Of a DNA stretch of 64,000 bases, positions 1 through 64,000 are shown piece by piece. The notes under the pieces were generated by a model that worked only from the letters and a program-made list of their open reading frames with translations, had not been told where the DNA came from and did no database searches. This DNA is from Candidatus Planktophila sp. GTDB lineage: Bacteria > Actinomycetota > Actinomycetes > Nanopelagicales > Nanopelagicaceae. Within the stretch, counting starts at the first letter, position 1. Each line of letters starts with the position of its first letter. Location: assembly GCA_030681675.1 (NCBI GenBank), contig JAUXRP010000014.1, positions 1 through 64,000 of the forward strand, read 5' to 3'. Position numbers and translations under genes: made by a program.

Positions 1-647
1 ACGATCGATGAAACGACACCTGTGCGAACTTGACCCTTTTGAAGCTGATTAAGGAATGTCGTGCGGGACTCTGATTGAGTCTGCTCGAGGAAGGCACGAC
101 GAGAAAGAACTACGTTATTACGGTTCTTATCTAGTTCAATAATGCGTGCCTCGACCTGCTTACCAATGTATGGTGTTAAATCACGGACGCGACGCATTTC
201 AACAAGGGATGCTGGCAAGAAGCCACGAAGTCCGATATCAACAATAAGTCCACCCTTAACAACTTCGATAACAGTTCCGATGACAACTTCGTCACGCTCT
301 TTCTTGCCTTCGATGTCTCCCCATGCACGTTCGTACTGTGCGCGCTTCTTTGAAAGGATGAGACGACCTTCTTTATCTTCTTTTTGAAGAACAAGAGCTT
401 CAATACTTTCTCCAACTTTTACAATCTCATGTGGGTCTACATCGTGGCGAATTGAAAGCTCGCGTGAAGGAATTACACCCTCCGTCTTATATCCGATGTC
501 AACGAGAACTTCCTCGCGACCAACTTGAACGATTGTTCCGGTGACGAGATCTCCGTCATTAAAATTTCTAATTGTTCCTTCGATTGCCGCTAGAAAATCA
601 GCTGCTGTTCCAATGTCATTTACTGCAATTACTGGTGTTGTAGACAA
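1..647 (-). CDS. rpsA: 30S ribosomal protein S1, N-terminal part (runs off the window)
   Basis: Ribosomal protein S1 binds mRNA on the 30S subunit and helps initiation. About 215 residues are visible. Two S1 OB-fold repeats can be read at about residues 33-102 and 119-184, with typical repeat endings ILSKKRAQ and VLSRRAFLE. The rest lies left of the window. The reading frame has no ATG near its beginning. A TTG at 647-645 preceded by ACGGAG five bases upstream is the best start and gives MSTTPVIAVND. The gene is divergent from the MFS gene, with 129 bases between them that must hold both promoters. The family call is secure; the start codon is an inference from the ribosome binding site. Confidence 0.95.
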   Translation of the reverse strand, partial: MSTTPVIAVNDIGTAADFLAAIEGTIRNFNDGDLVTGTIVQVGREEVLVDIGYKTEGVIPSRELSIRHDVDPHEIVKVGESIEALVLQKEDKEGRLILSKKRAQYERAWGDIEGKKERDEVVIGTVIEVVKGGLIVDIGLRGFLPASLVEMRRVRDLTPYIGKQVEARIIELDKNRNNVVLSRRAFLEQTQSESRTTFLNQLQKGQVRTGVVSSI

Positions 648-776
648 GTGTGCTCCGTAGGGATAGATGAATAGAAGTTCCCGCATTCGCGGCTGGAGGG
701 CAAGGCTACGGTTTGCCTGTACTTAAGGGCAAATCCTCCCCGGGAATCTCGCTCTTTAGTTAGACTTGTCATCATT

Positions 777-2003
777 ATGAATCGATACCGCCAATTATTT
801 GCCATGCCCAATGTGTGGGTTCTGGTTTTGGCTGCCTTTCCTGCGCGCGTTGCCTACGGAATGGTCGGTTTAGCGCTGTTTTTTAAAGCCGAGCAGGAGA
901 CGGGATCGATTGCATTAGCAGGTCTGGTTATAGGAGCAAACTCGTTAGCGGGCTCATTTACCGCGGGAGTTCGTGGATCGATAATCGATAAATACGGACA
1001 AAAGTGGCCGCTTAGAGTCCTCGTACCCGGGTATGCATCGATGATGGTATTGGTCAATATCTCCCATTCAGCAACCTTCATTCTCGTAATGGCAACCATT
1101 ATGGGTTTAACCGCACCACCAATAAATTTATCTGTGCGCCCTCTCTGGAAAACAATAGTTCCTGGAGATTTTCTTCGTACCGCTTATGCAGTTGATACAT
1201 CGGTGATGAACACAGCTGGAGTTATTGGTCCAGTCATTGCGACATCTTTGGCTTTATCTAAATTTCCAGGAAGTCCGTTAGTCACTGCTGCGATTCTCAT
1301 GGCGCTAGGCGGCGGTGCTTTAGCAATTGCACCGGTTTCAAGAGATTGGAAACCGGAAAAGAAAGAGCGTGGCGCACAATCTCTTTGGCGTAGCCCTGCA
1401 CTTCGATTAATGATGCTTGAGGGATCATTCATCGGTTTTGGCTGGGGACTCTTTGATGTTGCTGTACCGGCATTTGCAACAATCGAAAACGTTGCTCATC
1501 GCACGGCCTGGGTATTTGCAGCTATGGGTATCTCAAGCATTATCGGCGGATTAATTGCAGGACTACTTTCAAAGCGCACATCTTCGCTATCGGCGCTGCG
1601 TAAAACATACTTTATTTGGTTTCTAGTTGCGATACCCATGGCATTTACATATCCAGGGTGGTCCATGGCAATTGCCGGCGCCTTCCTTGGTTTCGTTGGG
1701 GGTGCAATTCAAGTTTTCTATTGGGAAGTCATGGAGGCTGTTCGCCCAAAGGGATCGGCAGTTTCTTATATGGCCTGGCTTTGGACAGTCGAGGGAAGTG
1801 TGATGTCGTTGGGTGCGGCCGTTGGGGGAATACTCTCTGAAAGAATCTCTCCGCAGTTTTGTTTAGCACTAACTGCAGTTTCCATTGGACTAGGCAGCCT
1901 CATACTGACAATTGGAAAAGAACGCTTAATTGCCGCCGATAGAATTCCAAGTGATGAAGAGGACCTTAAGGCGATGGAAGGAAACTCACCAATTACTACC
2001 TAA
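777..2003 (+). CDS. Major facilitator superfamily transporter
   Basis: A 408-residue integral membrane protein with about 12 hydrophobic segments. A cytoplasmic loop of the MFS type (RGSIIDKYGQKW) follows the second helix, which is the usual position of MFS motif A. A hydrophilic central loop (about residues 193-210, DWKPEKKERGAQ) separates two six-helix halves. The C-terminus is acidic and cytoplasmic. It resembles efflux-type MFS permeases, but the substrate cannot be told from sequence. The gene stands alone on the plus strand and ends 4 bases from the polA stop, so it has no room for its own terminator. The start ATG at 777 has no strong ribosome binding site; a TAGACT ten bases upstream could be a -10 element. 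Confidence 0.8.
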   Translation: MNRYRQLFAMPNVWVLVLAAFPARVAYGMVGLALFFKAEQETGSIALAGLVIGANSLAGSFTAGVRGSIIDKYGQKWPLRVLVPGYASMMVLVNISHSATFILVMATIMGLTAPPINLSVRPLWKTIVPGDFLRTAYAVDTSVMNTAGVIGPVIATSLALSKFPGSPLVTAAILMALGGGALAIAPVSRDWKPEKKERGAQSLWRSPALRLMMLEGSFIGFGWGLFDVAVPAFATIENVAHRTAWVFAAMGISSIIGGLIAGLLSKRTSSLSALRKTYFIWFLVAIPMAFTYPGWSMAIAGAFLGFVGGAIQVFYWEVMEAVRPKGSAVSYMAWLWTVEGSVMSLGAAVGGILSERISPQFCLALTAVSIGLGSLILTIGKERLIAADRIPSDEEDLKAMEGNSPITT

Positions 2004-2007
2004 CTGC

Positions 2008-4596
2008 TTAATGCGCCGCCTCATGCCAGGACAGACCTAAACCTGCACTAACATTTAATGGCGCTCTCAGTGGATAGGCGGCGCCCATCTCACTTTTTAC
2101 AAGTGTTGTAATTTTCTCTTCCTCTCCTTTGACTACTTCAACAATTAACTCATCATGAATCTGGAGCAGTAATCGTGATTGAAGCTGTTCTTTCTTAATC
2201 TCTGCGTCCACTTTTAACATGGCCAACTTAATAATGTCAGCTGCAGATCCTTGGATGGGAGCATTCAACGCCATTCGCTCAGCCACCTCTCTTCGTTGAC
2301 GATTATCACTCATTAAATCCGGCAAATACCGTCTGCGTCCCATGATTGTCTGCGTGTAACCCACCTTTCTTGCATCCTCAACAACTGTTTTTAAGTAGTC
2401 ACGAATTCCGCCAAATCGTTGAAAATACGTATCCATTAACCCTTGCGCCTCACTTGGACTAATTCCTAACTGTGCCGACAAGCCATACGATGAAAGTCCA
2501 TAGGCAAGGCCATAGGACATGGCTTTAATCTGCCTTCGCATTTCTGGATCCACATCATTGGCATTTACTCCAAAAATAACTGCAGCGATTGTTGCATGCA
2601 GATCTTCTCCCGATTCAAATGCAGATAAAAGTTTTTCGTCGTTGGAAAGATGCGCCATTATGCGCATTTCAATTTGGCTGTAATCAGCGGTCAGCAGCGC
2701 TACGTAGCCATTTCCTGGAATGAAGGCGCTTCTAATCGTGCGACCCTCTTCTGTGCGAACTGGAATATTCTGCAAATTAGGTCCAGTAGATGAAAGGCGA
2801 CCCGTTGAAGTCACAGTCTGGCCAAAATGAGTATGTACTCGCCCATCGATCGCAATTTCAGAGATCAACCCCTCAACGATTGAGCCAAGCTTTTTAACCT
2901 CTCTTATTCGCAGAAGATGGGTTAAAAGCGCGTGACCAGTCTTTTGATGTAGCCAATCCAAACTTTCGGCATCAGTCGTATAACCAGTCTTAATTTTTTT
3001 AGTCTTAGGCAATCCTAACTCGTCAAATATGACTACCTGGAGTTGTTTAGGAGATGCGACATTGAATTCATGCCCTGCCGATTTGTGGGCCAGCTTTGTT
3101 TCGCGCGCAGCTTCATCTTCGAAGAAGGCTTGCAATTTCTCTAACTCTTTTTTATCAACAGCGATCCCAATATTTTCCATGCGGGCCAAGAGTTCGGCTA
3201 TTGGAAGTTCCATCGTATTAAAGAGATCGAGTAATCCGCGTTCTGTTAACTCGCGAGTAAGTGAGGTGCGGAGAAAGAATAACGCTCGTGCACATGTTAA
3301 TAACTCTTGCTCAGGGCTGGCTGTATTGATATACGAGCCATCGCCCCATCGCTCTTGTAAGTCTTTAAACTCTTGCGCGCGCACACCTGGATTTACAAGA
3401 TATGCAGCTATCGAAGTATCAAACTCTATTCCTACAAATGGATTGTTCCGTGCCAAGGATTTTGCATCGTGTGCAATCTTTTTAACACCGATATCCATTG
3501 CCCAACTGCCCATAGAGGATGAATGCACTAAGAAAACTTCCTCTGGAGAAAACGCCACAGCATATCTATGAAGTTTTTCATCACGAATTGAAAAGGTAAC
3601 CGCTATTGGGCCATTGTGGCTCGTAATTCTGGCATCGGCCTCTTCTGGTGTTAATACTCCTTCAGCCATCTCATCGGCAAAGAGTGAGAACTCCGGTTCG
3701 AGAACAGGAGCAGTTGTGCTCTTCAGAAGAATTGGCTTCATTCGATCTTTGAGAGTTTTGAACTCTAGTACATCAAAGAGTGGATTAGTCCGATTTTCAT
3801 CTACTCCTGTCCAAGCAAGATTGTCGATATTTAAATCAAAAGGAACATCAGTAATTAGTGCCGTCAATTCACTATTGAGCATCACGCTGTCGATTGAATC
3901 CCTGAACGATTGACCGGATTTGCCAGGCAATTTCTCTGCATTGGAAATGAGCTCTTTGAGCGAGCCGTACTCAACTATCCATTTTGCAGCAGTTTTTTCG
4001 CCCACCCCTGGTACAGACGGCAAATTATCACTCGGGTCTCCACGTAGTGCGGCAAAGTCTGGATAATGCGCCGGTGACATTCCATACTTTTCTTGAACTG
4101 CATCTGGAGTCATACGTGCCATTTCACTAACCCCACGCTTTGGATAAAGGATCGTGGTTTTTTCATTGACTAATTGAAAAGAGTCTCGGTCTCCTGTACA
4201 AATCAACGTTTCAAAGCCTTCACGCTCTGCACGTTTAGCAATCGTTGCCAAAATGTCGTCGGCCTCATATCCATCAACCTCAAAACTCGAAATCCCAAAA
4301 GCCTTTACGAGCTCGTGCAAATACGACATCTGAGAGCGAAATTCATCGGGGGTTTTCGAGCGATTCGCTTTGTATTCTGGAAATATCTCGGAGCGAAAAG
4401 TTTTTCTCGAAACATCAAAGGCAACTGCTACATGTGTCGGTTTTTCGCTAGTGAGTAAGGAGAGTAACATTGTTGCAAAGCCATATATAGCATTGGTGTG
4501 TTGCCCAGTGGCGGTTGTGAAGTTCTCTGCGGGAAGTGCGAAAAAGGCACGATATGCCATTGAATGCCCATCGATTAGTAATAGGCGTTTGCTCAT
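2008..4596 (-). CDS. polA: DNA polymerase I
   Basis: Fills gaps and removes RNA primers during lagging-strand synthesis and excision repair. The 862 residues hold an N-terminal 5'-3' nuclease (LLLIDGHSMAYRAFF, DGYEADDILAT, TGDRDSFQLV), a middle region in the place of the 3'-5' exonuclease, and a C-terminal polymerase. Polymerase motif A is DYSQIEMRIMAH with Asp638, the O helix has Lys691 and Tyr695, and motif C is IHDELIVE with Asp815. The middle domain shows no recognisable exonuclease motifs, as is usual for actinobacterial Pol I. Tyr at 695 sits where E. coli has Phe762; mycobacteria also have Tyr. The start lies six bases after a TACAAT box and has no ribosome binding site, so the mRNA may be leaderless. 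Confidence 0.97.
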   Translation of the reverse strand: MSKRLLLIDGHSMAYRAFFALPAENFTTATGQHTNAIYGFATMLLSLLTSEKPTHVAVAFDVSRKTFRSEIFPEYKANRSKTPDEFRSQMSYLHELVKAFGISSFEVDGYEADDILATIAKRAEREGFETLICTGDRDSFQLVNEKTTILYPKRGVSEMARMTPDAVQEKYGMSPAHYPDFAALRGDPSDNLPSVPGVGEKTAAKWIVEYGSLKELISNAEKLPGKSGQSFRDSIDSVMLNSELTALITDVPFDLNIDNLAWTGVDENRTNPLFDVLEFKTLKDRMKPILLKSTTAPVLEPEFSLFADEMAEGVLTPEEADARITSHNGPIAVTFSIRDEKLHRYAVAFSPEEVFLVHSSSMGSWAMDIGVKKIAHDAKSLARNNPFVGIEFDTSIAAYLVNPGVRAQEFKDLQERWGDGSYINTASPEQELLTCARALFFLRTSLTRELTERGLLDLFNTMELPIAELLARMENIGIAVDKKELEKLQAFFEDEAARETKLAHKSAGHEFNVASPKQLQVVIFDELGLPKTKKIKTGYTTDAESLDWLHQKTGHALLTHLLRIREVKKLGSIVEGLISEIAIDGRVHTHFGQTVTSTGRLSSTGPNLQNIPVRTEEGRTIRSAFIPGNGYVALLTADYSQIEMRIMAHLSNDEKLLSAFESGEDLHATIAAVIFGVNANDVDPEMRRQIKAMSYGLAYGLSSYGLSAQLGISPSEAQGLMDTYFQRFGGIRDYLKTVVEDARKVGYTQTIMGRRRYLPDLMSDNRQRREVAERMALNAPIQGSAADIIKLAMLKVDAEIKKEQLQSRLLLQIHDELIVEVVKGEEEKITTLVKSEMGAAYPLRAPLNVSAGLGLSWHEAAH

Positions 4597-4602
4597 GTGC
4601 TC

Positions 4603-4608
4603 ATTGTA
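4603..4608 (-). promoter_or_regulatory. Candidate -10 element of polA (leaderless start)
   Basis: On the minus strand TACAAT ends six bases before the polA ATG. That spacing puts the transcription start at or next to the start codon. No Shine-Dalgarno sequence is present. The whole polA-thioesterase divergent spacer is only 35 bases. Leaderless mRNAs are common in actinobacteria. The element is read by eye only. Confidence 0.4.
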
Positions 4609-4631
4609 GGTTGCACGGTAGAGTACGCAGC

Positions 4632-5042
4632 ATGAGCGAAGATAAATTCCTAAGAATTATTCAAGAACGCGGTGGAGGAGCATTAGGCATAAAGATGGGC
4701 ATTGAAATTATTGAAGCCTCTCCGCATAGGCTGGTCGCCACAATGCCAGTTGAGGGAAATACTCAACCGATTGGACTATTACATGGCGGCGCTAGCGTTG
4801 TCTTAGCTGAAACCGTTGGATCCGTCGGTGCAGCACTTCATGCAGGTCCGCACCGGATGATTGTTGGACTTGATATTAATGCGACGCATCATAAATCGGC
4901 AACAGATGGAATCGTCACCGCTGTCGCCACAGCAATATCCCTTGGAAAGACAATCTGTTCCTACGATGTTGTCATATCTAATGATAAAGGTGAACGAACA
5001 TGCACGGCGCGAATTACTTGTTTGATATTGGAAGAACGTTAA
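4632..5042 (+). CDS. Hotdog-fold thioesterase, PaaI/EntH type
   Basis: A 136-residue single-domain acyl-CoA thioesterase of the PaaI/DUF4442-like hotdog group. The region PIGLLHGGASVVLAETVGS contains the HGG active-site loop and the conserved Glu of the central helix. The following strands (GLDINATHHKSATDG) match the hotdog core. Likely substrates are aromatic or medium-chain acyl-CoAs, but this is not decided by the sequence. The ATG at 4632 is preferred because the in-frame upstream ATG at 4536 would lie inside polA and add a non-family extension. It is divergent from polA by 35 bases and ends 4 bases from the livF stop. In other actinobacteria such a thioesterase is also found beside polA. 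Confidence 0.88.
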   Translation: MSEDKFLRIIQERGGGALGIKMGIEIIEASPHRLVATMPVEGNTQPIGLLHGGASVVLAETVGSVGAALHAGPHRMIVGLDINATHHKSATDGIVTAVATAISLGKTICSYDVVISNDKGERTCTARITCLILEER

Positions 5043-5046
5043 AACC

Positions 5047-5769
5047 TTAGCTGTGCGCTCCTGTGCCTAAATAAGCCTCGCGCACCGCTGGATCGTTGAG
5101 AAGATCGGCAGCTGCCGCCTCTTTGACCACATTACCCGTCTCCAGAATGTAGGCTCGATGTGCTCGTTGCAGAGCTTGTTGGGCATTTTGCTCGACGAGC
5201 AGAATAGTTACACCGGTTTTGTTTATCTCAGTAATAATACGAAAGATATTTGCAATCATCTGAGGTGCAAGTCCCATTGACGGTTCGTCAAGGAGTAAAA
5301 CCTTTGGTCGAGACATCAATGCGCGGCCAATTGCCAACATCTGCTGCTCTCCCCCAGATAAAGTGCCACCGGCCTGATATGTGCGCTCCTTCAATCGGGG
5401 AAAAAGAGCATAAATTTTATCGAGATCTTCACTCATCTCATGACGACGATTTTTGCGATGAAACTTTCCCATCTCAAGATTTTCTAACACAGTCATGCCA
5501 GGAAAAATTCCGCGGCCTTCTGGGGCTTGTGAGATTCCAAGATCTACTCTCTGATGAGCTGGAACTTTAGAGATATCTTGACCGTCGAACAAGATCGCTC
5601 CACTTGAGACTTTTCGAAGACCCGATATTGTCTTAAGCGTTGTAGTTTTTCCTGCGCCATTAGCACCGATTAAAGTAACAATTTCGCCTTGATTAACTAC
5701 GACAGAAATTCCTTTAATAGCTTCAATCTTGCCATAGTGGACGTGAAGATCTTTAATTTCAAGACGCAT
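5047..5769 (-). CDS. livF: Branched-chain amino acid ABC transporter, ATPase LivF
   Basis: One of two ATPases powering branched-chain amino acid uptake. The 240 residues carry Walker A GANGAGKTT at 35-43, the ABC signature LSGGEQQ at 137-143 and Walker B VLLLDEP at 157-163, followed by the switch His region (LLVEQNA). The loop QAPEGRGIFPGMTVLENL is typical of LivF and separates it from LivG. It is the last gene of livJHMGF and overlaps livG by 11 bases, which suggests translational coupling. The convergent thioesterase gene ends 4 bases away, so no terminator is visible. Confidence 0.95.
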   Translation of the reverse strand: MRLEIKDLHVHYGKIEAIKGISVVVNQGEIVTLIGANGAGKTTTLKTISGLRKVSSGAILFDGQDISKVPAHQRVDLGISQAPEGRGIFPGMTVLENLEMGKFHRKNRRHEMSEDLDKIYALFPRLKERTYQAGGTLSGGEQQMLAIGRALMSRPKVLLLDEPSMGLAPQMIANIFRIITEINKTGVTILLVEQNAQQALQRAHRAYILETGNVVKEAAAADLLNDPAVREAYLGTGAHS

Positions 5770-6535
5770 CTGCTGGTACTCCTAAATAGGCTTCAATAAC
5801 TTTGGGATCGTTTTGCACCTTACTTGGCAGATCATCAGCGATTTTGATACCAAAATCTAAAACCGCCACGCGATCCGAGATTCCCATAATCAGTGACATA
5901 TCGTGCTCAATGAGCAAGACGGTATACCCAGCATCCCGAATTCTCTTAATCAACGAAGCCAGCTCAACTTTTTCTGCAGGATTAAAGCCAGCTGCCGGTT
6001 CATCTAGTAGCAATAGTTTTGGAGAGGTTCCCATTGCGCGTGCGATTTCTAATCGACGTTGAACTCCATATGGAAGATTCTTTGCCAATCGATCGGAGTA
6101 CTCATCGATTCCAATGAATTTCAAAATCTCATGTGCCCTTGCGCGATTCTCTCTTTCCTCGCGGCGTGCTCGTGGTAGGCCAAAGAGCGCTCCTACGAGT
6201 CCGCTCTTTTTGTGAACATCGGTCGCGGTAATGACATTTTCAAGAGTAGTCATATCTCCCCACAGGCGAATATTCTGAAATGTGCGTGCGATACCTAACC
6301 CAGTAATTTGAAAACGTTTTTGATTTTTCAGCGCGATACCGTCAAAGGTAATTGAGCCCTTTGTTGGCTTATAGACGCCGGTAATCACATTAAATACTGT
6401 TGTTTTGCCCGCTCCATTTGGACCAATGAGCGCCAGAATTTCTCCCTTATTAACCTCAAGGTTGACATCACCAAGGGCTGTTACTCCACCGAATTTCATC
6501 GTTAAGTTTTGAATTGAAAGAAGGACCTCAGACAT
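5759..6535 (-). CDS. livG: Branched-chain amino acid ABC transporter, ATPase LivG
   Basis: The second ATPase of the branched-chain amino acid importer, 258 residues. Walker A is GPNGAGKTT at 38-46. The ABC signature is degenerate ([14 protein letters not shown]), as is usual for LivG, and Walker B reads [13 protein letters not shown]. The LivG-specific phrase [12 protein letters not shown] is present. The C-terminal segment ([17 protein letters not shown]...VIEAYLG) matches the family end. It begins directly after livM with no spacer and overlaps livF by 11 bases. Confidence 0.95.
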
Positions 6536-7573
6536 TTAGGCGCTCACCTCACTTTTGACGATTGCTTTCTCGCGCTTCTTACGTGGCAAGAGACCATCAG
6601 GCCTAAAGTTCATGACAACAACTAGAACCGTACCGAAAACTAATAAACGTGCATCAGAGATAAAACGGATTCGATCTGGTAAATATCCCAGAATCGTCGC
6701 ACCAACTACAACTCCCCAAATATTTCCAATTCCCCCGAAAACAACACACGAAAGAATCAAAATTGAGACGTTAAGAGTAAACATTTCAGGTGCGATAAAT
6801 AGATTTTTAGATGCATACAACACGCCTGCAGCGCCACCAACTGCAGCTCCTAATGTAAAGGACCAAATCTTATATTTAAGAGTTGGTACGCCCATGAGTT
6901 CGGCTGCATCCTCATCCTGTCGAATTGCCTCCCATGCTCGTCCAGGGCGACGAATACTAAGTCGACGAATCATCCAAATCGTGCACAAGATCATGACTAC
7001 AACTACCCAGAAGAAAACCTTTTGATCCTCTAGTTTGAACTTTAGAGGTCCAATATTCGGTGGCATTGGAATATTTGCAATTCCATTTGGACCTTTAGTC
7101 CACGATGAGTTGAGAGCTATCAGCCGAACGATTTCACCAAAGCCCAAAGTTACAATCGCTAAATAGTCACCTCGAAGGCGAAGAGTGGGAAGTCCAAGTA
7201 ATACACCTGCCACCATTGCAAGAGCAATTCCAAAAGGCATGATCTCCCAGGTATTTAAACTGGTCAGAGTGCCCATTAGCGCCATTGTGTAGGCTCCAAT
7301 TGCAAAGAATGCTACATATCCTAAATCCAGCATTCCAGATTTTCCTACAACGATATTGAGGCCAAGTGCCATTAATACAAAGACTCCGACAGGATAAACC
7401 AGAACAGCGTCATAGGATGCAATGGGGGTTGCTAAAAAGCTAGCGCCTGCAAAAGGCAGGAGGCCAACTAATAAAATGGAACCGAGCGCAATACTTGTTC
7501 GCTGCAGGCGATTAGATCGCTCCCATATTCCAGCACCAAAGTCACGAAGGTTGAAGAAGTTTCGTATTTTCAT
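6536..7573 (-). CDS. livM: Branched-chain amino acid ABC transporter, permease LivM
   Basis: One of the two membrane permeases of the importer, 345 residues with about nine to ten membrane segments. The conserved phrase GLNIVVGKSGMLDLGYVAFF and the coupling-helix region EAIRQDEDAAELMGV identify LivM. The ATG at 7573 (MKIRNFF) is preferred: it lies four bases after the livH stop, while a longer frame from 7618 would overlap livH by 41 bases and add only a polar stretch. The C-terminus is basic (PRKKREKAI), as expected for a cytoplasmic tail. It is directly followed by livG. Confidence 0.93.
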   Translation of the reverse strand: MKIRNFFNLRDFGAGIWERSNRLQRTSIALGSILLVGLLPFAGASFLATPIASYDAVLVYPVGVFVLMALGLNIVVGKSGMLDLGYVAFFAIGAYTMALMGTLTSLNTWEIMPFGIALAMVAGVLLGLPTLRLRGDYLAIVTLGFGEIVRLIALNSSWTKGPNGIANIPMPPNIGPLKFKLEDQKVFFWVVVVMILCTIWMIRRLSIRRPGRAWEAIRQDEDAAELMGVPTLKYKIWSFTLGAAVGGAAGVLYASKNLFIAPEMFTLNVSILILSCVVFGGIGNIWGVVVGATILGYLPDRIRFISDARLLVFGTVLVVVMNFRPDGLLPRKKREKAIVKSEVSA

Positions 7574-7577
7574 ATTC

Positions 7578-8528
7578 TTATGCCCTCGTCTGCTGGACGG
7601 CTTCACCAAATAATCCATTTGGCTTAAAGAGAAGAACTAATATAAGTACCACGAAGACGGTAACCGCCTTCCATTGAGTGCCTAGTACCGCCGAGGCATA
7701 GACCTCAAGAAGACCTAGGCTCAATCCACCGAAAAACGCTCCTCTAATATTTCCAATTCCGCCAAGTACTGCCGCTGTAAAGGCGGCCATTCCCATCGTA
7801 AATCCGATATTGAACTTTGTATATTCAAAAACAGTTATATAAAAGAAAGCCGCAGCGCCTGTTGCCAGACCTCCAACTAAGAAAGTCGTCGTGATAACAC
7901 GGTTTAAATTAACGCCCATTAACTTTGCAGCATCTTCATTTTGCGAAACTGCTCGAATGGCTTTACCCATGCGTGATAATTTAATGAAACGTTCAAGAGT
8001 GAAAAAGATAATCGCTGCAGCAATAATTGTAATAACTGTGTCGAGACGAACATTAGCGCCCCATATTTCAGTCAAAATAATTTTTTCTAAAACTCGAGGC
8101 GAACCCACTGGGCGCGAACTTGTTAGCAGTCGCATAACTTCTTGAAGAACGATTGAGATTCCAATCGCTGAAATCAATGTCGCCAGGCGGTTGGTACCTT
8201 TCATGCGCAAGCGACGATATGCGACTAGCTCTACAAAAACCGCGGTCAAAGCGGCAACAAACATCGACATGAGCAAAGCTGTAATCAGAACAAGGGCTAA
8301 CTTCCACCCTGTAGCAGGCTCGGAGGTCTGGGTGTAGTGGAAAATATCGCGATTAGTAATGACTGTTCCGAAAGTTCCCCACATAAAGATTTCAGAGTTA
8401 GCAAAGTTTATCATTCGCAGAACTCCATAGACCATTGTGTAGCCGAGAGAGATTAGAACATAGATAAAACCGAGGGCAACTCCAGCGATCGTTAATGACC
8501 AAAACTGGTCGATCAAAACTGTAAACAT
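7578..8528 (-). CDS. livH: Branched-chain amino acid ABC transporter, permease LivH
   Basis: The partner permease of LivM, 316 residues, mostly hydrophobic helices. Family phrases are ALGFIYVLISLGYTMVYG near the N-terminus, the cytoplasmic coupling loop RAVSQNEDAAKLMGV and the C-terminal LLFKPNGLFGEAV. It is separated from the upstream livJ by 138 bases that contain a strong hairpin, whereas all downstream liv genes touch or overlap. This layout suggests that the binding protein is made in excess over the membrane subunits. Confidence 0.94.
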   Translation of the reverse strand: MFTVLIDQFWSLTIAGVALGFIYVLISLGYTMVYGVLRMINFANSEIFMWGTFGTVITNRDIFHYTQTSEPATGWKLALVLITALLMSMFVAALTAVFVELVAYRRLRMKGTNRLATLISAIGISIVLQEVMRLLTSSRPVGSPRVLEKIILTEIWGANVRLDTVITIIAAAIIFFTLERFIKLSRMGKAIRAVSQNEDAAKLMGVNLNRVITTTFLVGGLATGAAAFFYITVFEYTKFNIGFTMGMAAFTAAVLGGIGNIRGAFFGGLSLGLLEVYASAVLGTQWKAVTVFVVLILVLLFKPNGLFGEAVQQTRA

Positions 8529-8584
8529 TGCACTCCTTAAGGCTTTTGATTGAAGAGGTAAATGTAATACAACTCAACGTAAGA

Positions 8585-8629
8585 AGTGGGTGTTTCGGGG
8601 CCTCTAAAGAGATTTCCGAAACACCCACT
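8585..8629 (-). promoter_or_regulatory. Intercistronic hairpin between livJ and livH
   Basis: A perfect 14-bp inverted repeat pairs 8585-8598 (AGTGGGTGTTTCGG) with 8616-8629, with a 17-nt loop. In the minus-strand transcript it lies between the livJ stop and the livH start. It is not followed by a long U run (only CUUCUU), so it looks more like an mRNA-stabilising element or a weak attenuator than a full terminator. Such hairpins behind binding-protein genes are a known way to set the ratio of binding protein to permease. Confidence 0.7.
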
Positions 8630-8666
8630 AACTCATAAGCGTTGTAGCTAAGTAGCTAAGAAGTAA

Positions 8667-9818
8667 CTACTTAACGATGCCTGTATTGACTAGAACGCCG
8701 CCCTTTGAAGTAAATCCAGCAAAGAGTCCGTAAGAAATATCTCCATTCTTGTCGAAGACAATCTTATTTCCGCTCACGCTCTTACCCTTGTAAGCCTTGA
8801 CCCACTTAAGCATCTTGGCACGGGTTGTATTTCCCTTTTTTATACCTTCAAGCAGGATGTTTGCAGCATCGAATGATTCAACTGAGTAAACACCAGATGA
8901 AACACCCATTTGCTTCTTGAAATCAGCTTCAAGCTTTTTGCTAATTCCAGCTAATCCACCCACACCAGTGATCCGTGCACCTTCAGCTGCAGCACCTGCA
9001 AGCTTTGGGAACTCCTGGTTAAAGACTCCGTCGCCACCAGCAAATATTGCTGTTGAACCTGAGTCACGGAGCTGCTTAATAAAAATTGCAGCTGCAGAAT
9101 AGTAACCTGTATAGATAACTACAGTTGCTCCCGAAGATGCGATCTTTGCAATTGTTGGGCTGTAATCAGTTGCTGTATTAGGAACTGAGTCTCCACCAAC
9201 AAGTGATGCTCCAGCAACCTTCTTCAAGCCAGCTTCTACGTAGCCCCGAAGAGGTACGGCATATGCTGATTGATCGTCGAATACAAATACCTTTGCACTG
9301 GAAACACCTTTAGTTGCATATTTAGCCAACGCTGGACCTTGTAGATCATCTTTACCTACAACACGGTGGAACACTGGTCCGCCGAAGTCAGGAGATGTTG
9401 GATCTGTAAGTGAAACACGTGTAGCAGATGGAGAGACAAGAACTAATCCACCGGCCTTGTAATATGGAAGTGATGCGATTGTTGCACCTGAGTATGCAGG
9501 TCCAACTAAACCAAGCACATTCTTATTAGCTCCAATGCCTGGGGCAACTGTTGATGCAACAGCTGGATCTCCCTGGTCATCTACTGAAACTACTTTGACA
9601 TTGTACTTATTCTTATTTTTTGCATTGAAGAGCTTTACTGCATACTTCACTGCATTCTGCTCATCGATACCAGTTGATGCTTCTCCACCTGAAAGAGGAC
9701 CTTGGTATGCGATATAGAGAACCTTTGCAGCTGCCTGCGCGTTAGTCGCTGCTGAAACTCCGAAAATGAGAGCTGCTGCAGATACAACGGCAAGTGAACG
9801 CTGAATCTTTATGTTCAT
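8667..9818 (-). CDS. livJ: Branched-chain amino acid ABC transporter, substrate-binding protein
   Basis: Extracytoplasmic type I periplasmic-binding-fold receptor of the importer, 383 residues. The start at 9818 (MNIKIQRS) follows AGGAAAGG and gives a normal signal peptide with basic n-region, hydrophobic core at about residues 8-24 and a cleavage site near AQA-AAK. The mature protein begins KVLYIAYQGPLSGGEASTG, the usual start of Peripla_BP_6 receptors, and contains LVGPAYSG and KVFVFDDQSAYAVPLRG. There is no lipobox Cys, which is unusual for a receptor in a monoderm cell. It heads the liv operon. A longer frame from 9908 adds a non-signal-like segment and is not used. Confidence 0.93.
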   Translation of the reverse strand: MNIKIQRSLAVVSAAALIFGVSAATNAQAAAKVLYIAYQGPLSGGEASTGIDEQNAVKYAVKLFNAKNKNKYNVKVVSVDDQGDPAVASTVAPGIGANKNVLGLVGPAYSGATIASLPYYKAGGLVLVSPSATRVSLTDPTSPDFGGPVFHRVVGKDDLQGPALAKYATKGVSSAKVFVFDDQSAYAVPLRGYVEAGLKKVAGASLVGGDSVPNTATDYSPTIAKIASSGATVVIYTGYYSAAAIFIKQLRDSGSTAIFAGGDGVFNQEFPKLAGAAAEGARITGVGGLAGISKKLEADFKKQMGVSSGVYSVESFDAANILLEGIKKGNTTRAKMLKWVKAYKGKSVSGNKIVFDKNGDISYGLFAGFTSKGGVLVNTGIVK

Positions 9819-9840
9819 GTATTGCCTTTCCTGATCTTGT

Positions 9841-9852
9841 TGTCCCGGGACA
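9841..9852. promoter_or_regulatory. Perfect 12-bp palindrome in the livJ leader
   Basis: TGTCCCGGGACA reads the same on both strands and lies 22 bases ahead of the livJ start, just upstream of its ribosome binding site. It could be an operator for a dimeric regulator or a small hairpin. No regulator is identified. GC-rich perfect palindromes are unlikely by chance in this AT-leaning spacer, but the role is unproven. Confidence 0.4.
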
Positions 9853-9874
9853 GGGAGGTGATGAGGGTAATGCC

Positions 9875-9888
9875 TAGTGCTAGCACTA
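9875..9888. promoter_or_regulatory. Perfect 14-bp palindrome in the livJ leader
   Basis: TAGTGCTAGCACTA is a perfect palindrome 56 bases ahead of the livJ start. Its symmetry resembles operators of LacI or GntR type regulators. Further upstream, TTTGTG and TATAAC (9925-9930, minus strand) with a 16-base spacer form a possible promoter, so the palindrome would sit downstream of the transcription start, where a repressor could block elongation. The regulator is unknown. Confidence 0.5.
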
Positions 9889-9961
9889 AACAAGGCGAAA
9901 GTGAACATAAAGTATTTCTTTTTCGTTATAAAGGAGAGGAGATCACCACAAAATCAGGTAG

Positions 9962-10537
9962 CTAATGCGGCGGAACCGCCTCTGGATTGATAACCGCTTC
10001 AGCAACAGCCTTCATACTCATTCGACGGTCCATCGCCGCCCGTTGGATCCATGAAAAGGCCTCAGGTTCGGGCAAATTCAGCGCTTTCATTAAAATCCCC
10101 TTCGCCCGATCGATTAATTTACGAGTCTCAAGACGATCATGTAAATCGGCAACTTCGGCAGCTAGCGTGCTCATCTGTAGATGTCTACTTATCGCAATCT
10201 CAATGGCTGGAATTAAGTCACCAATTGTGAATGGTTTGACTACATAAGCCATAACCCCGGCATCACGCGCGCGATCGATGAGCTCCTTTTGCGAATATGC
10301 CGTGAGCATTAAAACTGGAGCTACATCAATTATCTTTTCCGCCGCCGATATGCCATCTAAAACCGGCATTTTGACATCCAAAATAGCTAGATCTGGTTTA
10401 TGTTCAAAGGCTAAATCTACCGCCTCTTGCCCATTTGAGGCTTGAGCCACGACTTCATAGCCAGCGCCTTGGAGCATTTCAACTAAATCCATACGTATGA
10501 GCGCTTCATCTTCGGCAACGAGAATTCGAATGCTCAT
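9962..10537 (-). CDS. ANTAR-domain response regulator, PdtaR-like
   Basis: A 191-residue two-component regulator that acts on RNA rather than DNA. The receiver domain covers residues 1-120 with acidic pocket Glu9-Asp10-Glu11, phosphoacceptor Asp54 (AILDVKMPVLDG), Thr in LMLTAYS and Lys in YVVKPF. A short coiled segment leads to an ANTAR domain at about 130-185 (LIDRAKGILMKALNLPEPEAFSWIQRAAMDRRMS). In mycobacteria PdtaR controls transcripts by binding paired hexaloop hairpins in antitermination. No histidine kinase gene is adjacent. It lies between a tRNA gene and livJ, the same relative position as in Streptomyces-like genomes. The AAAGGAT before the ATG supports the start. Confidence 0.93.
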   Translation of the reverse strand: MSIRILVAEDEALIRMDLVEMLQGAGYEVVAQASNGQEAVDLAFEHKPDLAILDVKMPVLDGISAAEKIIDVAPVLMLTAYSQKELIDRARDAGVMAYVVKPFTIGDLIPAIEIAISRHLQMSTLAAEVADLHDRLETRKLIDRAKGILMKALNLPEPEAFSWIQRAAMDRRMSMKAVAEAVINPEAVPPH

Positions 10538-10574
10538 ATCCTTTTCACCCCTTCAGGATGTACATGCCGTGCGT

Positions 10575-10646
10575 GCCTCGAGTCGGATTCGAACCGACAC
10601 TATGCAGTGTTTGAGACTGCCCTCTCTACCGTTGGAGTACCGAGGC
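10575..10646 (-). tRNA. tRNA with anticodon CAA (Leu by codon), class I fold
   Basis: The 72-nt minus-strand sequence folds as a cloverleaf. The acceptor stem is GCCTCGG with TCGAGGC (one G-U pair), the discriminator is A73, the D stem is short (CTC/GAG), the anticodon stem is GCAGT/ACTGC with loop CTCAAAC, the variable region has five bases (ATAGT), and the T arm GTCGG-TTCGAAT-CCGAC is perfect. T8-A14, GG in the D loop and the T-loop consensus are present, so it looks functional. The anticodon is CAA, which reads the leucine codon UUG. Leucine tRNAs normally have a long variable arm and this one does not. CCA is not encoded. It sits 14 bases after pyk. The fold is well supported; the amino acid identity is less certain. 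Confidence 0.85.
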
Positions 10647-10660
10647 GTTACTGGGCAATC

Positions 10661-12100
10661 TTATCGGTAGGCCGGAGCTGCGCCGCCAACAGCATCGCCA
10701 ACGCGGTGCACTCGCATCGCATTTGTCGAGCCTGGAATTCCTGGCGGAGCGCCTGCAACGATCATGACGTTATCGCCAATTTCCGCCCTTCCTGAATCGA
10801 TCAGAACCGTATCGACTAACTTCACCATCTCGTCGGTCGCGCCCACGACAGGGGTCAACATTGATTCAATCCCCCAGGAAAGGGCTAAGCGATTGTATGT
10901 GCCGACCTCCGGAGTCATTGCAAGGATTGGAATAGGTGAGCGAAGACGTGACATTCGACGTGCTGAATCACCACTCTGGGTAAATGCAACTAAATACTTA
11001 GCGTCAACGATCGCACCAACTTCGGTCGCCGCCTTTGTGATTGCGCCGCCCTTTGTTCGAGGTGCGGTCTTTATAGGGCGTATTCGATCTAAACCGCCCT
11101 CTTCAGTTTTTTGAATAATACGCGCCATAGTTTGGACGGCCTCAATTGGAAACTCACCAATGCTAGTCTCACCAGAGAGCATCAAGGCGTCTGCACCATC
11201 TAGAACCGCATTTGCGCAATCAGTAGCTTCGGCGCGTGTAGGTCGCGAATTTGTAATCATTGATTCAAGCATTTGAGTTGCAACGATTACAGGCTTAGCC
11301 ATATCTCGAGCAAGTTCGACACAAAGCTTTTGCACAAGTGGAACATCTTCAATTGGAAGCTCTACACCTAAATCTCCACGAGCAACCATAATTCCATCAA
11401 AGGCATCGACTATGTGTGCGATATTTGCAACGGCTTGTGGTTTTTCAATTTTGGCAATAACAGGAAGGCGAATACCTTCCTCATCCATAATTTTATGAAC
11501 ATCCTTAATATCTGCAGCGTTGCGAACAAAAGAAAGTGCAATGAAGTCGGCACCTGCGTGAAGTCCCCACCTTAAATCTTCAATATCTTTTTCAGACAGT
11601 GCAGGAACAGACACGGCCACTCCCGGGAGATTGATACCTTTATTATTACTGACTGCGCCAGGCTCAATTACTTTAGTTATGACATCAGAACCCTTAACCT
11701 CAATAACCTCGACAGTCACCTTCCCATCATCGATTAAAATGCGGTCTCCGATTTTGCAATCTCCTGGAAGGCCCTTATACGTAGTACCAACTCGCTCTTT
11801 TGTGCCTTCAATTTCATCGGTCGTAATAGTAAAGATATCTCCACGAGCTAGATCATGTGGGCCTGCAGAAAATCGAGCGAGTCGAATCTTTGGACCTTGA
11901 AGATCCACAAGAATTGCCACCGGTCGCCCAGCTGCTTGTGCCAATGACCTAACTAAATTTAAACGGACTTGATGCTCGTCATAGGAGCCATGTGAAAGAT
12001 TTAATCTAGCCATATTCATACCGGCATCAATGAGAGCTTTAATCAGCTCTGGGGATTCAACGGCTGGCCCCAACGTGCACACAATCTTTGCTCTACGCAT
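10661..12100 (-). CDS. pyk: Pyruvate kinase
   Basis: Converts phosphoenolpyruvate and ADP to pyruvate and ATP, the last step of glycolysis. The 479 residues begin with RRAKIVCTLGPAVESPE and show the substrate-loop ARLNLSHGSYDEH, the signature IEKPQAVANI with the catalytic Lys region, ARGDLGVELP and the nucleotide-side segment MLESMITNSRPTRAEATD. The C-terminal domain (DSARRMSRLRSPIPILAMTP) is complete, so this is a normal-length bacterial enzyme. It follows gltD by nine bases and precedes the tRNA by 14, so the tRNA may be co-transcribed and processed from the same RNA. Confidence 0.97.
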   Translation of the reverse strand: MRRAKIVCTLGPAVESPELIKALIDAGMNMARLNLSHGSYDEHQVRLNLVRSLAQAAGRPVAILVDLQGPKIRLARFSAGPHDLARGDIFTITTDEIEGTKERVGTTYKGLPGDCKIGDRILIDDGKVTVEVIEVKGSDVITKVIEPGAVSNNKGINLPGVAVSVPALSEKDIEDLRWGLHAGADFIALSFVRNAADIKDVHKIMDEEGIRLPVIAKIEKPQAVANIAHIVDAFDGIMVARGDLGVELPIEDVPLVQKLCVELARDMAKPVIVATQMLESMITNSRPTRAEATDCANAVLDGADALMLSGETSIGEFPIEAVQTMARIIQKTEEGGLDRIRPIKTAPRTKGGAITKAATEVGAIVDAKYLVAFTQSGDSARRMSRLRSPIPILAMTPEVGTYNRLALSWGIESMLTPVVGATDEMVKLVDTVLIDSGRAEIGDNVMIVAGAPPGIPGSTNAMRVHRVGDAVGGAAPAYR

Positions 12101-12109
12101 GAGCCAACC

Positions 12110-13564
12110 TTAAACCATCAACTGACGGGTAGTGGGTTCGATAGGATTTGGAAGTTGAGTATCACCCGTGAGATATCTATCAACCGCCGATGCAGCACTT
12201 CGGCCCTCTGCAATTGCCCACACGATTAAGGATTGTCCACGTCCAGCATCGCCGGCAACGAACACACCATCATCATTTGCTGCAAAATTGTTGTCCCGGA
12301 CAATGTTGCCGCGATCATCAATGTGAACCTCAAGTTGATCCAAGAGCGGAGATTGTTCTGGACCGGTGAAACCCATTGCAAGAAAGACAAAATCTGCCGG
12401 AATCTCTTTTTCGCTACCAGCGACCGGTTCAAACTTTCCATTGACGTACTCTGTTTCAACGATACGTAAAGCTGTCACATTGCCTAACTCGTCACCTAAG
12501 AACTCCTGCGTACTCACTGAAAAGATTCGGTTATCACTCTCTTCATGTGCACTGGAGACACGGAAAATCATGGGATACATTGGCCAAGGCGCAGTTGATG
12601 GACGTTCCTCACTAGGTCTTGGCATAATCTCTAACTGCGTAACACTGGCAGCACCTTGGCGAATCGAAGTTCCAAGACAGTCAGCACCAGTATCGCCGCC
12701 TCCCAAAATAACGACATGTTTACCTTTGACATTTATCTCCGGAGTTTTAGTTTCGCCAAGTGCCTGTCTGTTGCCCCAAGGTAGAAACTCCATCGCTTGA
12801 TAGACACCGGTTAAGTAACGGCCCGGGACCGGCAATTCACGCCAATTGGTCGCACCTACCGCTAAGATAATTGCATCGTATTTTTTGCGAAGCGCTGATC
12901 CTGTTAACTCTCCCCCGACATCAACGCCAGGTCGAAAGCGTGTTCCCTCTTTCTCCATCTGTTCAAGACGACGATCCAGAATATGCTTCTCCATTTTGAA
13001 CTCAGGAATTCCGTAACGAAGCAAGCCGCCGATTTTTTCGGCTCGTTCGTACACCGCAACAGTGTGTCCTGCCCGAGTTAATTGTTGAGCAGCTGCCAAA
13101 CCAGCAGGCCCAGATCCAATAACGGCGACTGTCTTGCCCGTCAAACGATCCGGAATGAGTGGTTTAACCTCACCCGTTGCAAATGCCTCTTCAACTATTC
13201 GAAGTTCGACCTGTTTAATCGTTACTGCATCGCGATTAATAGCAACAACGCATGCCGTCTCACATGGGGCGGGGCAAAGGCGTCCTGTGAACTCTGGAAA
13301 ATTGTTAGTGGCATGTAAGCGATTAATCGCCTCGTGTGTATCTCCCCGCCAGATTAAATCATTCCACTCTGGAATCAAATTTCCGAGTGGACAGCCAGAA
13401 TGACAGAAGGGAATTCCGCAATCCATGCACCGCCCGGCCTGCTTTTGCAAATGTTCAAAGCTCTGAGGTTCATACACTTCACGCCAATCTTGAATACGCA
13501 CATCTACCGGTCTTCGCGCCGGTGTTTCGCGAGGTGTTGTAAGAAATCCCTTGGGATCAGCCAT
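12110..13564 (-). CDS. gltD: Glutamate synthase, small subunit
   Basis: NADPH-dependent glutamate synthase beta subunit, 484 residues. It oxidises NADPH and passes electrons to GltB. The N-terminal region carries the Cys pattern [17 protein letters not shown] and a later C-x3-C pair (CPAPCETAC) for the iron-sulfur clusters. An FAD-binding GxGxxG ([14 protein letters not shown]) lies near residue 150 and an NADPH-binding one ([11 protein letters not shown]) near residue 285. The C-terminal [18 protein letters not shown] closes the FAD site. The gene overlaps gltB by eight bases, consistent with a coupled 1:1 complex. Confidence 0.97.
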
Positions 13565-16500
13565 GTGCTGCTACCTCCATTACATGCGCATCGACCGGCA
13601 AACCTTCACGTGCAGCACGCGCCATAGCCTCCAGCACACGTGCATAATCTCGCGGCATCACGAGAGAGAATCGCCTAATGGAGTTTTCCCAATCATCAAG
13701 GAGTTGCGTTGCGATGATTGAATCTGTCAGAACTGCAAAGTTAGTGATAATCGCCTTTAACTCCACGCCCTGATCATCCGGAACAGCTAAAACATCGACC
13801 ATATCGGTATTTACATGTAAAGGATTAATATCTAATACAAAGGCGCGTCCACCTGACATTCCCGCAGCAAAGTTACGACCTGTGTTTCCTAAGACGACTA
13901 CAGTTCCACCAGTCATATATTCACAACCATGATCGCCTATACCTTCTACAACTGCAGTTGCACCTGAGTTGCGCACGCAGAAGCGTTCACCAACAACTCC
14001 GCGAATATGAATTTCACCAGAAGTTGCGCCGTAACCGATAACATTTCCAGCGATAACATTCTCATGTGATTTAAATGTTGAACTCACATCCGGTCGTACA
14101 ATCACACGGCCTCCTGAAATTCCCTTACCAACATAGTCATTTGAATCGCCAAAGAGACGAAGAGTCAACCCTGAAGGAATAAATGCGCCGAGAGATTGTC
14201 CGGCAGATCCGTGCAGAGTGATGTCTATACTTCCATCGGCAAGACCGGCACCGCCAAATAGCCGAGTTATTTGCGCGCCAAGCATGGTCCCAACTGTTCG
14301 ATTTACATTTCGGACAGGCATTTCGATTCGTACGGGCTCTCGATTAGTAAGTGCTGGTTGGGAAAGAGCAATTAACTCATTATCAAGGGCGGCATCTAGG
14401 CCGTGATCTTGTTCAGATACATTATGCAGAGCGCCTGAATTTTTTGGTCTTACAAGTAGAGGTGTCAAATCTAAACCGCTCGCTTTCCAGTGATCGACGG
14501 CTTTTTTTACCTCTATATATTCAACGTGACCAATGGCCTCAAGTAAAGTTTTAAAGCCTAGTTGCGCCAAAATCTCGCGAACTTCTTCGGCAATATACTC
14601 AAAAAAAGTTTCAATGAATTCAGGCTTTCCACTGAAACGAGCACGTAGCTCTGGATTTTGTGTCGCCACACCGACGGGACATGTATCCAAATGACACACT
14701 CTCATCATGATGCACCCTGAAACAACCAGTGGAGCAGTTGCAAAGCCAAATTCTTCTGCGCCAAGAAGGGCGGCAATTATTACATCGCGTCCGGTTTTTA
14801 ATTGACCATCAGTCTGTACCACTATTCTCTCGCGCAAATTGTTGAGCAATAGAGTCTGCTGCGTTTCGGCTAAGCCCAGCTCCCAAGGTGCGCCAGCATG
14901 CTTGAGTGAAGTCAGCGGTGAGGCACCCGTGCCACCATCGTGGCCTGAAATAAGAACTACATCGGCATGGGCTTTGCTAACACCTGCAGCAACAGTACCG
15001 ACGCCTACTTCTGCGACAAGCTTGACATGGACTCGCGCATTTTTATTAGCATTTTTTAAATCATGAATGAGCTGAGCCAAATCCTCAATCGAGTAAATGT
15101 CGTGATGTGGAGGCGGTGAAATTAATCCAACTCCCGGAGTCGAATAACGCACCTTAGCGATCCATGGATAAACTTTGTTGCCAGGTAACTGTCCACCTTC
15201 ACCAGGTTTTGCTCCCTGTGCGATTTTGATCTGAATATCATCGGCATTTACTAAGTACTCGCTGGTGACGCCGAAGCGACCTGAGGCAACCTGCTTGATG
15301 GCAGATCGCTTTGAATCACCATTTACTAACGGGATAAATCGCGATGGATCTTCGCCTCCCTCACCAGTATTTGATTTAGCACCCAGTCGATTCATTGCAA
15401 TTGCTAAAGTCTCGTGAACCTCCTGCGAAACCGAACCATACGACATCGCACCTGTTGAAAAACGCTTAATTATCGCTGAAGCAGGCTCTACTTCATCAAT
15501 TGAAATTGAGGCCTGCGGTTTAAATTCAAATAATCCTCGCAGAGTCATAAGGCGAGCACTTTGATCATTGACTCGATTCGTGTAACGCTTGAAAACATCG
15601 TAACGCTTGCTACGAGTTGAGTGCTGCAATGTAAAAACAGTTTCAGGATCAAATAAATGTGGTTCGCCCTCACGACGCCATTGATAGTCACCGCCGATAG
15701 GAAGTCGCTTCGTGCCCGGAACTTCTCCCCCTGGCGGATATGCAATGTGGTGGCGAGCAATAGTCTCTTGAGCGATTACATCGAGTGAAACACCACCTAA
15801 AGCAGATGTCGTGCCCACAAAAAACTCATCAACGACTTCTGCGCTCAAGCCTATCGCCTCAAATACTTGCGCTCCTGTATAGGAGGCAATGGTGCTAATT
15901 CCCATTTTGGACATTACTTTAAGAACACCCTTGCCAAGAGATTTAATTAAGTTACGAACAGCCTTCTCTGGAGTAATTCCAGTAATGACTCCCTGCAAAA
16001 CTAGATCTTCGGCACTCTCCATTGCAAGATACGGATTCACCGCTGCCGCGCCATAACCGATTAACAGTGCAACGTGGTGAACTTCTCGAACATCACCTGC
16101 TTCAACGACCAAACCAACTTTAGTTCGCGTTTTTTCACGGATTAGGTGGTGGTGAACTGCAGAGGTAAGCAAAAGAGAGGGAATCGCAGCCTCTTCAGTA
16201 TCGCCATCACGATCAGATAACACAATAATTCTGGCACCATCTTCAATCGCCTTCGAAACTTCGGCTGTAATTTCATTTAGTCGTGCGCGAAGTGAATCGC
16301 CGCCGTCGGCTACAAAAAAGAGGCCGCGTATAACATGAGCAGTTAAACCTGGATGATCGCCATCTGCATTAACGTGGATTATCTTAGCTAACTCGTCGTT
16401 ATCAATTACTGGAAATGCGAGAGAAATATGGCGACATGAAAATGGGCCTGGATCTAGAAGGTTATGCTCTGGTCCCATTGCAGTGCCTAGACTGGTTACT

Positions 16501-18068
16501 AACTCTTCACGAATTGCATCCAAGGGTGGATTGGTAACTTGTGCAAATAGTTGCGAAAAATAGTCAAACAACAGGCGTGGCCTATTTGAAAGTGCGGCAA
16601 TAGGGGTATCGGTTCCCATTGAACCTAGTGCCTCCATGCCGCTTTGTGCCATCGGTGTCACGAGAATTCTCAACTCTTCCTCTGTATAACCAAAAGCGCG
16701 TTGACGTCGGAGCACGGATGAGTGAGGGTAAACAATATGTTCGCGTGAGGGAAGTTCACTCAACTTTACGATGCCGGCATGAAGCCAATCACCATACGGG
16801 GCGGCGTTTGAAAGTGAATCCTTTATCTCTTCATCTTCAATAATTCGTCCTGCTTCAATATCTACTAGGAACATTTTTCCAGGTTGTAGGCGACCTTTTC
16901 GTACAATATCGGCCGGAGCGATATCTAAGACTCCAACTTCAGAGGCAAGAACGACAAGTCCATCTTTAGTTACCCAAAAACGTGAAGGGCGAAGACCGTT
17001 TCGATCAAGTACTGCGCCAACTTGATGGCCGTCGGTGAAAGTCACACAGGCTGGACCATCCCAAGGCTCCATTAATGAGGCGTGAAAGGCGTAAAAATCT
17101 CGTCGCTCTTCAGACATTGAGCTGTGATTTTCCCAAGCTTCGGGAATCATCATTAACACTGCATGGGGCAGAGATCGTCCGCCTAAGTAAAGAAGTTCTA
17201 AAACCTCATCAAAAGATGCTGAATCACTTCCTGACATCTGAACTATTGGGAATAAACGTTTGAGATCCCCAGGAATTAAATCACTTTCTAAAAGTGATTC
17301 ACGTGCGCGCATCCAGTTTCGATTACCTTTAATTGTATTAATTTCGCCATTGTGTGCAATAAATCGGTAAGGATGCGCAAGTGGCCAGGATGGAAAAGTG
17401 TTAGTTGAAAAGCGGGAGTGGACTAATGCCAACGGAGATTCAACACGCTCATCGCTTAAATCTGGAAAAAACTCTTCAAGTTGCCCCGTTGTAAGCATGC
17501 CCTTAAAAACAATTGTTTGGCTGGAGAGCGAAGGAAAGTAAAGCGCCAGTGAATGCTCAAGACGTTTTCTTAGGCAGAAGACCATTCTTTCAAGAATAAG
17601 TGCGCTCTCATTTTTGAGACCACTCACAAACAACTGTTTAAAATCAGGCATGACTGAGAGAGCAGTTTTTCCAAGGGAGGTCGAGTTAATGGGTAACTCT
17701 CGCCATCCAAGAACTTGCAAACCCTCTTCATGCGCAATACGCGCAATATCGGCGTACACGTCTACACCTTTTTCAATGAATGCGATACCAGTGGCATACG
17801 ATCCTGATGGTGGTAATTCGAATTCAACTACCTCTTGGAAAAATCGATCCGGGATTCGAATGAGAATTCCAGCTCCATCACCGCTATCTGGCTCAGCCCC
17901 CGAAGCTCCTCGGTGCTCGAGGTTGCGCAGTGCAGTTAGAGCTTTTTCTACAATGTCGTGAGTTGCAATTTTATTAAGAGTTGCAACCATCGCAACGCCA
18001 CAGGCATCATGTTCTTTGGCAGGGTTGTACAGCCCCTGTGCATGTGGATAGTCGGAAGGCAAAGCCAT
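13557..18068 (-). CDS. gltB: Glutamate synthase, large subunit
   Basis: The 1503-residue subunit converts glutamine and 2-oxoglutarate to two glutamates. The N-terminal class II amidotransferase starts at Cys23 ([10 protein letters not shown]) after a short propeptide that must be cleaved. The central domain, the FMN-binding synthase domain ([17 protein letters not shown]) and the 3Fe-4S cysteines ([19 protein letters not shown]) follow in order. The C-terminal beta-helix GXGXG domain is complete ([20 protein letters not shown]). It is the first gene of gltBD-pyk. Ammonia assimilation in this cell can therefore run through GS-GOGAT. Confidence 0.98.
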
Positions 18069-18124
18069 AATTGTTGAGCTCCGATTGTCGAGGAATACTG
18101 CGGGACAACCTTGGCCCTAGGAAA

Positions 18125-18153
18125 TAAATACTCTGAAGGTATCAACTACTCAA
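18125..18153 (-). promoter_or_regulatory. Candidate promoter of gltB
   Basis: On the minus strand TTGAGT (18148-18153) and TATTTA (18125-18130) are separated by exactly 17 bases, matching sigma-70-type spacing. They lie 57 bases ahead of the gltB ATG in the 126-base spacer between the VIT family gene and gltB. Read by eye only. Confidence 0.4.
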
Positions 18154-18194
18154 TACGTGCAAAGAGTAGCAACAAAAATTGAAATGGCTAGAGT

Positions 18195-18902
18195 TTAGAT
18201 ACCTGCAACTCGGGCAATCTGACCGATTCCTGCAGTGATGAGCATGCCGAGAGAGCCACCAATTATCACCCGAAGCGTTGTTGAGCGCACCTTAGCGCCA
18301 GCGGTTTTCGCGCTGACTATGCCTGTGAGCAATAAACCCCCAATCGTGAAACCAACGATGCTCCACGCCTTAGCCCCAGTTGAAGGCGCAAATGATCCAA
18401 GGAATGGGATCAGACCGCCGACAGTAAATGAGATCGCGGAAGCAATGGCCGCTTGTACTGGCCGTGCTTTGGTGTGTGGATGCTGCCCCAGCTCATCGCG
18501 CAAATGTGCAGCGAGTGGATCCTTTGCATGCATTGCCATTGCAACTTCAAGGGCAAGCTCTGGAGTTAATCCACGGGCAATGTAAATATGTTGAAGCTCT
18601 AAGAGTTCGCCTTCGGGGTCGGTCGCCAAGTGTTCAATCTCAAGTACACGGTCTGATTCCTCTACATCGTTTTGCGAGCGAACTGATACGTACTCACCGA
18701 CTGCCATCGACATCGCACCTGCTGTGATTCCAGCTAAACCAGCGGTTACCAGAAACCCATTTTTACCGGCTGCAACAACACCAATCATCAACGATGCCAT
18801 TGAAACTAACCCATCATTAGCGCCCAACACTGCCGCCCGAAGCCAGCCCGCACGGTGAGTCCGGTGTTGTAAATTTCTGGCGCGAACATCTTGTAGCGGC
18901 AT
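18195..18902 (-). CDS. VIT1/CCC1 family membrane metal transporter
   Basis: A 235-residue membrane protein of the vacuolar iron transporter family (formerly DUF125), which moves Fe(II) or Mn(II) across membranes by proton exchange. The first segment RAAVLGANDGLVSMASLMIG is the family hallmark. The second helix (AGAMSMAVGEYVSVRSQNDVEE) leads into the cytoplasmic helical metal-binding insert with several Glu residues, and three more helices follow. The likely role is metal efflux or detoxification; the metal is not decided by sequence. It is the last gene of the long run that begins upstream with dksA, ten bases after lgt. Confidence 0.9.
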   Translation of the reverse strand: MPLQDVRARNLQHRTHRAGWLRAAVLGANDGLVSMASLMIGVVAAGKNGFLVTAGLAGITAGAMSMAVGEYVSVRSQNDVEESDRVLEIEHLATDPEGELLELQHIYIARGLTPELALEVAMAMHAKDPLAAHLRDELGQHPHTKARPVQAAIASAISFTVGGLIPFLGSFAPSTGAKAWSIVGFTIGGLLLTGIVSAKTAGAKVRSTTLRVIIGGSLGMLITAGIGQIARVAGI

Positions 18903-18912
18903 AGCGCTCAGC

Positions 18913-19731
18913 CTACTCGATAACTTTTATATTTTTTGTGCCCAACCTTCGATAAATAATAAGTGCCCCTACTGCTACGAGGCTCCCGACCCATACATTA
19001 AGACGCAGACCATAAATTTCATGTGCTTGGTCGATTCGAATTGATTCAATACCTATACGACCTAGGCAGTATGCAAAGACATAGAGAGTAAAAATTTGGC
19101 CTGGGAGTAATCTCCTTCCAAGGAAAATTAACAATAAAGCTATCGCTGTACTCCAGAGAGCCTCGTACAAGAATGTCGGATGAAAAGTTTCAAAGGCGCT
19201 AAAACCATTTGGCCGTTTCAAGGGTGGAACTGAAAGTGCCCACGGCGCATTGAGCGGTCTTCCAAATAGTTCGATATTAAACCAGTTTCCAAAACGTCCT
19301 ATGGCTTGAGCCAAAAGAACTCCAGGTGCAAGAGCATCCATAAAATAAGCAAACCTTGGAAGCTCCATCTTCGTAGCAAGCCGGCGATAACGAAACCAAG
19401 CCGCCAATGTTCCTAAGGAGATTGCGCCCCATATTCCGAGGCCACCCTCCCAAATCTTTAAGGCATCAATGGGGTGTCCACCGCTACCAAAGTAAGCATC
19501 GGGAGATGAAATTACGTGATAAATCCGCCCACCTATAATTCCCAGAGGGACGGCAGTAATTGCAACCTCTGAAACAACCGAGGTTGCATGGGGTACGAGC
19601 GCCCTGAAGCGCTTATCACCAAGCCATATTGCAACTGCTATACCAGTGATTATGCAGACGGCATAGAGATGAATCGTAAGTGGTCCGATTTCTAACGCCG
19701 ATACAGTTGGCGATGGAATCGAACGCAACAA
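18913..19731 (-). CDS. lgt: Prolipoprotein diacylglyceryl transferase
   Basis: Transfers diacylglycerol from phosphatidylglycerol to the lipobox Cys of prolipoproteins, the first step of lipoprotein maturation. The 272 residues form about seven membrane helices. The Lgt signature GRFGNWFNIELFGRP is present at about residues 137-151, and YHVISSPDAYF earlier carries the essential Tyr-His region. The C-terminus (RIGIESIRIDQAHEIYGLRLN) holds the conserved Arg residues. It lies four bases after the dsbA-like gene. LspA, the next enzyme of the pathway, is encoded elsewhere in this window. Confidence 0.96.
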   Translation of the reverse strand: MLRSIPSPTVSALEIGPLTIHLYAVCIITGIAVAIWLGDKRFRALVPHATSVVSEVAITAVPLGIIGGRIYHVISSPDAYFGSGGHPIDALKIWEGGLGIWGAISLGTLAAWFRYRRLATKMELPRFAYFMDALAPGVLLAQAIGRFGNWFNIELFGRPLNAPWALSVPPLKRPNGFSAFETFHPTFLYEALWSTAIALLLIFLGRRLLPGQIFTLYVFAYCLGRIGIESIRIDQAHEIYGLRLNVWVGSLVAVGALIIYRRLGTKNIKVIE

Positions 19732-19735
19732 GGTT

Positions 19736-20449
19736 TTAGCCAGCCTCTACAGCAAGACGGAATTCTACGGGATCAAATGCATTAGATTTTCGAACCCATA
19801 ACTTGTCATTGATAAAGACCGTTGGCGTTCCGGTGACATTGTATTTATCCATGGAAGCTGCATGAGCATTTACTAAATCCGCCCTTCCCCCATTGTTTAC
19901 ACAATCAATAAAGCTTTTGCTCTTTAATCCAATGTAATCACCGATTTTAATCAAATTCTCGCTCGTAAAAAATCCTGAGTTTTCTAGCGCGGGTTGAACG
20001 AGGTACAAGGCTTTGTTAAAATCTAAATACTGGCCCTCATCGGCTGAACACATCGATGCATTTGCTGCTCGAACTGACTCATCACCAAGAAAAGATAGAA
20101 CGTGGTAAACAAGGGTTGCCTTCTTAGTACGAACTAGCTCCTCAATATATTCACCGTTAGCCTCTTCAAATGAACGACAGATGGGACACTGCGGATCTTC
20201 CCAAATGTCAATCTTTACTGGAGCCCCCGGATTTAGAACTAAACCGGATCCTTGTGCTACATCGACGGTTGCAGCAACAGGTTGGCCTAAGGTAATGCCC
20301 TTCAGGGCTGTAAATGACTCATTAGCTTTAGTCGATGAACCGATCATGGAGAAAACAACTCCAGTGATAACGACGAGAGCGACCATTCCAATTACTAACC
20401 AGCGCGTGAAATGATCACCGCCAGAAGTTGCCTTTGCCTGTTTGGACAT
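19736..20449 (-). CDS. DsbA-like membrane-anchored thiol-disulfide oxidoreductase
   Basis: A 237-residue protein with one N-terminal membrane anchor at about residues 16-37 and an extracytoplasmic thioredoxin fold. The active site is C88-P-I-C91 (WEDPQCPICRSFEE), with the cis-Pro loop TGTPTVFIN near residue 210. It is of the Thioredoxin_4/DsbA type that oxidises secreted proteins in actinobacteria. The adjacent VKOR gene would reoxidise it. It is followed by lgt after four bases. Natural substrates cannot be told from sequence. Confidence 0.92.
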   Translation of the reverse strand: MSKQAKATSGGDHFTRWLVIGMVALVVITGVVFSMIGSSTKANESFTALKGITLGQPVAATVDVAQGSGLVLNPGAPVKIDIWEDPQCPICRSFEEANGEYIEELVRTKKATLVYHVLSFLGDESVRAANASMCSADEGQYLDFNKALYLVQPALENSGFFTSENLIKIGDYIGLKSKSFIDCVNNGGRADLVNAHAASMDKYNVTGTPTVFINDKLWVRKSNAFDPVEFRLAVEAG

Positions 20450-20492
20450 CTATTTCTCCTTGTCTTCGATGACTAGCTTAACTTTTGAGAGT

Positions 20493-21113
20493 TTATAGTA
20501 ATTTAAAAATTAATAGTAATGCGATGAGGGAATACACACCCGTTATAACAACGGCGTCCCAACCAGATAATAATTTTTGCTGTAGTTTCGCCGTTCTTTC
20601 AGGACTCAGTGGAAGTGCCCCGTTGAGAGCGTTAATCCTAAACATGCTCCCAAATACTGTGACCGTAGAAATAGTAACTAGGAGGCACCACGGACAGAAG
20701 GCTTTTATGACTAGATATGATTGAGAGAATAACCAGAAGGCGAAAAGTAACCCGATACCGTAGATGCTCAAGGCAACTCTCATAAAGTTTTTAGGGAATT
20801 GAACTCCGGAAAGACCAGCAACCGCAATCGTTATGACTACTGCCTCGCAAATAAGTCCTAGGAACGCATTTGGGAATCCAAGTAGATTGGACTGCCATGA
20901 AACCGCCACCTTGGCGCAGGAGACTGCCGAGTTGATGTTACATGCCAATGGGGCGTCGGCGTCCTTGGCAAGTTTAATTGCATCAATTGACAAGACTAGG
21001 GAAGCAACAAGACTGAAAAACGAGGAGACAAGCATTGTCACGTAAGCCTTGAAGTGTGGGACTTTCTTACTCGATGTAGCTTCCTCGTTTATAATCTTAT
21101 TGTCCATTACCAT
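20493..21113 (-). CDS. Vitamin K epoxide reductase family protein (DsbB-like)
   Basis: A 206-residue membrane protein that passes electrons from a DsbA-type protein to a quinone. The four functional cysteines of the family are all visible: the loop pair C58 and C66 (CNINSAVSC) and the CXXC pair C140-P-W-C143. The phrase LLGFPNAFLGL is the usual helix-2 motif. Five helices are predicted. It lies directly upstream of the dsbA-like gene, so the two form an oxidative folding pair. Nine bases separate it from trpA. Alternative starts at the second or third codon would change little. Confidence 0.93.
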   Translation of the reverse strand: MVMDNKIINEEATSSKKVPHFKAYVTMLVSSFFSLVASLVLSIDAIKLAKDADAPLACNINSAVSCAKVAVSWQSNLLGFPNAFLGLICEAVVITIAVAGLSGVQFPKNFMRVALSIYGIGLLFAFWLFSQSYLVIKAFCPWCLLVTISTVTVFGSMFRINALNGALPLSPERTAKLQQKLLSGWDAVVITGVYSLIALLLIFKLL

Positions 21114-21122
21114 AAAATTTTT

Positions 21123-21926
21123 TCATCGCCCCTCTCGAACTCCATTCGCTAAATCTTTAGCTAATGCTGAAATTGCAATTAGGCCACTTGCTTCACTCTT
21201 GGAATTGAGAAGAAGTCTAATAAAAGCTGATCCGACAATAACGCCATCGGCATATCCTGCCACTTCTTTGGCCTGCTCACGGGTCGAGACACCCAGTCCC
21301 ACGCATACAGGAAGTGAGGTCACTGCGCGCAAACGTGAAACTAATTCAAGGGCATCTATTGATACATCGCTTCGAGACCCTGTCACCCCCATCATGCTTG
21401 CTGCATAAACAAAACCACCGGTTTTGGCACTGACTTGGGCAAGGCGAGCATCACTTGTACTTGGTGCAACCACAAAGATTGGATTAATTGCATTCCTAGA
21501 AGCCGAACTCAACCAAAGCGCAGACTCTTCGATTGGTAAATCGGGAGTTATGACACCTGAACCGCCATGGGATGCAACCGCGGCGGCAAAATTTTCGACA
21601 CCATATCTTTCAATGGGATTCCAATAAGTCATGATGACTGAGGCAACTCCAGCATCACTTGCTACTTTGAGTGCGGCAAAGACATCTGATGCTCCAGTCC
21701 CGGCCTTTAAAGAGATTTCTGCGGCAGCTTGAATGGTTGGGCCATCCATGACTGGATCGCTATAGGGAAATCCAATTTCAATTGCATCAACACCTGAATC
21801 CACCAATGTTTGAATCGCTTTGGCGCAACCATCTTTGCTAGGAAAACCGGCTGGAATATATGCAATGAGGGCAGCGCGATTTTCAGCGCGAACTTTTACA
21901 AATAAATCTTCTAAAGGGGTGCTCAT
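21123..21926 (-). CDS. trpA: Tryptophan synthase, alpha subunit
   Basis: Cleaves indole-3-glycerol phosphate to indole and glyceraldehyde 3-phosphate. The 267 residues form a TIM barrel. The catalytic Glu and Asp lie in [20 protein letters not shown]. The phosphate-binding region [13 protein letters not shown] and the loop [15 protein letters not shown] are typical. The start overlaps the trpB stop by four bases, in keeping with the alpha-beta complex being made together. It is the last of the amino acid genes in this operon. Confidence 0.96.
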
Positions 21927-23113
21927 AATGGGATTCCAAAATACTGCGCCGCAGTTTGGACATCCTTATCTCCACGTCCTGACAAATTAACTAAAAGCGT
22001 GGCATCAGGACCGAGTTCATTTCCCACAATCATTGCACCGGCCAAGGCGTGAGCAGACTCAATTGCAGGAATTATCCCCTCGGTTTTGCAGAGAAGGGAG
22101 AAGGCATTCATCGCTTGATCGTCATTGATGGCGCGGTATTCAGCGCGGCCAATGTCATGTAAATATGCATGCTCTGGGCCAACGCCTGGATAATCTAACC
22201 CTGCAGAAATCGAATGAGATTCAATAGTTTGACCATTCTCATCCTGTAATACGTAGGATCTAGTTCCATGGAGTACCCCTGGAGAGCCTCCAGTAATTGT
22301 TGCCGCATGCCTTCCAGTTTCAACTCCATCGCCACCAGCCTCAAAGCCAATTAAGCGAACTTTCGAATCAGGGATAAATGCATGAAATATACCTATGGCA
22401 TTTGACCCGCCACCGATACATGCCAAAACTGCATCTGGAAGTTTTCCGCACAAGGCTAAAATTTGCTCTCGAGCCTCGATTCCGATAATTTTTTGGAAAT
22501 CACGTACCATTGTTGGAAATGGATGTGGGCCTGCCACCGTGCCTAATAAATAATGTGTATCTGCAACATTTGTTACCCAATCGCGCATAGCTTCGTTAAT
22601 GGCATCCTTTAAAGTTTGTGAGCCCGATACCACTGGAATGACCTGCGCACCGAGCAACTTCATTCGTGCAACATTGAGCGATTGTCTGCGCGTATCCTCT
22701 TGGCCCATGTAAACAACACATTCAAGTCCTAAGAGTGCTGCCGCTGTAGCTGCGGCTACACCATGTTGCCCAGCGCCGGTTTCAGCAATAATACGTTTTT
22801 TACCCATGCGTTTAGTAAGCAATGCTTGACCCAAAACATTATTAATCTTATGGCTACCCGTATGGTTTAAATCTTCACGCTTTAAAATTATTCGCGCACC
22901 ACCTGCAAATTCGCCAAAGCGGGGAACTTCGGTAATGATGCTCGGACGTCCAGTATATGTACGGTGGAATTCGGCAAGCTCTGCTAAAAAAACTGCATCG
23001 TCTTGCGCCGAAATATGTGCAGCTTCTAATTCATTAAGTGCACCGATTAAGGCTTCAGGTACAAAACGTCCACCATATTGACCAAATCGGCCAGGCAGCT
23101 CATCAACACTCAC
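21923..23113 (-). CDS. trpB: Tryptophan synthase, beta subunit
   Basis: PLP enzyme that joins indole and serine to make tryptophan. The 396 residues include the PLP Lys89 within [15 protein letters not shown], the phosphate-binding GGGSNAIG and the late SGRGDKD. The start region [17 protein letters not shown] is typical for TrpB1, the form that works with TrpA. It overlaps both trpC and trpA by four bases. Confidence 0.97.
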
Positions 23114-23895
23114 GGTTCAAGCCTACCTAGGCCAAGAAGTTCGCGCACAGCGGCCTCTGCATCCCCAGCCCTAACGAGGGCTTCACCGACTAATACGGCT
23201 GTGGCACCTTGTGCTTGTGCGTGTTCAACATCACCTCTAGTCGATATTCCAGATTCAGCCACACGTACTAGATCTTTAGGAATTCGAGGAATCAACTCTG
23301 TAAAAACACTCGCATCAACATCTAGCGTTTTTAAATTACGTGAATTAATCCCAATTATCTGTGGGGAAATTTCCAGAGCTCTCTCAAGTTCATCATGCGT
23401 ATGGACTTCAACGAGTGCGCACATTCCAAGTTCGAGGGTTAATTCGTAATAATCCTTAATTTGATTGCTTCCTAACGCCGCGACTATAAGCAGTACAACA
23501 TCGGCGCCATGGGCTCGTGCCTCAAAAAATTGATACTCATCGATCATAAAATCTTTTCGTAAAATGGGAATATCAACTCTAGATCGCACGGCGACTAGAT
23601 CATCGAGTGATCCACCAAAGCGGCGTCTTTCAGTAAGGACGCTAATCATTGTTGCCCCAGCGCTTGCATACTGCTCGGCTAGAGCGGCAGGATCAAGAAT
23701 TGAGGCAAGCTGACCCTTACTTGGAGAGGCGCGTTTTACTTCGGCGATTAAAGAGATTTCATTTTTCAAGAGCGTGGCGAGCGGGTCGCGCACCTTCGGC
23801 GCGCCATCAATTGCCTCGGAAATTTGCGCCATTGATAATCGGCGAGATGCTAAATCTTCGCGTACGCCCTCAATAATTGCATCAAGCACGCTCAT
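23110..23895 (-). CDS. trpC: Indole-3-glycerol phosphate synthase
   Basis: Closes the indole ring from carboxyphenylamino-deoxyribulose phosphate. The 261 residues form a TIM barrel with [36 protein letters not shown] and [13 protein letters not shown], which contain the catalytic Lys and Glu residues. It is a stand-alone TrpC, with no fused TrpF. It overlaps the small membrane ORF upstream and trpB downstream by four bases each. Confidence 0.96.
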
Positions 23896-24074
23896 TTATT
23901 TCTCTCTTCACTAGTCTCTTCACTTGGATCAACTCCCTTATCAAGGGAGTTCCAAGGGTCTTGAATGTGTGAACCTCTCTCATATCTTGATGAAATTCGA
24001 AATTTCTTTCCAACTAAAATAGTAATCGTATAAACGATAACGATACTTAGTCCAATTGCTAAAGTTTGATCCAC
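23892..24074 (-). CDS. Small single-pass membrane protein within the trp genes, unknown function
   Basis: A 60-residue frame between trpE and trpC. Residues 4-22 are a clear membrane helix (TLAIGLSIVIVYTITILVG), followed by basic residues KKFR and an acidic, polar tail rich in Asp, Glu and Ser. It overlaps trpC by four bases and shares one base with the end of trpE, which is good evidence that it is translated. Other actinobacteria often have membrane proteins of unknown function at this position (Trp-associated TIGR02234 and HGxxPAAW proteins); this one has neither their length nor that motif. I do not recognise the family. Confidence 0.7.
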   Translation of the reverse strand: MDQTLAIGLSIVIVYTITILVGKKFRISSRYERGSHIQDPWNSLDKGVDPSEETSEERNK

Positions 24075-25558
24075 TAGTCATCACGTAATCTATTTGCGGA
24101 ATCTATGGCTCTAAGAACGGCAGCTGCCTTGTTATAGCATTCGAGATTTTCAGATTCAGGATCCGAATCTGCAACAACTCCTGCTCCGGCCTGAACGTAG
24201 GCTGTGCCGTTGTGAATTAATGCGGTACGAATCGCAATGCAGGTATCTATATTTCCAGTGAAATCTAAATATCCAATTATTCCTCCGTAAAGTCCTCTAC
24301 GCGTTGGCTCTAATCTTTCGATGATTTCCATTGCGCGCGGTTTTGGTGCACCTGAGAGAGTTCCTGCCGGAAAAACTGAAAATAGAGCGTCCACGGCCGT
24401 TGATTTCGAATCTAAAACTCCAGTAACCGTTGAAACAATATGCATCACGTGTGAATAGCGTTCGATATGCATGAAGTCAATAACTTCAACGCTTCCGGGT
24501 TGGCATACACGGCCAAGATCATTTCTTCCTAAATCCACCAACATTAAGTGCTCTGCACGCTCTTTAGGGTCTGCAAGAAGCTCTTCGGCTAATCGATGAT
24601 CTTCTTCAGGTGAGGCCGAGCGTTTACGTGTGCCTGCGATCGGATGGATCATGACATCACGCCCATTTACCTTTATCAGCGCTTCTGGGCTCGATCCAAC
24701 TACATCGATTCCATCGTTAAATCGAAATAGATACATATAAGGACTTGGATTATTCAAACGCAACATACGATAAACATCTAAAGCATCCGCGGTGCACTCA
24801 ATCGAAAAACGTTGAGAGAGAACAATTTGAAAAGCCTCCCCCGCCGCAATCTCTTCCTTAGCTTCTAAAATCTTTGATTTAAAATCCTCTGGCTCAATAG
24901 TTGAAGCAAAGTGTGGTTGTGCGTGGATTTCAATTTTCGCCACATCACCAGCTAAAGCCGTTGCGAGATCGCGTTGCATTCGATCTAAACGTTCGTTGCA
25001 GGCCGCAAAGGCTTCATCAATCCGCGCATCGCTGCCATCCCAATTAATCGCATTTGCAATTAAAGTAACCGTCCCATCACTGTGATCTAGGACTGCTAAA
25101 TCACTTGTCAGCATAAAACTCAGTTCAGGTAAAGGAAGATCCTTGCGTGAAAGATTTGGAAGTTTTTCAAGCCTACGTACTACGTCATATGCCATAAATC
25201 CAACAAGGCCACCAGTTAAAGGGGGCAATCCCTCAATTTTTGGTGACTTTAAGTGTGAAATAGTTAAACGCAGCGCTTCTAGTGGATCAATTCCAGAGGG
25301 TGCCCCCGCTGGCGGACTGCCCTGCCAATAAGCAAGGCCATGTGATTCGCTTAAAACTGCTTCGCTACGAACACCGATGAATGAATAACGTGACCAGGCT
25401 CCTCCATGTTCGGCTGACTCCAAGAGAAAAGTATTCGGTGCATCTTTTGCAAGCTTTCGATATATACCGAGTGGTGTTTCGCCATCGGCTAATAGCCGAC
25501 GTGATACGGGAATTACATTTGATACTTTTGCATGTGCGCGAAACTCTTCAAGATTCAC
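24074..25558 (-). CDS. trpE: Anthranilate synthase component I
   Basis: Makes anthranilate from chorismate with ammonia supplied by a glutaminase partner not found here. The 494 residues show the feedback-inhibition motif LLES at 45-48, the catalytic core region [33 protein letters not shown] and [19 protein letters not shown]. The intact LLES motif suggests control by tryptophan at enzyme level. The start overlaps hisI by four bases, so the trp genes are read through from the his genes. trpD and trpG are not in the window. Confidence 0.97.
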
Positions 25559-25899
25559 TGTAAACTCACATCAAGTGGAGTATGAAAACATGTTGCATTG
25601 CCCGTATGACAGGCCACCCCAGTTTGAATAACTTTTATGAGAAGTGCATCCCCATCGCAGTCGAGAGAGAGTGAATGAACCTCTTGAAAATTTCCTGATG
25701 TGGCACCTTTTACCCACAACTCATTTCTACTGCGACTCCAGTACGTTGCCCTACCGCTCTCTAATGTGATTGCCAAGGACTCACGGTTCATATAGGCCAG
25801 CATGAGAACTTCATGGCTGAAGAGATCTTGAACTATCGTTGGAATAAGCGCCGATGGATCCTTAAGTAATGCTTCAATCGCTGGATCTAAAACCGTCAT
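25555..25899 (-). CDS. hisI: Phosphoribosyl-AMP cyclohydrolase
   Basis: Opens the adenine ring of phosphoribosyl-AMP, step three of histidine synthesis. The 114 residues have [16 protein letters not shown], the core [16 protein letters not shown] and the zinc Cys residues in [10 protein letters not shown] and the CHTGNATCF motif. It is the short mono-functional form, without a HisE domain. It lies 14 bases after hisF and overlaps trpE by four. Confidence 0.95.
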
Positions 25900-25913
25900 G
25901 AGGTAATTCTGCC

Positions 25914-26687
25914 TTACAAAACCTGGACGGTGCGCATGGAATAATTCTGTGATGCCAGATAAGACTTAACATCCCTAATTCGATAGTTGCCAAAGTGAAA
26001 AACACTCGCTGCAAGTAGAGCATCGGCCCCAGCATTTAAAGCAGCGGCGAAGTCTTCAAGTGCGCCTGCTCCACCACTTGCGATTAATGGAACCTTAGAT
26101 ACTGCACGGACTGCAGTAATCATCCCTATGTCATAACCCGCTCTTGTGCCATCAGCGTCCATCGAATTAAGTAGAATTTCACCAACGCCAAGGGCGCAGG
26201 CCTTTTCAACCCATGCAAGAGCGTCAATATCAGTGCCTTCACGGCCGCCATGTGTAGTAACCTCAAAACCAGATTCGGTCCGAGCTCGTCTGGCATCAAC
26301 AGATAAGACCAATACTTGCGAACCAAAGCGATCTGCGATCTCAGCTATAAGTTCTGGTCTAGCAATCGCGGAAGTGTTAATTGATATCTTGTCCGCACCT
26401 GCGCGTAATAGTCGATCCACATCTTTTACGGATCGGATCCCGCCTCCCACTGTGAGAGGTATAAATGTTTGTTCAGCAGTTCGTCGAACAATATCCATAG
26501 TTGTTTCTCGCCCTGCACTACTTGCTGAAATATCTAAAAAAGTTAACTCGTCAGCGCCCTCGGCGTAATATAAAGCCGCTAATTCAACTGGATCTCCGGC
26601 ATCGATGAGATTTGTAAAGTTAACTCCTTTGACAACACGTCCATCAGTGACATCTAGGCAGGGAATAATTCGAAATGAGAGCGTCAT
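25914..26687 (-). CDS. hisF: Imidazole glycerol phosphate synthase, cyclase subunit
   Basis: TIM-barrel cyclase that uses ammonia from HisH to form imidazole glycerol phosphate and AICAR. The 257 residues start with [19 protein letters not shown], containing the catalytic Asp, and the second catalytic Asp lies in [14 protein letters not shown]. The phosphate loops [12 protein letters not shown] and [12 protein letters not shown] are present. It overlaps priA by four bases. Confidence 0.97.
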
Positions 26688-27409
26688 GTACGTGTCATCT
26701 CTAGGGCCTCTTGTACAGTGAAAGCACCTGCATAGAGAGCTTTGCCAACTATCGCACCCTCTACTCCTAAAGACGTCAAAGTTGCTAGCTCGGCGATGTC
26801 ACCAAGGTTTGAGATTCCACCACTTGCAATAATCGGTCTGGAGGTTGCCGCGCATACCGACTTCAGCAATTCAATATTTGGTCCGGTCAGAGTTCCATCC
26901 TTTGTGACATCGGTTACTACATAGCGCGCACAACCATTTCCATCTAAGCGCGCAATAGTTTCAAATAAATCTCCTCCTTCACTCGTCCATCCACGCGCGG
27001 CTAATGTGTGCCCCCGAACATCTAGCCCAACTGCAATTAAATCTCCAAACCTAGAGATGACACTGGCCGTCCAATCGGGGTTTTCCAGGGCTGCAGTACC
27101 CAAATTAATTCGTGCACATCCCGTAGCAATTGCACGCGCAAGTGATTCTTCATCCCGAATTCCACCTGAAAGCTCAACTTTAATATCAAGTGTTGCGACA
27201 ATCTGCGCCAAAAGAAGTGAGTTTTCGCCTCGACCGAAAGCAGCATCTAAATCGACTAAGTGGATCCACTCTGCACCGGCGTTTTGAAAATCAAGTGCTA
27301 CTTCTAGGGGCGCACCATAAATACTCTCCTGTGCCAACTCTCCTTGAACTAATCGAACTGCACGACCATCTTTAACATCTACAGCAGGTAAGAGTTCCAA
27401 GCGCTTCAT
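26684..27409 (-). CDS. priA: Phosphoribosyl isomerase A, HisA/TrpF bifunctional type
   Basis: Isomerises ProFAR in histidine synthesis and, in PriA enzymes, also phosphoribosyl anthranilate in tryptophan synthesis. The 241 residues show Asp11, Arg19, [10 protein letters not shown], Asp130, the loop R139-G-W141 (RGWTSEGGD) and Asp171 (TDVTKDGT). The RGW loop and the actinobacterial ending [13 protein letters not shown] are characteristic of PriA rather than plain HisA. No trpF lies among the trp genes, which agrees with a dual role. It overlaps hisH and hisF by four bases. Confidence 0.94.
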
Positions 27410-28008
27410 AAAGATTTACTCCAGTTCTTAATCAGAGCCAGCCCAACGGCGCCCGATTTTTCAGGATGAAACTGGGTTGCGCTCATATAACCATCTTCAA
27501 CTGCAGATAAGAATTTCTCTCCATACGTGGTCCACGTCTGCATCTCTCCAACTGGGGTTTTCGCGGCATAAGAGTGAACAAAATAGAAAGACTCATTGGA
27601 AATTCCCGAAAAGAGAAGTGAGGCAGTTGAAGGATCAACAGTGTTCCAGCCCATATGTGGCAGTAGAGGCGAGTTGAGCACGGTTACAGTTCCCGGCCAA
27701 ACTCCTACACCTGGATGGGGTTGAGTTTGGGAATGTTCAGCACCTGCTGCAAAAAGTATCTGCATACCTATACAGATTCCCAGAGTCGGTCGTTCATTTT
27801 CTATCCGCGATTTAATGATGCTTGCACCATCAATGGCGTTCAAACCATTCATGCATGCGGCAAATGCACCTACTCCCGGGACTACTAAGCCATCTGCCTC
27901 ACTCGCAATTCGAGCATCGGAGGTAACAAGAACTTCGTGGCCACTCGTTGCAAATGCACGCTCTGCCGATCGCAAGTTACCTGAACCATAGTCAAGAATT
28001 GCGATCAA
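27406..28008 (-). CDS. hisH: Imidazole glycerol phosphate synthase, glutaminase subunit
   Basis: Class I glutamine amidotransferase that feeds ammonia to HisF. The 200 residues include the nucleophile Cys79 in [13 protein letters not shown], the oxyanion region [10 protein letters not shown] and the catalytic His-Glu in [12 protein letters not shown]. The phrase LPHMGWNTV is typical of HisH. It overlaps hisB and priA by four bases each. Confidence 0.96.
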
Positions 28009-28589
28009 AGAGAGCCCTTTGTCGAGGGAATCCCCGCAACGCGACCATCGAGGGAGACGGCATCTCTTAAGGCTCGAGCTACTGCTTTGAATTGAGCCTC
28101 GAAAACATGATGCGCATTACGCCCTTCAAGAACTCGAATATGCAGTGCAATATGTGCTTCTGCAACAATTGACTCCCAAATATGTTTGCCCAATGTTGTA
28201 TCAAAAGTTCCAATGAGTTCAACAATCTCTGGTTGACGGTGTACTAAGTATGGACGTCCCGACAAATCAACGGCAGCTTGCACCAGAACTTCATCCAGCG
28301 GAACCATTGAGTCACCAAAGCGTCGAATTCCTGCCTTATCCCCAAGCGCAGTACGCAGCGCTTCTCCAAATGCAAGAGATGTGTCTTCAACGCTGTGATG
28401 TGAATCGACATCGATATCTCCGCTTGTTTTTACCGTCAAATCAAAACCAGAATGTTTTCCCAACTGCGACATCATATGATCGAAAAATGGAACACCAGTG
28501 GAAACGTCAATGGTGCCCTGCCCATCTAGATTAAGTTCTACTAAAACATGAGACTCTTTAGTCTCTCGTTCAATTCGTGCAGTTCTCAT
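28005..28589 (-). CDS. hisB: Imidazoleglycerol-phosphate dehydratase
   Basis: Manganese enzyme that dehydrates imidazole glycerol phosphate. The 194 residues show the two His-rich metal sites: [14 protein letters not shown] with [14 protein letters not shown], and later [16 protein letters not shown] with [12 protein letters not shown]. It is mono-functional, lacking the histidinol phosphatase domain fused in E. coli. It follows hisC after 14 bases and overlaps hisH by four. Confidence 0.96.
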
Positions 28590-28603
28590 GCTCCACTCAC
28601 TTT

Positions 28604-29689
28604 CTACAGAAGTTCGGATAGGGCCTTAATAAATGCTTTATTTTCGGCATCATTGCCGATCGTCACTCGAAGATAAGACGATAATCCCACATCTCTAATG
28701 AGAACTCCTTTTTCGAGTAATTGCCTCCACAATTGATCAGAACGTGCCGCAAACCCAGTAAAAAGGATGAAATTTGCCGAACTTGGCAGTGTTCGTAAAC
28801 CCATTGCCTGCAGAGATGCTGCAAGCTCCTCACGCGCACTAATTAATAATCCAACATTGCCCAAGAGCTCGGTGCGAAAATCTAGGGCAACTGTGGCAGC
28901 CGCCTGAGTCAATGCGCTTAAGTGATATGGCAATCTCACTAGCATCATCGAATTAATAACGGCCGGGTCGGCTATTAGGTAACCAACTCGGACTCCAGCG
29001 AAAGCAAAAGCCTTACTCATCGTGCGAATTACAACTACGTGTGGATACTGTGCGATTAAATTGACCGCAGATCTTTCACTAGAAAACTCAGCATAGGCCT
29101 CATCGACGACCAATATCCCACCATTCTCACCGACAACAATGGCAAGAGCCTCAATATCATTAAAGGAAATGGCATCACCCGTAGGATTATTAGGTGTGGT
29201 GATAAAGGTCAATTGTGGCTTATTGAGAGCAACATCGTGAATTGCAAAATCTATATTAAATGAGAAATCGTGATTTCGTTTTCCATCAATCCAATGTGTA
29301 TCGGAAACTTTGGAAATTAACGGGTGCATGGAATATGAGGGTGTAAAACCAAGAGCAGAAGAGCTTCCGAAAGCTAAAAAGAGAGATTGAATAATCTCAT
29401 TACTCCCATTGGCTGCCCAAATATTGCTTATCGTAAACTGCGTTCCATTCTCCTCATTTATGTAAGAGGCTAGAGCGGTGCGAACTGTAGTGGCATCACG
29501 ATCTGGATAACGATTGAGCGAACTGCTCGCCTCTGCAACTGCAGCTGTAACTGCCTGCTGCAATGCAATTGACGGTGCAAATGGATTCTCATTCGTGTTC
29601 AGTGATGCCTTTGCAGGAAGTTGAGGCGCTCCATATGGAGATAAAGGCTTTAAATCACTGCGAAGTGGAAGCCAAGCAGGCCACATCAT
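28604..29689 (-). CDS. hisC: Histidinol-phosphate aminotransferase
   Basis: PLP aminotransferase that moves the amino group of glutamate to imidazole acetol phosphate. The 361 residues have [11 protein letters not shown] near the start, [21 protein letters not shown] and the PLP Lys in [18 protein letters not shown]. The start overlaps hisD by four bases; a second ATG follows at once, so either Met may be used. Glutamate for the reaction would come from GltBD encoded nearby. Confidence 0.95.
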
Positions 29690-30996
29690 GAAAGGTTTTC
29701 TAATCTGGCAGTCATTGCCTGCCCATGGGCCGGTAAATCTTCTGCAGTAGCTAACGTGAGAACAGTTGGAAGAATTTCAAGGAAAGCTCGCTCCCCGTAT
29801 TCAATAATATGCACTCCTCGTAAGAAAGTCTGAACTGAAAGTCCACTCGAGTGACATGCGCAACCGCCAGTTGGAAGTACATGGTTAGAGCCAGCCGAAT
29901 AATCCCCAAGAGAAACGGGAGAATAGCGGCCAACAAAAACCGCACCTGCATTTCTAACTCTGGCGGAAATTTCTCGAGCATCCTCCGTATGAATCTCCAG
30001 ATGCTCTGCAGCATATGCGTTGACCACATCTATTCCCTGTTCAATAGAATCAACAAGTACAATTGCCGATTGAATGCCGGCAAGTGCCTCACGTATTCGA
30101 TCCGCGTGTTTTGTAGTTGCCACACGCACTTTCAATTCGAGAGCTACCGCTTCGGCTAACTCAGGACTATCTGTAACTAGGATCGCAGCGGCAATCACAT
30201 CATGCTCTGCCTGACTAATGAGATCGGCGGCGACATCGGCAGGAATCGCCGATCTATCGGCAAGAATTGCGATCTCAGTTGGTCCAGCTTCAGAATCAAT
30301 CCCAATGACACCTCGCAGCGCTCGTTTTGCTGCCGCCACATAAATATTGCCTGGACCGGTTACGAGGTCACACTTTTCACAGACTCCCTCCATGCCATAT
30401 GCAAAGAGAGCAATAGCTTGCGCTCCACCCACTGCATAAACCTCAGTTACACCAAGAAGGGCGCACGTTGCCAAAATAGTAGGATGCGGAAGACCACCAA
30501 ACTCTCTCTGCGGAGGTGAAGCGACTGCAATTGATGGTACTTGAGCAATTTGAGCGGGAATTACATTCATCATCACACTACTTGGATAAACAGCGCGTCC
30601 CCCAGGAACATATAGCCCAACACGATCGACTGGGATCCATTTTTGGGTGACTTCTCCCCCATCAACTACGACTGTTTTCTTTTCGCTTCTCACTTGATCA
30701 CTATGAACTCTCTTGACTCGAGTAATTGAACGCTCAAGGGCAGAACGTATGTCTGGATCAAGTGCTTTCAAAGCCGCATCTAATGCGCTCTGCGGAACAC
30801 GAATACTTGGTGGAACTACGCCATCGAACTCTTCGGCCAATTCAATTAAATCACTTTCACTACCGAATCTAACGCGCTCAAGAATCGGCGCAATCAACTG
30901 CATTGCTTCGGCAACATTTAAATCTGCGCGTGGCAGTTCGCTGTTATAGCCGACCTTTGTCAGAGCTCGGCCCTTAAAATCCACGAGGCGAATCAT
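29686..30996 (-). CDS. hisD: Histidinol dehydrogenase
   Basis: Zinc- and NAD-dependent enzyme for the last two steps of histidine synthesis. The 436 residues show [20 protein letters not shown], the signature [16 protein letters not shown] and the late His residues in EHLEIHTED and [10 protein letters not shown]. It is the first gene of the his-trp set, 54 bases after dnaE. The ATG has no ribosome binding site but lies six bases after a perfect TATAAT, so a leaderless mRNA may begin here in addition to read-through from dnaE. Confidence 0.97.
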
Positions 30997-31002
30997 TGTC
31001 TA

Positions 31003-31008
31003 ATTATA
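31003..31008 (-). promoter_or_regulatory. Candidate -10 element of the his-trp operon (leaderless start)
   Basis: A perfect TATAAT on the minus strand ends six bases before the hisD ATG, the same spacing seen at polA. This places the transcription start on or beside the start codon. No clear TTGACA-like -35 box is seen 16-18 bases further up. Confidence 0.55.
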
Positions 31009-31050
31009 ATGGAGAAAGAGATCTTCATGGAGCGAAGTTATTTGTAGACC

Positions 31051-34000
31051 TTAGACTAGGCAGTTTGGTCCTAGTATCGATTTCAAATCTGCGCTCAAAC
31101 TTGGCGATGCAGTAACAAGGGCATCAATCTTCATAAATGTATCAACCCCATTTTCATTAAGTTTGAGATGAACTTCGCGCTTTCCAGGATGCGAACGCAA
31201 AATCTCTTTAATTCGCTCGACAACTGGTGGAGTACATTGTGACATCGGGAGTGAAATCACTAAGGGACCGAGCGGGGCCATGGAAATATCTGGCATCGAC
31301 ATTTCCATAGCAGTAAATCGAAGAGCATCATCACGTCGATCAACACGGCCACGAACCGTCACAATTCGATCTTCAGTTAACGACATGGAGTACTGGTTAT
31401 ATGTCTTTGCAAAGAACAGAACCTCGAGTGAACCTTCAAGATCTTCAATTGTAACTACAGCCCATGAAGCACCCTGTCTAGAAACTTTCCTAGTAACACT
31501 GGTGATCAACCCGCCAATAGTGACTATAGATTCGCTCTGTGCTCCCTCATCTATAAGTTCGCTGATAGTCATATCAGTGCTAGAGCGCAAAATATGCTCA
31601 ACACCTAACAATGGATGGTCAGAGACATAGAGACCGAGCATTTCGCGCTCATAGCTAAGGAGCATTGGTTTATCCCACTCTCCTATTGGAATTTCCAGAT
31701 CTAAAGATTCGACTTGGCCTATATTTTCTCCACCAAATAAATCAAATTGACCAATTGCTTCAGCTCGTTTTGCTTCAATTACCGAATCGATGGCTTCAAG
31801 ATAGACCGCCATTAAACCCTTTCTAGTTACTCCCATCGATCCGAATGCTCCAGCTTTGATGAGAGATTCGATAGTTTTCTTATTACAGACTTGTGCATCA
31901 ACTTTGGCGAGGAAGTCACCAAATGAAGTAAATCGGCCTTTTGATTCGCGAGCGGTTTTTATAGAACCAACCACTCCCTCACCGACGTTGCGAATTGCGG
32001 CCAATCCAAATCTAATGTCATTTCCACGTGGCGTGTATTCGGCATCGGACTCATTTATATCTGGTTCCAGAACTTTGATTCCCATACGGCGACATTCGCT
32101 CAGATAAAGCGCTGATTTATCTTTATCATCACGCACACTTGTTAGAAGCGCAGCCATGTATTCAGTTGGATAGTTGGCTTTTAAGTACGCCGTCCAATAT
32201 GAAACAACCCCGTACCCTGCAGAGTGCGCACGATTAAATGCATAGTCAGAGAAGGGAATCAACACATCCCATAACCGCTTGATCGCTGTAGTTGAATATC
32301 CATTTTTTCTCATGCCAGCTTCAAAGGGAACATACTCTTTATCCAGAATATTTTTATCTTTCTTACCCATAGCTTTTCTCAGTAAATCTGCGCGGCCTAA
32401 CGAGAATCCAGCTACTTTCTGAGCTATGGCCATCACCTGTTCTTGATAGACGATAAGGCCATATGTATCCCCAAGAATCTCCGACAATGCATCCACGAGC
32501 TCTGGATGAATCGGTTCAACAGGTTTACGAGAATTCTTTCTATCGGCGTAGTTATTATGTGCATTTTCTCCCATTGGTCCTGGACGATATAGAGCAATAA
32601 CCGCTGAAATATCTTGAAAAGAATCGGGAGACATTGAACGAAGTAGAGCGCGCATTGGCCCACCATCGAGTTGGAAAACTCCTAATGTGTCACCCCGCGA
32701 CAAAAGTTCATATGTTTTTTTATCATCAAGAGTTAAATCCTCAAGAACAACTTTAATTCCTTGATTTGTTTCTATATTTATCAGGGCGTCATCTAGGACT
32801 GAGAGATTTCGAAGGCCCAGGAAGTCCATTTTAAGAAGTCCCGTCGCCTCACAAGCTCCCATGTCGAACTGTGTAATAATTGCGCCATCGGCCTCGCGTC
32901 GATGGATTGGAATCACATCTAATAGCGGTTCCCGTGAAAGAATTACACCGGCTGCATGAACTCCCCACTGGCGCTTCAAGCCCTCTAGGCCACGTGCAGT
33001 GTCCACTACACGTTTTGAGTCGGAATCAGATTCATACAGAGTTCGAAACTCACCGGCTTCTCCGTAACGATCATTCTTTGGATCAAAAACTCCACTCAGA
33101 GAAATGTCTTTACCCATTACCGATGGCGGAAGCGCTTTTGTAAGTTTTTCTCCAACAACATATGGATAGCCGAGTACGCGAGTTGAATCCTTTATAGCTT
33201 GCTTCGATTTAATGGTTCCATATGTAATTATCTGAGCAACTCGATCTTCGCCGTACTTTGTAGTGGCATAGCGAATCATTTCGCTACGTCGACGCTCGTC
33301 AAAGTCCAAATCAATATCTGGCATTGAGATTCTCTCTGGATTTAAAAAACGTTCAAAGAGGAGTCCATGTTCAAGGGGATCTAGACCTGTAATTCCAAGT
33401 GCATACGCTACAAGCGAACCGGGGGCAGAACCTCGGCCAGGGCCAACCCGAATTCCAACTTTTTTTGCATGCGCAACTAAATCAGCGACTACGAGAAAAT
33501 AGCCAGGAAATCCCATCTTCTCCATGACCCCAAGTTCATAGTTCAAGCGAGAGTGGTGCTCAGGAGTTACTCGCTCACCCATCCGCACAATAAGGCCAAG
33601 TTCGGCCTCGCTCTTTAGCCATGAATCCTCGGTGTGGCCTGCCGGGACAGTAAATGCTGGCAAGAGATTTTCACCCTCACGTAGTGTTACGTTGCAACGC
33701 TCAGCGATAAGTAAGGTGTTATCACAACTTTCAGGAATCTCTTTAAAAAGCTCGCGCATCTGCGCAGAAGTCTTGACGTAAAAACTATCGTTATCAAATT
33801 TAAATCGCTTCGGATCGGCCAAAGTGGAGCCAGATTGAACACAGAGAAGGGCCTCATGTGCTGGGGCATCAGATTGCAACGTATAGTGAAGATCATTCGT
33901 GGCAAGCAAAGGTAGACCTAATTCTTTAGCCAATTTCAAGAGATCGGATTTTACGCGGCTCTCAATTTCAATTCCATGATCCATAATCTCAAGGTAGAAA

Positions 34001-34548
34001 TTACCTGCCCCGAAAATATCTCTGTAGTCACTCGCTGCTTTTATAGCCTCTTTATAAGCCCCCATACGCAACCGAGTTTGCACTTCTCCGCCAGGACAGC
34101 CTGTAGTTGCAATTAATCCTGCCGAGTATTTAGCTAAAATCTCTCGATCCATGCGAGGCTTGTAGTAGTAACCCTCAAGAGAGGCAAGAGATGAGAGCTT
34201 AAATAGGTTCCCCAATCCAATATTGTTTTCAGCCAAGATTGTCATATGTGTATATGCACCACCACCTGAAACATCATCTTCGCCGCCATCTGCCCAGTTG
34301 ACACGCTTTTTCTCAAATCGAGATTCAGGCGCTACATACGCTTCAATACCAATGATTGGTTTAACGCCAGTTTTTTTTGCACCCCTATAAAAATCAAAAG
34401 CTCCGAAAACATTTCCGTGGTCGGTCATTGCAATTGCAGGCATACCTTGACGTACCACTTCATCCATGAGATCTCCCACTCGCGCGGCTCCATCTAGCAT
34501 CGAGTACTCGGTATGAACGTGAAGGTGGACGAAATTATCTTTAGTCAT
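31051..34548 (-). CDS. dnaE: DNA polymerase III, alpha subunit (replicative DnaE1)
   Basis: Main chromosomal replicase, 1165 residues. The N-terminal PHP domain keeps its metal ligands (H10-V-H12 in HLHVHTEYS, D42-H43 in TDHGN, later GIEAY and TNDLHY), so it probably proofreads as mycobacterial DnaE1 does. The palm carries PDIDLDFDERRR at about residues 409-420, then helix-hairpin-helix and OB domains. QFDLF near residue 930 is the beta-clamp binding motif. It lies 15 bases after rluD and 54 before hisD. A second alpha subunit, DnaE2, is encoded near the right end of the window. Confidence 0.98.
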   Translation of the reverse strand: MTKDNFVHLHVHTEYSMLDGAARVGDLMDEVVRQGMPAIAMTDHGNVFGAFDFYRGAKKTGVKPIIGIEAYVAPESRFEKKRVNWADGGEDDVSGGGAYTHMTILAENNIGLGNLFKLSSLASLEGYYYKPRMDREILAKYSAGLIATTGCPGGEVQTRLRMGAYKEAIKAASDYRDIFGAGNFYLEIMDHGIEIESRVKSDLLKLAKELGLPLLATNDLHYTLQSDAPAHEALLCVQSGSTLADPKRFKFDNDSFYVKTSAQMRELFKEIPESCDNTLLIAERCNVTLREGENLLPAFTVPAGHTEDSWLKSEAELGLIVRMGERVTPEHHSRLNYELGVMEKMGFPGYFLVVADLVAHAKKVGIRVGPGRGSAPGSLVAYALGITGLDPLEHGLLFERFLNPERISMPDIDLDFDERRRSEMIRYATTKYGEDRVAQIITYGTIKSKQAIKDSTRVLGYPYVVGEKLTKALPPSVMGKDISLSGVFDPKNDRYGEAGEFRTLYESDSDSKRVVDTARGLEGLKRQWGVHAAGVILSREPLLDVIPIHRREADGAIITQFDMGACEATGLLKMDFLGLRNLSVLDDALINIETNQGIKVVLEDLTLDDKKTYELLSRGDTLGVFQLDGGPMRALLRSMSPDSFQDISAVIALYRPGPMGENAHNNYADRKNSRKPVEPIHPELVDALSEILGDTYGLIVYQEQVMAIAQKVAGFSLGRADLLRKAMGKKDKNILDKEYVPFEAGMRKNGYSTTAIKRLWDVLIPFSDYAFNRAHSAGYGVVSYWTAYLKANYPTEYMAALLTSVRDDKDKSALYLSECRRMGIKVLEPDINESDAEYTPRGNDIRFGLAAIRNVGEGVVGSIKTARESKGRFTSFGDFLAKVDAQVCNKKTIESLIKAGAFGSMGVTRKGLMAVYLEAIDSVIEAKRAEAIGQFDLFGGENIGQVESLDLEIPIGEWDKPMLLSYEREMLGLYVSDHPLLGVEHILRSSTDMTISELIDEGAQSESIVTIGGLITSVTRKVSRQGASWAVVTIEDLEGSLEVLFFAKTYNQYSMSLTEDRIVTVRGRVDRRDDALRFTAMEMSMPDISMAPLGPLVISLPMSQCTPPVVERIKEILRSHPGKREVHLKLNENGVDTFMKIDALVTASPSLSADLKSILGPNCLV

Positions 34549-34563
34549 GTGAGTGATAACTGC

Positions 34564-35505
34564 TTAAGGAAGGACGGCATCAGATAGTAAGGTTAAAGAG
34601 TGTGTGAGATCTGCCGGGTAAGGCGCAATGAAGTTGAGTTTTTCCCTAGTGATTGGGTGGACAAAGCGCAACTCTTTGGCATGTAGCCATGGTCGCGTCA
34701 TTTCAAGGCTTTTGGCTAAAACAGGATCGGCACCGTACGTTGTATCTCCTACCAACGGGTGGTTCAGGGCCGAGAAATGAACTCGAATCTGGTGAGTTCG
34801 CCCGGTTTCCAACTCCACCTTTACTAGAGAGACGGCCCGGTAAAATTCAATTACTTCATAGTGGGTAATCGATTCTTTCCCTGTACCAACAACGGCAAAT
34901 CGGTGATCTTCTTTTGGATGGCGATCAATGGGTGCATCAATTGTTCCGGTAGTTGGATCCATGTGCCCCTGAATGAGTGCATGGTAGATTTTCTCAACGC
35001 TTCGAGTGCGAAAAGCATCTTTAAGCACGGTGAATGCGCGATCACTCTTTGCAACAATCATTAAACCGCTAGTTCCAACATCTAATCTATGAACAATTCC
35101 TTGACGCTCGGCGGTGCCGCTTGTTGAAATTACATATCCTGCAGCACTTAATGCGCCAACAACTGTCGGTCCAGTCCAGCCAGGACTTGGGTGCGCGGCA
35201 CAGCCAACAGGTTTATTTATGACAATAATTTCATCATCCTCAAAAACTATTTCCAAGCCATCAATAGGAGTCAGTGGAATTGGCAGAGCGTTAATCGGAG
35301 CCGGAAGTAGTACATCGATAACTTGACCTTCGCTCACTCTGTCGGATTTCTGCATCGCCCTTCCAGCGGTAGTTATGTCACCATCTTCAAGGAGTTTTAC
35401 AACCGAGGTACGCGAAAGACCCAGAACACGTGTGAGGGCACTGTCGATTCGTTCGCCAGCGACACCCTCTGGGACGGCCAAAGTACGTAATTCACGATTA
35501 CTCAT
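34564..35505 (-). CDS. rluD: Ribosomal large subunit pseudouridine synthase, RluD family
   Basis: Modifies uridines in 23S rRNA. The 313 residues have an N-terminal S4-like RNA-binding domain (ERIDSALTRVLGLSRTSVVKLLEDG) and a catalytic domain with the Asp in HRLDVGTSGLMIVAKS. RTHQIRVHFSALNHPLVGD is the family C-terminal motif. The ATG at 35505 is chosen because it follows GGAG and overlaps the lspA stop as ATGA; a longer frame to 35631 would run back into lspA. Exact target positions in rRNA are not certain. Confidence 0.94.
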   Translation of the reverse strand: MSNRELRTLAVPEGVAGERIDSALTRVLGLSRTSVVKLLEDGDITTAGRAMQKSDRVSEGQVIDVLLPAPINALPIPLTPIDGLEIVFEDDEIIVINKPVGCAAHPSPGWTGPTVVGALSAAGYVISTSGTAERQGIVHRLDVGTSGLMIVAKSDRAFTVLKDAFRTRSVEKIYHALIQGHMDPTTGTIDAPIDRHPKEDHRFAVVGTGKESITHYEVIEFYRAVSLVKVELETGRTHQIRVHFSALNHPLVGDTTYGADPVLAKSLEMTRPWLHAKELRFVHPITREKLNFIAPYPADLTHSLTLLSDAVLP

Positions 35506-35987
35506 GGCCTTAACTCCTTCGAAGAAATCGGCGAAATATTTCGAGCAGTTAAAATCATAGCCAACGCAGCTGCAAGAACGATCGCCGAGTCGGCAATATT
35601 GAATATAGGCCAATGCGGAAATTGCATCCAATCGATAACGTGACCACGTAAGAAGGAGGGTTCACGAAAGAGTCGATCCATGAGGTTTCCTAGAACTCCT
35701 CCCAACACTAAACCTAAAACTACTGACCAACCCTTCGATGTGATCTTCGGAGCGAAATAAATCACTCCTATGGCTACGACAATGCCAAAAAGCGATAGCA
35801 ATAGAGTCGCATTTGATGCAATTGAAAATGCGGCTCCAGAGTTTCGTACAAATGTGAGTTGAAAAAAACTACCGAGAATCTTTATTGGCTCGCGGTGAGC
35901 AAGTTGGCTTACCGCCCATGCCTTAGTTGCTAAATCAAGAATCCAGACTAACCAGGCAACACTTAAAAGTGTTCGCCACCTTTGCAC
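35502..35987 (-). CDS. lspA: Lipoprotein signal peptidase
   Basis: Aspartic protease that cleaves the signal peptide of diacylglyceryl-modified prolipoproteins after Lgt. About 161 residues with four membrane helices. NSGAAFSI and the two catalytic Asp regions GNLMDRLFR and FNIADSAIV are visible. A GTG at 35987, two bases after the dksA-like stop, gives the normal family length; the open frame continues upstream to 36089 but that part overlaps the zinc-finger end of the preceding gene. The stop overlaps rluD (ATGA). The start is an inference. Confidence 0.92.
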   Translation of the reverse strand: MQRWRTLLSVAWLVWILDLATKAWAVSQLAHREPIKILGSFFQLTFVRNSGAAFSIASNATLLLSLFGIVVAIGVIYFAPKITSKGWSVVLGLVLGGVLGNLMDRLFREPSFLRGHVIDWMQFPHWPIFNIADSAIVLAAALAMILTARNISPISSKELRP

Positions 35988-35989
35988 TT

Positions 35990-36730
35990 TTAGCGCCGTT
36001 CTTCCTTCTGCTTGCAGAGCATGCAGAGGGTTGCACGGGGGAAGACCTTTAATCGAGCCTTCCCGATTGCATTTCCGCACTCTTCGCAATTTCCATAGCG
36101 CTTCGAATCAATGCGATCTAATGCACGCTCGGTCTGTAAAACCATATCGCGTGCATTAATAACAAGAGACATCTCATGTTCGCGCTCGAAGGTTTTGGTA
36201 CCAGCATCGGCTTGATCATCGCCAGCGCCCTCACCAGACTCCTGAATGAGAGAGTCCATTTCAAGTTCGACTATTGCTAACTCTCTACGCAAACGCTCGA
36301 GTTCAATGACAATATCAGTGCGTACGGCCTTAAGTTCAGCCGCGCTCCAAGGAGATTCAGAATCGCTGACTACAACTGGTGTGGGTGCGCTCCTAATCGG
36401 CTTTAGAGGCGCACTCTTCTTTCCATTCTTAATTGGACGTGGTGGGGGTGGCATCACTAGACGACGTTGTTCAATTACCGGCGCAATAACTGCAGTACTT
36501 ACCGTTGAAACTGAGACTGTTTGGGATTTTTCATCGACGGTAAGAGTGGTCTTTGTAGTTGATTCTTTACTGCCCGCCTTTTTTACAGGGATACTTTTTA
36601 CAGTGCTCTTTGGTGCCGCCGCCTTTTTAGCTGCCGCCTTTGTAGCTACCGGCTTTTTGGCGGCTTTTACGGGTTTCTTAACTGCAGCGGCCTTTGTGGC
36701 AACGGTTTTCTTTACAGGCTTCTTGGGCAT
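35990..36730 (-). CDS. DksA/TraR-type zinc-finger protein with Lys/Ala-rich N-terminus
   Basis: A 246-residue protein. Residues 1-60 are a low-complexity tail of Lys, Ala, Pro and Val (repeated KKPV, TKAAA, KKAA), like histone H1-type or HU tails. After a Pro-rich linker, residues 125-210 form a long helical region and 215-239 a C4 zinc finger (C215, C218, C236, C239) of the DksA/TraR family. Such proteins lie beside lspA and ileS in other actinobacteria. DksA in proteobacteria acts in the RNA polymerase channel; whether this protein does so, or binds nucleic acid through its tail, is open. It starts the long gene run and is divergent from ileS. Confidence 0.88.
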   Translation of the reverse strand: MPKKPVKKTVATKAAAVKKPVKAAKKPVATKAAAKKAAAPKSTVKSIPVKKAGSKESTTKTTLTVDEKSQTVSVSTVSTAVIAPVIEQRRLVMPPPPRPIKNGKKSAPLKPIRSAPTPVVVSDSESPWSAAELKAVRTDIVIELERLRRELAIVELEMDSLIQESGEGAGDDQADAGTKTFEREHEMSLVINARDMVLQTERALDRIDSKRYGNCEECGNAIGKARLKVFPRATLCMLCKQKEERR

Positions 36731-36858
36731 GACGCGAACCTTAATCCGTCTGCGCCAGGTATACCAATTGCGCCACGAGCAATCTTTTGCTCAGGATGGC
36801 CTAGACTTGCGGAACTAACCCATGAGCGGCATTGACGGGGCTATCACCTCACGAGCCT

Positions 36859-36996
36859 GCCGGAAGAAGTGAGTGAAAACTCATCTAGAACTGGCCCTAG
36901 TTAGATTAAGAGTGGCGCGAACGTTGCGCAAGGCGGGTGGTACCGCGAACTCTGCGATAGCAGAGTTCGTCCCTCCAGGTTTTCTTCTCGGAGGTA
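36859..36996 (+). promoter_or_regulatory. T-box riboswitch (isoleucine), translational type, in the ileS leader
   Basis: A short Stem I pairs 36859-36863 with 36891-36895 and TGAGT with ACTCA around a GAAA loop (36875-36878). The specifier ATC (Ile) lies at 36883-36885, followed by GAA as in a loop E motif. The T-box sequence GGGTGGTACCGCG is at 36935-36947. The antisequestrator helix pairs CGAACTCTGC (36946-36955) with 36960-36969, and GGG 36935-36937 with CCC 36971-36973. The alternative fold pairs CCTCC (36972-36976) with the ribosome binding site GGAGG (36990-36994), hiding it. Uncharged tRNA-Ile should free the site. Translational T-boxes with very short Stem I before ileS are known from actinobacteria. 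There is no terminator with a U run. Confidence 0.93.
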
Positions 36997-37003
36997 AGTT
37001 CAA

Positions 37004-40000
37004 ATGACATTTCGCCCCATTTCTGCATCCGTTGATTTGCCCGCAGTTGAACATGAGATTCTTACTTTCTGGGCAGATAACGAGATTTTCCACAAAACTG
37101 TAGAGGCGCGTGCCGGTGAATTGCCGTGGAGTTTTTATGAAGGTCCACCGACAGCTAATGGAATGCCGGGAACTCATCACATTGAAGCTCGAGTATTTAA
37201 AGACGTCTTCCCGCGCTTTCAAACTATGAAGGGCCGTTACGTCACGCGCAAGGCGGGATGGGACTGCCATGGCTTACCAGTAGAAATTGCCGTTGAAAAA
37301 GAGCTTGGCTTTGCAGGTAAAGGTGATATTGAGAAATTTGGGGTTGCAGCTTTTAATGAAAAGTGTCGAGAGTCAGTGCAACGACATGTAGGTGCATTTA
37401 GTCAGATGACGAATCGAATGGGCTTTTGGGTAGATTTTGATCATGCATACTGGACGATGTCACCACAATATATCGAAAGTGTGTGGTGGTCGCTGAAGGA
37501 GATTTGGAAAAAAGGTTTACTGGTACAAGATCATCGAGTTGCCCCATACTGCCCGCGATGTGGAACGGGCTTATCAGATCATGAATTAGCGCAGGGTTAT
37601 GAAACGATTACTGATCCATCGGTATACGTTCGTTTTCCAATTACTTCGGGAGAGCTCGCGCAATTAAATGCTTCTCTACTAGTGTGGACGACAACGCCTT
37701 GGACCTTAGTTTCTAACACAGCAGTTGCGGTTAATCCAGATGTCTACTACGTGGTTCTTGAAGTTTCGGTAGATGAAAAAACCGAGGTGTTAGTAGTTGC
37801 CGAGGCGCTGACTGAAAGTGTGAAAGGCGATAAAAAAGTAATTAAGAGGCTCCTCGGCAAGGATTTGGAACGCATTACATACAAGCGCCCCTTTGATTAT
37901 GTTGAAATTCCAAGTTCGCACTTTGTAGTTCTAGCTACATACGTCACCACCGAGGATGGCACGGGATTAGTCCATCAATCACCGGCATTTGGGGCCGACG
38001 ACTTAGCAACCTGCCGAGCTTATGGGCTACCCGTTGTAAATCCGATCGCACCAGATGGTCGTTTTTTGCCTGAAGTTGGCGTTGTTGGTGGAATGTTTTT
38101 TAAGGATGCTGATAAAACCTTAGTCAGAGAGTTAAAGGCGAGTGGAGCCCTTTACAAACACCAACCATTTGAGCACTCTTATCCGCATTGCTGGCGCTGC
38201 CACACTGTACTGATGTATTACGCACAGCCTTCTTGGTATATACGTACAACGTCGATCAAAGAGGCACTTCTGCGGGAGAATGCCGCAACTGATTGGCATC
38301 CTCAGACGATTAAGGATGGTCGCTACGGCGACTGGCTCAATAACAATGTCGATTGGGCGCTTTCTCGAAATCGATACTGGGGTACGCCTCTACCAATCTG
38401 GCGTTGTGAAAATAAACATGAAATTTGTGTCGACTCATTGAAGGAGTTAGGGGAGTTATCTGGTCAAGAACTTTCTAACCTTGACCCTCATCGCCCATTT
38501 GTAGATGACATCACAATAAACTGTTCTGAATGTGCTTTAACAATGGTTCGAGTTCCTGAAGTTATTGATTGCTGGTATGACTCCGGAGCTATGCCATTTG
38601 CACAGTGGGGTTACCCTCATGTCGAGGGTTCGGTCGAAAAATTTCAAGCCTCTTACCCTGCCGATTTCATCTGCGAAGCGATCGACCAAACACGTGGTTG
38701 GTTTTACACCCTGATGACAATTGGCACTTTGGTTTTCGATAAATCTTCATATAAAACCGTTCTCTGCCTTGGTCATATTCTAGATAAAGACGGTCGAAAG
38801 ATGAGTAAGCATCTTGGAAATGTTTTGGAGCCCATGGCGCTTATGGATCAACATGGCGCCGATGCCGTTCGCTGGTACATGTTGGCAGCGGGTTCACCTT
38901 GGGCTGCACGCCGCGTTGGCCACGATGCAATAAATGAAGTCGTACGCAAAACTTTGTTGACTTATTGGAATACCGTCTCATTTCACGCTCTGTATGCAAA
39001 GGCTTCAAACTTTGACTTAACTCTAACTCCTCCATTGTCCGAACGCTCATTAATGGATCGTTGGATTATCTCTGAACTCAATATTTTGATCCTCGAAGTT
39101 GATAAAGCATTGACTGAATTTGATTCTCAAATTGCTGGGCGTTCTCTCGCTCGATTTATAGATGATCTCTCCAACTGGTACGTACGTCGTTCCCGTCGCC
39201 GTTTTTGGGATGGCGAAGTAGCGGCAATGGCGACATTGCACGAATGTCTCGTGGGTTTGACACAACTTCTAGCTCCAATGGTTCCCTTTATTACTGAACA
39301 GGTTTGGCAGGAGCTTGTGCGTCCGAACGATCTTTCCGCGGCGATCTCTGTTCACTTATCCGACTTCCCTGTTGCAGATGAGACGGCAATTAACAATCCA
39401 TTAGGAAATCAAGTTGCTTTGACGCGTCGAATTGTTGAACTCGGACGTGCTGCACGGGCGGAATCTGGAATCAAGATTCGTCAACCATTAGGTCGAGCCC
39501 TCATCGCTGCAAGCGGATGGGCTTCATTGCCTACGCAGATGCGCGAACAGATCGCCGATGAGCTCAATGTTATAACCCTTGAAGATATTGCAAATGCCGA
39601 TGGCGATTTAGTAGATATCTCAATCAAGGCAAACTTTAAGAGCCTAGGTGCAAAATTTGGCGCCGCGGTTCAAGAGATTGCCAAGGAAATATCCACCTCT
39701 GACGCAGCCGCCTTAGTCAGTACTCTTCGCAGCGAAGGAGTTTCAAAAGTTGCTCAATGGGAAATCGAATTGGGTGACGTTGTAATTACAGAGGTACCAA
39801 AGAGTGGATGGATGGTTGCATCTCATGAAGGTGAAAGTGTTGCACTAGATTTAGCACTTACTCCGACTCTGATTTTGGCCGGACATGCTCGCGAAGTTAT
39901 TAGATTTATTCAAGAGCGCCGCAAGAGTGATGGCTTTGAAATATCGGATCGGATCGACATTGTGTGGAATGCAACTCCTGAAATCATTGAAGCTATTGAA

Positions 40001-40117
40001 AGTGACCAGCCACATATTCAGGACGAAGTTCTAGCGATTTCAATGCTGCGCGATGAATCAATAAATGTGGAGGCAAGTGAGATTGGTTTAGCAGTAATGC
40101 TTACTAAATCCCTCTAA
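37004..40117 (+). CDS. ileS: Isoleucyl-tRNA synthetase, IleRS2 type
   Basis: Charges tRNA-Ile. The 1037 residues match the eukaryotic-like IleRS2 group common in actinobacteria. The HIGH-type motif reads G56-T-H-H59 (ANGMPGTHHIEARVF), a GXHH variant, and the second signature is KMSKH at 599-603. The editing domain (LVWTTTPWTLVSNTAVAV) is complete, as is the C-terminal anticodon-binding part. GXHH IleRS2 enzymes are known to be very resistant to mupirocin. It is controlled by the T-box in its leader, with GGAGG nine bases ahead of the ATG. Its 3' end overlaps the convergent yggT gene by 14 bases. Confidence 0.97.
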   Translation: MTFRPISASVDLPAVEHEILTFWADNEIFHKTVEARAGELPWSFYEGPPTANGMPGTHHIEARVFKDVFPRFQTMKGRYVTRKAGWDCHGLPVEIAVEKELGFAGKGDIEKFGVAAFNEKCRESVQRHVGAFSQMTNRMGFWVDFDHAYWTMSPQYIESVWWSLKEIWKKGLLVQDHRVAPYCPRCGTGLSDHELAQGYETITDPSVYVRFPITSGELAQLNASLLVWTTTPWTLVSNTAVAVNPDVYYVVLEVSVDEKTEVLVVAEALTESVKGDKKVIKRLLGKDLERITYKRPFDYVEIPSSHFVVLATYVTTEDGTGLVHQSPAFGADDLATCRAYGLPVVNPIAPDGRFLPEVGVVGGMFFKDADKTLVRELKASGALYKHQPFEHSYPHCWRCHTVLMYYAQPSWYIRTTSIKEALLRENAATDWHPQTIKDGRYGDWLNNNVDWALSRNRYWGTPLPIWRCENKHEICVDSLKELGELSGQELSNLDPHRPFVDDITINCSECALTMVRVPEVIDCWYDSGAMPFAQWGYPHVEGSVEKFQASYPADFICEAIDQTRGWFYTLMTIGTLVFDKSSYKTVLCLGHILDKDGRKMSKHLGNVLEPMALMDQHGADAVRWYMLAAGSPWAARRVGHDAINEVVRKTLLTYWNTVSFHALYAKASNFDLTLTPPLSERSLMDRWIISELNILILEVDKALTEFDSQIAGRSLARFIDDLSNWYVRRSRRRFWDGEVAAMATLHECLVGLTQLLAPMVPFITEQVWQELVRPNDLSAAISVHLSDFPVADETAINNPLGNQVALTRRIVELGRAARAESGIKIRQPLGRALIAASGWASLPTQMREQIADELNVITLEDIANADGDLVDISIKANFKSLGAKFGAAVQEIAKEISTSDAAALVSTLRSEGVSKVAQWEIELGDVVITEVPKSGWMVASHEGESVALDLALTPTLILAGHAREVIRFIQERRKSDGFEISDRIDIVWNATPEIIEAIESDQPHIQDEVLAISMLRDESINVEASEIGLAVMLTKSL

Positions 40118-40385
40118 CTAAGCCCATCAAAAGTTGAACTCCAAAGAAGAGCACAATAAAGCTCATATCTAAACTGACTGCACCAATACGAAGTGGTGGA
40201 ATAAAACGACCTACAAAGCGCATAGGTGGATCAGTGATGGCGTAAATTGCTTCTACCAAATAAAGAGAGATTCCACTTGGCTTCCAGTTTCGAGCAAACA
40301 TACGAACATAATCAAGAATTAAACGACCAAGCAGGGCAAAGAGAAATAATTGAAGAATGCCAGCTAATAGCGAACCAAGCTGCAT
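40104..40385 (-). CDS. YggT family membrane protein
   Basis: A 93-residue protein with two membrane segments and the family phrase ITDPPMRFVGRFIPPLRIGAVSLDMSFIVLFF. YggT proteins lie beside sepF and division genes in many bacteria; their role is unclear, with proposed links to osmotic stress and to division or membrane insertion. It follows sepF after seven bases. Its end overlaps the convergent ileS by 14 bases, so the divIVA gene that usually follows yggT in actinobacteria is absent here. Confidence 0.92.
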   Translation of the reverse strand: MQLGSLLAGILQLFLFALLGRLILDYVRMFARNWKPSGISLYLVEAIYAITDPPMRFVGRFIPPLRIGAVSLDMSFIVLFFGVQLLMGLVRGI

Positions 40386-40392
40386 GAATTAC

Positions 40393-40866
40393 TCAGCTCT
40401 GATTAAAGAAGCTGGCTTGTGCGGCCGTGGATTTGTCCTCTGAGCTAACGTGGAGATTGGCTGGTGAAATCAGGAAAACCTTCTTAGTAACTCTCTCGAT
40501 TGTTCCGTGAAGCCCGAATGCCAGTCCGCTTGCAAAGTCGACTAAACGCTTGTGTTCGGACTCGTCCATATCGGTCAAGTTAATAATTACTGGATTTCCT
40601 TCACGAAAATGTTCGCCAATTGTTCGCGCCTCATTATAAAAACGAGGATGGAGTGTAACGATGCGATCTAACACTGGAAGATCGAGCTGCGGCGCAAATT
40701 GATTATTAGACGTGACTACAGAGGAAACGGTACGGGGTGGACGAGCTTTCACCGCGCCCTCACCGGCAGTCGGAACCGATGGAAGTTTAGATCGAACGGG
40801 AACGTCAAACTCTGGATCATCCATCAAACCTAAATAATTTGCGACACGCTTTAATGCATTAGCCAT
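40393..40866 (-). CDS. sepF: Cell division protein SepF
   Basis: Membrane anchor and bundler of FtsZ. The 157 residues begin with an amphipathic segment (ALKRVANYLGL), followed by a Pro- and Val-rich linker and the SepF core (about 65-145) with LHPRFYNEARTIGEHFREGNPVIINLTDM and the Gly-containing dimer region FASGLAFGLHGTIERVTKKVFLISP. It lies 21 bases after yggS. In actinobacteria lacking FtsA, SepF is the main FtsZ tether, and no ftsA is seen in this cluster. Confidence 0.95.
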   Translation of the reverse strand: MANALKRVANYLGLMDDPEFDVPVRSKLPSVPTAGEGAVKARPPRTVSSVVTSNNQFAPQLDLPVLDRIVTLHPRFYNEARTIGEHFREGNPVIINLTDMDESEHKRLVDFASGLAFGLHGTIERVTKKVFLISPANLHVSSEDKSTAAQASFFNQS

Positions 40867-40887
40867 GTATAAACGGTACCTGTCGGT

Positions 40888-41550
40888 CTACCTAGAACCC
40901 AGGATTTGGCTACCAATGCGTAAATGTGTCGCTCCGTGTAAAATAGCCTCTTCAAAATCATTACTCATGCCAGCCGAAAGGCCAGTGGCCCTTGGAAAAT
41001 CTTTGAGAAAATCTGCGTGCATTTTACGGAGCCGACCAAATGCCAGATTGGCATCGCCTCCTAATGGGGCCACAGCCATCAAACCTGCCAAATTGTGAAG
41101 TGGGCTAGCCTCGATAGCTTGGGCTACGGGAAAAAGTTCTTGGATTTGCGCCCCACCTCGGTTTTTAGAGCCATCAAGGTTAACTTGTAAAAAAATCTTC
41201 AAAGGATGAGTTGTAAATTTTTCGATGATTCTAAAATGGTTTAGATCGTCTAAGGAATGAATAACCTGCGACCATGAGCAGATTGACTTCAGCTTATTAC
41301 TTTGAATTTGCCCCTGAAAATGCCAAGTTCCTTCAACGGCGGCGGCTTTAGACACCGCCTCAGAGTCCCTGTTCTCCCCAAAATTGCTTACTCCTAACTC
41401 CTTAAGAATTTCTATATCACTAACCGGAAAATTCTTAGTTACTGCGATCAGAGTTAGTTCAGAAACTTTTCTTCCTGATTCAATTGCCGCTCTCGAAATC
41501 CGTTCATGGACACCCTGCAAATTTCTTTCAATTTCAAGAAAGCGATTCAT
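40888..41550 (-). CDS. YggS/PROSC family pyridoxal phosphate homeostasis protein
   Basis: A 220-residue single-domain PLP-binding TIM barrel like the N-terminal part of alanine racemase. The PLP Lys lies in LTLIAVTKNFP near residue 39. Family phrases are GENRDSEAVSKA, WHFQGQIQSNKLK, SGLSAGMSNDFEEAI and LRIGSQILGSR. It buffers PLP in the cell and has no catalytic role of its own known. It overlaps pgeF by four bases within the group downstream of ftsZ. Confidence 0.95.
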   Translation of the reverse strand: MNRFLEIERNLQGVHERISRAAIESGRKVSELTLIAVTKNFPVSDIEILKELGVSNFGENRDSEAVSKAAAVEGTWHFQGQIQSNKLKSICSWSQVIHSLDDLNHFRIIEKFTTHPLKIFLQVNLDGSKNRGGAQIQELFPVAQAIEASPLHNLAGLMAVAPLGGDANLAFGRLRKMHADFLKDFPRATGLSAGMSNDFEEAILHGATHLRIGSQILGSR

Positions 41551-42209
41551 AGCCAGATAATTCCTGCGGATCGGCCGGTAATTGGATTACGACGATAAGA
41601 AAAATAATTGTGATTTTCGAAGGTACAGAGTGATGAAGCTTCATAACTTATTCCGGCACTCGTTAAATCAGCAATCAAAGCACGTGGTAAATCGAGGGCA
41701 GGAGTCGCAACTTTGGTTTGAGAAAGAGCACTTGGGTGTATAAGCGAAACCTCCTCGGCCATATCTGCAGGAACCTCATAACACTCTCCGCAGATAGAGG
41801 CTCCTAACTGAGCGTGAATTGAAGCAGCACCTAGGGCACGCATGTGAGCAATCACTCTCAGTGCAACTCTGTTAACTAACCCCTTTCTGCCGACGTGCAC
41901 CGCTGCAACGACGCTCGGTGATGAAAGCAAAAGTGGAATACAATCTGCAACGAGAACCGCTACGGCAAATCCTGGAGTGCTAGTAATGAGTGCATCACAC
42001 GATGGATCAATCTCTGAAAAGGAATTCACAACTGCGATTTCATCACCATGTGTCTGATTCATGAACTGAATAGCAGAAACTGGCAATGAGAGAGATGCGC
42101 GATTATCTATAACGTAATCGCGATTATCGCCAACATGAAACGCCAAATTCAATGAGTCATAAGGCGCAAGACTCACGCCCCCGCGCCTATCTGTAAATAA
42201 CGAAGGCAA
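41547..42209 (-). CDS. pgeF: Purine nucleoside phosphorylase / laccase-domain protein (YfiH, PgeF)
   Basis: A 220-residue multicopper-polyphenol oxidase-like fold protein. The zinc or copper site residues are visible: His in FMNQTHGDEIAVV, Cys in LVADCIPLLL and His in VAAVHVGRKGL. E. coli YfiH clears faulty muropeptides in peptidoglycan synthesis, and relatives have nucleoside phosphorylase activity. The position directly after ftsZ (five bases) is conserved in actinobacteria and fits a role in wall precursor quality control. Confidence 0.92.
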   Translation of the reverse strand: MPSLFTDRRGGVSLAPYDSLNLAFHVGDNRDYVIDNRASLSLPVSAIQFMNQTHGDEIAVVNSFSEIDPSCDALITSTPGFAVAVLVADCIPLLLSSPSVVAAVHVGRKGLVNRVALRVIAHMRALGAASIHAQLGASICGECYEVPADMAEEVSLIHPSALSQTKVATPALDLPRALIADLTSAGISYEASSLCTFENHNYFSYRRNPITGRSAGIIWL

Positions 42210-42214
42210 TAGCC

Positions 42215-43348
42215 CTACTTCATGAAGTCTGGGACGTCGATTTCATCTTCAGTAACTAACTCTTCGAATGTTACACGGCGGCGTGGGGTTGGCTCATCTC
42301 CAAGTTCAAGTGCAACTGAAAGCGGATCATTTGCTGAAAGCGGATCTGCATTACCACCCAATGTAGAGGCATCTATCACCGGAGTTGCAACTCGCTTAGG
42401 CTCTCCACCTTCAAAGCCCGCAGCGACGACAGTAATACGCACTTCATCACCTAATGCATCATCTATAGTTGTTCCAAAAATAAACTTAGCATTCGGATGC
42501 ACTGCCGATTGAACTAGTTCGCAGGCCTCATTGACTTCAAACAACCCTAAATCCGACCCACCTGAAATAGAAAGCAAAACTCCCATTGCGCCATCGATAG
42601 ATGCTTCAAGTAATGGTGATGAGATTGCTAACTCAGCTGCTCGAATTGCACGGTTTTCACCGCGCGCAGAACCAATTCCCATTAATGCCGATCCCGCGCC
42701 TGACATCACCGCTTGAACATCGGCAAAATCCAAATTAATCAAGCCTGGTTGGGTAATAATCTCAGTAATACCTTGGACACCTGAGAGCAAAACTTGATCA
42801 GCACTCTTGAAGGCATCTGACAAAGTTATTGTGCGATCTGAGATTGCAAGTAAGCGATCATTAGGGATAACAATGAGTGTGTCGACTTCACTGCGCAACG
42901 CCTCTATTCCAGCATCTGCCTGCGTTGCACGGAGTTTTGCTTCAAAAGAAAAGGGGCGTGTTACTACTCCGATTGTTAAAGCTCCAATATCTCGCGCAAT
43001 TTTAGCTACTATCGGCGCAGCACCCGTTCCGGTTCCGCCACCTTCGCCCGCTGTAACGAAAACCATATCGGCACCACGAAGAATCTCTTCAATGTCATCG
43101 ACGTGATCAAGAGCCGCGGCACGTCCTTTTTCTGGATCCATACCTGCTCCGAGACCACGAGTTGTCTTTCGACCAATATCTAATTTCACATCGGCATCAC
43201 TCATGAGTAAATGTTGTGCATCTGTATTAATCGCTATGAACTCAACACCTTTTAAACCAACATCGATCATTCGATTAATTGCATTTACTCCACCGCCACC
43301 AATTCCTACAACCTTGATGACTGCTAAATAATTCTGCGGTGAAGCCAC
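42215..43348 (-). CDS. ftsZ: Cell division GTPase FtsZ
   Basis: Tubulin-like GTPase that forms the division ring. The 377 residues carry the nucleotide loop [11 protein letters not shown], the tubulin signature GGGTGTG at 103-109 and the T7 loop [12 protein letters not shown] Pro- and acid-rich linker of about 50 residues leads to the C-terminal peptide [10 protein letters not shown], the site that binds SepF. The start is GTG at 43348, preceded by GAGGAGG. It is the last gene of the mraZ-ftsZ cluster proper, with its own 131-base upstream spacer. Confidence 0.98.
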
Positions 43349-43479
43349 GTTTATCCTCCTCAGGAACTATAAACCTCAACTTGAGCCTTATAATTCAATA
43401 CTTTTATATAGGGTGAACGTAAAGTGCCAGCGCGCCTTAAGCAAATACCGACTCAATATATTTTTATCGTGTCGAATTT
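43349..43479 (-). promoter_or_regulatory. ftsQ-ftsZ spacer, probable ftsZ promoter region
   Basis: The only sizeable spacer within the cluster between murE and ftsZ. It is AT-rich on the minus strand and contains TTTACG and TATTGA separated by 17 bases as one possible promoter, then GGAGG ahead of the GTG start. Extra ftsZ promoters in this spacer are usual in actinobacteria. The exact boxes are not certain. Confidence 0.35.
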
Positions 43480-44121
43480 CTATTTCACTATAGGTGCATG
43501 AGGGGCTGAGAGATCGATTCGTTGAATCTCAAAATTTTCGGGTCTTGCTATCAGAGCTTTATAAACCCTTATTTTTAAAGAGTTTTCGCCATCCTGTCCC
43601 CACAAAAGTTCAATGGATTTCTCACCTTGACTCATTTCGATTGAGTATGAATCCCCCGTCGCAACTTTGATTGTTGTAATTGCATCGGCAAAATCTTTTG
43701 GCAATGAATTAAAGAAATTTGCGGCAGTAATGGCTGCATCGATATCCATTGCCTGAATATGTGGAAGTCCCTGAATGCTTTGATTGATTGGGAGGAAACT
43801 CACGCCTTCTTCATCGATGACTTGCTCATTAAATATTGCAATAGGTGTTCTCTCAACTATGGCAATGCTCACTTTCCCAGTAATCCAATTTCTTGAAACT
43901 TCCACACTTCTGATCCACTTAATTCTTTCAAGTTCGGCAACGATAGATCTTGGTTCTACGCGAGCTAACCTTTCTCCTACTTTGATGTCAGTGGTAATTA
44001 AGGTTTTAGTACCAGTAATTTCTACAGAACTCACAGTGAAAAACGTTGACCAACCTAATACATAAGCGGTCGCAACAAATACAAGAATTACGATTGCAAT
44101 GCCTAAACGATGTCGCTTCAT
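43480..44121 (-). CDS. ftsQ: Cell division protein FtsQ
   Basis: Single-pass divisome protein, 213 residues. The cytoplasmic tail is only about seven residues (MKRHRLG), then comes a membrane helix at 8-25 and the extracytoplasmic POTRA domain (VSSVEITGTKTLITTDIKVG) followed by the FtsQ beta domain (VEVSRNWITGKVSIAIVERTP). Actinobacterial FtsQ proteins usually have a longer cytoplasmic tail, so this is a trimmed form. It follows murC without a spacer. Confidence 0.92.
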   Translation of the reverse strand: MKRHRLGIAIVILVFVATAYVLGWSTFFTVSSVEITGTKTLITTDIKVGERLARVEPRSIVAELERIKWIRSVEVSRNWITGKVSIAIVERTPIAIFNEQVIDEEGVSFLPINQSIQGLPHIQAMDIDAAITAANFFNSLPKDFADAITTIKVATGDSYSIEMSQGEKSIELLWGQDGENSLKIRVYKALIARPENFEIQRIDLSAPHAPIVK

Positions 44122-45507
44122 TTATCCAAAGCGTCGAATCAGTCCATCGACAATAATGGGACCAAGAGAACTAACATCTCCTGCGCCTAAGGTAACAATG
44201 ACATCGCCAGGTTGTGCTGAGTCGATGACACTATCGGTAACTTCGACAAAATTTGGTATGTATTCACCGTTTTCCATTAATTCGGTAATCAATTGTGATG
44301 AAACTCCCATAATGGGTTTCTCGCTAGCTGCATAGATTTCTAAAACTATTATCCGATCCGCCTTAGAAAGTGAGTCCGCAAACCGCTGGGCAAATGCGAC
44401 TGTACGAGTAAATCGGTGAGGCTGGAATATGACTATTAAACGTCCGCCATCGGCAAATCGGCGTGCTGCTTTAAGGGTCGCATCAATCTCCGTTGGATGA
44501 TGTCCATAATCATCGATAACTCGAACTCCGTGCACAGTACCCTTAACCTCAAAACGTCTACCTGTTCCATGGAATACATATAAACCCTGCAATAAATCGG
44601 GTGCGTTAAATCCAAGTTGCAAGCCTGTAGCAAGGGCGGCGGCGGCATTGAGCAGATTATGATGTCCGGGAACTTGCAAATTAATCGTTCCAATACTTTT
44701 TCCATGCCAAATTGCTCGTGCACTAGAGCGAAGAGCTAACAGTTCAATCGTGTCAAGACGCAAGTCGCAGTCTTCGCCTGTGCCATATGAGATACAAGTA
44801 AGCATCTCCAACTTTTCTGCCAGTGCCCTCGCACCAAAGTCATCAGCGCAGTAGGTCAAGAATCCACCAGTTTTTATAGTTGCGGCGAAAAGTTCAAATG
44901 CTTTTTCTACAGCTTCTGGTGTTTGAAAAAAATCCACGTGATCATGCTCGACGTTTGTAACGATCGCAGCAAATGGATGGTATTCAATAAACGAGCCATC
45001 TGACTCATCGGCCTCAGCAACAAATATTTTCCCGGTTCCACGGTGTGCATTTGATCCAGATGCTGTGATTGTTCCGCCTATTGCAAAAGATGGATCGGCT
45101 CCACAAGCTTGCAAGGCAACGGCCAGCATCGAAGAAGTTGTTGTTTTCCCGTGCGTCCCGGCAACTGCAACGCTAATTGATTCAGACATTAATACTGCTA
45201 GTGCTGCGGCGCGAGGCAAGGTTTGAATGCCTAACTCCTTGGAATGGATGAGTTCTGGATTGCTAGGTGAAATCGCACTCGAGTAGACGACTAAGTCTGC
45301 ACCTTCGACATTGACTGCCGAGTGCGAGATTGAAATTTTTGCGCCGAGTGCCACCAAAGCTTTTACAACAGAGGATTCTGTAGAATCAGAGCCACTAACA
45401 TGAATAGAGTGTGATAGAGCGATTCGAGCTAAGCCACTCATGCCCGCGCCGCCAATTCCAATAAAATGGAGTCGTTTTCCAATGAGAGATTGCAATGTTG
45501 GTCTCAT
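44122..45507 (-). CDS. murC: UDP-N-acetylmuramate-L-alanine ligase
   Basis: Adds L-Ala to UDP-MurNAc. The 461 residues have the N-terminal dinucleotide-like fold HFIGIGGAGMSGLARIAL, the ATP loop VAGTHGKTTTSSMLAVAL, the central VEHDHVDFF and the C-terminal IVIFQPHRFTRT. It overlaps murG by four bases and touches ftsQ. It is the order murG-murC-ftsQ-ftsZ of actinobacteria. Confidence 0.97.
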   Translation of the reverse strand: MRPTLQSLIGKRLHFIGIGGAGMSGLARIALSHSIHVSGSDSTESSVVKALVALGAKISISHSAVNVEGADLVVYSSAISPSNPELIHSKELGIQTLPRAAALAVLMSESISVAVAGTHGKTTTSSMLAVALQACGADPSFAIGGTITASGSNAHRGTGKIFVAEADESDGSFIEYHPFAAIVTNVEHDHVDFFQTPEAVEKAFELFAATIKTGGFLTYCADDFGARALAEKLEMLTCISYGTGEDCDLRLDTIELLALRSSARAIWHGKSIGTINLQVPGHHNLLNAAAALATGLQLGFNAPDLLQGLYVFHGTGRRFEVKGTVHGVRVIDDYGHHPTEIDATLKAARRFADGGRLIVIFQPHRFTRTVAFAQRFADSLSKADRIIVLEIYAASEKPIMGVSSQLITELMENGEYIPNFVEVTDSVIDSAQPGDVIVTLGAGDVSSLGPIIVDGLIRRFG

Positions 45508-46583
45508 TGATGTGATACCGCAAATTCACCGAACGCCACAATTTTTTCCGCTGCGTCAAGATCTGCATCCGAACCATCAATTCGCGAATTTGCTGCACTT
45601 TCAAGGAGAATATCTATGTGTGCAAGTAGATATTGAGCGTTGAAATTTGATTGTTCTACTACCTCAGCGCGTGATTCTTCTATGAGAGAGCGAGCATTGT
45701 AAAACTGTTCTCCATTACCAATTGGCAGTGGCACAAAAAGAGCGTAACGTCCGAGGGCTCTAAACTCACTACACGTGACTGCGCCACTGCGCGAGATAAC
45801 CAGATCGCTAGCCAGATAAGCATCACCCATTGCATCAACATAGGTAACTGGTCTATAACCATCTACTTCTTTCGGCAAAGTATTCAATTTCCCAGTTGAG
45901 TGCAAAATTGAAATTCCCTTCGCTAAAAGTTGAGGGAGGCTTTCTTCAACAACCTTATTTATCGCTATTGAGCCCTGAGATCCTCCCATTATAAAAACTA
46001 GAGGTTTATCTTCGTCAAAACCCAACCGGCGCTTAGCGGCAAGTCGTGCCGCTGAAAAGTCAAGGCGAGAAGCCACAAAAGCCTCCGAAACATCGGAGCG
46101 AAGCGGCAGTCCAGTGATGAGCGCATTAGCAAACTCTCCCTTTTCAACTTGGTTGGCAACGGCTAAAAATGGAGTCAACTTCGCCCCTAAACGATTAGCC
46201 CATCCCGGTCTGGCATTTGCCTCATGGATAAGAATAGGTATTTTTACTAGTCGCGCAGCCAAATAAGCTGGCGCACTGACATACCCACCAAATCCAATCA
46301 AAAGTTGAGCATCTTTCAAGACTATTCGGGAAGTTGCAACAGCACGGATTAAGTCAAAAGGGATTCGAAACCATGAAAGTGAGGGTCGGCGAGAAATTTG
46401 GACTTTAGGAATGTGAGCCAAAGTAAATCCCGCTGAAGGAACGAGCTTATTTTCAAGACCAGCTTTTGTTCCGACAAAAACCATTACATCATCAGGGTGC
46501 GCCAATTTCCAGGCACGTGCAACTGCCAGAGCTGGTTCGATATGACCTGCAGTGCCACCTCCTGCTAGAACTACAGTAGCCAT
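45504..46583 (-). CDS. murG: UDP-GlcNAc:undecaprenyl-PP-MurNAc-pentapeptide GlcNAc transferase
   Basis: Completes lipid II by adding GlcNAc to lipid I on the inner face of the membrane. The 359 residues show the N-terminal GGGTAGHIEPALAVARAW, the loop LLIGFGGYVSAP, HEANARPGWANRLGAK, the C-terminal VFIMGGSQGSIAIN and the UDP-site region VISRSGAVTCSEF. It overlaps ftsW by 13 bases and murC by four. Confidence 0.97.
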   Translation of the reverse strand: MATVVLAGGGTAGHIEPALAVARAWKLAHPDDVMVFVGTKAGLENKLVPSAGFTLAHIPKVQISRRPSLSWFRIPFDLIRAVATSRIVLKDAQLLIGFGGYVSAPAYLAARLVKIPILIHEANARPGWANRLGAKLTPFLAVANQVEKGEFANALITGLPLRSDVSEAFVASRLDFSAARLAAKRRLGFDEDKPLVFIMGGSQGSIAINKVVEESLPQLLAKGISILHSTGKLNTLPKEVDGYRPVTYVDAMGDAYLASDLVISRSGAVTCSEFRALGRYALFVPLPIGNGEQFYNARSLIEESRAEVVEQSNFNAQYLLAHIDILLESAANSRIDGSDADLDAAEKIVAFGEFAVSHQ

Positions 46584-47737
46584 CTATGTTCACTCTTTCT
46601 TAAACTATCAATTATTTCAGGATCTCGTCGTGCCGCTCCAATCACAAAACCAATTCCCATATACGTTGCAACAAGTGCTGAACCGCCGTAAGAAACAAAT
46701 GGCAACGTAACTCCAACCACTGGAAGAACACTTAATGTTGAACCGATATTAAGAATAACTTGTATTGCTATCCAGCATCCGATTCCAGAGCTTACATATC
46801 GAACCATAGAGTCCTTTGCCCTCAGTGCAATCCTGAAAATTGAAAAAAGTAGAATTGCAAGCAATGCAAGAGTGGTTAAAGTTCCAAATAAACCTAACTC
46901 CTCTCCAATTACTGAAAAAATGAAATCGGTATGGGCTTCAGCTAAATTTCCCCACTTCTGCCGACTTGCTCCGAGCCCTACGCCAAATAGACCGCCGCTG
47001 GCAAGTCCCAAGATGCTATGGGCTGGTTGCCATCCTGAGTTCTTGTACTGCTCTTCTGCAAAGGGGTTGAGCAAAACTGCAAAACGCTGCATGCGATAAG
47101 GCGCACTTACTATTAGTGCCGCTACGCCTGCAAAACCAAAACTAATGAGACCGGCAAAAATACCCAAGCGAACCCCTGAAACCCATAGCAATCCCGCCAA
47201 AATAAAGGCAAAAACGCAGGCGGTTCCAAGGTCGTTTCCTAGCAAAATTAAAATAATGCACAAGGCGAAGATTGGTGCAATTAACGTTATTACATTTGTT
47301 TGCACTCTTCCGGAATTTTCGCGCTTAGATAAAATGAAACCTGCCCACAGTATCATGAGAAATTTAGCGATCTCACTCGGCTGAACATCTACGAAACCTA
47401 GACTAATCCAATTGTGATTTCCGTTGACACTTTTACCAACAACTTGAACCGCTATTAACAGTAATACAGAAGTGATCGCACCGAAACGTGCTATCAATCT
47501 CCAGCGTGATAAAGGTAATCGCGATAATACCCATGCCATCGGTATTGAGACTAGAAGAAAAAATATTTGACGAATGACGATTGCATATGTCGAACCCTTG
47601 GCATCTAGTGAGTGAATAGAAGACGCTGAAAAAACCATAATCACACCTAATATGCTCAAGGCTAAGGTGCTGCCTATTAACATGTAGTACAGATTGATTG
47701 GTTTAGTAAAAACATTTTCATTCGCTTTATGCTTCAT
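46571..47737 (-). CDS. ftsW: Peptidoglycan polymerase FtsW (SEDS family)
   Basis: Septal glycosyltransferase, working with FtsI. The 388 residues have about ten membrane segments. Signature parts are QVNGNHNWISLGFVDVQPSEIAK-like text around residue 110-130 (with conserved Gln/Pro-Ser-Glu), ILLGNDLGTACVF with the catalytic-site Asp, HTDFIFSVIGEELGLFG and the C-terminal LPVVGVTLPFVSYGGSAL. The cytoplasmic tails are short compared with other actinobacteria. It overlaps murD by 11 bases and murG by 13. Confidence 0.96.
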   Translation of the reverse strand: MKHKANENVFTKPINLYYMLIGSTLALSILGVIMVFSASSIHSLDAKGSTYAIVIRQIFFLLVSIPMAWVLSRLPLSRWRLIARFGAITSVLLLIAVQVVGKSVNGNHNWISLGFVDVQPSEIAKFLMILWAGFILSKRENSGRVQTNVITLIAPIFALCIILILLGNDLGTACVFAFILAGLLWVSGVRLGIFAGLISFGFAGVAALIVSAPYRMQRFAVLLNPFAEEQYKNSGWQPAHSILGLASGGLFGVGLGASRQKWGNLAEAHTDFIFSVIGEELGLFGTLTTLALLAILLFSIFRIALRAKDSMVRYVSSGIGCWIAIQVILNIGSTLSVLPVVGVTLPFVSYGGSALVATYMGIGFVIGAARRDPEIIDSLRKSEHRWLL

Positions 47738-49115
47738 TGGAAACCAGTTTTCTTACCGCTGTAGCGAATCGATCTCCTCTATCAGCGTACGAAATAAATT
47801 GATCCATGGATGCACAAGCCGGTGCCAATAAAACCGTATCCCCAGATGCAGCAAATTTTTGCGCAGCCTTTACAACGCTCTCCATTAGTGAATTGGATAA
47901 TTCACCCTTTGTGTGGTCTATATCAATTCTTACTATGGGTATCGCCGGCGCAATTTTCAATAAAGCCGACTCAATCAACTTCTGATCTTGACCTATCAAA
48001 ATTACTGCTTTGATCCGATCCTTTGTCCGCTCGACCAGCCACTCCATGTCAGCGCCCTTTGCTAATCCACCAGCTATCCACACCACAGAAAGGTGCGACA
48101 TAATTGAGGCCGAGGCGGCATGCGGATTAGTCGCTTTTGAATCATCTATCCATGAAACTCCATCTGAAATTAAAATTGATTCTATGCGGTGCCGGCCAGG
48201 ATGAAAATCAATAAGCGCACTCTGAATATCTGCATATGAAACGTGCACACTTCGAGCCAAAGCTGCAGCGGCTAGTGCATTCAATACACTATGCGGCAAA
48301 GTCGGTTGAATCTCCTTTAATGCGGCAATCATTGAGGCTTCTTGCGGATCATTCACAAATGCACGATCAATTAGTAAATCTTCCACCACACCAAGTTCAC
48401 CTGGTGCTGGCGTACCTAATGAGAAGAAACTCTTAGGACCATGAAAGCTGTTGGCACGAAGTACAATCTCTGAATCTTCGCCATTTAGAATTGCCTGTTC
48501 TGCACGATCTAGAATTGAAAACTTTGCATCACAATATTCCTCAAAACTACCATGCCAGTCTAAATGGTCCTCAGCAATATTTAAGATAGCCGCACAAACA
48601 AACCTCGCCTCTTTTATCCAATGCAGTTGAAAAGATGATAATTCAATAATTAAGTAATCAAATGCGTCGCTATGTGTCACGGCTTCAATGACCGTATTGC
48701 CTACGTTACCGCATGCAATGGCGTTTAGACCTGCGCGCTGGAGCATCGCAGCGGTCATTTCGACCGTTGTGGTCTTTCCATTGGTACCAGTCAACGCCAA
48801 CCATTTTTGGTTTGGACAAATCTCCTGAGCAATCCTCCATGCGATATCAATTTCATTGTGAATTTCAATCCCGGTTGCAATAGCTTCAAGAATTATCGGG
48901 TGATCGCGTTGCCAACCCGGTGAAATAACCACCGCTGAATAATCAGATAGCTTAACGCTCTTCGGATTCATAACCGAAAAAACACTGTGTACATTTGAAT
49001 TCTCATCAACTAAATCGACGAGTGCTCCATATGCAATCAAAGTTTTTGCAACTGCATTGCCTGTAACTCCGGCTCCAAGAACTAAAACTCTCTTTGACCC
49101 TAAGTTAAGCAACAT
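47727..49115 (-). CDS. murD: UDP-N-acetylmuramoylalanine-D-glutamate ligase
   Basis: Adds D-Glu to UDP-MurNAc-L-Ala. From the ATG at 49115 the protein has 462 residues: Rossmann-like start VLVLGAGVTGNAVAK, ATP loop ALTGTNGKTTTVEMTAAML, central NIAEDHLDWHGSFEEY and C-terminal DDSKATNPHAASASI. The frame stays open to 49190, but that part would overlap mraY and is not family-like, so the start five bases after mraY is chosen. Confidence 0.95.
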   Translation of the reverse strand: MLLNLGSKRVLVLGAGVTGNAVAKTLIAYGALVDLVDENSNVHSVFSVMNPKSVKLSDYSAVVISPGWQRDHPIILEAIATGIEIHNEIDIAWRIAQEICPNQKWLALTGTNGKTTTVEMTAAMLQRAGLNAIACGNVGNTVIEAVTHSDAFDYLIIELSSFQLHWIKEARFVCAAILNIAEDHLDWHGSFEEYCDAKFSILDRAEQAILNGEDSEIVLRANSFHGPKSFFSLGTPAPGELGVVEDLLIDRAFVNDPQEASMIAALKEIQPTLPHSVLNALAAAALARSVHVSYADIQSALIDFHPGRHRIESILISDGVSWIDDSKATNPHAASASIMSHLSVVWIAGGLAKGADMEWLVERTKDRIKAVILIGQDQKLIESALLKIAPAIPIVRIDIDHTKGELSNSLMESVVKAAQKFAASGDTVLLAPACASMDQFISYADRGDRFATAVRKLVSNEA

Positions 49116-49120
49116 CGTAT

Positions 49121-50179
49121 CTACTTTGCTACCCACTGGGCATAGAAGAGTCCTAGACCTAATGCAACGAATAGTCCAGCAATTATCCAAAATCTAATTA
49201 CGATTGTGACTTCACCCCATCCTAAGAGTTCAAAGTGATGTTGCAAAGGAGCCATCTTAAATACACGTTTTCCGCCACTAATTTTGAAATAAAGGCGTTG
49301 AATAACCACAGACATCGTAATTATTACAAAAAGTCCACCGAGTGGAATCAGTAGAAGTTCTACGCGCAGCGTTGCAGCTAGTCCAGCCAATGCCCCGCCG
49401 AGAGCAAGTGAACCGGTATCGCCCATAAAAATCCTTGCAGGAGATGCATTCCACCATAGGAAACCAGTGCAAGAACCTGCAAATGCAGCGGCTAATACTG
49501 CTAAATCCAGTGGATCTCGAACTTGATAACACCCTGTTCCGACATTTATTGCGCAACCCTGTCCAAACTCCCACACACCTATCAAAATAAAGGCTAAAAA
49601 TGTCATTACAGCTGCACCAGTTGCAAGACCATCTAAACCATCTGCAAGATTTACACCATTGCTCGCTGACATCACCATTATAACTACCCAAGCGACTGCA
49701 ATTATTGGACCAAGATATAAAGAGGTTTCACGCACGCCAGAGAGGTAGTATGAAATTGGCGTAAGAGACGATGTGTCCGCAAAATTAATTCCAAGTCCAC
49801 CGAAAATGGCAGCTATTGATGCCTGTCCGAAGAGTTTTTGTTTAGCCGTTAAACCTAAAGATTTTTGTCGAGAGACTTTAAGCCAATCATCAATAAAGCC
49901 GAGCACTCCCAATGCAATTACTAAGCCTAAGACTAGTACCGCAGAAATTGTGAGCGAGTTTTGTGTTAGAAGGTGCGCCGTTAAATATCCAACAAGAGCG
50001 GCAGCAATGAGGATTATGCCTCCCATAGTAGGGGTGCCGCGTTTTATATGGTGACTACTTGGTCCATCATCACGAATTATCTGCCCGTAACCGCGTATTG
50101 CAAGAATCTTTATTAACCCTCGAGTACCAAAAAGTGAAAACAAAAGCGCAACTGCGGCGGCAATTAGGATTTGTCTCAC
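49121..50179 (-). CDS. mraY: Phospho-MurNAc-pentapeptide transferase
   Basis: Makes lipid I by moving phospho-MurNAc-pentapeptide to undecaprenyl phosphate. The 352 residues form about ten membrane helices with the catalytic loops [21 protein letters not shown] (Asp-Asp), [13 protein letters not shown] and [17 protein letters not shown], and [10 protein letters not shown] near the end. It overlaps murF by four bases. Confidence 0.97.
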
Positions 50180-51552
50180 TTGTGGCTACTCACTTTTAGC
50201 ATCCAGAGCTCACGTATTTCTTGGGCGAGAAGCTCAAAATGTTCAGCGCGTGAAGCTTTTACTAAAACTATGTCTCCCGGCGCAAAATAATTAACGAAAT
50301 TAGTGGCCTCGGCAATATTTGCTACATGGTGGAATTGCATAGGACCGACTCCAGTTCCATACTCAGGGGCATTCACAATTACTAAATGGTCAATACCAAT
50401 CTCAGATGCAAGAGTGCCAATGTCTCTGCTCGCAATCTCTCCTGACTCGCCGAGCTCATGCATTTTTCCTAAAAATCCCCAGGATTGACCCCCACGTTCT
50501 TGGGCAAAAAAAGCCAGAGATCGGAGCGCTGCCTCCATTGATGCTGGGTTGGCATTGTAAGCGTCATTGATTAGAAGTAACTCATCTAACTCAACCAACT
50601 CCATTCTCCACTTGCTATGTACTTCTGCTGTCGATAGAGAACTCGCAATAATTTCTAGAGGGAGTGAGAGTGCAGTGCCTACGGCAGCGGCAGCCAAGGC
50701 GTTTGAAACTTGGTGGGCACCGATTAACCGCATTCCTACTGCATCACGACCTGCCTTAGTCACAAGATCAAAGTGCGGTCTACCTTCGCGAATTTCTACA
50801 TCTGCCGCACGAACATCGACGTCACTTCTCTCTCCAAAGGTAATGACAACGCCATCGTGTAGTGAAGCCATCGCTGGAGTAAATTCATCATAACATCCTA
50901 AAACTGCGATTCCTTTTTTGCCCAAAGCTTGAACAAGCTCACTCTTAGTTTCTGCGATTGCCAACTGTGAACCGAACTCACTAAAGTGAGCAGTTCCTAC
51001 AACCAATACAACTCCTATATCTGGCCTAGCAATTTCACATAATCGCGTAATATCTCCTTTATGGCGCGCCCCCATCTCCAAAATACAGAAACGGGTTCGC
51101 TCGTCACACTCGAGAAGTGTTATAGGCAATCCTAAATTATTGTTAAATGAACTGAATGGAGCAACAGTTGGACCAACCGCAGCCAGCATATGAGCTAATA
51201 AATCCTTCGTACTAGTTTTACCTTGCGAGCCCGTAACTGCGATAACCGATAAGTTGCTCAATCGAGTACGTATAAAGGCGGCAAGTACAGCAGTTGCCAA
51301 TATTACATCTTTAACTATTATGCAAGGGCCATCGATTAAGCGAGTAGTAAGTGAAAATACTGATCCAAGACGATACGCCTCTGCAACGAATTCATGGCCA
51401 TCGATATTTTCACCTTTTAATGCAAGAAAAAAACTACCTGGTGTCGCCAATCTCGAATCAAACACAGGCGCTTTTGATATTAGTAAGTTAGAATCGCAAT
51501 GAAGTTCTCCACCAACAAGTAGAGCAATCTCGCCGGCAGTTAAAGTAATCAT
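50176..51552 (-). CDS. murF: UDP-N-acetylmuramoyl-tripeptide-D-alanyl-D-alanine ligase
   Basis: Adds the D-Ala-D-Ala dipeptide to the UDP-MurNAc tripeptide. The 458 residues have the N-terminal domain ([18 protein letters not shown]), the ATP loop [18 protein letters not shown], the central [19 protein letters not shown] and the C-terminal [16 protein letters not shown]. It overlaps murE and mraY by four bases each. Confidence 0.96.
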
Positions 51553-53045
51553 CTCTTATCCTCAATCGCTCGGGCTAATTCGATGCGATCATCAAAGGCA
51601 TGAATAACTCCATTTATCTCCTGCCCCATTTCATGGCCTTTGCCTAAGATAATCACAACATCACCAGTTTTGGCGTGATTGACGGCGGTTTTAATCGCTA
51701 ATGTGCGATCACTGATTACTTGATTTGGCGCTAAAATCTCAATGTTTTCTGTCATTTGTTCCAGAATAACCTCAGGATCTTCACTTCGTGGGTTATCGCT
51801 AGTGAAAATTGCTACATCCGCACCATTTCGAAGTGCCATTCCCATTAAGGACCGCTTTGATCTATCCCTATCTCCACCACAGCCCAAAACCGCGATGACA
51901 TTTCCATCTGAAATATCATGGGCGGTTTCTAGAACACGTGCAACAGCATCGGGAGAGTGTGCGTAATCAACCAGCGCAGTGAATTTTTGTCCTAGACGAA
52001 CTGCCTCTAGTCGGCCTTTTGCTCCAGTTAGTATCGGAATTATTGCAGCCACGTCAATCGGATCGACTCCACTTTCAACAGCAATAGCTACAGCCATAAG
52101 CAGATTGTCATAATTGAATCCGCCGTAAAGGCAAGTTTTGCCTTCGATGAGAATTCCGCCGCTTCCCCTAATTGAAACTGAGGCACCAACATAGTCACGA
52201 GTAATTGATGTGTAATGCCAACTCGCCTTTGAATTAGAACGAGAAAGCGTTATTACGGGAAGTTGAGTTAAATCTGCCAGTCTCGCACCGTATTGGTCGT
52301 CAATATTAATGACAGCAAGGTCAGCAAACTCGAAGGTGAAGAGTTCGGCCTTGACTTTAAAATAACTCTCCATTGATTTATGAAAATCTAAGTGGTCTTG
52401 AGAAAGATTTGTGAATCCAACTACAGCGAAGTGACTTCCTCGAACTCTCTCCAAACTTATTGCGTGACTTGAAACTTCCATGATGATATTGTGCATATGA
52501 CGTTCTCGCATAAGCGCACAGAGCGCCTGTAACTCTGAACTCTCTGGTGTCGTTCTTTTACTCAATAGCGCCTCGCTACCTATCCGAACCTCTACCGTAC
52601 CAATGAGCCCGCTTTCTCGTCCTACTGCTTGCATAATCTGGTGCAGTAAAGTCGTTACTGTAGTTTTACCGTTCGTACCAGTAACTCCAATGCTATATAA
52701 ATCTCGCATGGGTTCGCCATAGAACCAAGCACTTAAGACCCCTGCTGATCGACGCGGATTTGAACTAATTAAAACTGGCACTCCACTAATCTTTGATGCC
52801 CCTACAGCATCGCTAAGAACTGCCACAGCACCTTTGGCAATTGCATCGATTGCAAAGTCGGCGCCGTGATATTTTTCACCAGGCAACGCTACAAAGATGT
52901 CGCCTGCAACAATACTGCTACTAGCTTGTGATACTCCCGTTATTTCAACCGCGGATAATTCTCCTTGATTCAAAGTTGATGTTGCGCCAACTAAGGAGAG
53001 GATTGAAGCAAGATTTTTGTTGGAATTATTTAGAGGTCTTTGCAT
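51549..53045 (-). CDS. murE: UDP-MurNAc-L-Ala-D-Glu:meso-diaminopimelate ligase
   Basis: Adds the third amino acid of the stem peptide. The 498 residues show the ATP loop VTGTNGKTTVTTLLHQIM, the carbamylated-Lys region and the C-terminal specificity motif DNPR at 417-420 (TSDNPRSEDPE). DNPR marks meso-diaminopimelate as substrate, so the cell wall should be of the A1-gamma, DAP type. It overlaps ftsI by 20 bases. AAGGTG ahead of the ATG supports this start. Confidence 0.96.
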   Translation of the reverse strand: MQRPLNNSNKNLASILSLVGATSTLNQGELSAVEITGVSQASSSIVAGDIFVALPGEKYHGADFAIDAIAKGAVAVLSDAVGASKISGVPVLISSNPRRSAGVLSAWFYGEPMRDLYSIGVTGTNGKTTVTTLLHQIMQAVGRESGLIGTVEVRIGSEALLSKRTTPESSELQALCALMRERHMHNIIMEVSSHAISLERVRGSHFAVVGFTNLSQDHLDFHKSMESYFKVKAELFTFEFADLAVINIDDQYGARLADLTQLPVITLSRSNSKASWHYTSITRDYVGASVSIRGSGGILIEGKTCLYGGFNYDNLLMAVAIAVESGVDPIDVAAIIPILTGAKGRLEAVRLGQKFTALVDYAHSPDAVARVLETAHDISDGNVIAVLGCGGDRDRSKRSLMGMALRNGADVAIFTSDNPRSEDPEVILEQMTENIEILAPNQVISDRTLAIKTAVNHAKTGDVVIILGKGHEMGQEINGVIHAFDDRIELARAIEDKR

Positions 53046-54858
53046 GTGTCACCTTCTTTGCCACTAAATCTCTTTCCGTGAGTGCCACCGGAATCACAGT
53101 TGTACCAGTTGGTGCAATGTGTCGACTCTGTAAAACAAAAGACATAACCTTTTTGAAAACTGGACCACCAAGCGCGCCGCCCCAATGCATTCCCTTAGGA
53201 TCTTGAATCGTTACGCTGATTACGTAGGCAGGTTTATCTGCAGGTGCAAAGCCAATAAATGATGCGGTGTAGCCGCGATAACACCCACACGTGTCATCGA
53301 TGCGCATTGCAGTTCCGGTTTTTCCAGCGACTCGATAGCCATTTATCGCCGCACTAGGCGCGGTTCCCGCAGATGAAACTACACTCTCCATCATTATTCG
53401 CATCGCCTTTGCGGTTTCAATACTAATAACTCGCTCACTCGTGCGACCTTGCGCAGGAGTGTAGTTTCCACTTGAATCACTCGTACCAGCAATTACAGTT
53501 GGAGAGACTCGTACACCGTTATTTGCAATCGTCGCAAAAATACTGGTGGCCTGCATCGACGTTAATGAGTATCCCTGGCCAAATGCAACCGTAGGAGCAG
53601 TTGTTCCTGACCAATCAGCTACTTCAGGCAGAATTCCTCGTGATTCACCCGGAAGCCCCGAACCAGTTTTCACACCAACGCCGAACTTCGAAAGATAATT
53701 AAAAAGTACTTGGTTAGGTAGGAGTTCTCCGATCTGGATTGTGCCTGTATTGCTTGAAACCGCTAAAACACCCGAAGAAGTCAGACGTTGAGTGGGATGT
53801 TTTTCATGATCATGAAAAACTCTATTAGAACGCTTCAGAGTGTAAGGAATCGTAAATACTGTTTCGGGAGTTATTTTTTTCTCCTCTAAGGCCGCGGCAA
53901 CTGTCATAACTTTTCCTGTTGAGCCAGGTTCGTAAACATCTTGCACGGAAGGATTTCGCATCGCAACGAGGGAGACTTTAGATGTGTGATTTGGATTAAA
54001 GGTCGGAGCTGTAGCATGAGCTAAAATTTCACCTGTTGCAGGATCCAGAACAATGACGGTTCCACTTATGGCTCTTGATGATTTAACGGCATCAGAGATT
54101 GCCTTGGAAGCTACCCACTGAATATCACGGTCAATAGTCAAACGCACCGACGTTCCTGCTTGCGCTGGAATTATTTCAGACTGGGATCCCGGAATTTCAG
54201 CCCCATACCCATTGGCATAGGAGTATTTGCCGTCAACTCCTGAAATTATGGAGTTCATACTGGATTCAAGGCCAGTTGCTCCCACTCCACTGCGATTAAC
54301 AAAGCCAACAAGAGATGCTATGAGTGAACCTGAGGGATATTCGCGAATATAGCTACTTTCTGGGAAAAAACCTATGATGCGCTGAGGACTCATCGCCGGA
54401 AATTTTTCATTATAATTTGCTATCTCTGAGCTCAATTTCTGCCAAGTTGCAGGTTTAGCATTTTGAAAGACCATGCTCCATTTACGCTCACCGGTAATGC
54501 TTGATTCAACTTCTGCAACCGTTAAACCTAAAATTGGTGCAACAAAACTTGCTACACGTGAAGGATTTGTGATCTGTGTTTGATCGACAACAATGCTTGT
54601 GGCTGCAACGCTTCTCGCAAAAGCAACTCCATGTACATCGGTTATTTCACCGCGAGGGGCAAGAAGCGAACGAGTATTTTCCATTTCATTAACTGCGCGC
54701 AATCGATAGTCCCCCGCCTGTAAGGCTTGGACTTGGACGAGGCGAGCTCCAAACAAGAGCATAAAGACAGTAATTACCAGCACTAAGAGTCGAATGCGGC
54801 CGTGCGCAAGGGCAAAATTACCCATTGCTCGCACTCTGCGATTCAATACTTTCTGCAT
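53026..54858 (-). CDS. ftsI: Septal transpeptidase FtsI (class B penicillin-binding protein)
   Basis: Cross-links septal peptidoglycan with FtsW. Up to 610 residues: an N-terminal membrane helix (LLVLVITVFMLLFGARLVQV), the pedestal domain and the transpeptidase with S313-T-G-K316 (EPGSTGKVM), SSN (AVSSNTGT) and K513-T-G (AGKTGTA). A Cys pair, CGC near the end (DDTCGCYRGY), is unusual in its spacing. Two starts are possible: 54858, overlapping ftsL by 41 bases, or ATG at 54825 (MGNFALAHG), overlapping it by eight. Neither has a strong ribosome binding site. Confidence 0.95.
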   Translation of the reverse strand: MQKVLNRRVRAMGNFALAHGRIRLLVLVITVFMLLFGARLVQVQALQAGDYRLRAVNEMENTRSLLAPRGEITDVHGVAFARSVAATSIVVDQTQITNPSRVASFVAPILGLTVAEVESSITGERKWSMVFQNAKPATWQKLSSEIANYNEKFPAMSPQRIIGFFPESSYIREYPSGSLIASLVGFVNRSGVGATGLESSMNSIISGVDGKYSYANGYGAEIPGSQSEIIPAQAGTSVRLTIDRDIQWVASKAISDAVKSSRAISGTVIVLDPATGEILAHATAPTFNPNHTSKVSLVAMRNPSVQDVYEPGSTGKVMTVAAALEEKKITPETVFTIPYTLKRSNRVFHDHEKHPTQRLTSSGVLAVSSNTGTIQIGELLPNQVLFNYLSKFGVGVKTGSGLPGESRGILPEVADWSGTTAPTVAFGQGYSLTSMQATSIFATIANNGVRVSPTVIAGTSDSSGNYTPAQGRTSERVISIETAKAMRIMMESVVSSAGTAPSAAINGYRVAGKTGTAMRIDDTCGCYRGYTASFIGFAPADKPAYVISVTIQDPKGMHWGGALGGPVFKKVMSFVLQSRHIAPTGTTVIPVALTERDLVAKKVTHAKTSK

Positions 54859-55219
54859 CTAAGTTTAAAAATACTGGAGATTCGGAAGGTTTCATTCCAA
54901 GTGCGACAGCGGAACGGGCAAGTGCTTCTGGGGATGATTGAGCATCTATTTGACGTGCAATCGCCTCGCGCTGATCACTGACCATCTTTACTTCCAGTTT
55001 AAGGTGCGTTAGTGCAAAAGCATCTTGTGCCAAAAGAGTATTTACAGTAAGGAGTAGAAGTAAGCCAGTGGCCCCTATAGCAGAAACAAAAATTGCAAAG
55101 TATTTTCTTTTTGCCTGTGCATCGGGAGAAATATCTGGAACAAGCTTTAAGGCTACCTTCGTCGACTTTTGTGCAAACCTTTCCCGTGAACGAGTAACTG
55201 CCGTTGCCGTCAATGCCAT
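54818..55219 (-). CDS. ftsL: FtsL-like septum protein
   Basis: A 133-residue bitopic protein between rsmH and ftsI, the usual place of ftsL. It has a basic cytoplasmic tail of about 40 residues, a membrane helix at about 42-63 (FAIFVSAIGATGLLLLLTVN) and an extracytoplasmic coiled-coil segment (LTHLKLEVKMVSDQREAIARQ) with the typical GM phrase (ALGMKPS). It would bridge FtsQ and FtsI-FtsW. The start shares one base with the rsmH stop. The call rests mainly on position and topology, since FtsL sequences diverge strongly. Confidence 0.88.
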   Translation of the reverse strand: MALTATAVTRSRERFAQKSTKVALKLVPDISPDAQAKRKYFAIFVSAIGATGLLLLLTVNTLLAQDAFALTHLKLEVKMVSDQREAIARQIDAQSSPEALARSAVALGMKPSESPVFLNLDAESIESQSASNG

Positions 55220-56172
55220 TATGCGGCCACTCTTTCAATAGCGCGCAGACGAACTGATGCCGAACGTGAATTTCCCTCGAGTTCTTGGACATCAGATGTT
55301 TCGCTTCCGCGAAAGACAAGCGAAAACTTAGCTGCTAATTCAGGTAACTCGAATGGAAGTTCGCGAGGTGTTCCAGATGTTGTCGAGCCAATAAAAAGAT
55401 CTTTTACAATTCGATCTTCAAGAGATTGAAAGGACATAACCACAAGTCGTCCTCCAACGCGTAGCAATTTAAGTGCTTCTGGCAGAGCTCGAGTTATCGC
55501 ACCAAGCTCATCGTTCGTTTCTATGCGAAGGGCTTGAAATGTTCGCTTGGCTGGATTGCCACCGGTACGACGAGTGGCAGCAGGTATAGCATTCTTGACC
55601 AATGTAGCAAGCTGGGCAGTTGAATTAAGAGGTTCTTTTGCACGTGCCTTTACAATCGATTCAACAACGCGAGTGGCATATTTCTCTTCACCGTAAGAAC
55701 GCAAAATTCGAACTAATTGACCTGGTTCATACGTATTGATGATTTCGGCGGCAGTTAGACTTTGGCTCTGATCCATCCGCATATCAAGTGGAGCATCATG
55801 TGAGTATGAAAAGCCACGATTTGTTTCATCAAGCTGCATGGATGAAACACCAAGATCAAAAAGTGCACCAGCAATGTGTGTATAGCCAAATGATTCTACA
55901 ACACTGCCAATTGCATCAAAACTGGTATGAAAAGTAAGTAGACGATCAGAGTATGCCGCCAAACTCTGAGTTGCTCTAGCCAATGCATCTTGATCGCGAT
56001 CGATACCAATAACAGTTAGTGTTGGAAACTTTTCTAGCAAGGCTTCTGTGTGTCCTCCAAGGCCTAATGTCGCATCAACAATTACTGGATGCTCTGTTGC
56101 CTTAATTGCAGGCTCGAGGAGTTCAATGCATCTATCTCGCATTACAGATATGTGTGCGTTTTTATCAATCAT
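55219..56172 (-). CDS. rsmH: 16S rRNA m4C1402 methyltransferase RsmH (MraW)
   Basis: SAM-dependent enzyme that N4-methylates C1402 in the ribosomal P site. The 317 residues have HISVMRDRCIELLEP, the SAM site VDATLGLGGHTEALLE, GIDRDQDALARA, LFDLGVSSMQLDE and AKRTFQALRIETNDEL. The ATG follows AAGGGGGAG. It is separated from mraZ by a 157-base spacer with a structured RNA, while downstream genes touch or overlap. Confidence 0.97.
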   Translation of the reverse strand: MIDKNAHISVMRDRCIELLEPAIKATEHPVIVDATLGLGGHTEALLEKFPTLTVIGIDRDQDALARATQSLAAYSDRLLTFHTSFDAIGSVVESFGYTHIAGALFDLGVSSMQLDETNRGFSYSHDAPLDMRMDQSQSLTAAEIINTYEPGQLVRILRSYGEEKYATRVVESIVKARAKEPLNSTAQLATLVKNAIPAATRRTGGNPAKRTFQALRIETNDELGAITRALPEALKLLRVGGRLVVMSFQSLEDRIVKDLFIGSTTSGTPRELPFELPELAAKFSLVFRGSETSDVQELEGNSRSASVRLRAIERVAA

Positions 56173-56221
56173 TACTCCCCCTTTACTTGATATTTAATAT
56201 CTACTTACATTCTCTGTTTTC

Positions 56222-56327
56222 AACTCTCATCTCTGGTCACCGCCGGCCGACGGATCTATTTAGTAGCGGCGCCGGGGAAGGGGCGCCGATACGTTCGAAA
56301 GGTCGGCGGTGGCCACAAATGAGAGTT
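56222..56327 (-). ncRNA. Structured RNA element between mraZ and rsmH, mraW-motif-like
   Basis: A GC-rich nested fold in a mostly AT-rich spacer. The outer stem pairs 56222-56230 with 56319-56327 (9 bp). A second stem pairs 56234-56244 with 56305-56315 (11 bp with one G-U) and continues GAC 56249-56251 with GTC 56302-56304 after a bulge. An apical hairpin pairs CGGCGCC 56267-56273 with 56282-56288 around an eight-base loop, CCTTCCCC on the minus strand. A cis-acting mraW RNA motif is known directly upstream of mraW (rsmH) in actinobacteria, and the position agrees. The fold is clear; membership in that family is inferred. Confidence 0.75.
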
Positions 56328-56329
56328 CG

Positions 56330-56761
56330 TTAGAACAAACCTGGAAAGACCTCCTCAGAAACATCTGCAAAGCTCTTTTCGCGATCTGCTAAATACTCAT
56401 TCCACGATGTTGAATCCCAAATTTCAACACGTGTGTTTGCACCAATGACTACGCAATCCTTTTCAAGTCCGGCATATGTACGAAGATTTTGCGGAATTGT
56501 TATGCGACCTTGTCGATCTGGAATCTCATCGTGCGCGCCGGCAAACATCACTCGGCTGTAATCGCGAGCTGCTTTAGCTGTGACCGGTGCTTGTTTCAAC
56601 GTCTGTGTTATAACTTCAAATTCACTCGACGGAAAAACATAGAGACAACGCTCTTGACCTTTAGTAATGACTAAACCAGAAGCCAACTCTTCTCGAAATT
56701 TCGCGGGAAGAATGAGTCGGCCTTTTTCATCAAGACGTGGTTCATGGGTACCAAGAAACAT
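56330..56761 (-). CDS. mraZ: Transcriptional regulator MraZ
   Basis: A 143-residue DNA-binding protein with two SpoVT-AbrB-like half domains, [16 protein letters not shown] near residues 11-26 and [18 protein letters not shown] near 81-98. MraZ binds direct repeats ahead of its own gene and controls the division cluster. Four tandem 10-base repeats lie 49-88 bases upstream of its ATG, which fits self-regulation. It is the first gene of the cluster that runs to yggT. The start after the AAGGGG region is well placed for the family. Confidence 0.96.
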
Positions 56762-56809
56762 GTGTACCCCTTCCCCAAGGTCGCTCGCCGTATGAAACTT
56801 CGGCTTAGT

Positions 56810-56849
56810 TCCCCACTTTACTCCATTTTCCTCCTTTTTACACCACTTT
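56810..56849 (-). promoter_or_regulatory. Tandem 10-bp MraZ boxes ahead of mraZ
   Basis: On the minus strand four 10-base units follow without gaps: AAAGTGGTGT, AAAAAGGAGG, AAAATGGAGT, AAAGTGGGGA. MraZ is known to bind TGG-containing direct repeats with 10-bp spacing, so that subunits of its ring face the same side of the helix. A TAATAT at 56857-56862, just upstream, may be the -10 element. Confidence 0.75.
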
Positions 56850-56898
56850 GAGCCAAATATTAACTGTTTTCATCCACATCGCCCCACCTTTCAGGCAT

Positions 56899-56929
56899 TA
56901 AAAATGGCCCCCCTTTAAAGGGAGGCCAT
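56899..56929 (-). terminator. Rho-independent terminator after the DUF3040 gene
   Basis: A near-perfect palindrome at 56904-56929 (ATGGCC...GGCCAT with one mismatch) is followed on the minus strand by TTTTTAAT. It begins 18 bases after the DUF3040 stop and separates the SOS cassette and DUF3040 from the mraZ promoter. It is the clearest terminator in the window. Confidence 0.85.
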
Positions 56930-56946
56930 CTCATCAAAGCGAGAGA

Positions 56947-57294
56947 TTATTGATTATTACGCTCATCCCAACGCTCTTCAAGGCGTGAGCCGAGACCAGT
57001 TTTTTTGCGAGCGCCTTTTATGCGAGGGCTGCGTGTTCCCACAGAGGAGACAATCGCAATTACTCCAGTAAGTGCGATGAGAAAGCCAAGAACCCCAACG
57101 GGTGTCGTTTTAGCTACTAAGCCAGCAAAGAGTGTGACGGTTCCACTGAGAATGAGAGCTGCACCAATTAGAGTTCGCGTGCGGCGCGGCGGCCGAGCTT
57201 CACCAGATAAGGCTGAAAATAGGCGTGGATCCTCGGTTAAGAGCGCAGCCTCCATCTCCTGGAGCATTCGCTTCTCATGATCAGATAGTGGCAT
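56947..57294 (-). CDS. DUF3040 membrane protein
   Basis: A 115-residue protein of a family found almost only in actinobacteria. It starts with the DUF3040 signature PLSDHEKRMLQEMEAALLTEDPRLFSAL, followed by a basic stretch (RPPRRTRT), two membrane segments at about 42-62 and 65-84, and a basic C-terminal tail with Arg and Lys. The function is unknown. It commonly lies between dinB and mraZ in actinobacteria, as here. It is 36 bases after dinB and is followed by a terminator. Confidence 0.92.
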   Translation of the reverse strand: MPLSDHEKRMLQEMEAALLTEDPRLFSALSGEARPPRRTRTLIGAALILSGTVTLFAGLVAKTTPVGVLGFLIALTGVIAIVSSVGTRSPRIKGARKKTGLGSRLEERWDERNNQ

Positions 57295-57330
57295 ATGGCC
57301 ATAATAGAGAATTTTTCCCAGTGGTGCTAC

Positions 57331-58506
57331 TTATTCACTCTCTGTTGACGCTGGTTTAATTAATCGAGCTGGACGCACGCTCCCTGCGCCAAATCGAGCC
57401 CTTGCACGGTCAATAGCACCATCGGCCTGGCGCCAACCACTCTCCCGCGCTCCTAATACCAACTGCTCAGGAGCGCGCCCGCTTAAATTCTCAAGGCTAA
57501 CTCCGACTAATCGAAGGCGAGCCCGGTCGATTTTGAGTGCTTCATAGAGGGCCTTAACAACCTCATAAATCTCATGTGTTCCATTTATCGGTAATGCAAG
57601 AGTTTTCGATCTATTAATAGTTGAAAAATCGGCAAAGCGTACTTTTATTGAAATAGTTTTAGTAAAGAGCTCTTTATCTCGAAGCTTCGCCGATGCACGT
57701 TCGGTTAAACGCAAAAATTCAGTCAAAATTTCAGCAGGGCTATCTAAATCGCGGGCAAAAGTTTCGGCCGCGCTAATGCTCTTTTCAGCATCGTGGGGAG
57801 TCACATCGCGATAGTCACGACCCCAGGCAAGCTCATAGAGCGATGCCCCACTGGCCTGTCCCAATGCACGAATCAAAGTGGCGCGTGGCAAGTTCGCGAT
57901 ATCTTCAATAGTTCGTAGACCTAAACGCTCTAGAGTTTGCGCTGTTTTTTCTCCTACTCCCCACATCGCTTGAATCGGTAATGGATGTAAGAAAGTCAGA
58001 ATGCGATCAGCTGTAATCTCAAGCACTCCATTGGGTTTGCAGTTCTGCGATGCAAGTTTTGCAATGAACTTTGATGGCGCAATTCCAACTGAACATGTTA
58101 TTCCCTCTTGCGCCTCTACCTTTGCTCGTATCAATGTTGCAATTTCGCGCGGTGAGCCAATTAAGCGTTCTACCCCGCTCACATCTAAGAAAGCTTCATC
58201 AAGGGAGATGGGTTCGACCCATGGAGTAAAACTTTCGAAGATGTTCATCACGTGTGATGAGACTTCTTGATAGCGCTTCATATCTACCGGTAAAAAGATA
58301 GCGTGAGGTGCTAAGCGGCGAGCTCGACCCACCGGCATCGCTGCATGTATTCCAAATTTGCGAGCCTCGTAATTAGCGGCCGAGACAACGCCACGCGCAC
58401 CCATTCCAATTACTACTGCTTTACCTTTTAGTTCGGGGTTATCGCGCTCGGCAACAGAGGCAAAAAACGCATCCATGTCCACGTGAAGAATCGAAGCCGA
58501 ACTCAT
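57331..58506 (-). CDS. dinB: DNA polymerase IV (Y family), catalytically complete
   Basis: Translesion polymerase, 391 residues. Both catalytic blocks are intact: D10-M-D12 (HVDMDAFFASV) and D103-E104 (SLDEAFLDV). The helix-hairpin-helix (MWGVGEKTAQTLERLGL) and little-finger domains are present, and EQLVLG near the C-terminus could be the beta-clamp motif. The start overlaps dnaE2 by four bases. In mycobacteria the DnaE2 partner ImuB lacks catalytic residues; here the gene in the dnaE2 operon encodes an active-type polymerase, so it differs from ImuB. Confidence 0.95.
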   Translation of the reverse strand: MSSASILHVDMDAFFASVAERDNPELKGKAVVIGMGARGVVSAANYEARKFGIHAAMPVGRARRLAPHAIFLPVDMKRYQEVSSHVMNIFESFTPWVEPISLDEAFLDVSGVERLIGSPREIATLIRAKVEAQEGITCSVGIAPSKFIAKLASQNCKPNGVLEITADRILTFLHPLPIQAMWGVGEKTAQTLERLGLRTIEDIANLPRATLIRALGQASGASLYELAWGRDYRDVTPHDAEKSISAAETFARDLDSPAEILTEFLRLTERASAKLRDKELFTKTISIKVRFADFSTINRSKTLALPINGTHEIYEVVKALYEALKIDRARLRLVGVSLENLSGRAPEQLVLGARESGWRQADGAIDRARARFGAGSVRPARLIKPASTESE

Positions 58507-61500
58507 ATTGCCAGCGTACTTTCTTTAGTACGCCACGTTTCATATGCCGCGCGCAAATCCCAGGCACCTGTTCCGTTTATTGAAATTCCACGCGCACCTG
58601 TCCGGCGGGTAATACCCCGAACCAGCAACAGGGATGATGAATACAGAACGCTGGCATAGTCAGTCTGTACATCGCTAAAGAATGCCGAGTCGCTACAGCC
58701 ATATCCATCATCGAGGGTTAAAAAGATAACTCGTTTACCTGAGCGCACGGGTGGAGTCTGCATCGCAACTTTAATGCCAGCTACAAGAACACTAGAGCGT
58801 GAACGAGCCTCTAGTAACTGCGATGATCGAACAGCGCCGATAGCATTAAGAAAATCGCTATAAAACTCAATTAAATGGCGGGACATGTCAATACCTAAGC
58901 GATCAACTTCATGGCGCACGCTTTCGGCAGAGTTCATATCGGGGAGACCGCTGCTAATGAGGGCGGGCGGGGCAAACGCTAAGTTCATTTGTGCGCCAGA
59001 GATAGTTTTATTCGGCGAGCGTTCTACATCAGATAGATGAAGCAAAAGATCGCGGCGGTTAACATCGGTATGTAAGCGGTCAAAAGCTCCTGTAAGAATC
59101 ATGCTTTCAGTAACTGGAGCGCTACTACCAGAGCGATGTATGAAGTCAGAGATATCCGTGTAAGGACGACCAGCGATAATCGATGCAATCTCACCATCAC
59201 TAATTTTTGAAATAGTCGATAGCGCAATACGGATTGCTCTCCCTTTTTCTTCAACACGATATAGAGAATCAGATTCATTAACATCTAGCGGTGCGATAGC
59301 AATCGACATCCGACGCGCCTCATCGACGATTAAACGTTTGGGATACATGCCCGGCTCGTGCGTGAGCACCCCCGTCAAAAAAGCTGCAGGGTAATGCGCC
59401 TTTAACCAGGCCGATTGGTATGTGGGCATAGCAAAGGCGGCGGCATGGGCTTTGCAAAAACCAAAGGATGCGAAGGCGCGCAAAAGCTCCCAAATCTCAT
59501 TGATGATGGGCAGTTCATATCCGCGCGATGTCGCGGCGGGAAAAAACCAGTCGCAGACCTCTTGTGCACCACTCTTATCTCCCAACGCGCGACGTTTTTC
59601 ATCGGCGCTAGCTAAAGAAGCACCTGTCATCGCCGCAATGATCTGGATTACCTGCTCGTGAAATACGACGACACCCTCAGTATCTCGCAAGATTTCATAG
59701 AGATCGGGGTGAATAATCTGGGCTTTGCTCCACCCATGACGTGCCTTTAAAAAGGGCGTAATCATGTCACCTTTAACCGGGCCTGGACGAAAGAGAGAGA
59801 TATCGATAATCAAATCAGTAAAGGTTTTAGGCTCGAGTTTGCCAACTAGTTCGCGCTGGCCCGGACTTTCAACTTGGAAAATTCCAAGGGTATGTGTTGA
59901 TTGAATCAACTCATATGTACGTGCATCATCTAGTGGCACTGCATCGATATCGATTTTCATATCCTGCGTGCGTTCGATTTCAGTGAGAGCATATGAAATA
60001 GCAGATTGCATGCGCACACCCAGTACATCTAGTTTCAATAAACCAATAGCTTCGACATCATCTTTATCAAAGGTGGACATCGGATAACCACTGGCATTAG
60101 CAACCAGAGGTGTGCGATCTAATAGGCCGCCATCAGATAAAACTATGGCGCATGGATGCATCGCTAAATGCCTTGGTAGTCCATCAAGGCGCTCGGCTAA
60201 AGCAATCGTCATCGCAGTAAGCGGGGCTTTAACATTGAGAGATTTAAGTTCAGGCAGGTTTTCAAGTGCGCTAGATATGTTGCGCGCACGTACATGTGGC
60301 ATTGACTTTGCCAACATATCAATCTCCATCGCAGGAAGGCCAAGGGCCGCCCCGGCATCGCGAATTGCATGCCTGGCTCGATATGTATCGACCATCGCAA
60401 CGGTTGCACAACGCGATTGATTATTGGGCGTGTCCCAGTTTGTATCGCCATAGCGTTTGAAAACCATGTCATAGATTTCAAGGCGTCGGTGGGATTCAAC
60501 ATCGATATCGATATCAGGCAGAGCCCTGCGCAAGGGTGAACAAAAGCGCTCCATTAATAAACCGTGCGCCATGGGTTCAACACCTGAGATTCCAAGTAAG
60601 TGACAGATAAGCGAGCCCGCACCACTGCCGCGAGCAGCCACGCGGATACCAGCACCGCGCGCCATGTCGCAGATATCGGCAACGGTTAAAAAATAAGATT
60701 CAAAACCCAGTGTTGCAACCGTTGATAGTTCATCATCTAAACGTGCGCGTGCTTTTTTAATTGCACCACTATCGCTATAGCGCCAATTGATTCCGGCCTC
60801 ACTACGAGTGCGCAATACCATGCGCATCTCATGTGCAGATTGTGCACCGACGACATGGGGCTCAGGCAAGTGTGCGCCACCCAAACCAATATCGCGTGCA
60901 GGAGATAATAAAGCGCGCTCGGCCCACGCCCGAGTCGTTGCAAGTAGTTGACGCGGTGTGCGCTCTCCAGCGGCACGCGCAATTTCGCCAGCTAATGAAA
61001 CCATCTCATCGTCGGATTTTAAAAAGCCCTCAGCATTGCGGCGCTCAACATGACGTGGATGCAAAGGCACTAACTGACGCGCACAATCTAAAACATCTGC
61101 CACTGGTCCATCAGCGCGATCTCGCATACGTACAGCATTTGTAATAACGGCATCGATATCGTGATCGCGAGCAAAAATCAGTGACTTGGCAGCATGTGCC
61201 ATCGAGCGCGGGCCTTTGCCTGCAACTACATGTGAAACGCACTCGATAGCGTTACCGGCAAATAAATCCCGAACTGCATTAAATGTTGAAAAAGCGGCAT
61301 CGATACGGTTATCGGTTAGTAGCGCCCCCACTGGTGATTCAGGGCCATGCAGCGCGTAAAGATGTGAACTGTAATGGCTAAAGCGTTGCAGGAATTCAAG
61401 GGTAAGAACGGGGTTGCGATTATCACTGACCATGGCTAGCGAAGTTAACAATCGGCACAACGCCGGCCATCCCCCATCACTATGAGCAAGTAGTGTGATG

Positions 61501-61730
61501 CGGTTTTTAGCACTCCCTACATCAATACCGAGATTGACTCCGATGATTGGTGCAATGCCATAGTCAACACAACTTTGCGCAAAGCGAACTGCGCCAGCTA
61601 AACCATCACGATCGGTCAGCGCTAGAGCTGGCATCTCAAACTCGGCTGCGCGCGCAACTAAATCATGTGGCTGGGTTGTGCCGTATTTGAGTGAGTAGGC
61701 ACTTGCAACATTGAGGTGAATAAAACTCAT
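58503..61730 (-). CDS. dnaE2: Error-prone DNA polymerase DnaE2
   Basis: Alpha-subunit-like polymerase for SOS mutagenesis, 1075 residues. The order is PHP, palm (PDIDIDVESHRR at about 403-414), KLDVLGVRMQSAI, HGWSKAQIIHPDL, the helix-hairpin-helix region and a C-terminal OB fold (VIFLTLDDGYGCSDSAFF). The PHP domain has lost key metal ligands: residues 5-9 read HLNVA where DnaE1 has HLHVH, and residues 39-41 read TDR where DnaE1 has TDH. It overlaps both the DUF6504-like gene and dinB by four bases. Its GC content looks somewhat higher than that of the division cluster. Confidence 0.95.
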   Translation of the reverse strand: MSFIHLNVASAYSLKYGTTQPHDLVARAAEFEMPALALTDRDGLAGAVRFAQSCVDYGIAPIIGVNLGIDVGSAKNRITLLAHSDGGWPALCRLLTSLAMVSDNRNPVLTLEFLQRFSHYSSHLYALHGPESPVGALLTDNRIDAAFSTFNAVRDLFAGNAIECVSHVVAGKGPRSMAHAAKSLIFARDHDIDAVITNAVRMRDRADGPVADVLDCARQLVPLHPRHVERRNAEGFLKSDDEMVSLAGEIARAAGERTPRQLLATTRAWAERALLSPARDIGLGGAHLPEPHVVGAQSAHEMRMVLRTRSEAGINWRYSDSGAIKKARARLDDELSTVATLGFESYFLTVADICDMARGAGIRVAARGSGAGSLICHLLGISGVEPMAHGLLMERFCSPLRRALPDIDIDVESHRRLEIYDMVFKRYGDTNWDTPNNQSRCATVAMVDTYRARHAIRDAGAALGLPAMEIDMLAKSMPHVRARNISSALENLPELKSLNVKAPLTAMTIALAERLDGLPRHLAMHPCAIVLSDGGLLDRTPLVANASGYPMSTFDKDDVEAIGLLKLDVLGVRMQSAISYALTEIERTQDMKIDIDAVPLDDARTYELIQSTHTLGIFQVESPGQRELVGKLEPKTFTDLIIDISLFRPGPVKGDMITPFLKARHGWSKAQIIHPDLYEILRDTEGVVVFHEQVIQIIAAMTGASLASADEKRRALGDKSGAQEVCDWFFPAATSRGYELPIINEIWELLRAFASFGFCKAHAAAFAMPTYQSAWLKAHYPAAFLTGVLTHEPGMYPKRLIVDEARRMSIAIAPLDVNESDSLYRVEEKGRAIRIALSTISKISDGEIASIIAGRPYTDISDFIHRSGSSAPVTESMILTGAFDRLHTDVNRRDLLLHLSDVERSPNKTISGAQMNLAFAPPALISSGLPDMNSAESVRHEVDRLGIDMSRHLIEFYSDFLNAIGAVRSSQLLEARSRSSVLVAGIKVAMQTPPVRSGKRVIFLTLDDGYGCSDSAFFSDVQTDYASVLYSSSLLLVRGITRRTGARGISINGTGAWDLRAAYETWRTKESTLAI

Positions 61731-62002
61731 ATCGATCTAATAATCCATTGACCGCTGAGTTCATCGCGCTCTAATTCAAAGGTTGTAAGAGCACCAAGAG
61801 GGGCCGCCTCAACGCGCCAGACTGCACGAGCGGCATCATCGGGGCGATACTTTCCATCGCTAATTCGATTCCACCAACCTCCAGCTTCGCACCATCTAGA
61901 TAAAACTGCGTGGATACGAAAGCGCTTGCCCTTGAATGTAAACTCGATAGGAGTAGTTGCACCATCGATCATGACATCGTGGGCGGAGTTAATCTGGGTC
62001 AT
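61727..62002 (-). CDS. DUF6504-like small protein, first gene of the SOS cassette
   Basis: A 91-residue soluble protein resembling DUF6504 proteins of actinobacteria. It has a beta-rich core (TPIEFTFKGKRFRIHAVLSRWCEAGGWWN) and a Trp- and Arg-rich second half (AVWRVEAAP, LERDELSGQWIIRSI) that could bind nucleic acid or a partner polymerase. The function is unknown. It overlaps dnaE2 by four bases and lies 33 bases downstream of a LexA box, so it should be made only on DNA damage. AAGGAG lies 12 bases ahead of the ATG. Confidence 0.82.
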   Translation of the reverse strand: MTQINSAHDVMIDGATTPIEFTFKGKRFRIHAVLSRWCEAGGWWNRISDGKYRPDDAARAVWRVEAAPLGALTTFELERDELSGQWIIRSI

Positions 62003-62034
62003 TTCTAAGGTGTGCTCCTTGAGAGTGTGGATAT

Positions 62035-62050
62035 TCGAACAGGTGTTCGA
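62035..62050. promoter_or_regulatory. LexA binding site (SOS box) of the dnaE2 cassette
   Basis: TCGAACAGGTGTTCGA is a perfect match to the actinobacterial and firmicute-type SOS box TCGAAC-N4-GTTCGA. It lies 33 bases upstream of the DUF6504-like ATG. Further TTCGAA-type half sites flank it (ATATTCGAA at about 62056-62064). It faces the minus-strand cassette. Confidence 0.9.
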
Positions 62051-62117
62051 CTAGATATTCGAAAAGTAGCCCCTTGGGCTGACAGATAGCAAGTGGTTAT
62101 GGCGTGTCGCCTAGTGG

Positions 62118-62139
62118 TTTAGTTGAAACTTCAACTAAA
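62118..62139. promoter_or_regulatory. Inverted repeat, MarR-type operator ahead of the DoxX gene
   Basis: TTTAGTTGAA and TTCAACTAAA form a perfect 10-bp inverted repeat around AC, 37 bases upstream of the doxX-like ATG. The core TTGA-N4-TCAA resembles MarR-family sites such as the RosR site of Corynebacterium glutamicum. A redox-sensing MarR repressor is the natural guess, but none is encoded nearby. Confidence 0.65.
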
Positions 62140-62176
62140 TTAAGCCACTTAAGTACACACCGCTTAAAGGAGCCTC

Positions 62177-62590
62177 ATGGACGCAGTACTACTCATCGGC
62201 CGAGTGCTATTTGCCGCGATTTTTATCTACTCAGGAATTGCCCACATCACCAAAACTCAAGCACTCACTGGATATGCAACATACAAAAAAGTTCCAGCGG
62301 CAAAGCTTGCAGTGATTGTGTCAGGTCTGATGATTTTAGTAGGTGGTCTCTATATTGCAAGTGGAGTGTATGCCGATCTCGGCGCGCTTCTTATTGCAAT
62401 CTTCTTAGTTCCAACGGCTCTCCAGATGCACGCATTTTGGAAAGAGAGCGATGCAACTGCAAAGCAGAGCGAAAGAACGCACTTTCTAAAAGATATTTCG
62501 CTTGCAGGTGCCGCCTTAATTATTTTTGCACTAGTTGGAGCAGGCGCAGATTTCGGCCCAAGTATTACGGGCACTTTCTTTAACTTTTAA
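62177..62590 (+). CDS. DoxX family membrane protein
   Basis: A 137-residue protein with four membrane segments. It begins LLIGRVLFAAIFIYSGIAHITK, the usual DoxX start, and ends with a helix (ISLAGAALIIFALVGAGADFG). DoxX proteins often take part in redox or thiol stress complexes, as in mycobacteria. AAAGGAG lies four bases ahead of the ATG. The inverted repeat upstream suggests repression by a MarR-type regulator. It ends seven bases from the convergent MFS gene. Confidence 0.88.
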   Translation: MDAVLLIGRVLFAAIFIYSGIAHITKTQALTGYATYKKVPAAKLAVIVSGLMILVGGLYIASGVYADLGALLIAIFLVPTALQMHAFWKESDATAKQSERTHFLKDISLAGAALIIFALVGAGADFGPSITGTFFNF

Positions 62591-62597
62591 ATCTCTT

Positions 62598-63782
62598 CTA
62601 CTTCTTAATTATGTGTGATTGATACCCGGCAAGTAATAACATTAAAATCGGATACGTCATTGCAATCGGTAAAGAGGTTAGTTGTGCAAATGCACCGGTC
62701 ACCGAAGGACCTATGAAATAACCTGCCAATCCAATAACACCTACACGTGCTATTGCTACCGATGATGCGATACCTGGTATTTGTGAAGCGGCCAATATAT
62801 ATGCCGGAAACATTGGCCCGATTCCAAGACCAGCGCAGGCAAAACCGATATTTACAATTATAAGTGCGAGTAATGGATGCGAGTGAGATAGCGGAACACC
62901 AATTGCTATTCCAAGACCTAAACCAAATCCCCCCAAATATCCACCGTATAAGACGGTTTTTCGAGGACCAAATCGATCTAATGCCCTATCCCCCATAAAG
63001 CGGGCGGTAATCATCGCTAACGAGAAAGTTGCAAATGCAGAGGCATTGACACCGACTTCGTAACCCATGTCATCACGTAAAAGTATTGCGCCCCAATCAC
63101 TCACTGCACCCTCAGCAATCAGACCCCCCAATAATCCAATTCCCATTCCCCAAAGAGGCAGTACGTCCTTACCAAATAATGGAATCTTGGCCTGAGTCTC
63201 CTCCTCTCCGCCATTGTGATCATCGAGCTTAGGTGGCAACAAATGCATCGTTGACGGAATAAAGAGAAATAAGCAGGCAACGCCCACTCCGACTAAGTTA
63301 TCGCGAGGTGAAACATGTTTTGCTAACGCTCCACCTAAAATAGTTGTAGCAAATGCACCGCAGCTCCATAAGGCGTGAAATGAGGACATAACACGCTTGT
63401 CTAATAGTTTTTCAATGACAACGGCTTGGGTATTAGATGAGATGTCCATGCTGGAATATCCCAAACCCATCACAAATAAACCTGCAATTAAAGTGATCGG
63501 TGAAGTTGAAAATCCCATCAGAATGAGACCCACCGGCATGATGATCACTGCACCATTAATAATTGGTTTAGTTCCGAACGTGTGAATAAGGCGGCCAGCA
63601 AGTTGTGCACCAATGACTGCACCAATTGTGCTTGATAATAAGATTAATCCGAGTTGACCATTATTTAGCCCATTGGCATCACGAATCTCGGGAATACGGG
63701 CGACCCATGCCATCGATACAACACCCATAAAGAAAAAAGTTGCCCACAGGCCATTTCTGGCACGTTTTGCTAACTCAATCAA
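62598..63782 (-). CDS. Major facilitator superfamily transporter
   Basis: A 394-residue protein with about 12 membrane helices, similar in style to the YbjJ/FucP-like group. The N-terminus MGVVSMAWVARIPEIRDANGL-like region around residues 19-40 and the loop GRLIHTFGTKP (motif A) are typical, and a repeat of it (GDRALDRFGPRKTV) begins the second half. A His/Asp/Glu-rich central loop (DDHNGGEEETQ) separates the halves. The substrate is unknown. It overlaps the downstream end of the hydrogenase-like gene by eight bases and so is probably co-transcribed with it. Confidence 0.85.
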   Translation of the reverse strand: MIELAKRARNGLWATFFFMGVVSMAWVARIPEIRDANGLNNGQLGLILLSSTIGAVIGAQLAGRLIHTFGTKPIINGAVIIMPVGLILMGFSTSPITLIAGLFVMGLGYSSMDISSNTQAVVIEKLLDKRVMSSFHALWSCGAFATTILGGALAKHVSPRDNLVGVGVACLFLFIPSTMHLLPPKLDDHNGGEEETQAKIPLFGKDVLPLWGMGIGLLGGLIAEGAVSDWGAILLRDDMGYEVGVNASAFATFSLAMITARFMGDRALDRFGPRKTVLYGGYLGGFGLGLGIAIGVPLSHSHPLLALIIVNIGFACAGLGIGPMFPAYILAASQIPGIASSVAIARVGVIGLAGYFIGPSVTGAFAQLTSLPIAMTYPILMLLLAGYQSHIIKK

Positions 63783-64000
63783 AATAAGGGCGTTTCTTAA
63801 GTCGATAGTGAACTGCGTTCAATATTCCCTGAAGAATTTCAGCTGGAGATGGAGGGCATCCTGGAATTAAATAATCAACTTTAATCACATTCGAGGCTGC
63901 ACCAATAGTTGCATAGCTCTCACCAAAAATCCCACCGGTGACTGCGCAATCTCCCACTGCCACAACCAATTTTGGATCAGGTATGGCTTCATGGGTGATT
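63775..64000 (-). CDS. NuoB / group 4 hydrogenase-type small subunit, C-terminal part (runs off the window)
   Basis: The last 75 residues of an iron-sulfur protein of the complex I 20-kDa family. It reads DPKLVVAVGDCAVTGGIFG, then IPGCPPSPAEILQG; the Cys in GDCA and PGCPP are ligands of the 4Fe-4S cluster. The phrase GDCAVTGGIFGESYA is closer to hydrogenase-4 and formate hydrogenlyase small subunits (HyfI/HycG) than to NuoB of respiratory complex I. The N-terminal half with the other ligands lies outside the window. The stop overlaps the start of the MFS gene by eight bases. Confidence 0.85.
   Translation of the reverse strand, partial: ITHEAIPDPKLVVAVGDCAVTGGIFGESYATIGAASNVIKVDYLIPGCPPSPAEILQGILNAVHYRLKKRPYFD

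Follow-up and report, generated by a model that had tools for sequence, protein, structure and literature searches.

A candidate translesion mutasome of DnaE2, an apparently active DinB and a putative standalone ImuB C-terminal domain behind one perfect SOS box

The window, a 64-kb stretch of DNA, probably comes from an aquatic actinobacterium with a small genome. Three open reading frames follow each other on its minus strand: a 91-aa frame assigned to the Pfam family DUF6504 (61727-62002), dnaE2 (1075 aa; 58503-61730) and dinB (391 aa; 57331-58506). Neighbouring genes share four-base overlaps, DUF6504 with dnaE2 at 61727-61730 and dnaE2 with dinB at 58503-58506. All three lie downstream of a single perfect SOS box, the LexA operator CGAACACCTGTTCG with its palindromic core (62036-62049), and direct reading places a Shine-Dalgarno-like AAGGAG (62015-62020, minus strand) 12 bases 5' of the first ATG at 62002. 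A sigma-70 promoter scan 5' of the operon found none. The box and the two overlaps agree with an earlier sequence-only reading of this DNA.

This operator is the sole perfect SOS site within the 64-kb window, and such a site occurred in 6 of 100 shuffles. It is perfect in all 25 same-genus loci (window counted) whose contig extends that far. The genome as a whole contains four perfect SOS boxes, located before lexA, before recA, before the operon, and inside uvrB directly upstream of uvrA; the genome-wide check for lexA that had been proposed is thereby answered. Since an operator precedes the operon and the genome has lexA, LexA-type control of the operon is supported at the sequence level. 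The related dnaE2-dinP operon of Streptomyces venezuelae is described as SOS-induced (PMC9380542).

The 1075-aa protein carries C-family polymerase domains according to NCBIfam and Pfam. In our same-genus comparison of 28 loci, window included, its catalytic Asp406 and Asp408 (60507-60515, minus strand) are conserved in 27/27 rows with a letter there, and the third catalytic residue, Asp568 (60027-60029, minus strand), in 28/28. The third protein, with IMS and IMS_C domains in Pfam, is named DNA polymerase IV by NCBIfam (PRK03858 and PRK02406, both above cut-off). Its catalytic block 1 (D10 and D12; 58471-58479, minus strand) and block 2 (D103 and E104; 58195-58200, minus strand) are intact in all 25 same-genus DinBs, the window's counted, as had been claimed for this Y-family gene. 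Judged by these residues, both polymerases are apparently active.

Between the little finger and the tail of DinB lies QLVLG (57451-57465, minus strand), which we take to be of the clamp-binding-like type and presumably functions as such; the form Q[LM]xLG is present in 24/24 full-length same-genus DinBs. The tail itself contains a motif resembling the N-terminus of RecA, ADGAIDRARARFGAGSV (57376-57426, minus strand), found in 24/24 full same-genus tails. Comparison of the DinB tail with RecA N-termini using hhalign gave 80% probability and an E value of 1.3e-5, with 0/100 column shuffles scoring as high, both alignments having been preselected for an FG motif. In a search of 8,628 sequences with a plain single-profile HMM of the tail, RecA was not significant (E 16).

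The 91-aa protein scores 39.2 bits against Pfam DUF6504 (cut-off 24.2), and several comparisons connect this family with the C-terminal domain of ImuB (ImuB-C). A profile trained solely on seven proteobacterial ImuB C-termini (ImuB1-C) was run against 19,031 ORFs and returned 11 matches at E<=10, of which three were ImuBs from the training set and the remaining eight were DUF6504 ORFs. These eight scored E 0.002-0.17 and represent just 8 of the 109 DUF6504 ORFs present. Conversely, PF20114 matches three of the seven proteobacterial ImuBs, with scores just below the curated cut-off, and none of the other four. Against the actinobacterial ImuB2-C set, from which one sequence with a long insert was left out, hhalign gave a weak match with all 45 rows (E 0.019; 3/100 shuffles as high), and a match at E 5.4e-4 with 0/100 shuffles as high for rows 19-45, nearly all from outside the close relatives. 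An HMM search with ImuB2-C found no DUF6504. Early hhalign runs on shallow alignments yielded probabilities from 0.06 to 28%, and the ImuB1-C comparison improved with more sequences. On these profile relationships, the 91-aa protein is a free-standing ImuB-C domain (ImuB-C = Pfam DUF6504).

An AlphaFold2 model of this protein is mostly beta, with a mean pLDDT of 81.8. Its sequence gave nothing significant against sequences of solved structures (best E 8.5), and Foldseek returned zero matches for the model at E<=0.001. The best VIA-align hits were engineered Adhiron/Affimer scaffolds at Z 7.1; since the tool deems this level uninformative, we claim no fold for the protein.

The absence of ImuA' from the operon had been noted previously, and profile searches of the whole genome (a 46-contig draft, 97.9% complete) found neither imuA' nor imuB. 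The ImuA' profile, which scored 195-248 bits in four control genomes from families represented in it, had RecA as its best hit here, at 37 bits, and left the operon unmatched. One RecA lies above the cut-off, besides which two weak PF00154 matches fall below it. The profile used for excluding ImuB, PF00817, missed one of seven proteobacterial ImuBs. The search for other dinB genes that had been suggested found a single Y-family gene, the operon's own. RecA itself is the more likely stand-in for ImuA, because the DinB tail carries the RecA-N-terminus-like motif.

The arrangement is strongly conserved. Taking the earliest start codons, DUF6504 and dnaE2 overlap or lie <=18 bases apart in all 27 same-genus loci with both genes, and dnaE2 and dinB overlap in all 24 loci with all three. 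Purifying selection acts on all three genes (dN/dS 0.02-0.06 in 20 of 21 pairwise comparisons; dS was unusable in the last). A DnaE2-type match is among those listed for 30 of 36 other genomes of the genus, the other six being 60-84% complete. In the relative IMCC26103, whose genome is complete, DnaE2 is 74% identical. In a wider survey, which took the best 80 named loci among 558 relatives found, DUF6504 lies upstream of dnaE2 in 70 and dinB downstream in 67, in two cases more than 5 kb away. In the 900 bases that precede the DUF6504 stop codon, all 70 of these loci have an SOS site, perfect in 67 and with one mismatch in the other three. Among the ten loci without DUF6504, three begin at a contig end and seven lack the gene despite having upstream sequence. 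As far as these loci show, the system is widespread in actinobacteria rather than confined to the window genome.

In our own 38-row tree, on which the branch assignment rests rather than on the published one, the window DnaE2 falls in a group of 22 rows (SH-aLRT 100) together with DnaE2s of the Streptomyces type and others mostly linked to DUF6504. Ten of the 11 rows in a separate group (SH-aLRT 100) derive from imuA-imuB cassettes or from genomes where an ImuB-like gene occurs. Two loci without a long open frame bearing the motif were left out. By this placement, the window dnaE2 falls in the error-prone, ImuA/ImuB-independent branch and is DnaE2B-like.

A complex of DnaE2B, active PolY, standalone ImuB-C and RecA, restricted to actinobacteria and supported by AlphaFold, has been predicted (NAR 2026; PMC12926913). 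The window operon shares with that module, exemplified by Tessaracoccus lapidicaptus, a DnaE2 outside the imuA/imuB branch, an active PolY with a RecA-NT-like tail, a standalone ImuB-C, the lack of ImuA and ImuB in a draft assembly that contains RecA, and an actinobacterial host. Compared by description, no essential difference from the Tessaracoccus-type module was seen. In the window, a single SOS box precedes three overlapping genes, one of which is the sole Y-family gene of the genome. Since the same composition is in print, the operon adds a member to a module already predicted; the main text of that paper does not contain the names of the window's lineage (apparently the order Nanopelagicales). 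By analogy, the window proteins would form one complex.

Other known systems are further removed. The ImuA'-ImuB-DnaE2 mutasome of mycobacteria and proteobacteria has in common with the window LexA control, DnaE2, a partner of Y-family fold and an ImuB-C domain. It is unlike the window in having ImuA or ImuA' and a catalytically dead Y-family partner fused to ImuB-C, whereas here ImuA' is missing, the Y-family active site is intact, ImuB-C is a separate protein and DnaE2 is of another branch. The Streptomyces DnaE2-DinB2 operon (scDinB2 type) likewise pairs dnaE2 with a Y-family gene in an operon induced in the SOS response, but its Y-family protein is inactive (iPolY) and ImuB-C is missing (PMC6511836), neither of which is the case in the window. 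In the damage-induced lexA-imuB-C-polY operon of Geobacter sulfurreducens, a standalone ImuB-C adjoins an active PolY, as here, although DnaE2 is lacking and lexA is within the operon (PMC6511836).

The operon, its SOS box, the intact active sites, the ImuB-C identity, the RecA-like DinB tail and the absence of ImuA' and ImuB together lead us to regard the operon as probably encoding a translesion mutasome under LexA control, with the composition DnaE2B - active PolY - standalone ImuB-C - RecA. DNA damage would activate RecA and bring about LexA self-cleavage, and lexA, recA and the operon would therefore be induced together. DinB may then dock on RecA via its tail motif, in the manner of ImuB on ImuA, with QLVLG attaching it to the sliding clamp. 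ImuB would in effect be split into DinB, a platform that is still catalytic, and DUF6504, the DnaE2 adaptor, and the two error-prone polymerases could alternate at a lesion. The earlier proposal of a different mutasome with two active polymerases thus stands as regards the polymerases, whose active sites are intact and under purifying selection; the small protein, which it had considered unknown and in the place of ImuA', matches ImuB-C instead. Counting against a mutasome is that S. coelicolor dnaE2 is reported to lack a phenotype (PMC3919608).

The genes could be merely co-induced, DinB working with RecA and the clamp alone and DnaE2 with ImuB-C, with no joint complex. DUF6504-dnaE2 pairs without dinB nearby do occur in relatives, for example at three Geodermatophilaceae loci and in one further genome, and a DnaE2B group linked to ImuB-C only is described in PMC12926913. 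General pol IV work may also fall to DinB, since no second Y-family gene turned up in the genome. We nonetheless consider this reading unlikely, given the gene order and overlaps kept throughout the genus and the published AlphaFold models, which are reported above the complex threshold for all module types (PMC12926913). That the 91-aa protein replaces ImuA' is highly improbable: its gene is first in the operon, as imuA is in the proteobacterial cassettes examined, but its domain is mostly beta and ImuB-C-matching. ImuA', in contrast, resembles RecA, and its profile finds RecA in this genome rather than the operon; the DinB tail, for its part, looks like a RecA N-terminus, a type of motif by which RecA or ImuA is bound. 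Least credible is a canonical imuA'-imuB pair in the 2% of the genome that the assembly does not cover, for which the draft state and the two weak PF00154 matches leave some room. The genome-wide profile searches found neither gene, ImuA' is absent from all five single-contig genomes searched in the genus (a lone stray hit had E 0.08), and the window DnaE2 stands apart from imuAB-linked DnaE2s. Among 20 genomes of the class, selected by their DUF6504 status, ImuB-like hits were seen in 0/4 with DUF6504 versus 13/16 without.

These results correct the role given to the small protein and link the unnamed Pfam family DUF6504 with ImuB-C. With the mutasome reading, a predicted module takes the form of a compact operon, strongly conserved, in a lineage of small genomes whose sole Y-family gene found is dinB; it therefore offers a clear case for studying how two active error-prone polymerases share one accessory set. 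It is possible, if rather doubtful, that actinobacteria ancestrally had a four-protein SOS mutasome of ImuB-C, HEPN_SAV_6107, DnaE2B and active DinB, which the window lineage would have cut to a three-protein minimum; with one ImuB-C subunit, DnaE2 and DinB would be able to trade places on a single RecA platform, and the cell would have no Y-family or DnaE2 translesion capacity beyond this. If so, the HEPN protein would regulate error-prone polymerases, a role so far unrecognised; its gene beside DUF6504 in many other actinobacteria is a lead.

As to the distribution of this neighbour, the HEPN_SAV_6107 gene was not found in the six genomes of the genus searched. At the seven upstream-covered loci without DUF6504, neither gene is present in three, and HEPN_SAV_6107 is there instead in four. 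Among 46 actinobacterial genomes with DUF6504, it lies directly downstream of that gene in 32.

The operon is read from the minus strand, in the order small protein (91 aa, DUF6504; 61727-62002; Pfam score 39.2 bits, cut-off 24.2), DnaE2 (58503-61730; Pfam C-family polymerase domains) and DinB (57331-58506; Pfam IMS/IMS_C, NCBIfam DNA polymerase IV), and both gene junctions are four-base overlaps. An SOS palindrome (62036-62049) is found 33 bases ahead of the first start codon, with AAGGAG placed between the two. The sequence-only reading had described the three genes, their overlaps and the palindrome in this way, and its description is accurate and agrees with the Pfam and NCBIfam assignments. 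A DoxX-family gene (62177-62590, plus strand) reads divergently from the operon and, since the SOS box lies in their common 174-base gap, the box could also act on doxX. On the other side, a DUF3040 gene is the immediate 3' neighbour of dinB; beyond it, within 53026-57294, the translations resemble those of mraZ, rsmH, ftsL and a penicillin-binding protein, and presumably a cell-division cluster thus adjoins the SOS mutasome. The replicative DnaE1 gene (31330-34536) lies approximately 24 kb from dnaE2 of the operon (57331-62002) and on the same strand, and this spacing is about equal in further genomes of the genus (e.g. G002, G007, G011, G014, G015, G018, G024, G026 and G033).

Perfect CGAAC-N4-GTTCG sites number only four in the whole genome, located ahead of lexA, ahead of recA, ahead of the operon, and within uvrB some 80 bases 5' of uvrA. 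The operon and recA sites are the identical 14 bases, oriented oppositely relative to the gene. If a single mismatch is tolerated, the genome contains 53 sites versus 41 for a control pattern, and weaker sites are therefore indistinguishable from chance. The palindrome in the coding end of uvrB (G000:C11:1365-1378, locus L088 of the same genome) is possibly a LexA site for uvrA, or possibly a chance occurrence. LexA control of the operon is well supported by its predicted operator; for Streptomyces venezuelae, LexA is reported to target the related dnaE2-dinP genes, which damage strongly induces (PMC9380542).

The C-terminal domain of ImuB was named ImuB-C by Aravind and co-workers, and standalone copies have been seen beside SOS polymerases (PMC3765255). 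Three of seven proteobacterial ImuBs were matched by the DUF6504 profile (PF20114), the best of them at E 1.2e-4. For the two with positions given, the match covers the extreme C-terminus (residues 426-500 of 503 and 427-499 of 504) and scores 22.6 and 20.9 bits, slightly under the cut-off of 24.2. A profile built solely from the seven proteobacterial C-termini was run against 19,031 ORFs, 109 of them DUF6504 by our in-house profile, and gave 11 matches at E≤10: eight DUF6504 ORFs, with E from 0.002 to 0.17, and three ImuBs from its own training set. The profile thus detects few DUF6504s (8/109) but, with nothing besides ImuB and DUF6504 matched in this set, none falsely. With hhalign, DUF6504 aligned to the proteobacterial C-termini at E 2e-5 and a probability of 75-77%, a score equalled by none of 100 column shuffles. 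The actinobacterial ImuB2-C alignment was weaker (rows 19-45: E 5e-4, 0/100 shuffles; all 45 rows: E 0.019, 3/100 shuffles as high), and an HMM search with ImuB2-C did not find DUF6504. Together, these profile comparisons show the small protein to be a standalone ImuB-C domain. Its predicted model, with one helix and otherwise mostly beta structure (mean pLDDT 81.8), is in line with the ImuB-C beta-barrel reported in PMC12926913.

The claim that no ImuA' is present was borne out by a genome-wide search: a profile built from nine actinobacterial ImuA' sequences found RecA as its sole match in this genome, at 37 bits versus 195-248 bits for the best matches in four control genomes, which come from families represented in the profile. 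The whole-genome search for imuA', imuB and other dinB genes likewise yielded a single Y-family gene and neither ImuA' nor ImuB, by a screen that is imperfect for ImuB, since PF00817 failed to detect one of the seven proteobacterial ImuBs. One RecA match exceeded the cut-off, with two weak matches below it. Twenty class genomes were selected by DUF6504 status; of the 16 that lack DUF6504, 13 gave ImuB-like matches, whereas none of the four that have it did.

The DinB tail contains ADGAIDRARARFGAGSV, a motif kept in all 24 full tails, and RecA of the same genome carries TALAQIERQFGKGSV close to its N-terminus. Profile-profile comparison of the tail with the RecA N-terminus gave 80% and E 1.3e-5, with 0/100 shuffles as high; in a one-sided HMM search with the tail, RecA was not significant. 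In mycobacteria, the equivalent ImuB motif is reported to mediate interaction with ImuA' (PMC11791113). The likeness of the two motifs, together with this precedent, suggests that DinB most likely docks on RecA. What the analysis shows is the gene arrangement with its operator, the polymerase active sites, the domain to which the small protein belongs, the motif in the DinB tail, and the lack of ImuA' and ImuB. The main rival explanation holds that the genes are simply co-induced and form no joint complex. If a joint complex is formed, RecA and DinB would provide its platform, ImuB-C would be the adaptor for DnaE2 through the PHP domain (a contact modelled for M. tuberculosis ImuB; PMC12926913), the sliding clamp would be contacted through QLVLG, and the two polymerases would alternate.

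The arrangement is strongly conserved. Counting the window, 28 loci of the genus were compared: 25 have dinB and 27 have the small protein, all misses being at contig ends; the SOS box is perfect in all 25 loci extending that far, and DUF6504 and dnaE2 overlap or are ≤18 bases apart in 27/27. Catalytic residues are retained in 25/25 DinBs and in 27/27 or 28/28 DnaE2 rows having a letter at the site. Of 21 pairwise dN/dS comparisons, 20 gave values of 0.02-0.06. Among the matches listed, at least 30 of 36 other genus genomes have a DnaE2-type match, and the six without are 60-84% complete. In the best 80 of 558 relatives found among named genomes, which share some species with the 28-locus set, DUF6504 is upstream in 70 and dinB downstream in 67 (more than 5 kb off in two); of the 70, 67 have a perfect SOS site ≤900 bases ahead of the DUF6504 stop and the remaining three a site with one mismatch. 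IMCC26103, BACL15 and MAGs labelled Nanopelagicaceae are among the nearest named relatives in this set; other titles differ. The window thus probably comes from an actinobacterium of Nanopelagicales type with an aquatic habitat. Five MAGs titled Bifidobacterium breve (L169, L187, L192, L204 and L216), with DnaE2s 49-79% identical to that of the window, look like mislabels.

A 38-row DnaE2 tree (LG+G4, quick search) places the DnaE2 of the window in a 22-row group (SH-aLRT 100) with Streptomyces-type and mostly DUF6504-linked DnaE2s. A separate 11-row group (SH-aLRT 100) has 10 rows from imuA-imuB cassettes or from genomes holding an ImuB-like gene; the Rubrobacter row has a long branch and its placement is unsure. 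A Rubrobacter tropicus plasmid encodes a hypothetical protein (L085:3528-3971) that matches DUF6504 weakly (22.7 bits, cut-off 24.2); its gene overlaps a DnaE2-like gene by four bases, with a divergent lexA nearby, and this locus is possibly of the same module type. As ImuA-less variants were described in 2019 (PMC6511836) and the module type was computationally predicted in print in 2026 (PMC12926913), the operon is a further example of a kind already known from computational prediction; the terms 'Nanopelagic' and 'Planktophila' are absent from the main text of the latter.

In other actinobacteria, a HEPN-profile match lies directly 5' of dnaE2 in 32 of the best 80 of 558 relatives, preceded by DUF6504 in 28 and not in four (examples in L199-L239, such as L210:6523-6946 and L206:6366-6825). 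The gene at G056:C7:60179-60886 is a further example of this position between DUF6504 and dnaE2. Pfam assigned HEPN_SAV_6107 to each of three genes checked, of which two belong to the 32 and the third to an imuAB-type locus. This family (PF18726) is present in 74 of 98 class-sample genomes, and was not found in the window's genome or in five other same-genus genomes of that sample. Where DUF6504 exceeds the cut-off (46 class genomes), HEPN_SAV_6107 is 68-509 bases 3' of it in 32, elsewhere in three and missing in 11, the window's genome and those five of its genus among them. SAV_6107 is listed as actinobacterial in PMC3710099, in which no word starts with DnaE. We found no literature joining HEPN, DnaE2 and ImuB, and no HEPN among the top-ranked matches listed for any two. 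In five actinobacteria having an ImuB-like gene, HEPN_SAV_6107 is ≤~1 kb from a full-scoring Y-family gene (G037:C2:116967-117960, G050:C321:227-1210, G046:C72:58876-60619, G049:C167:16529-18159 and G081:C1:288757-290399), a placement that hints at the Y-family polymerase as its partner. Two further genomes, G074 and G131, carry it approximately 1 kb from the ImuB-like gene.
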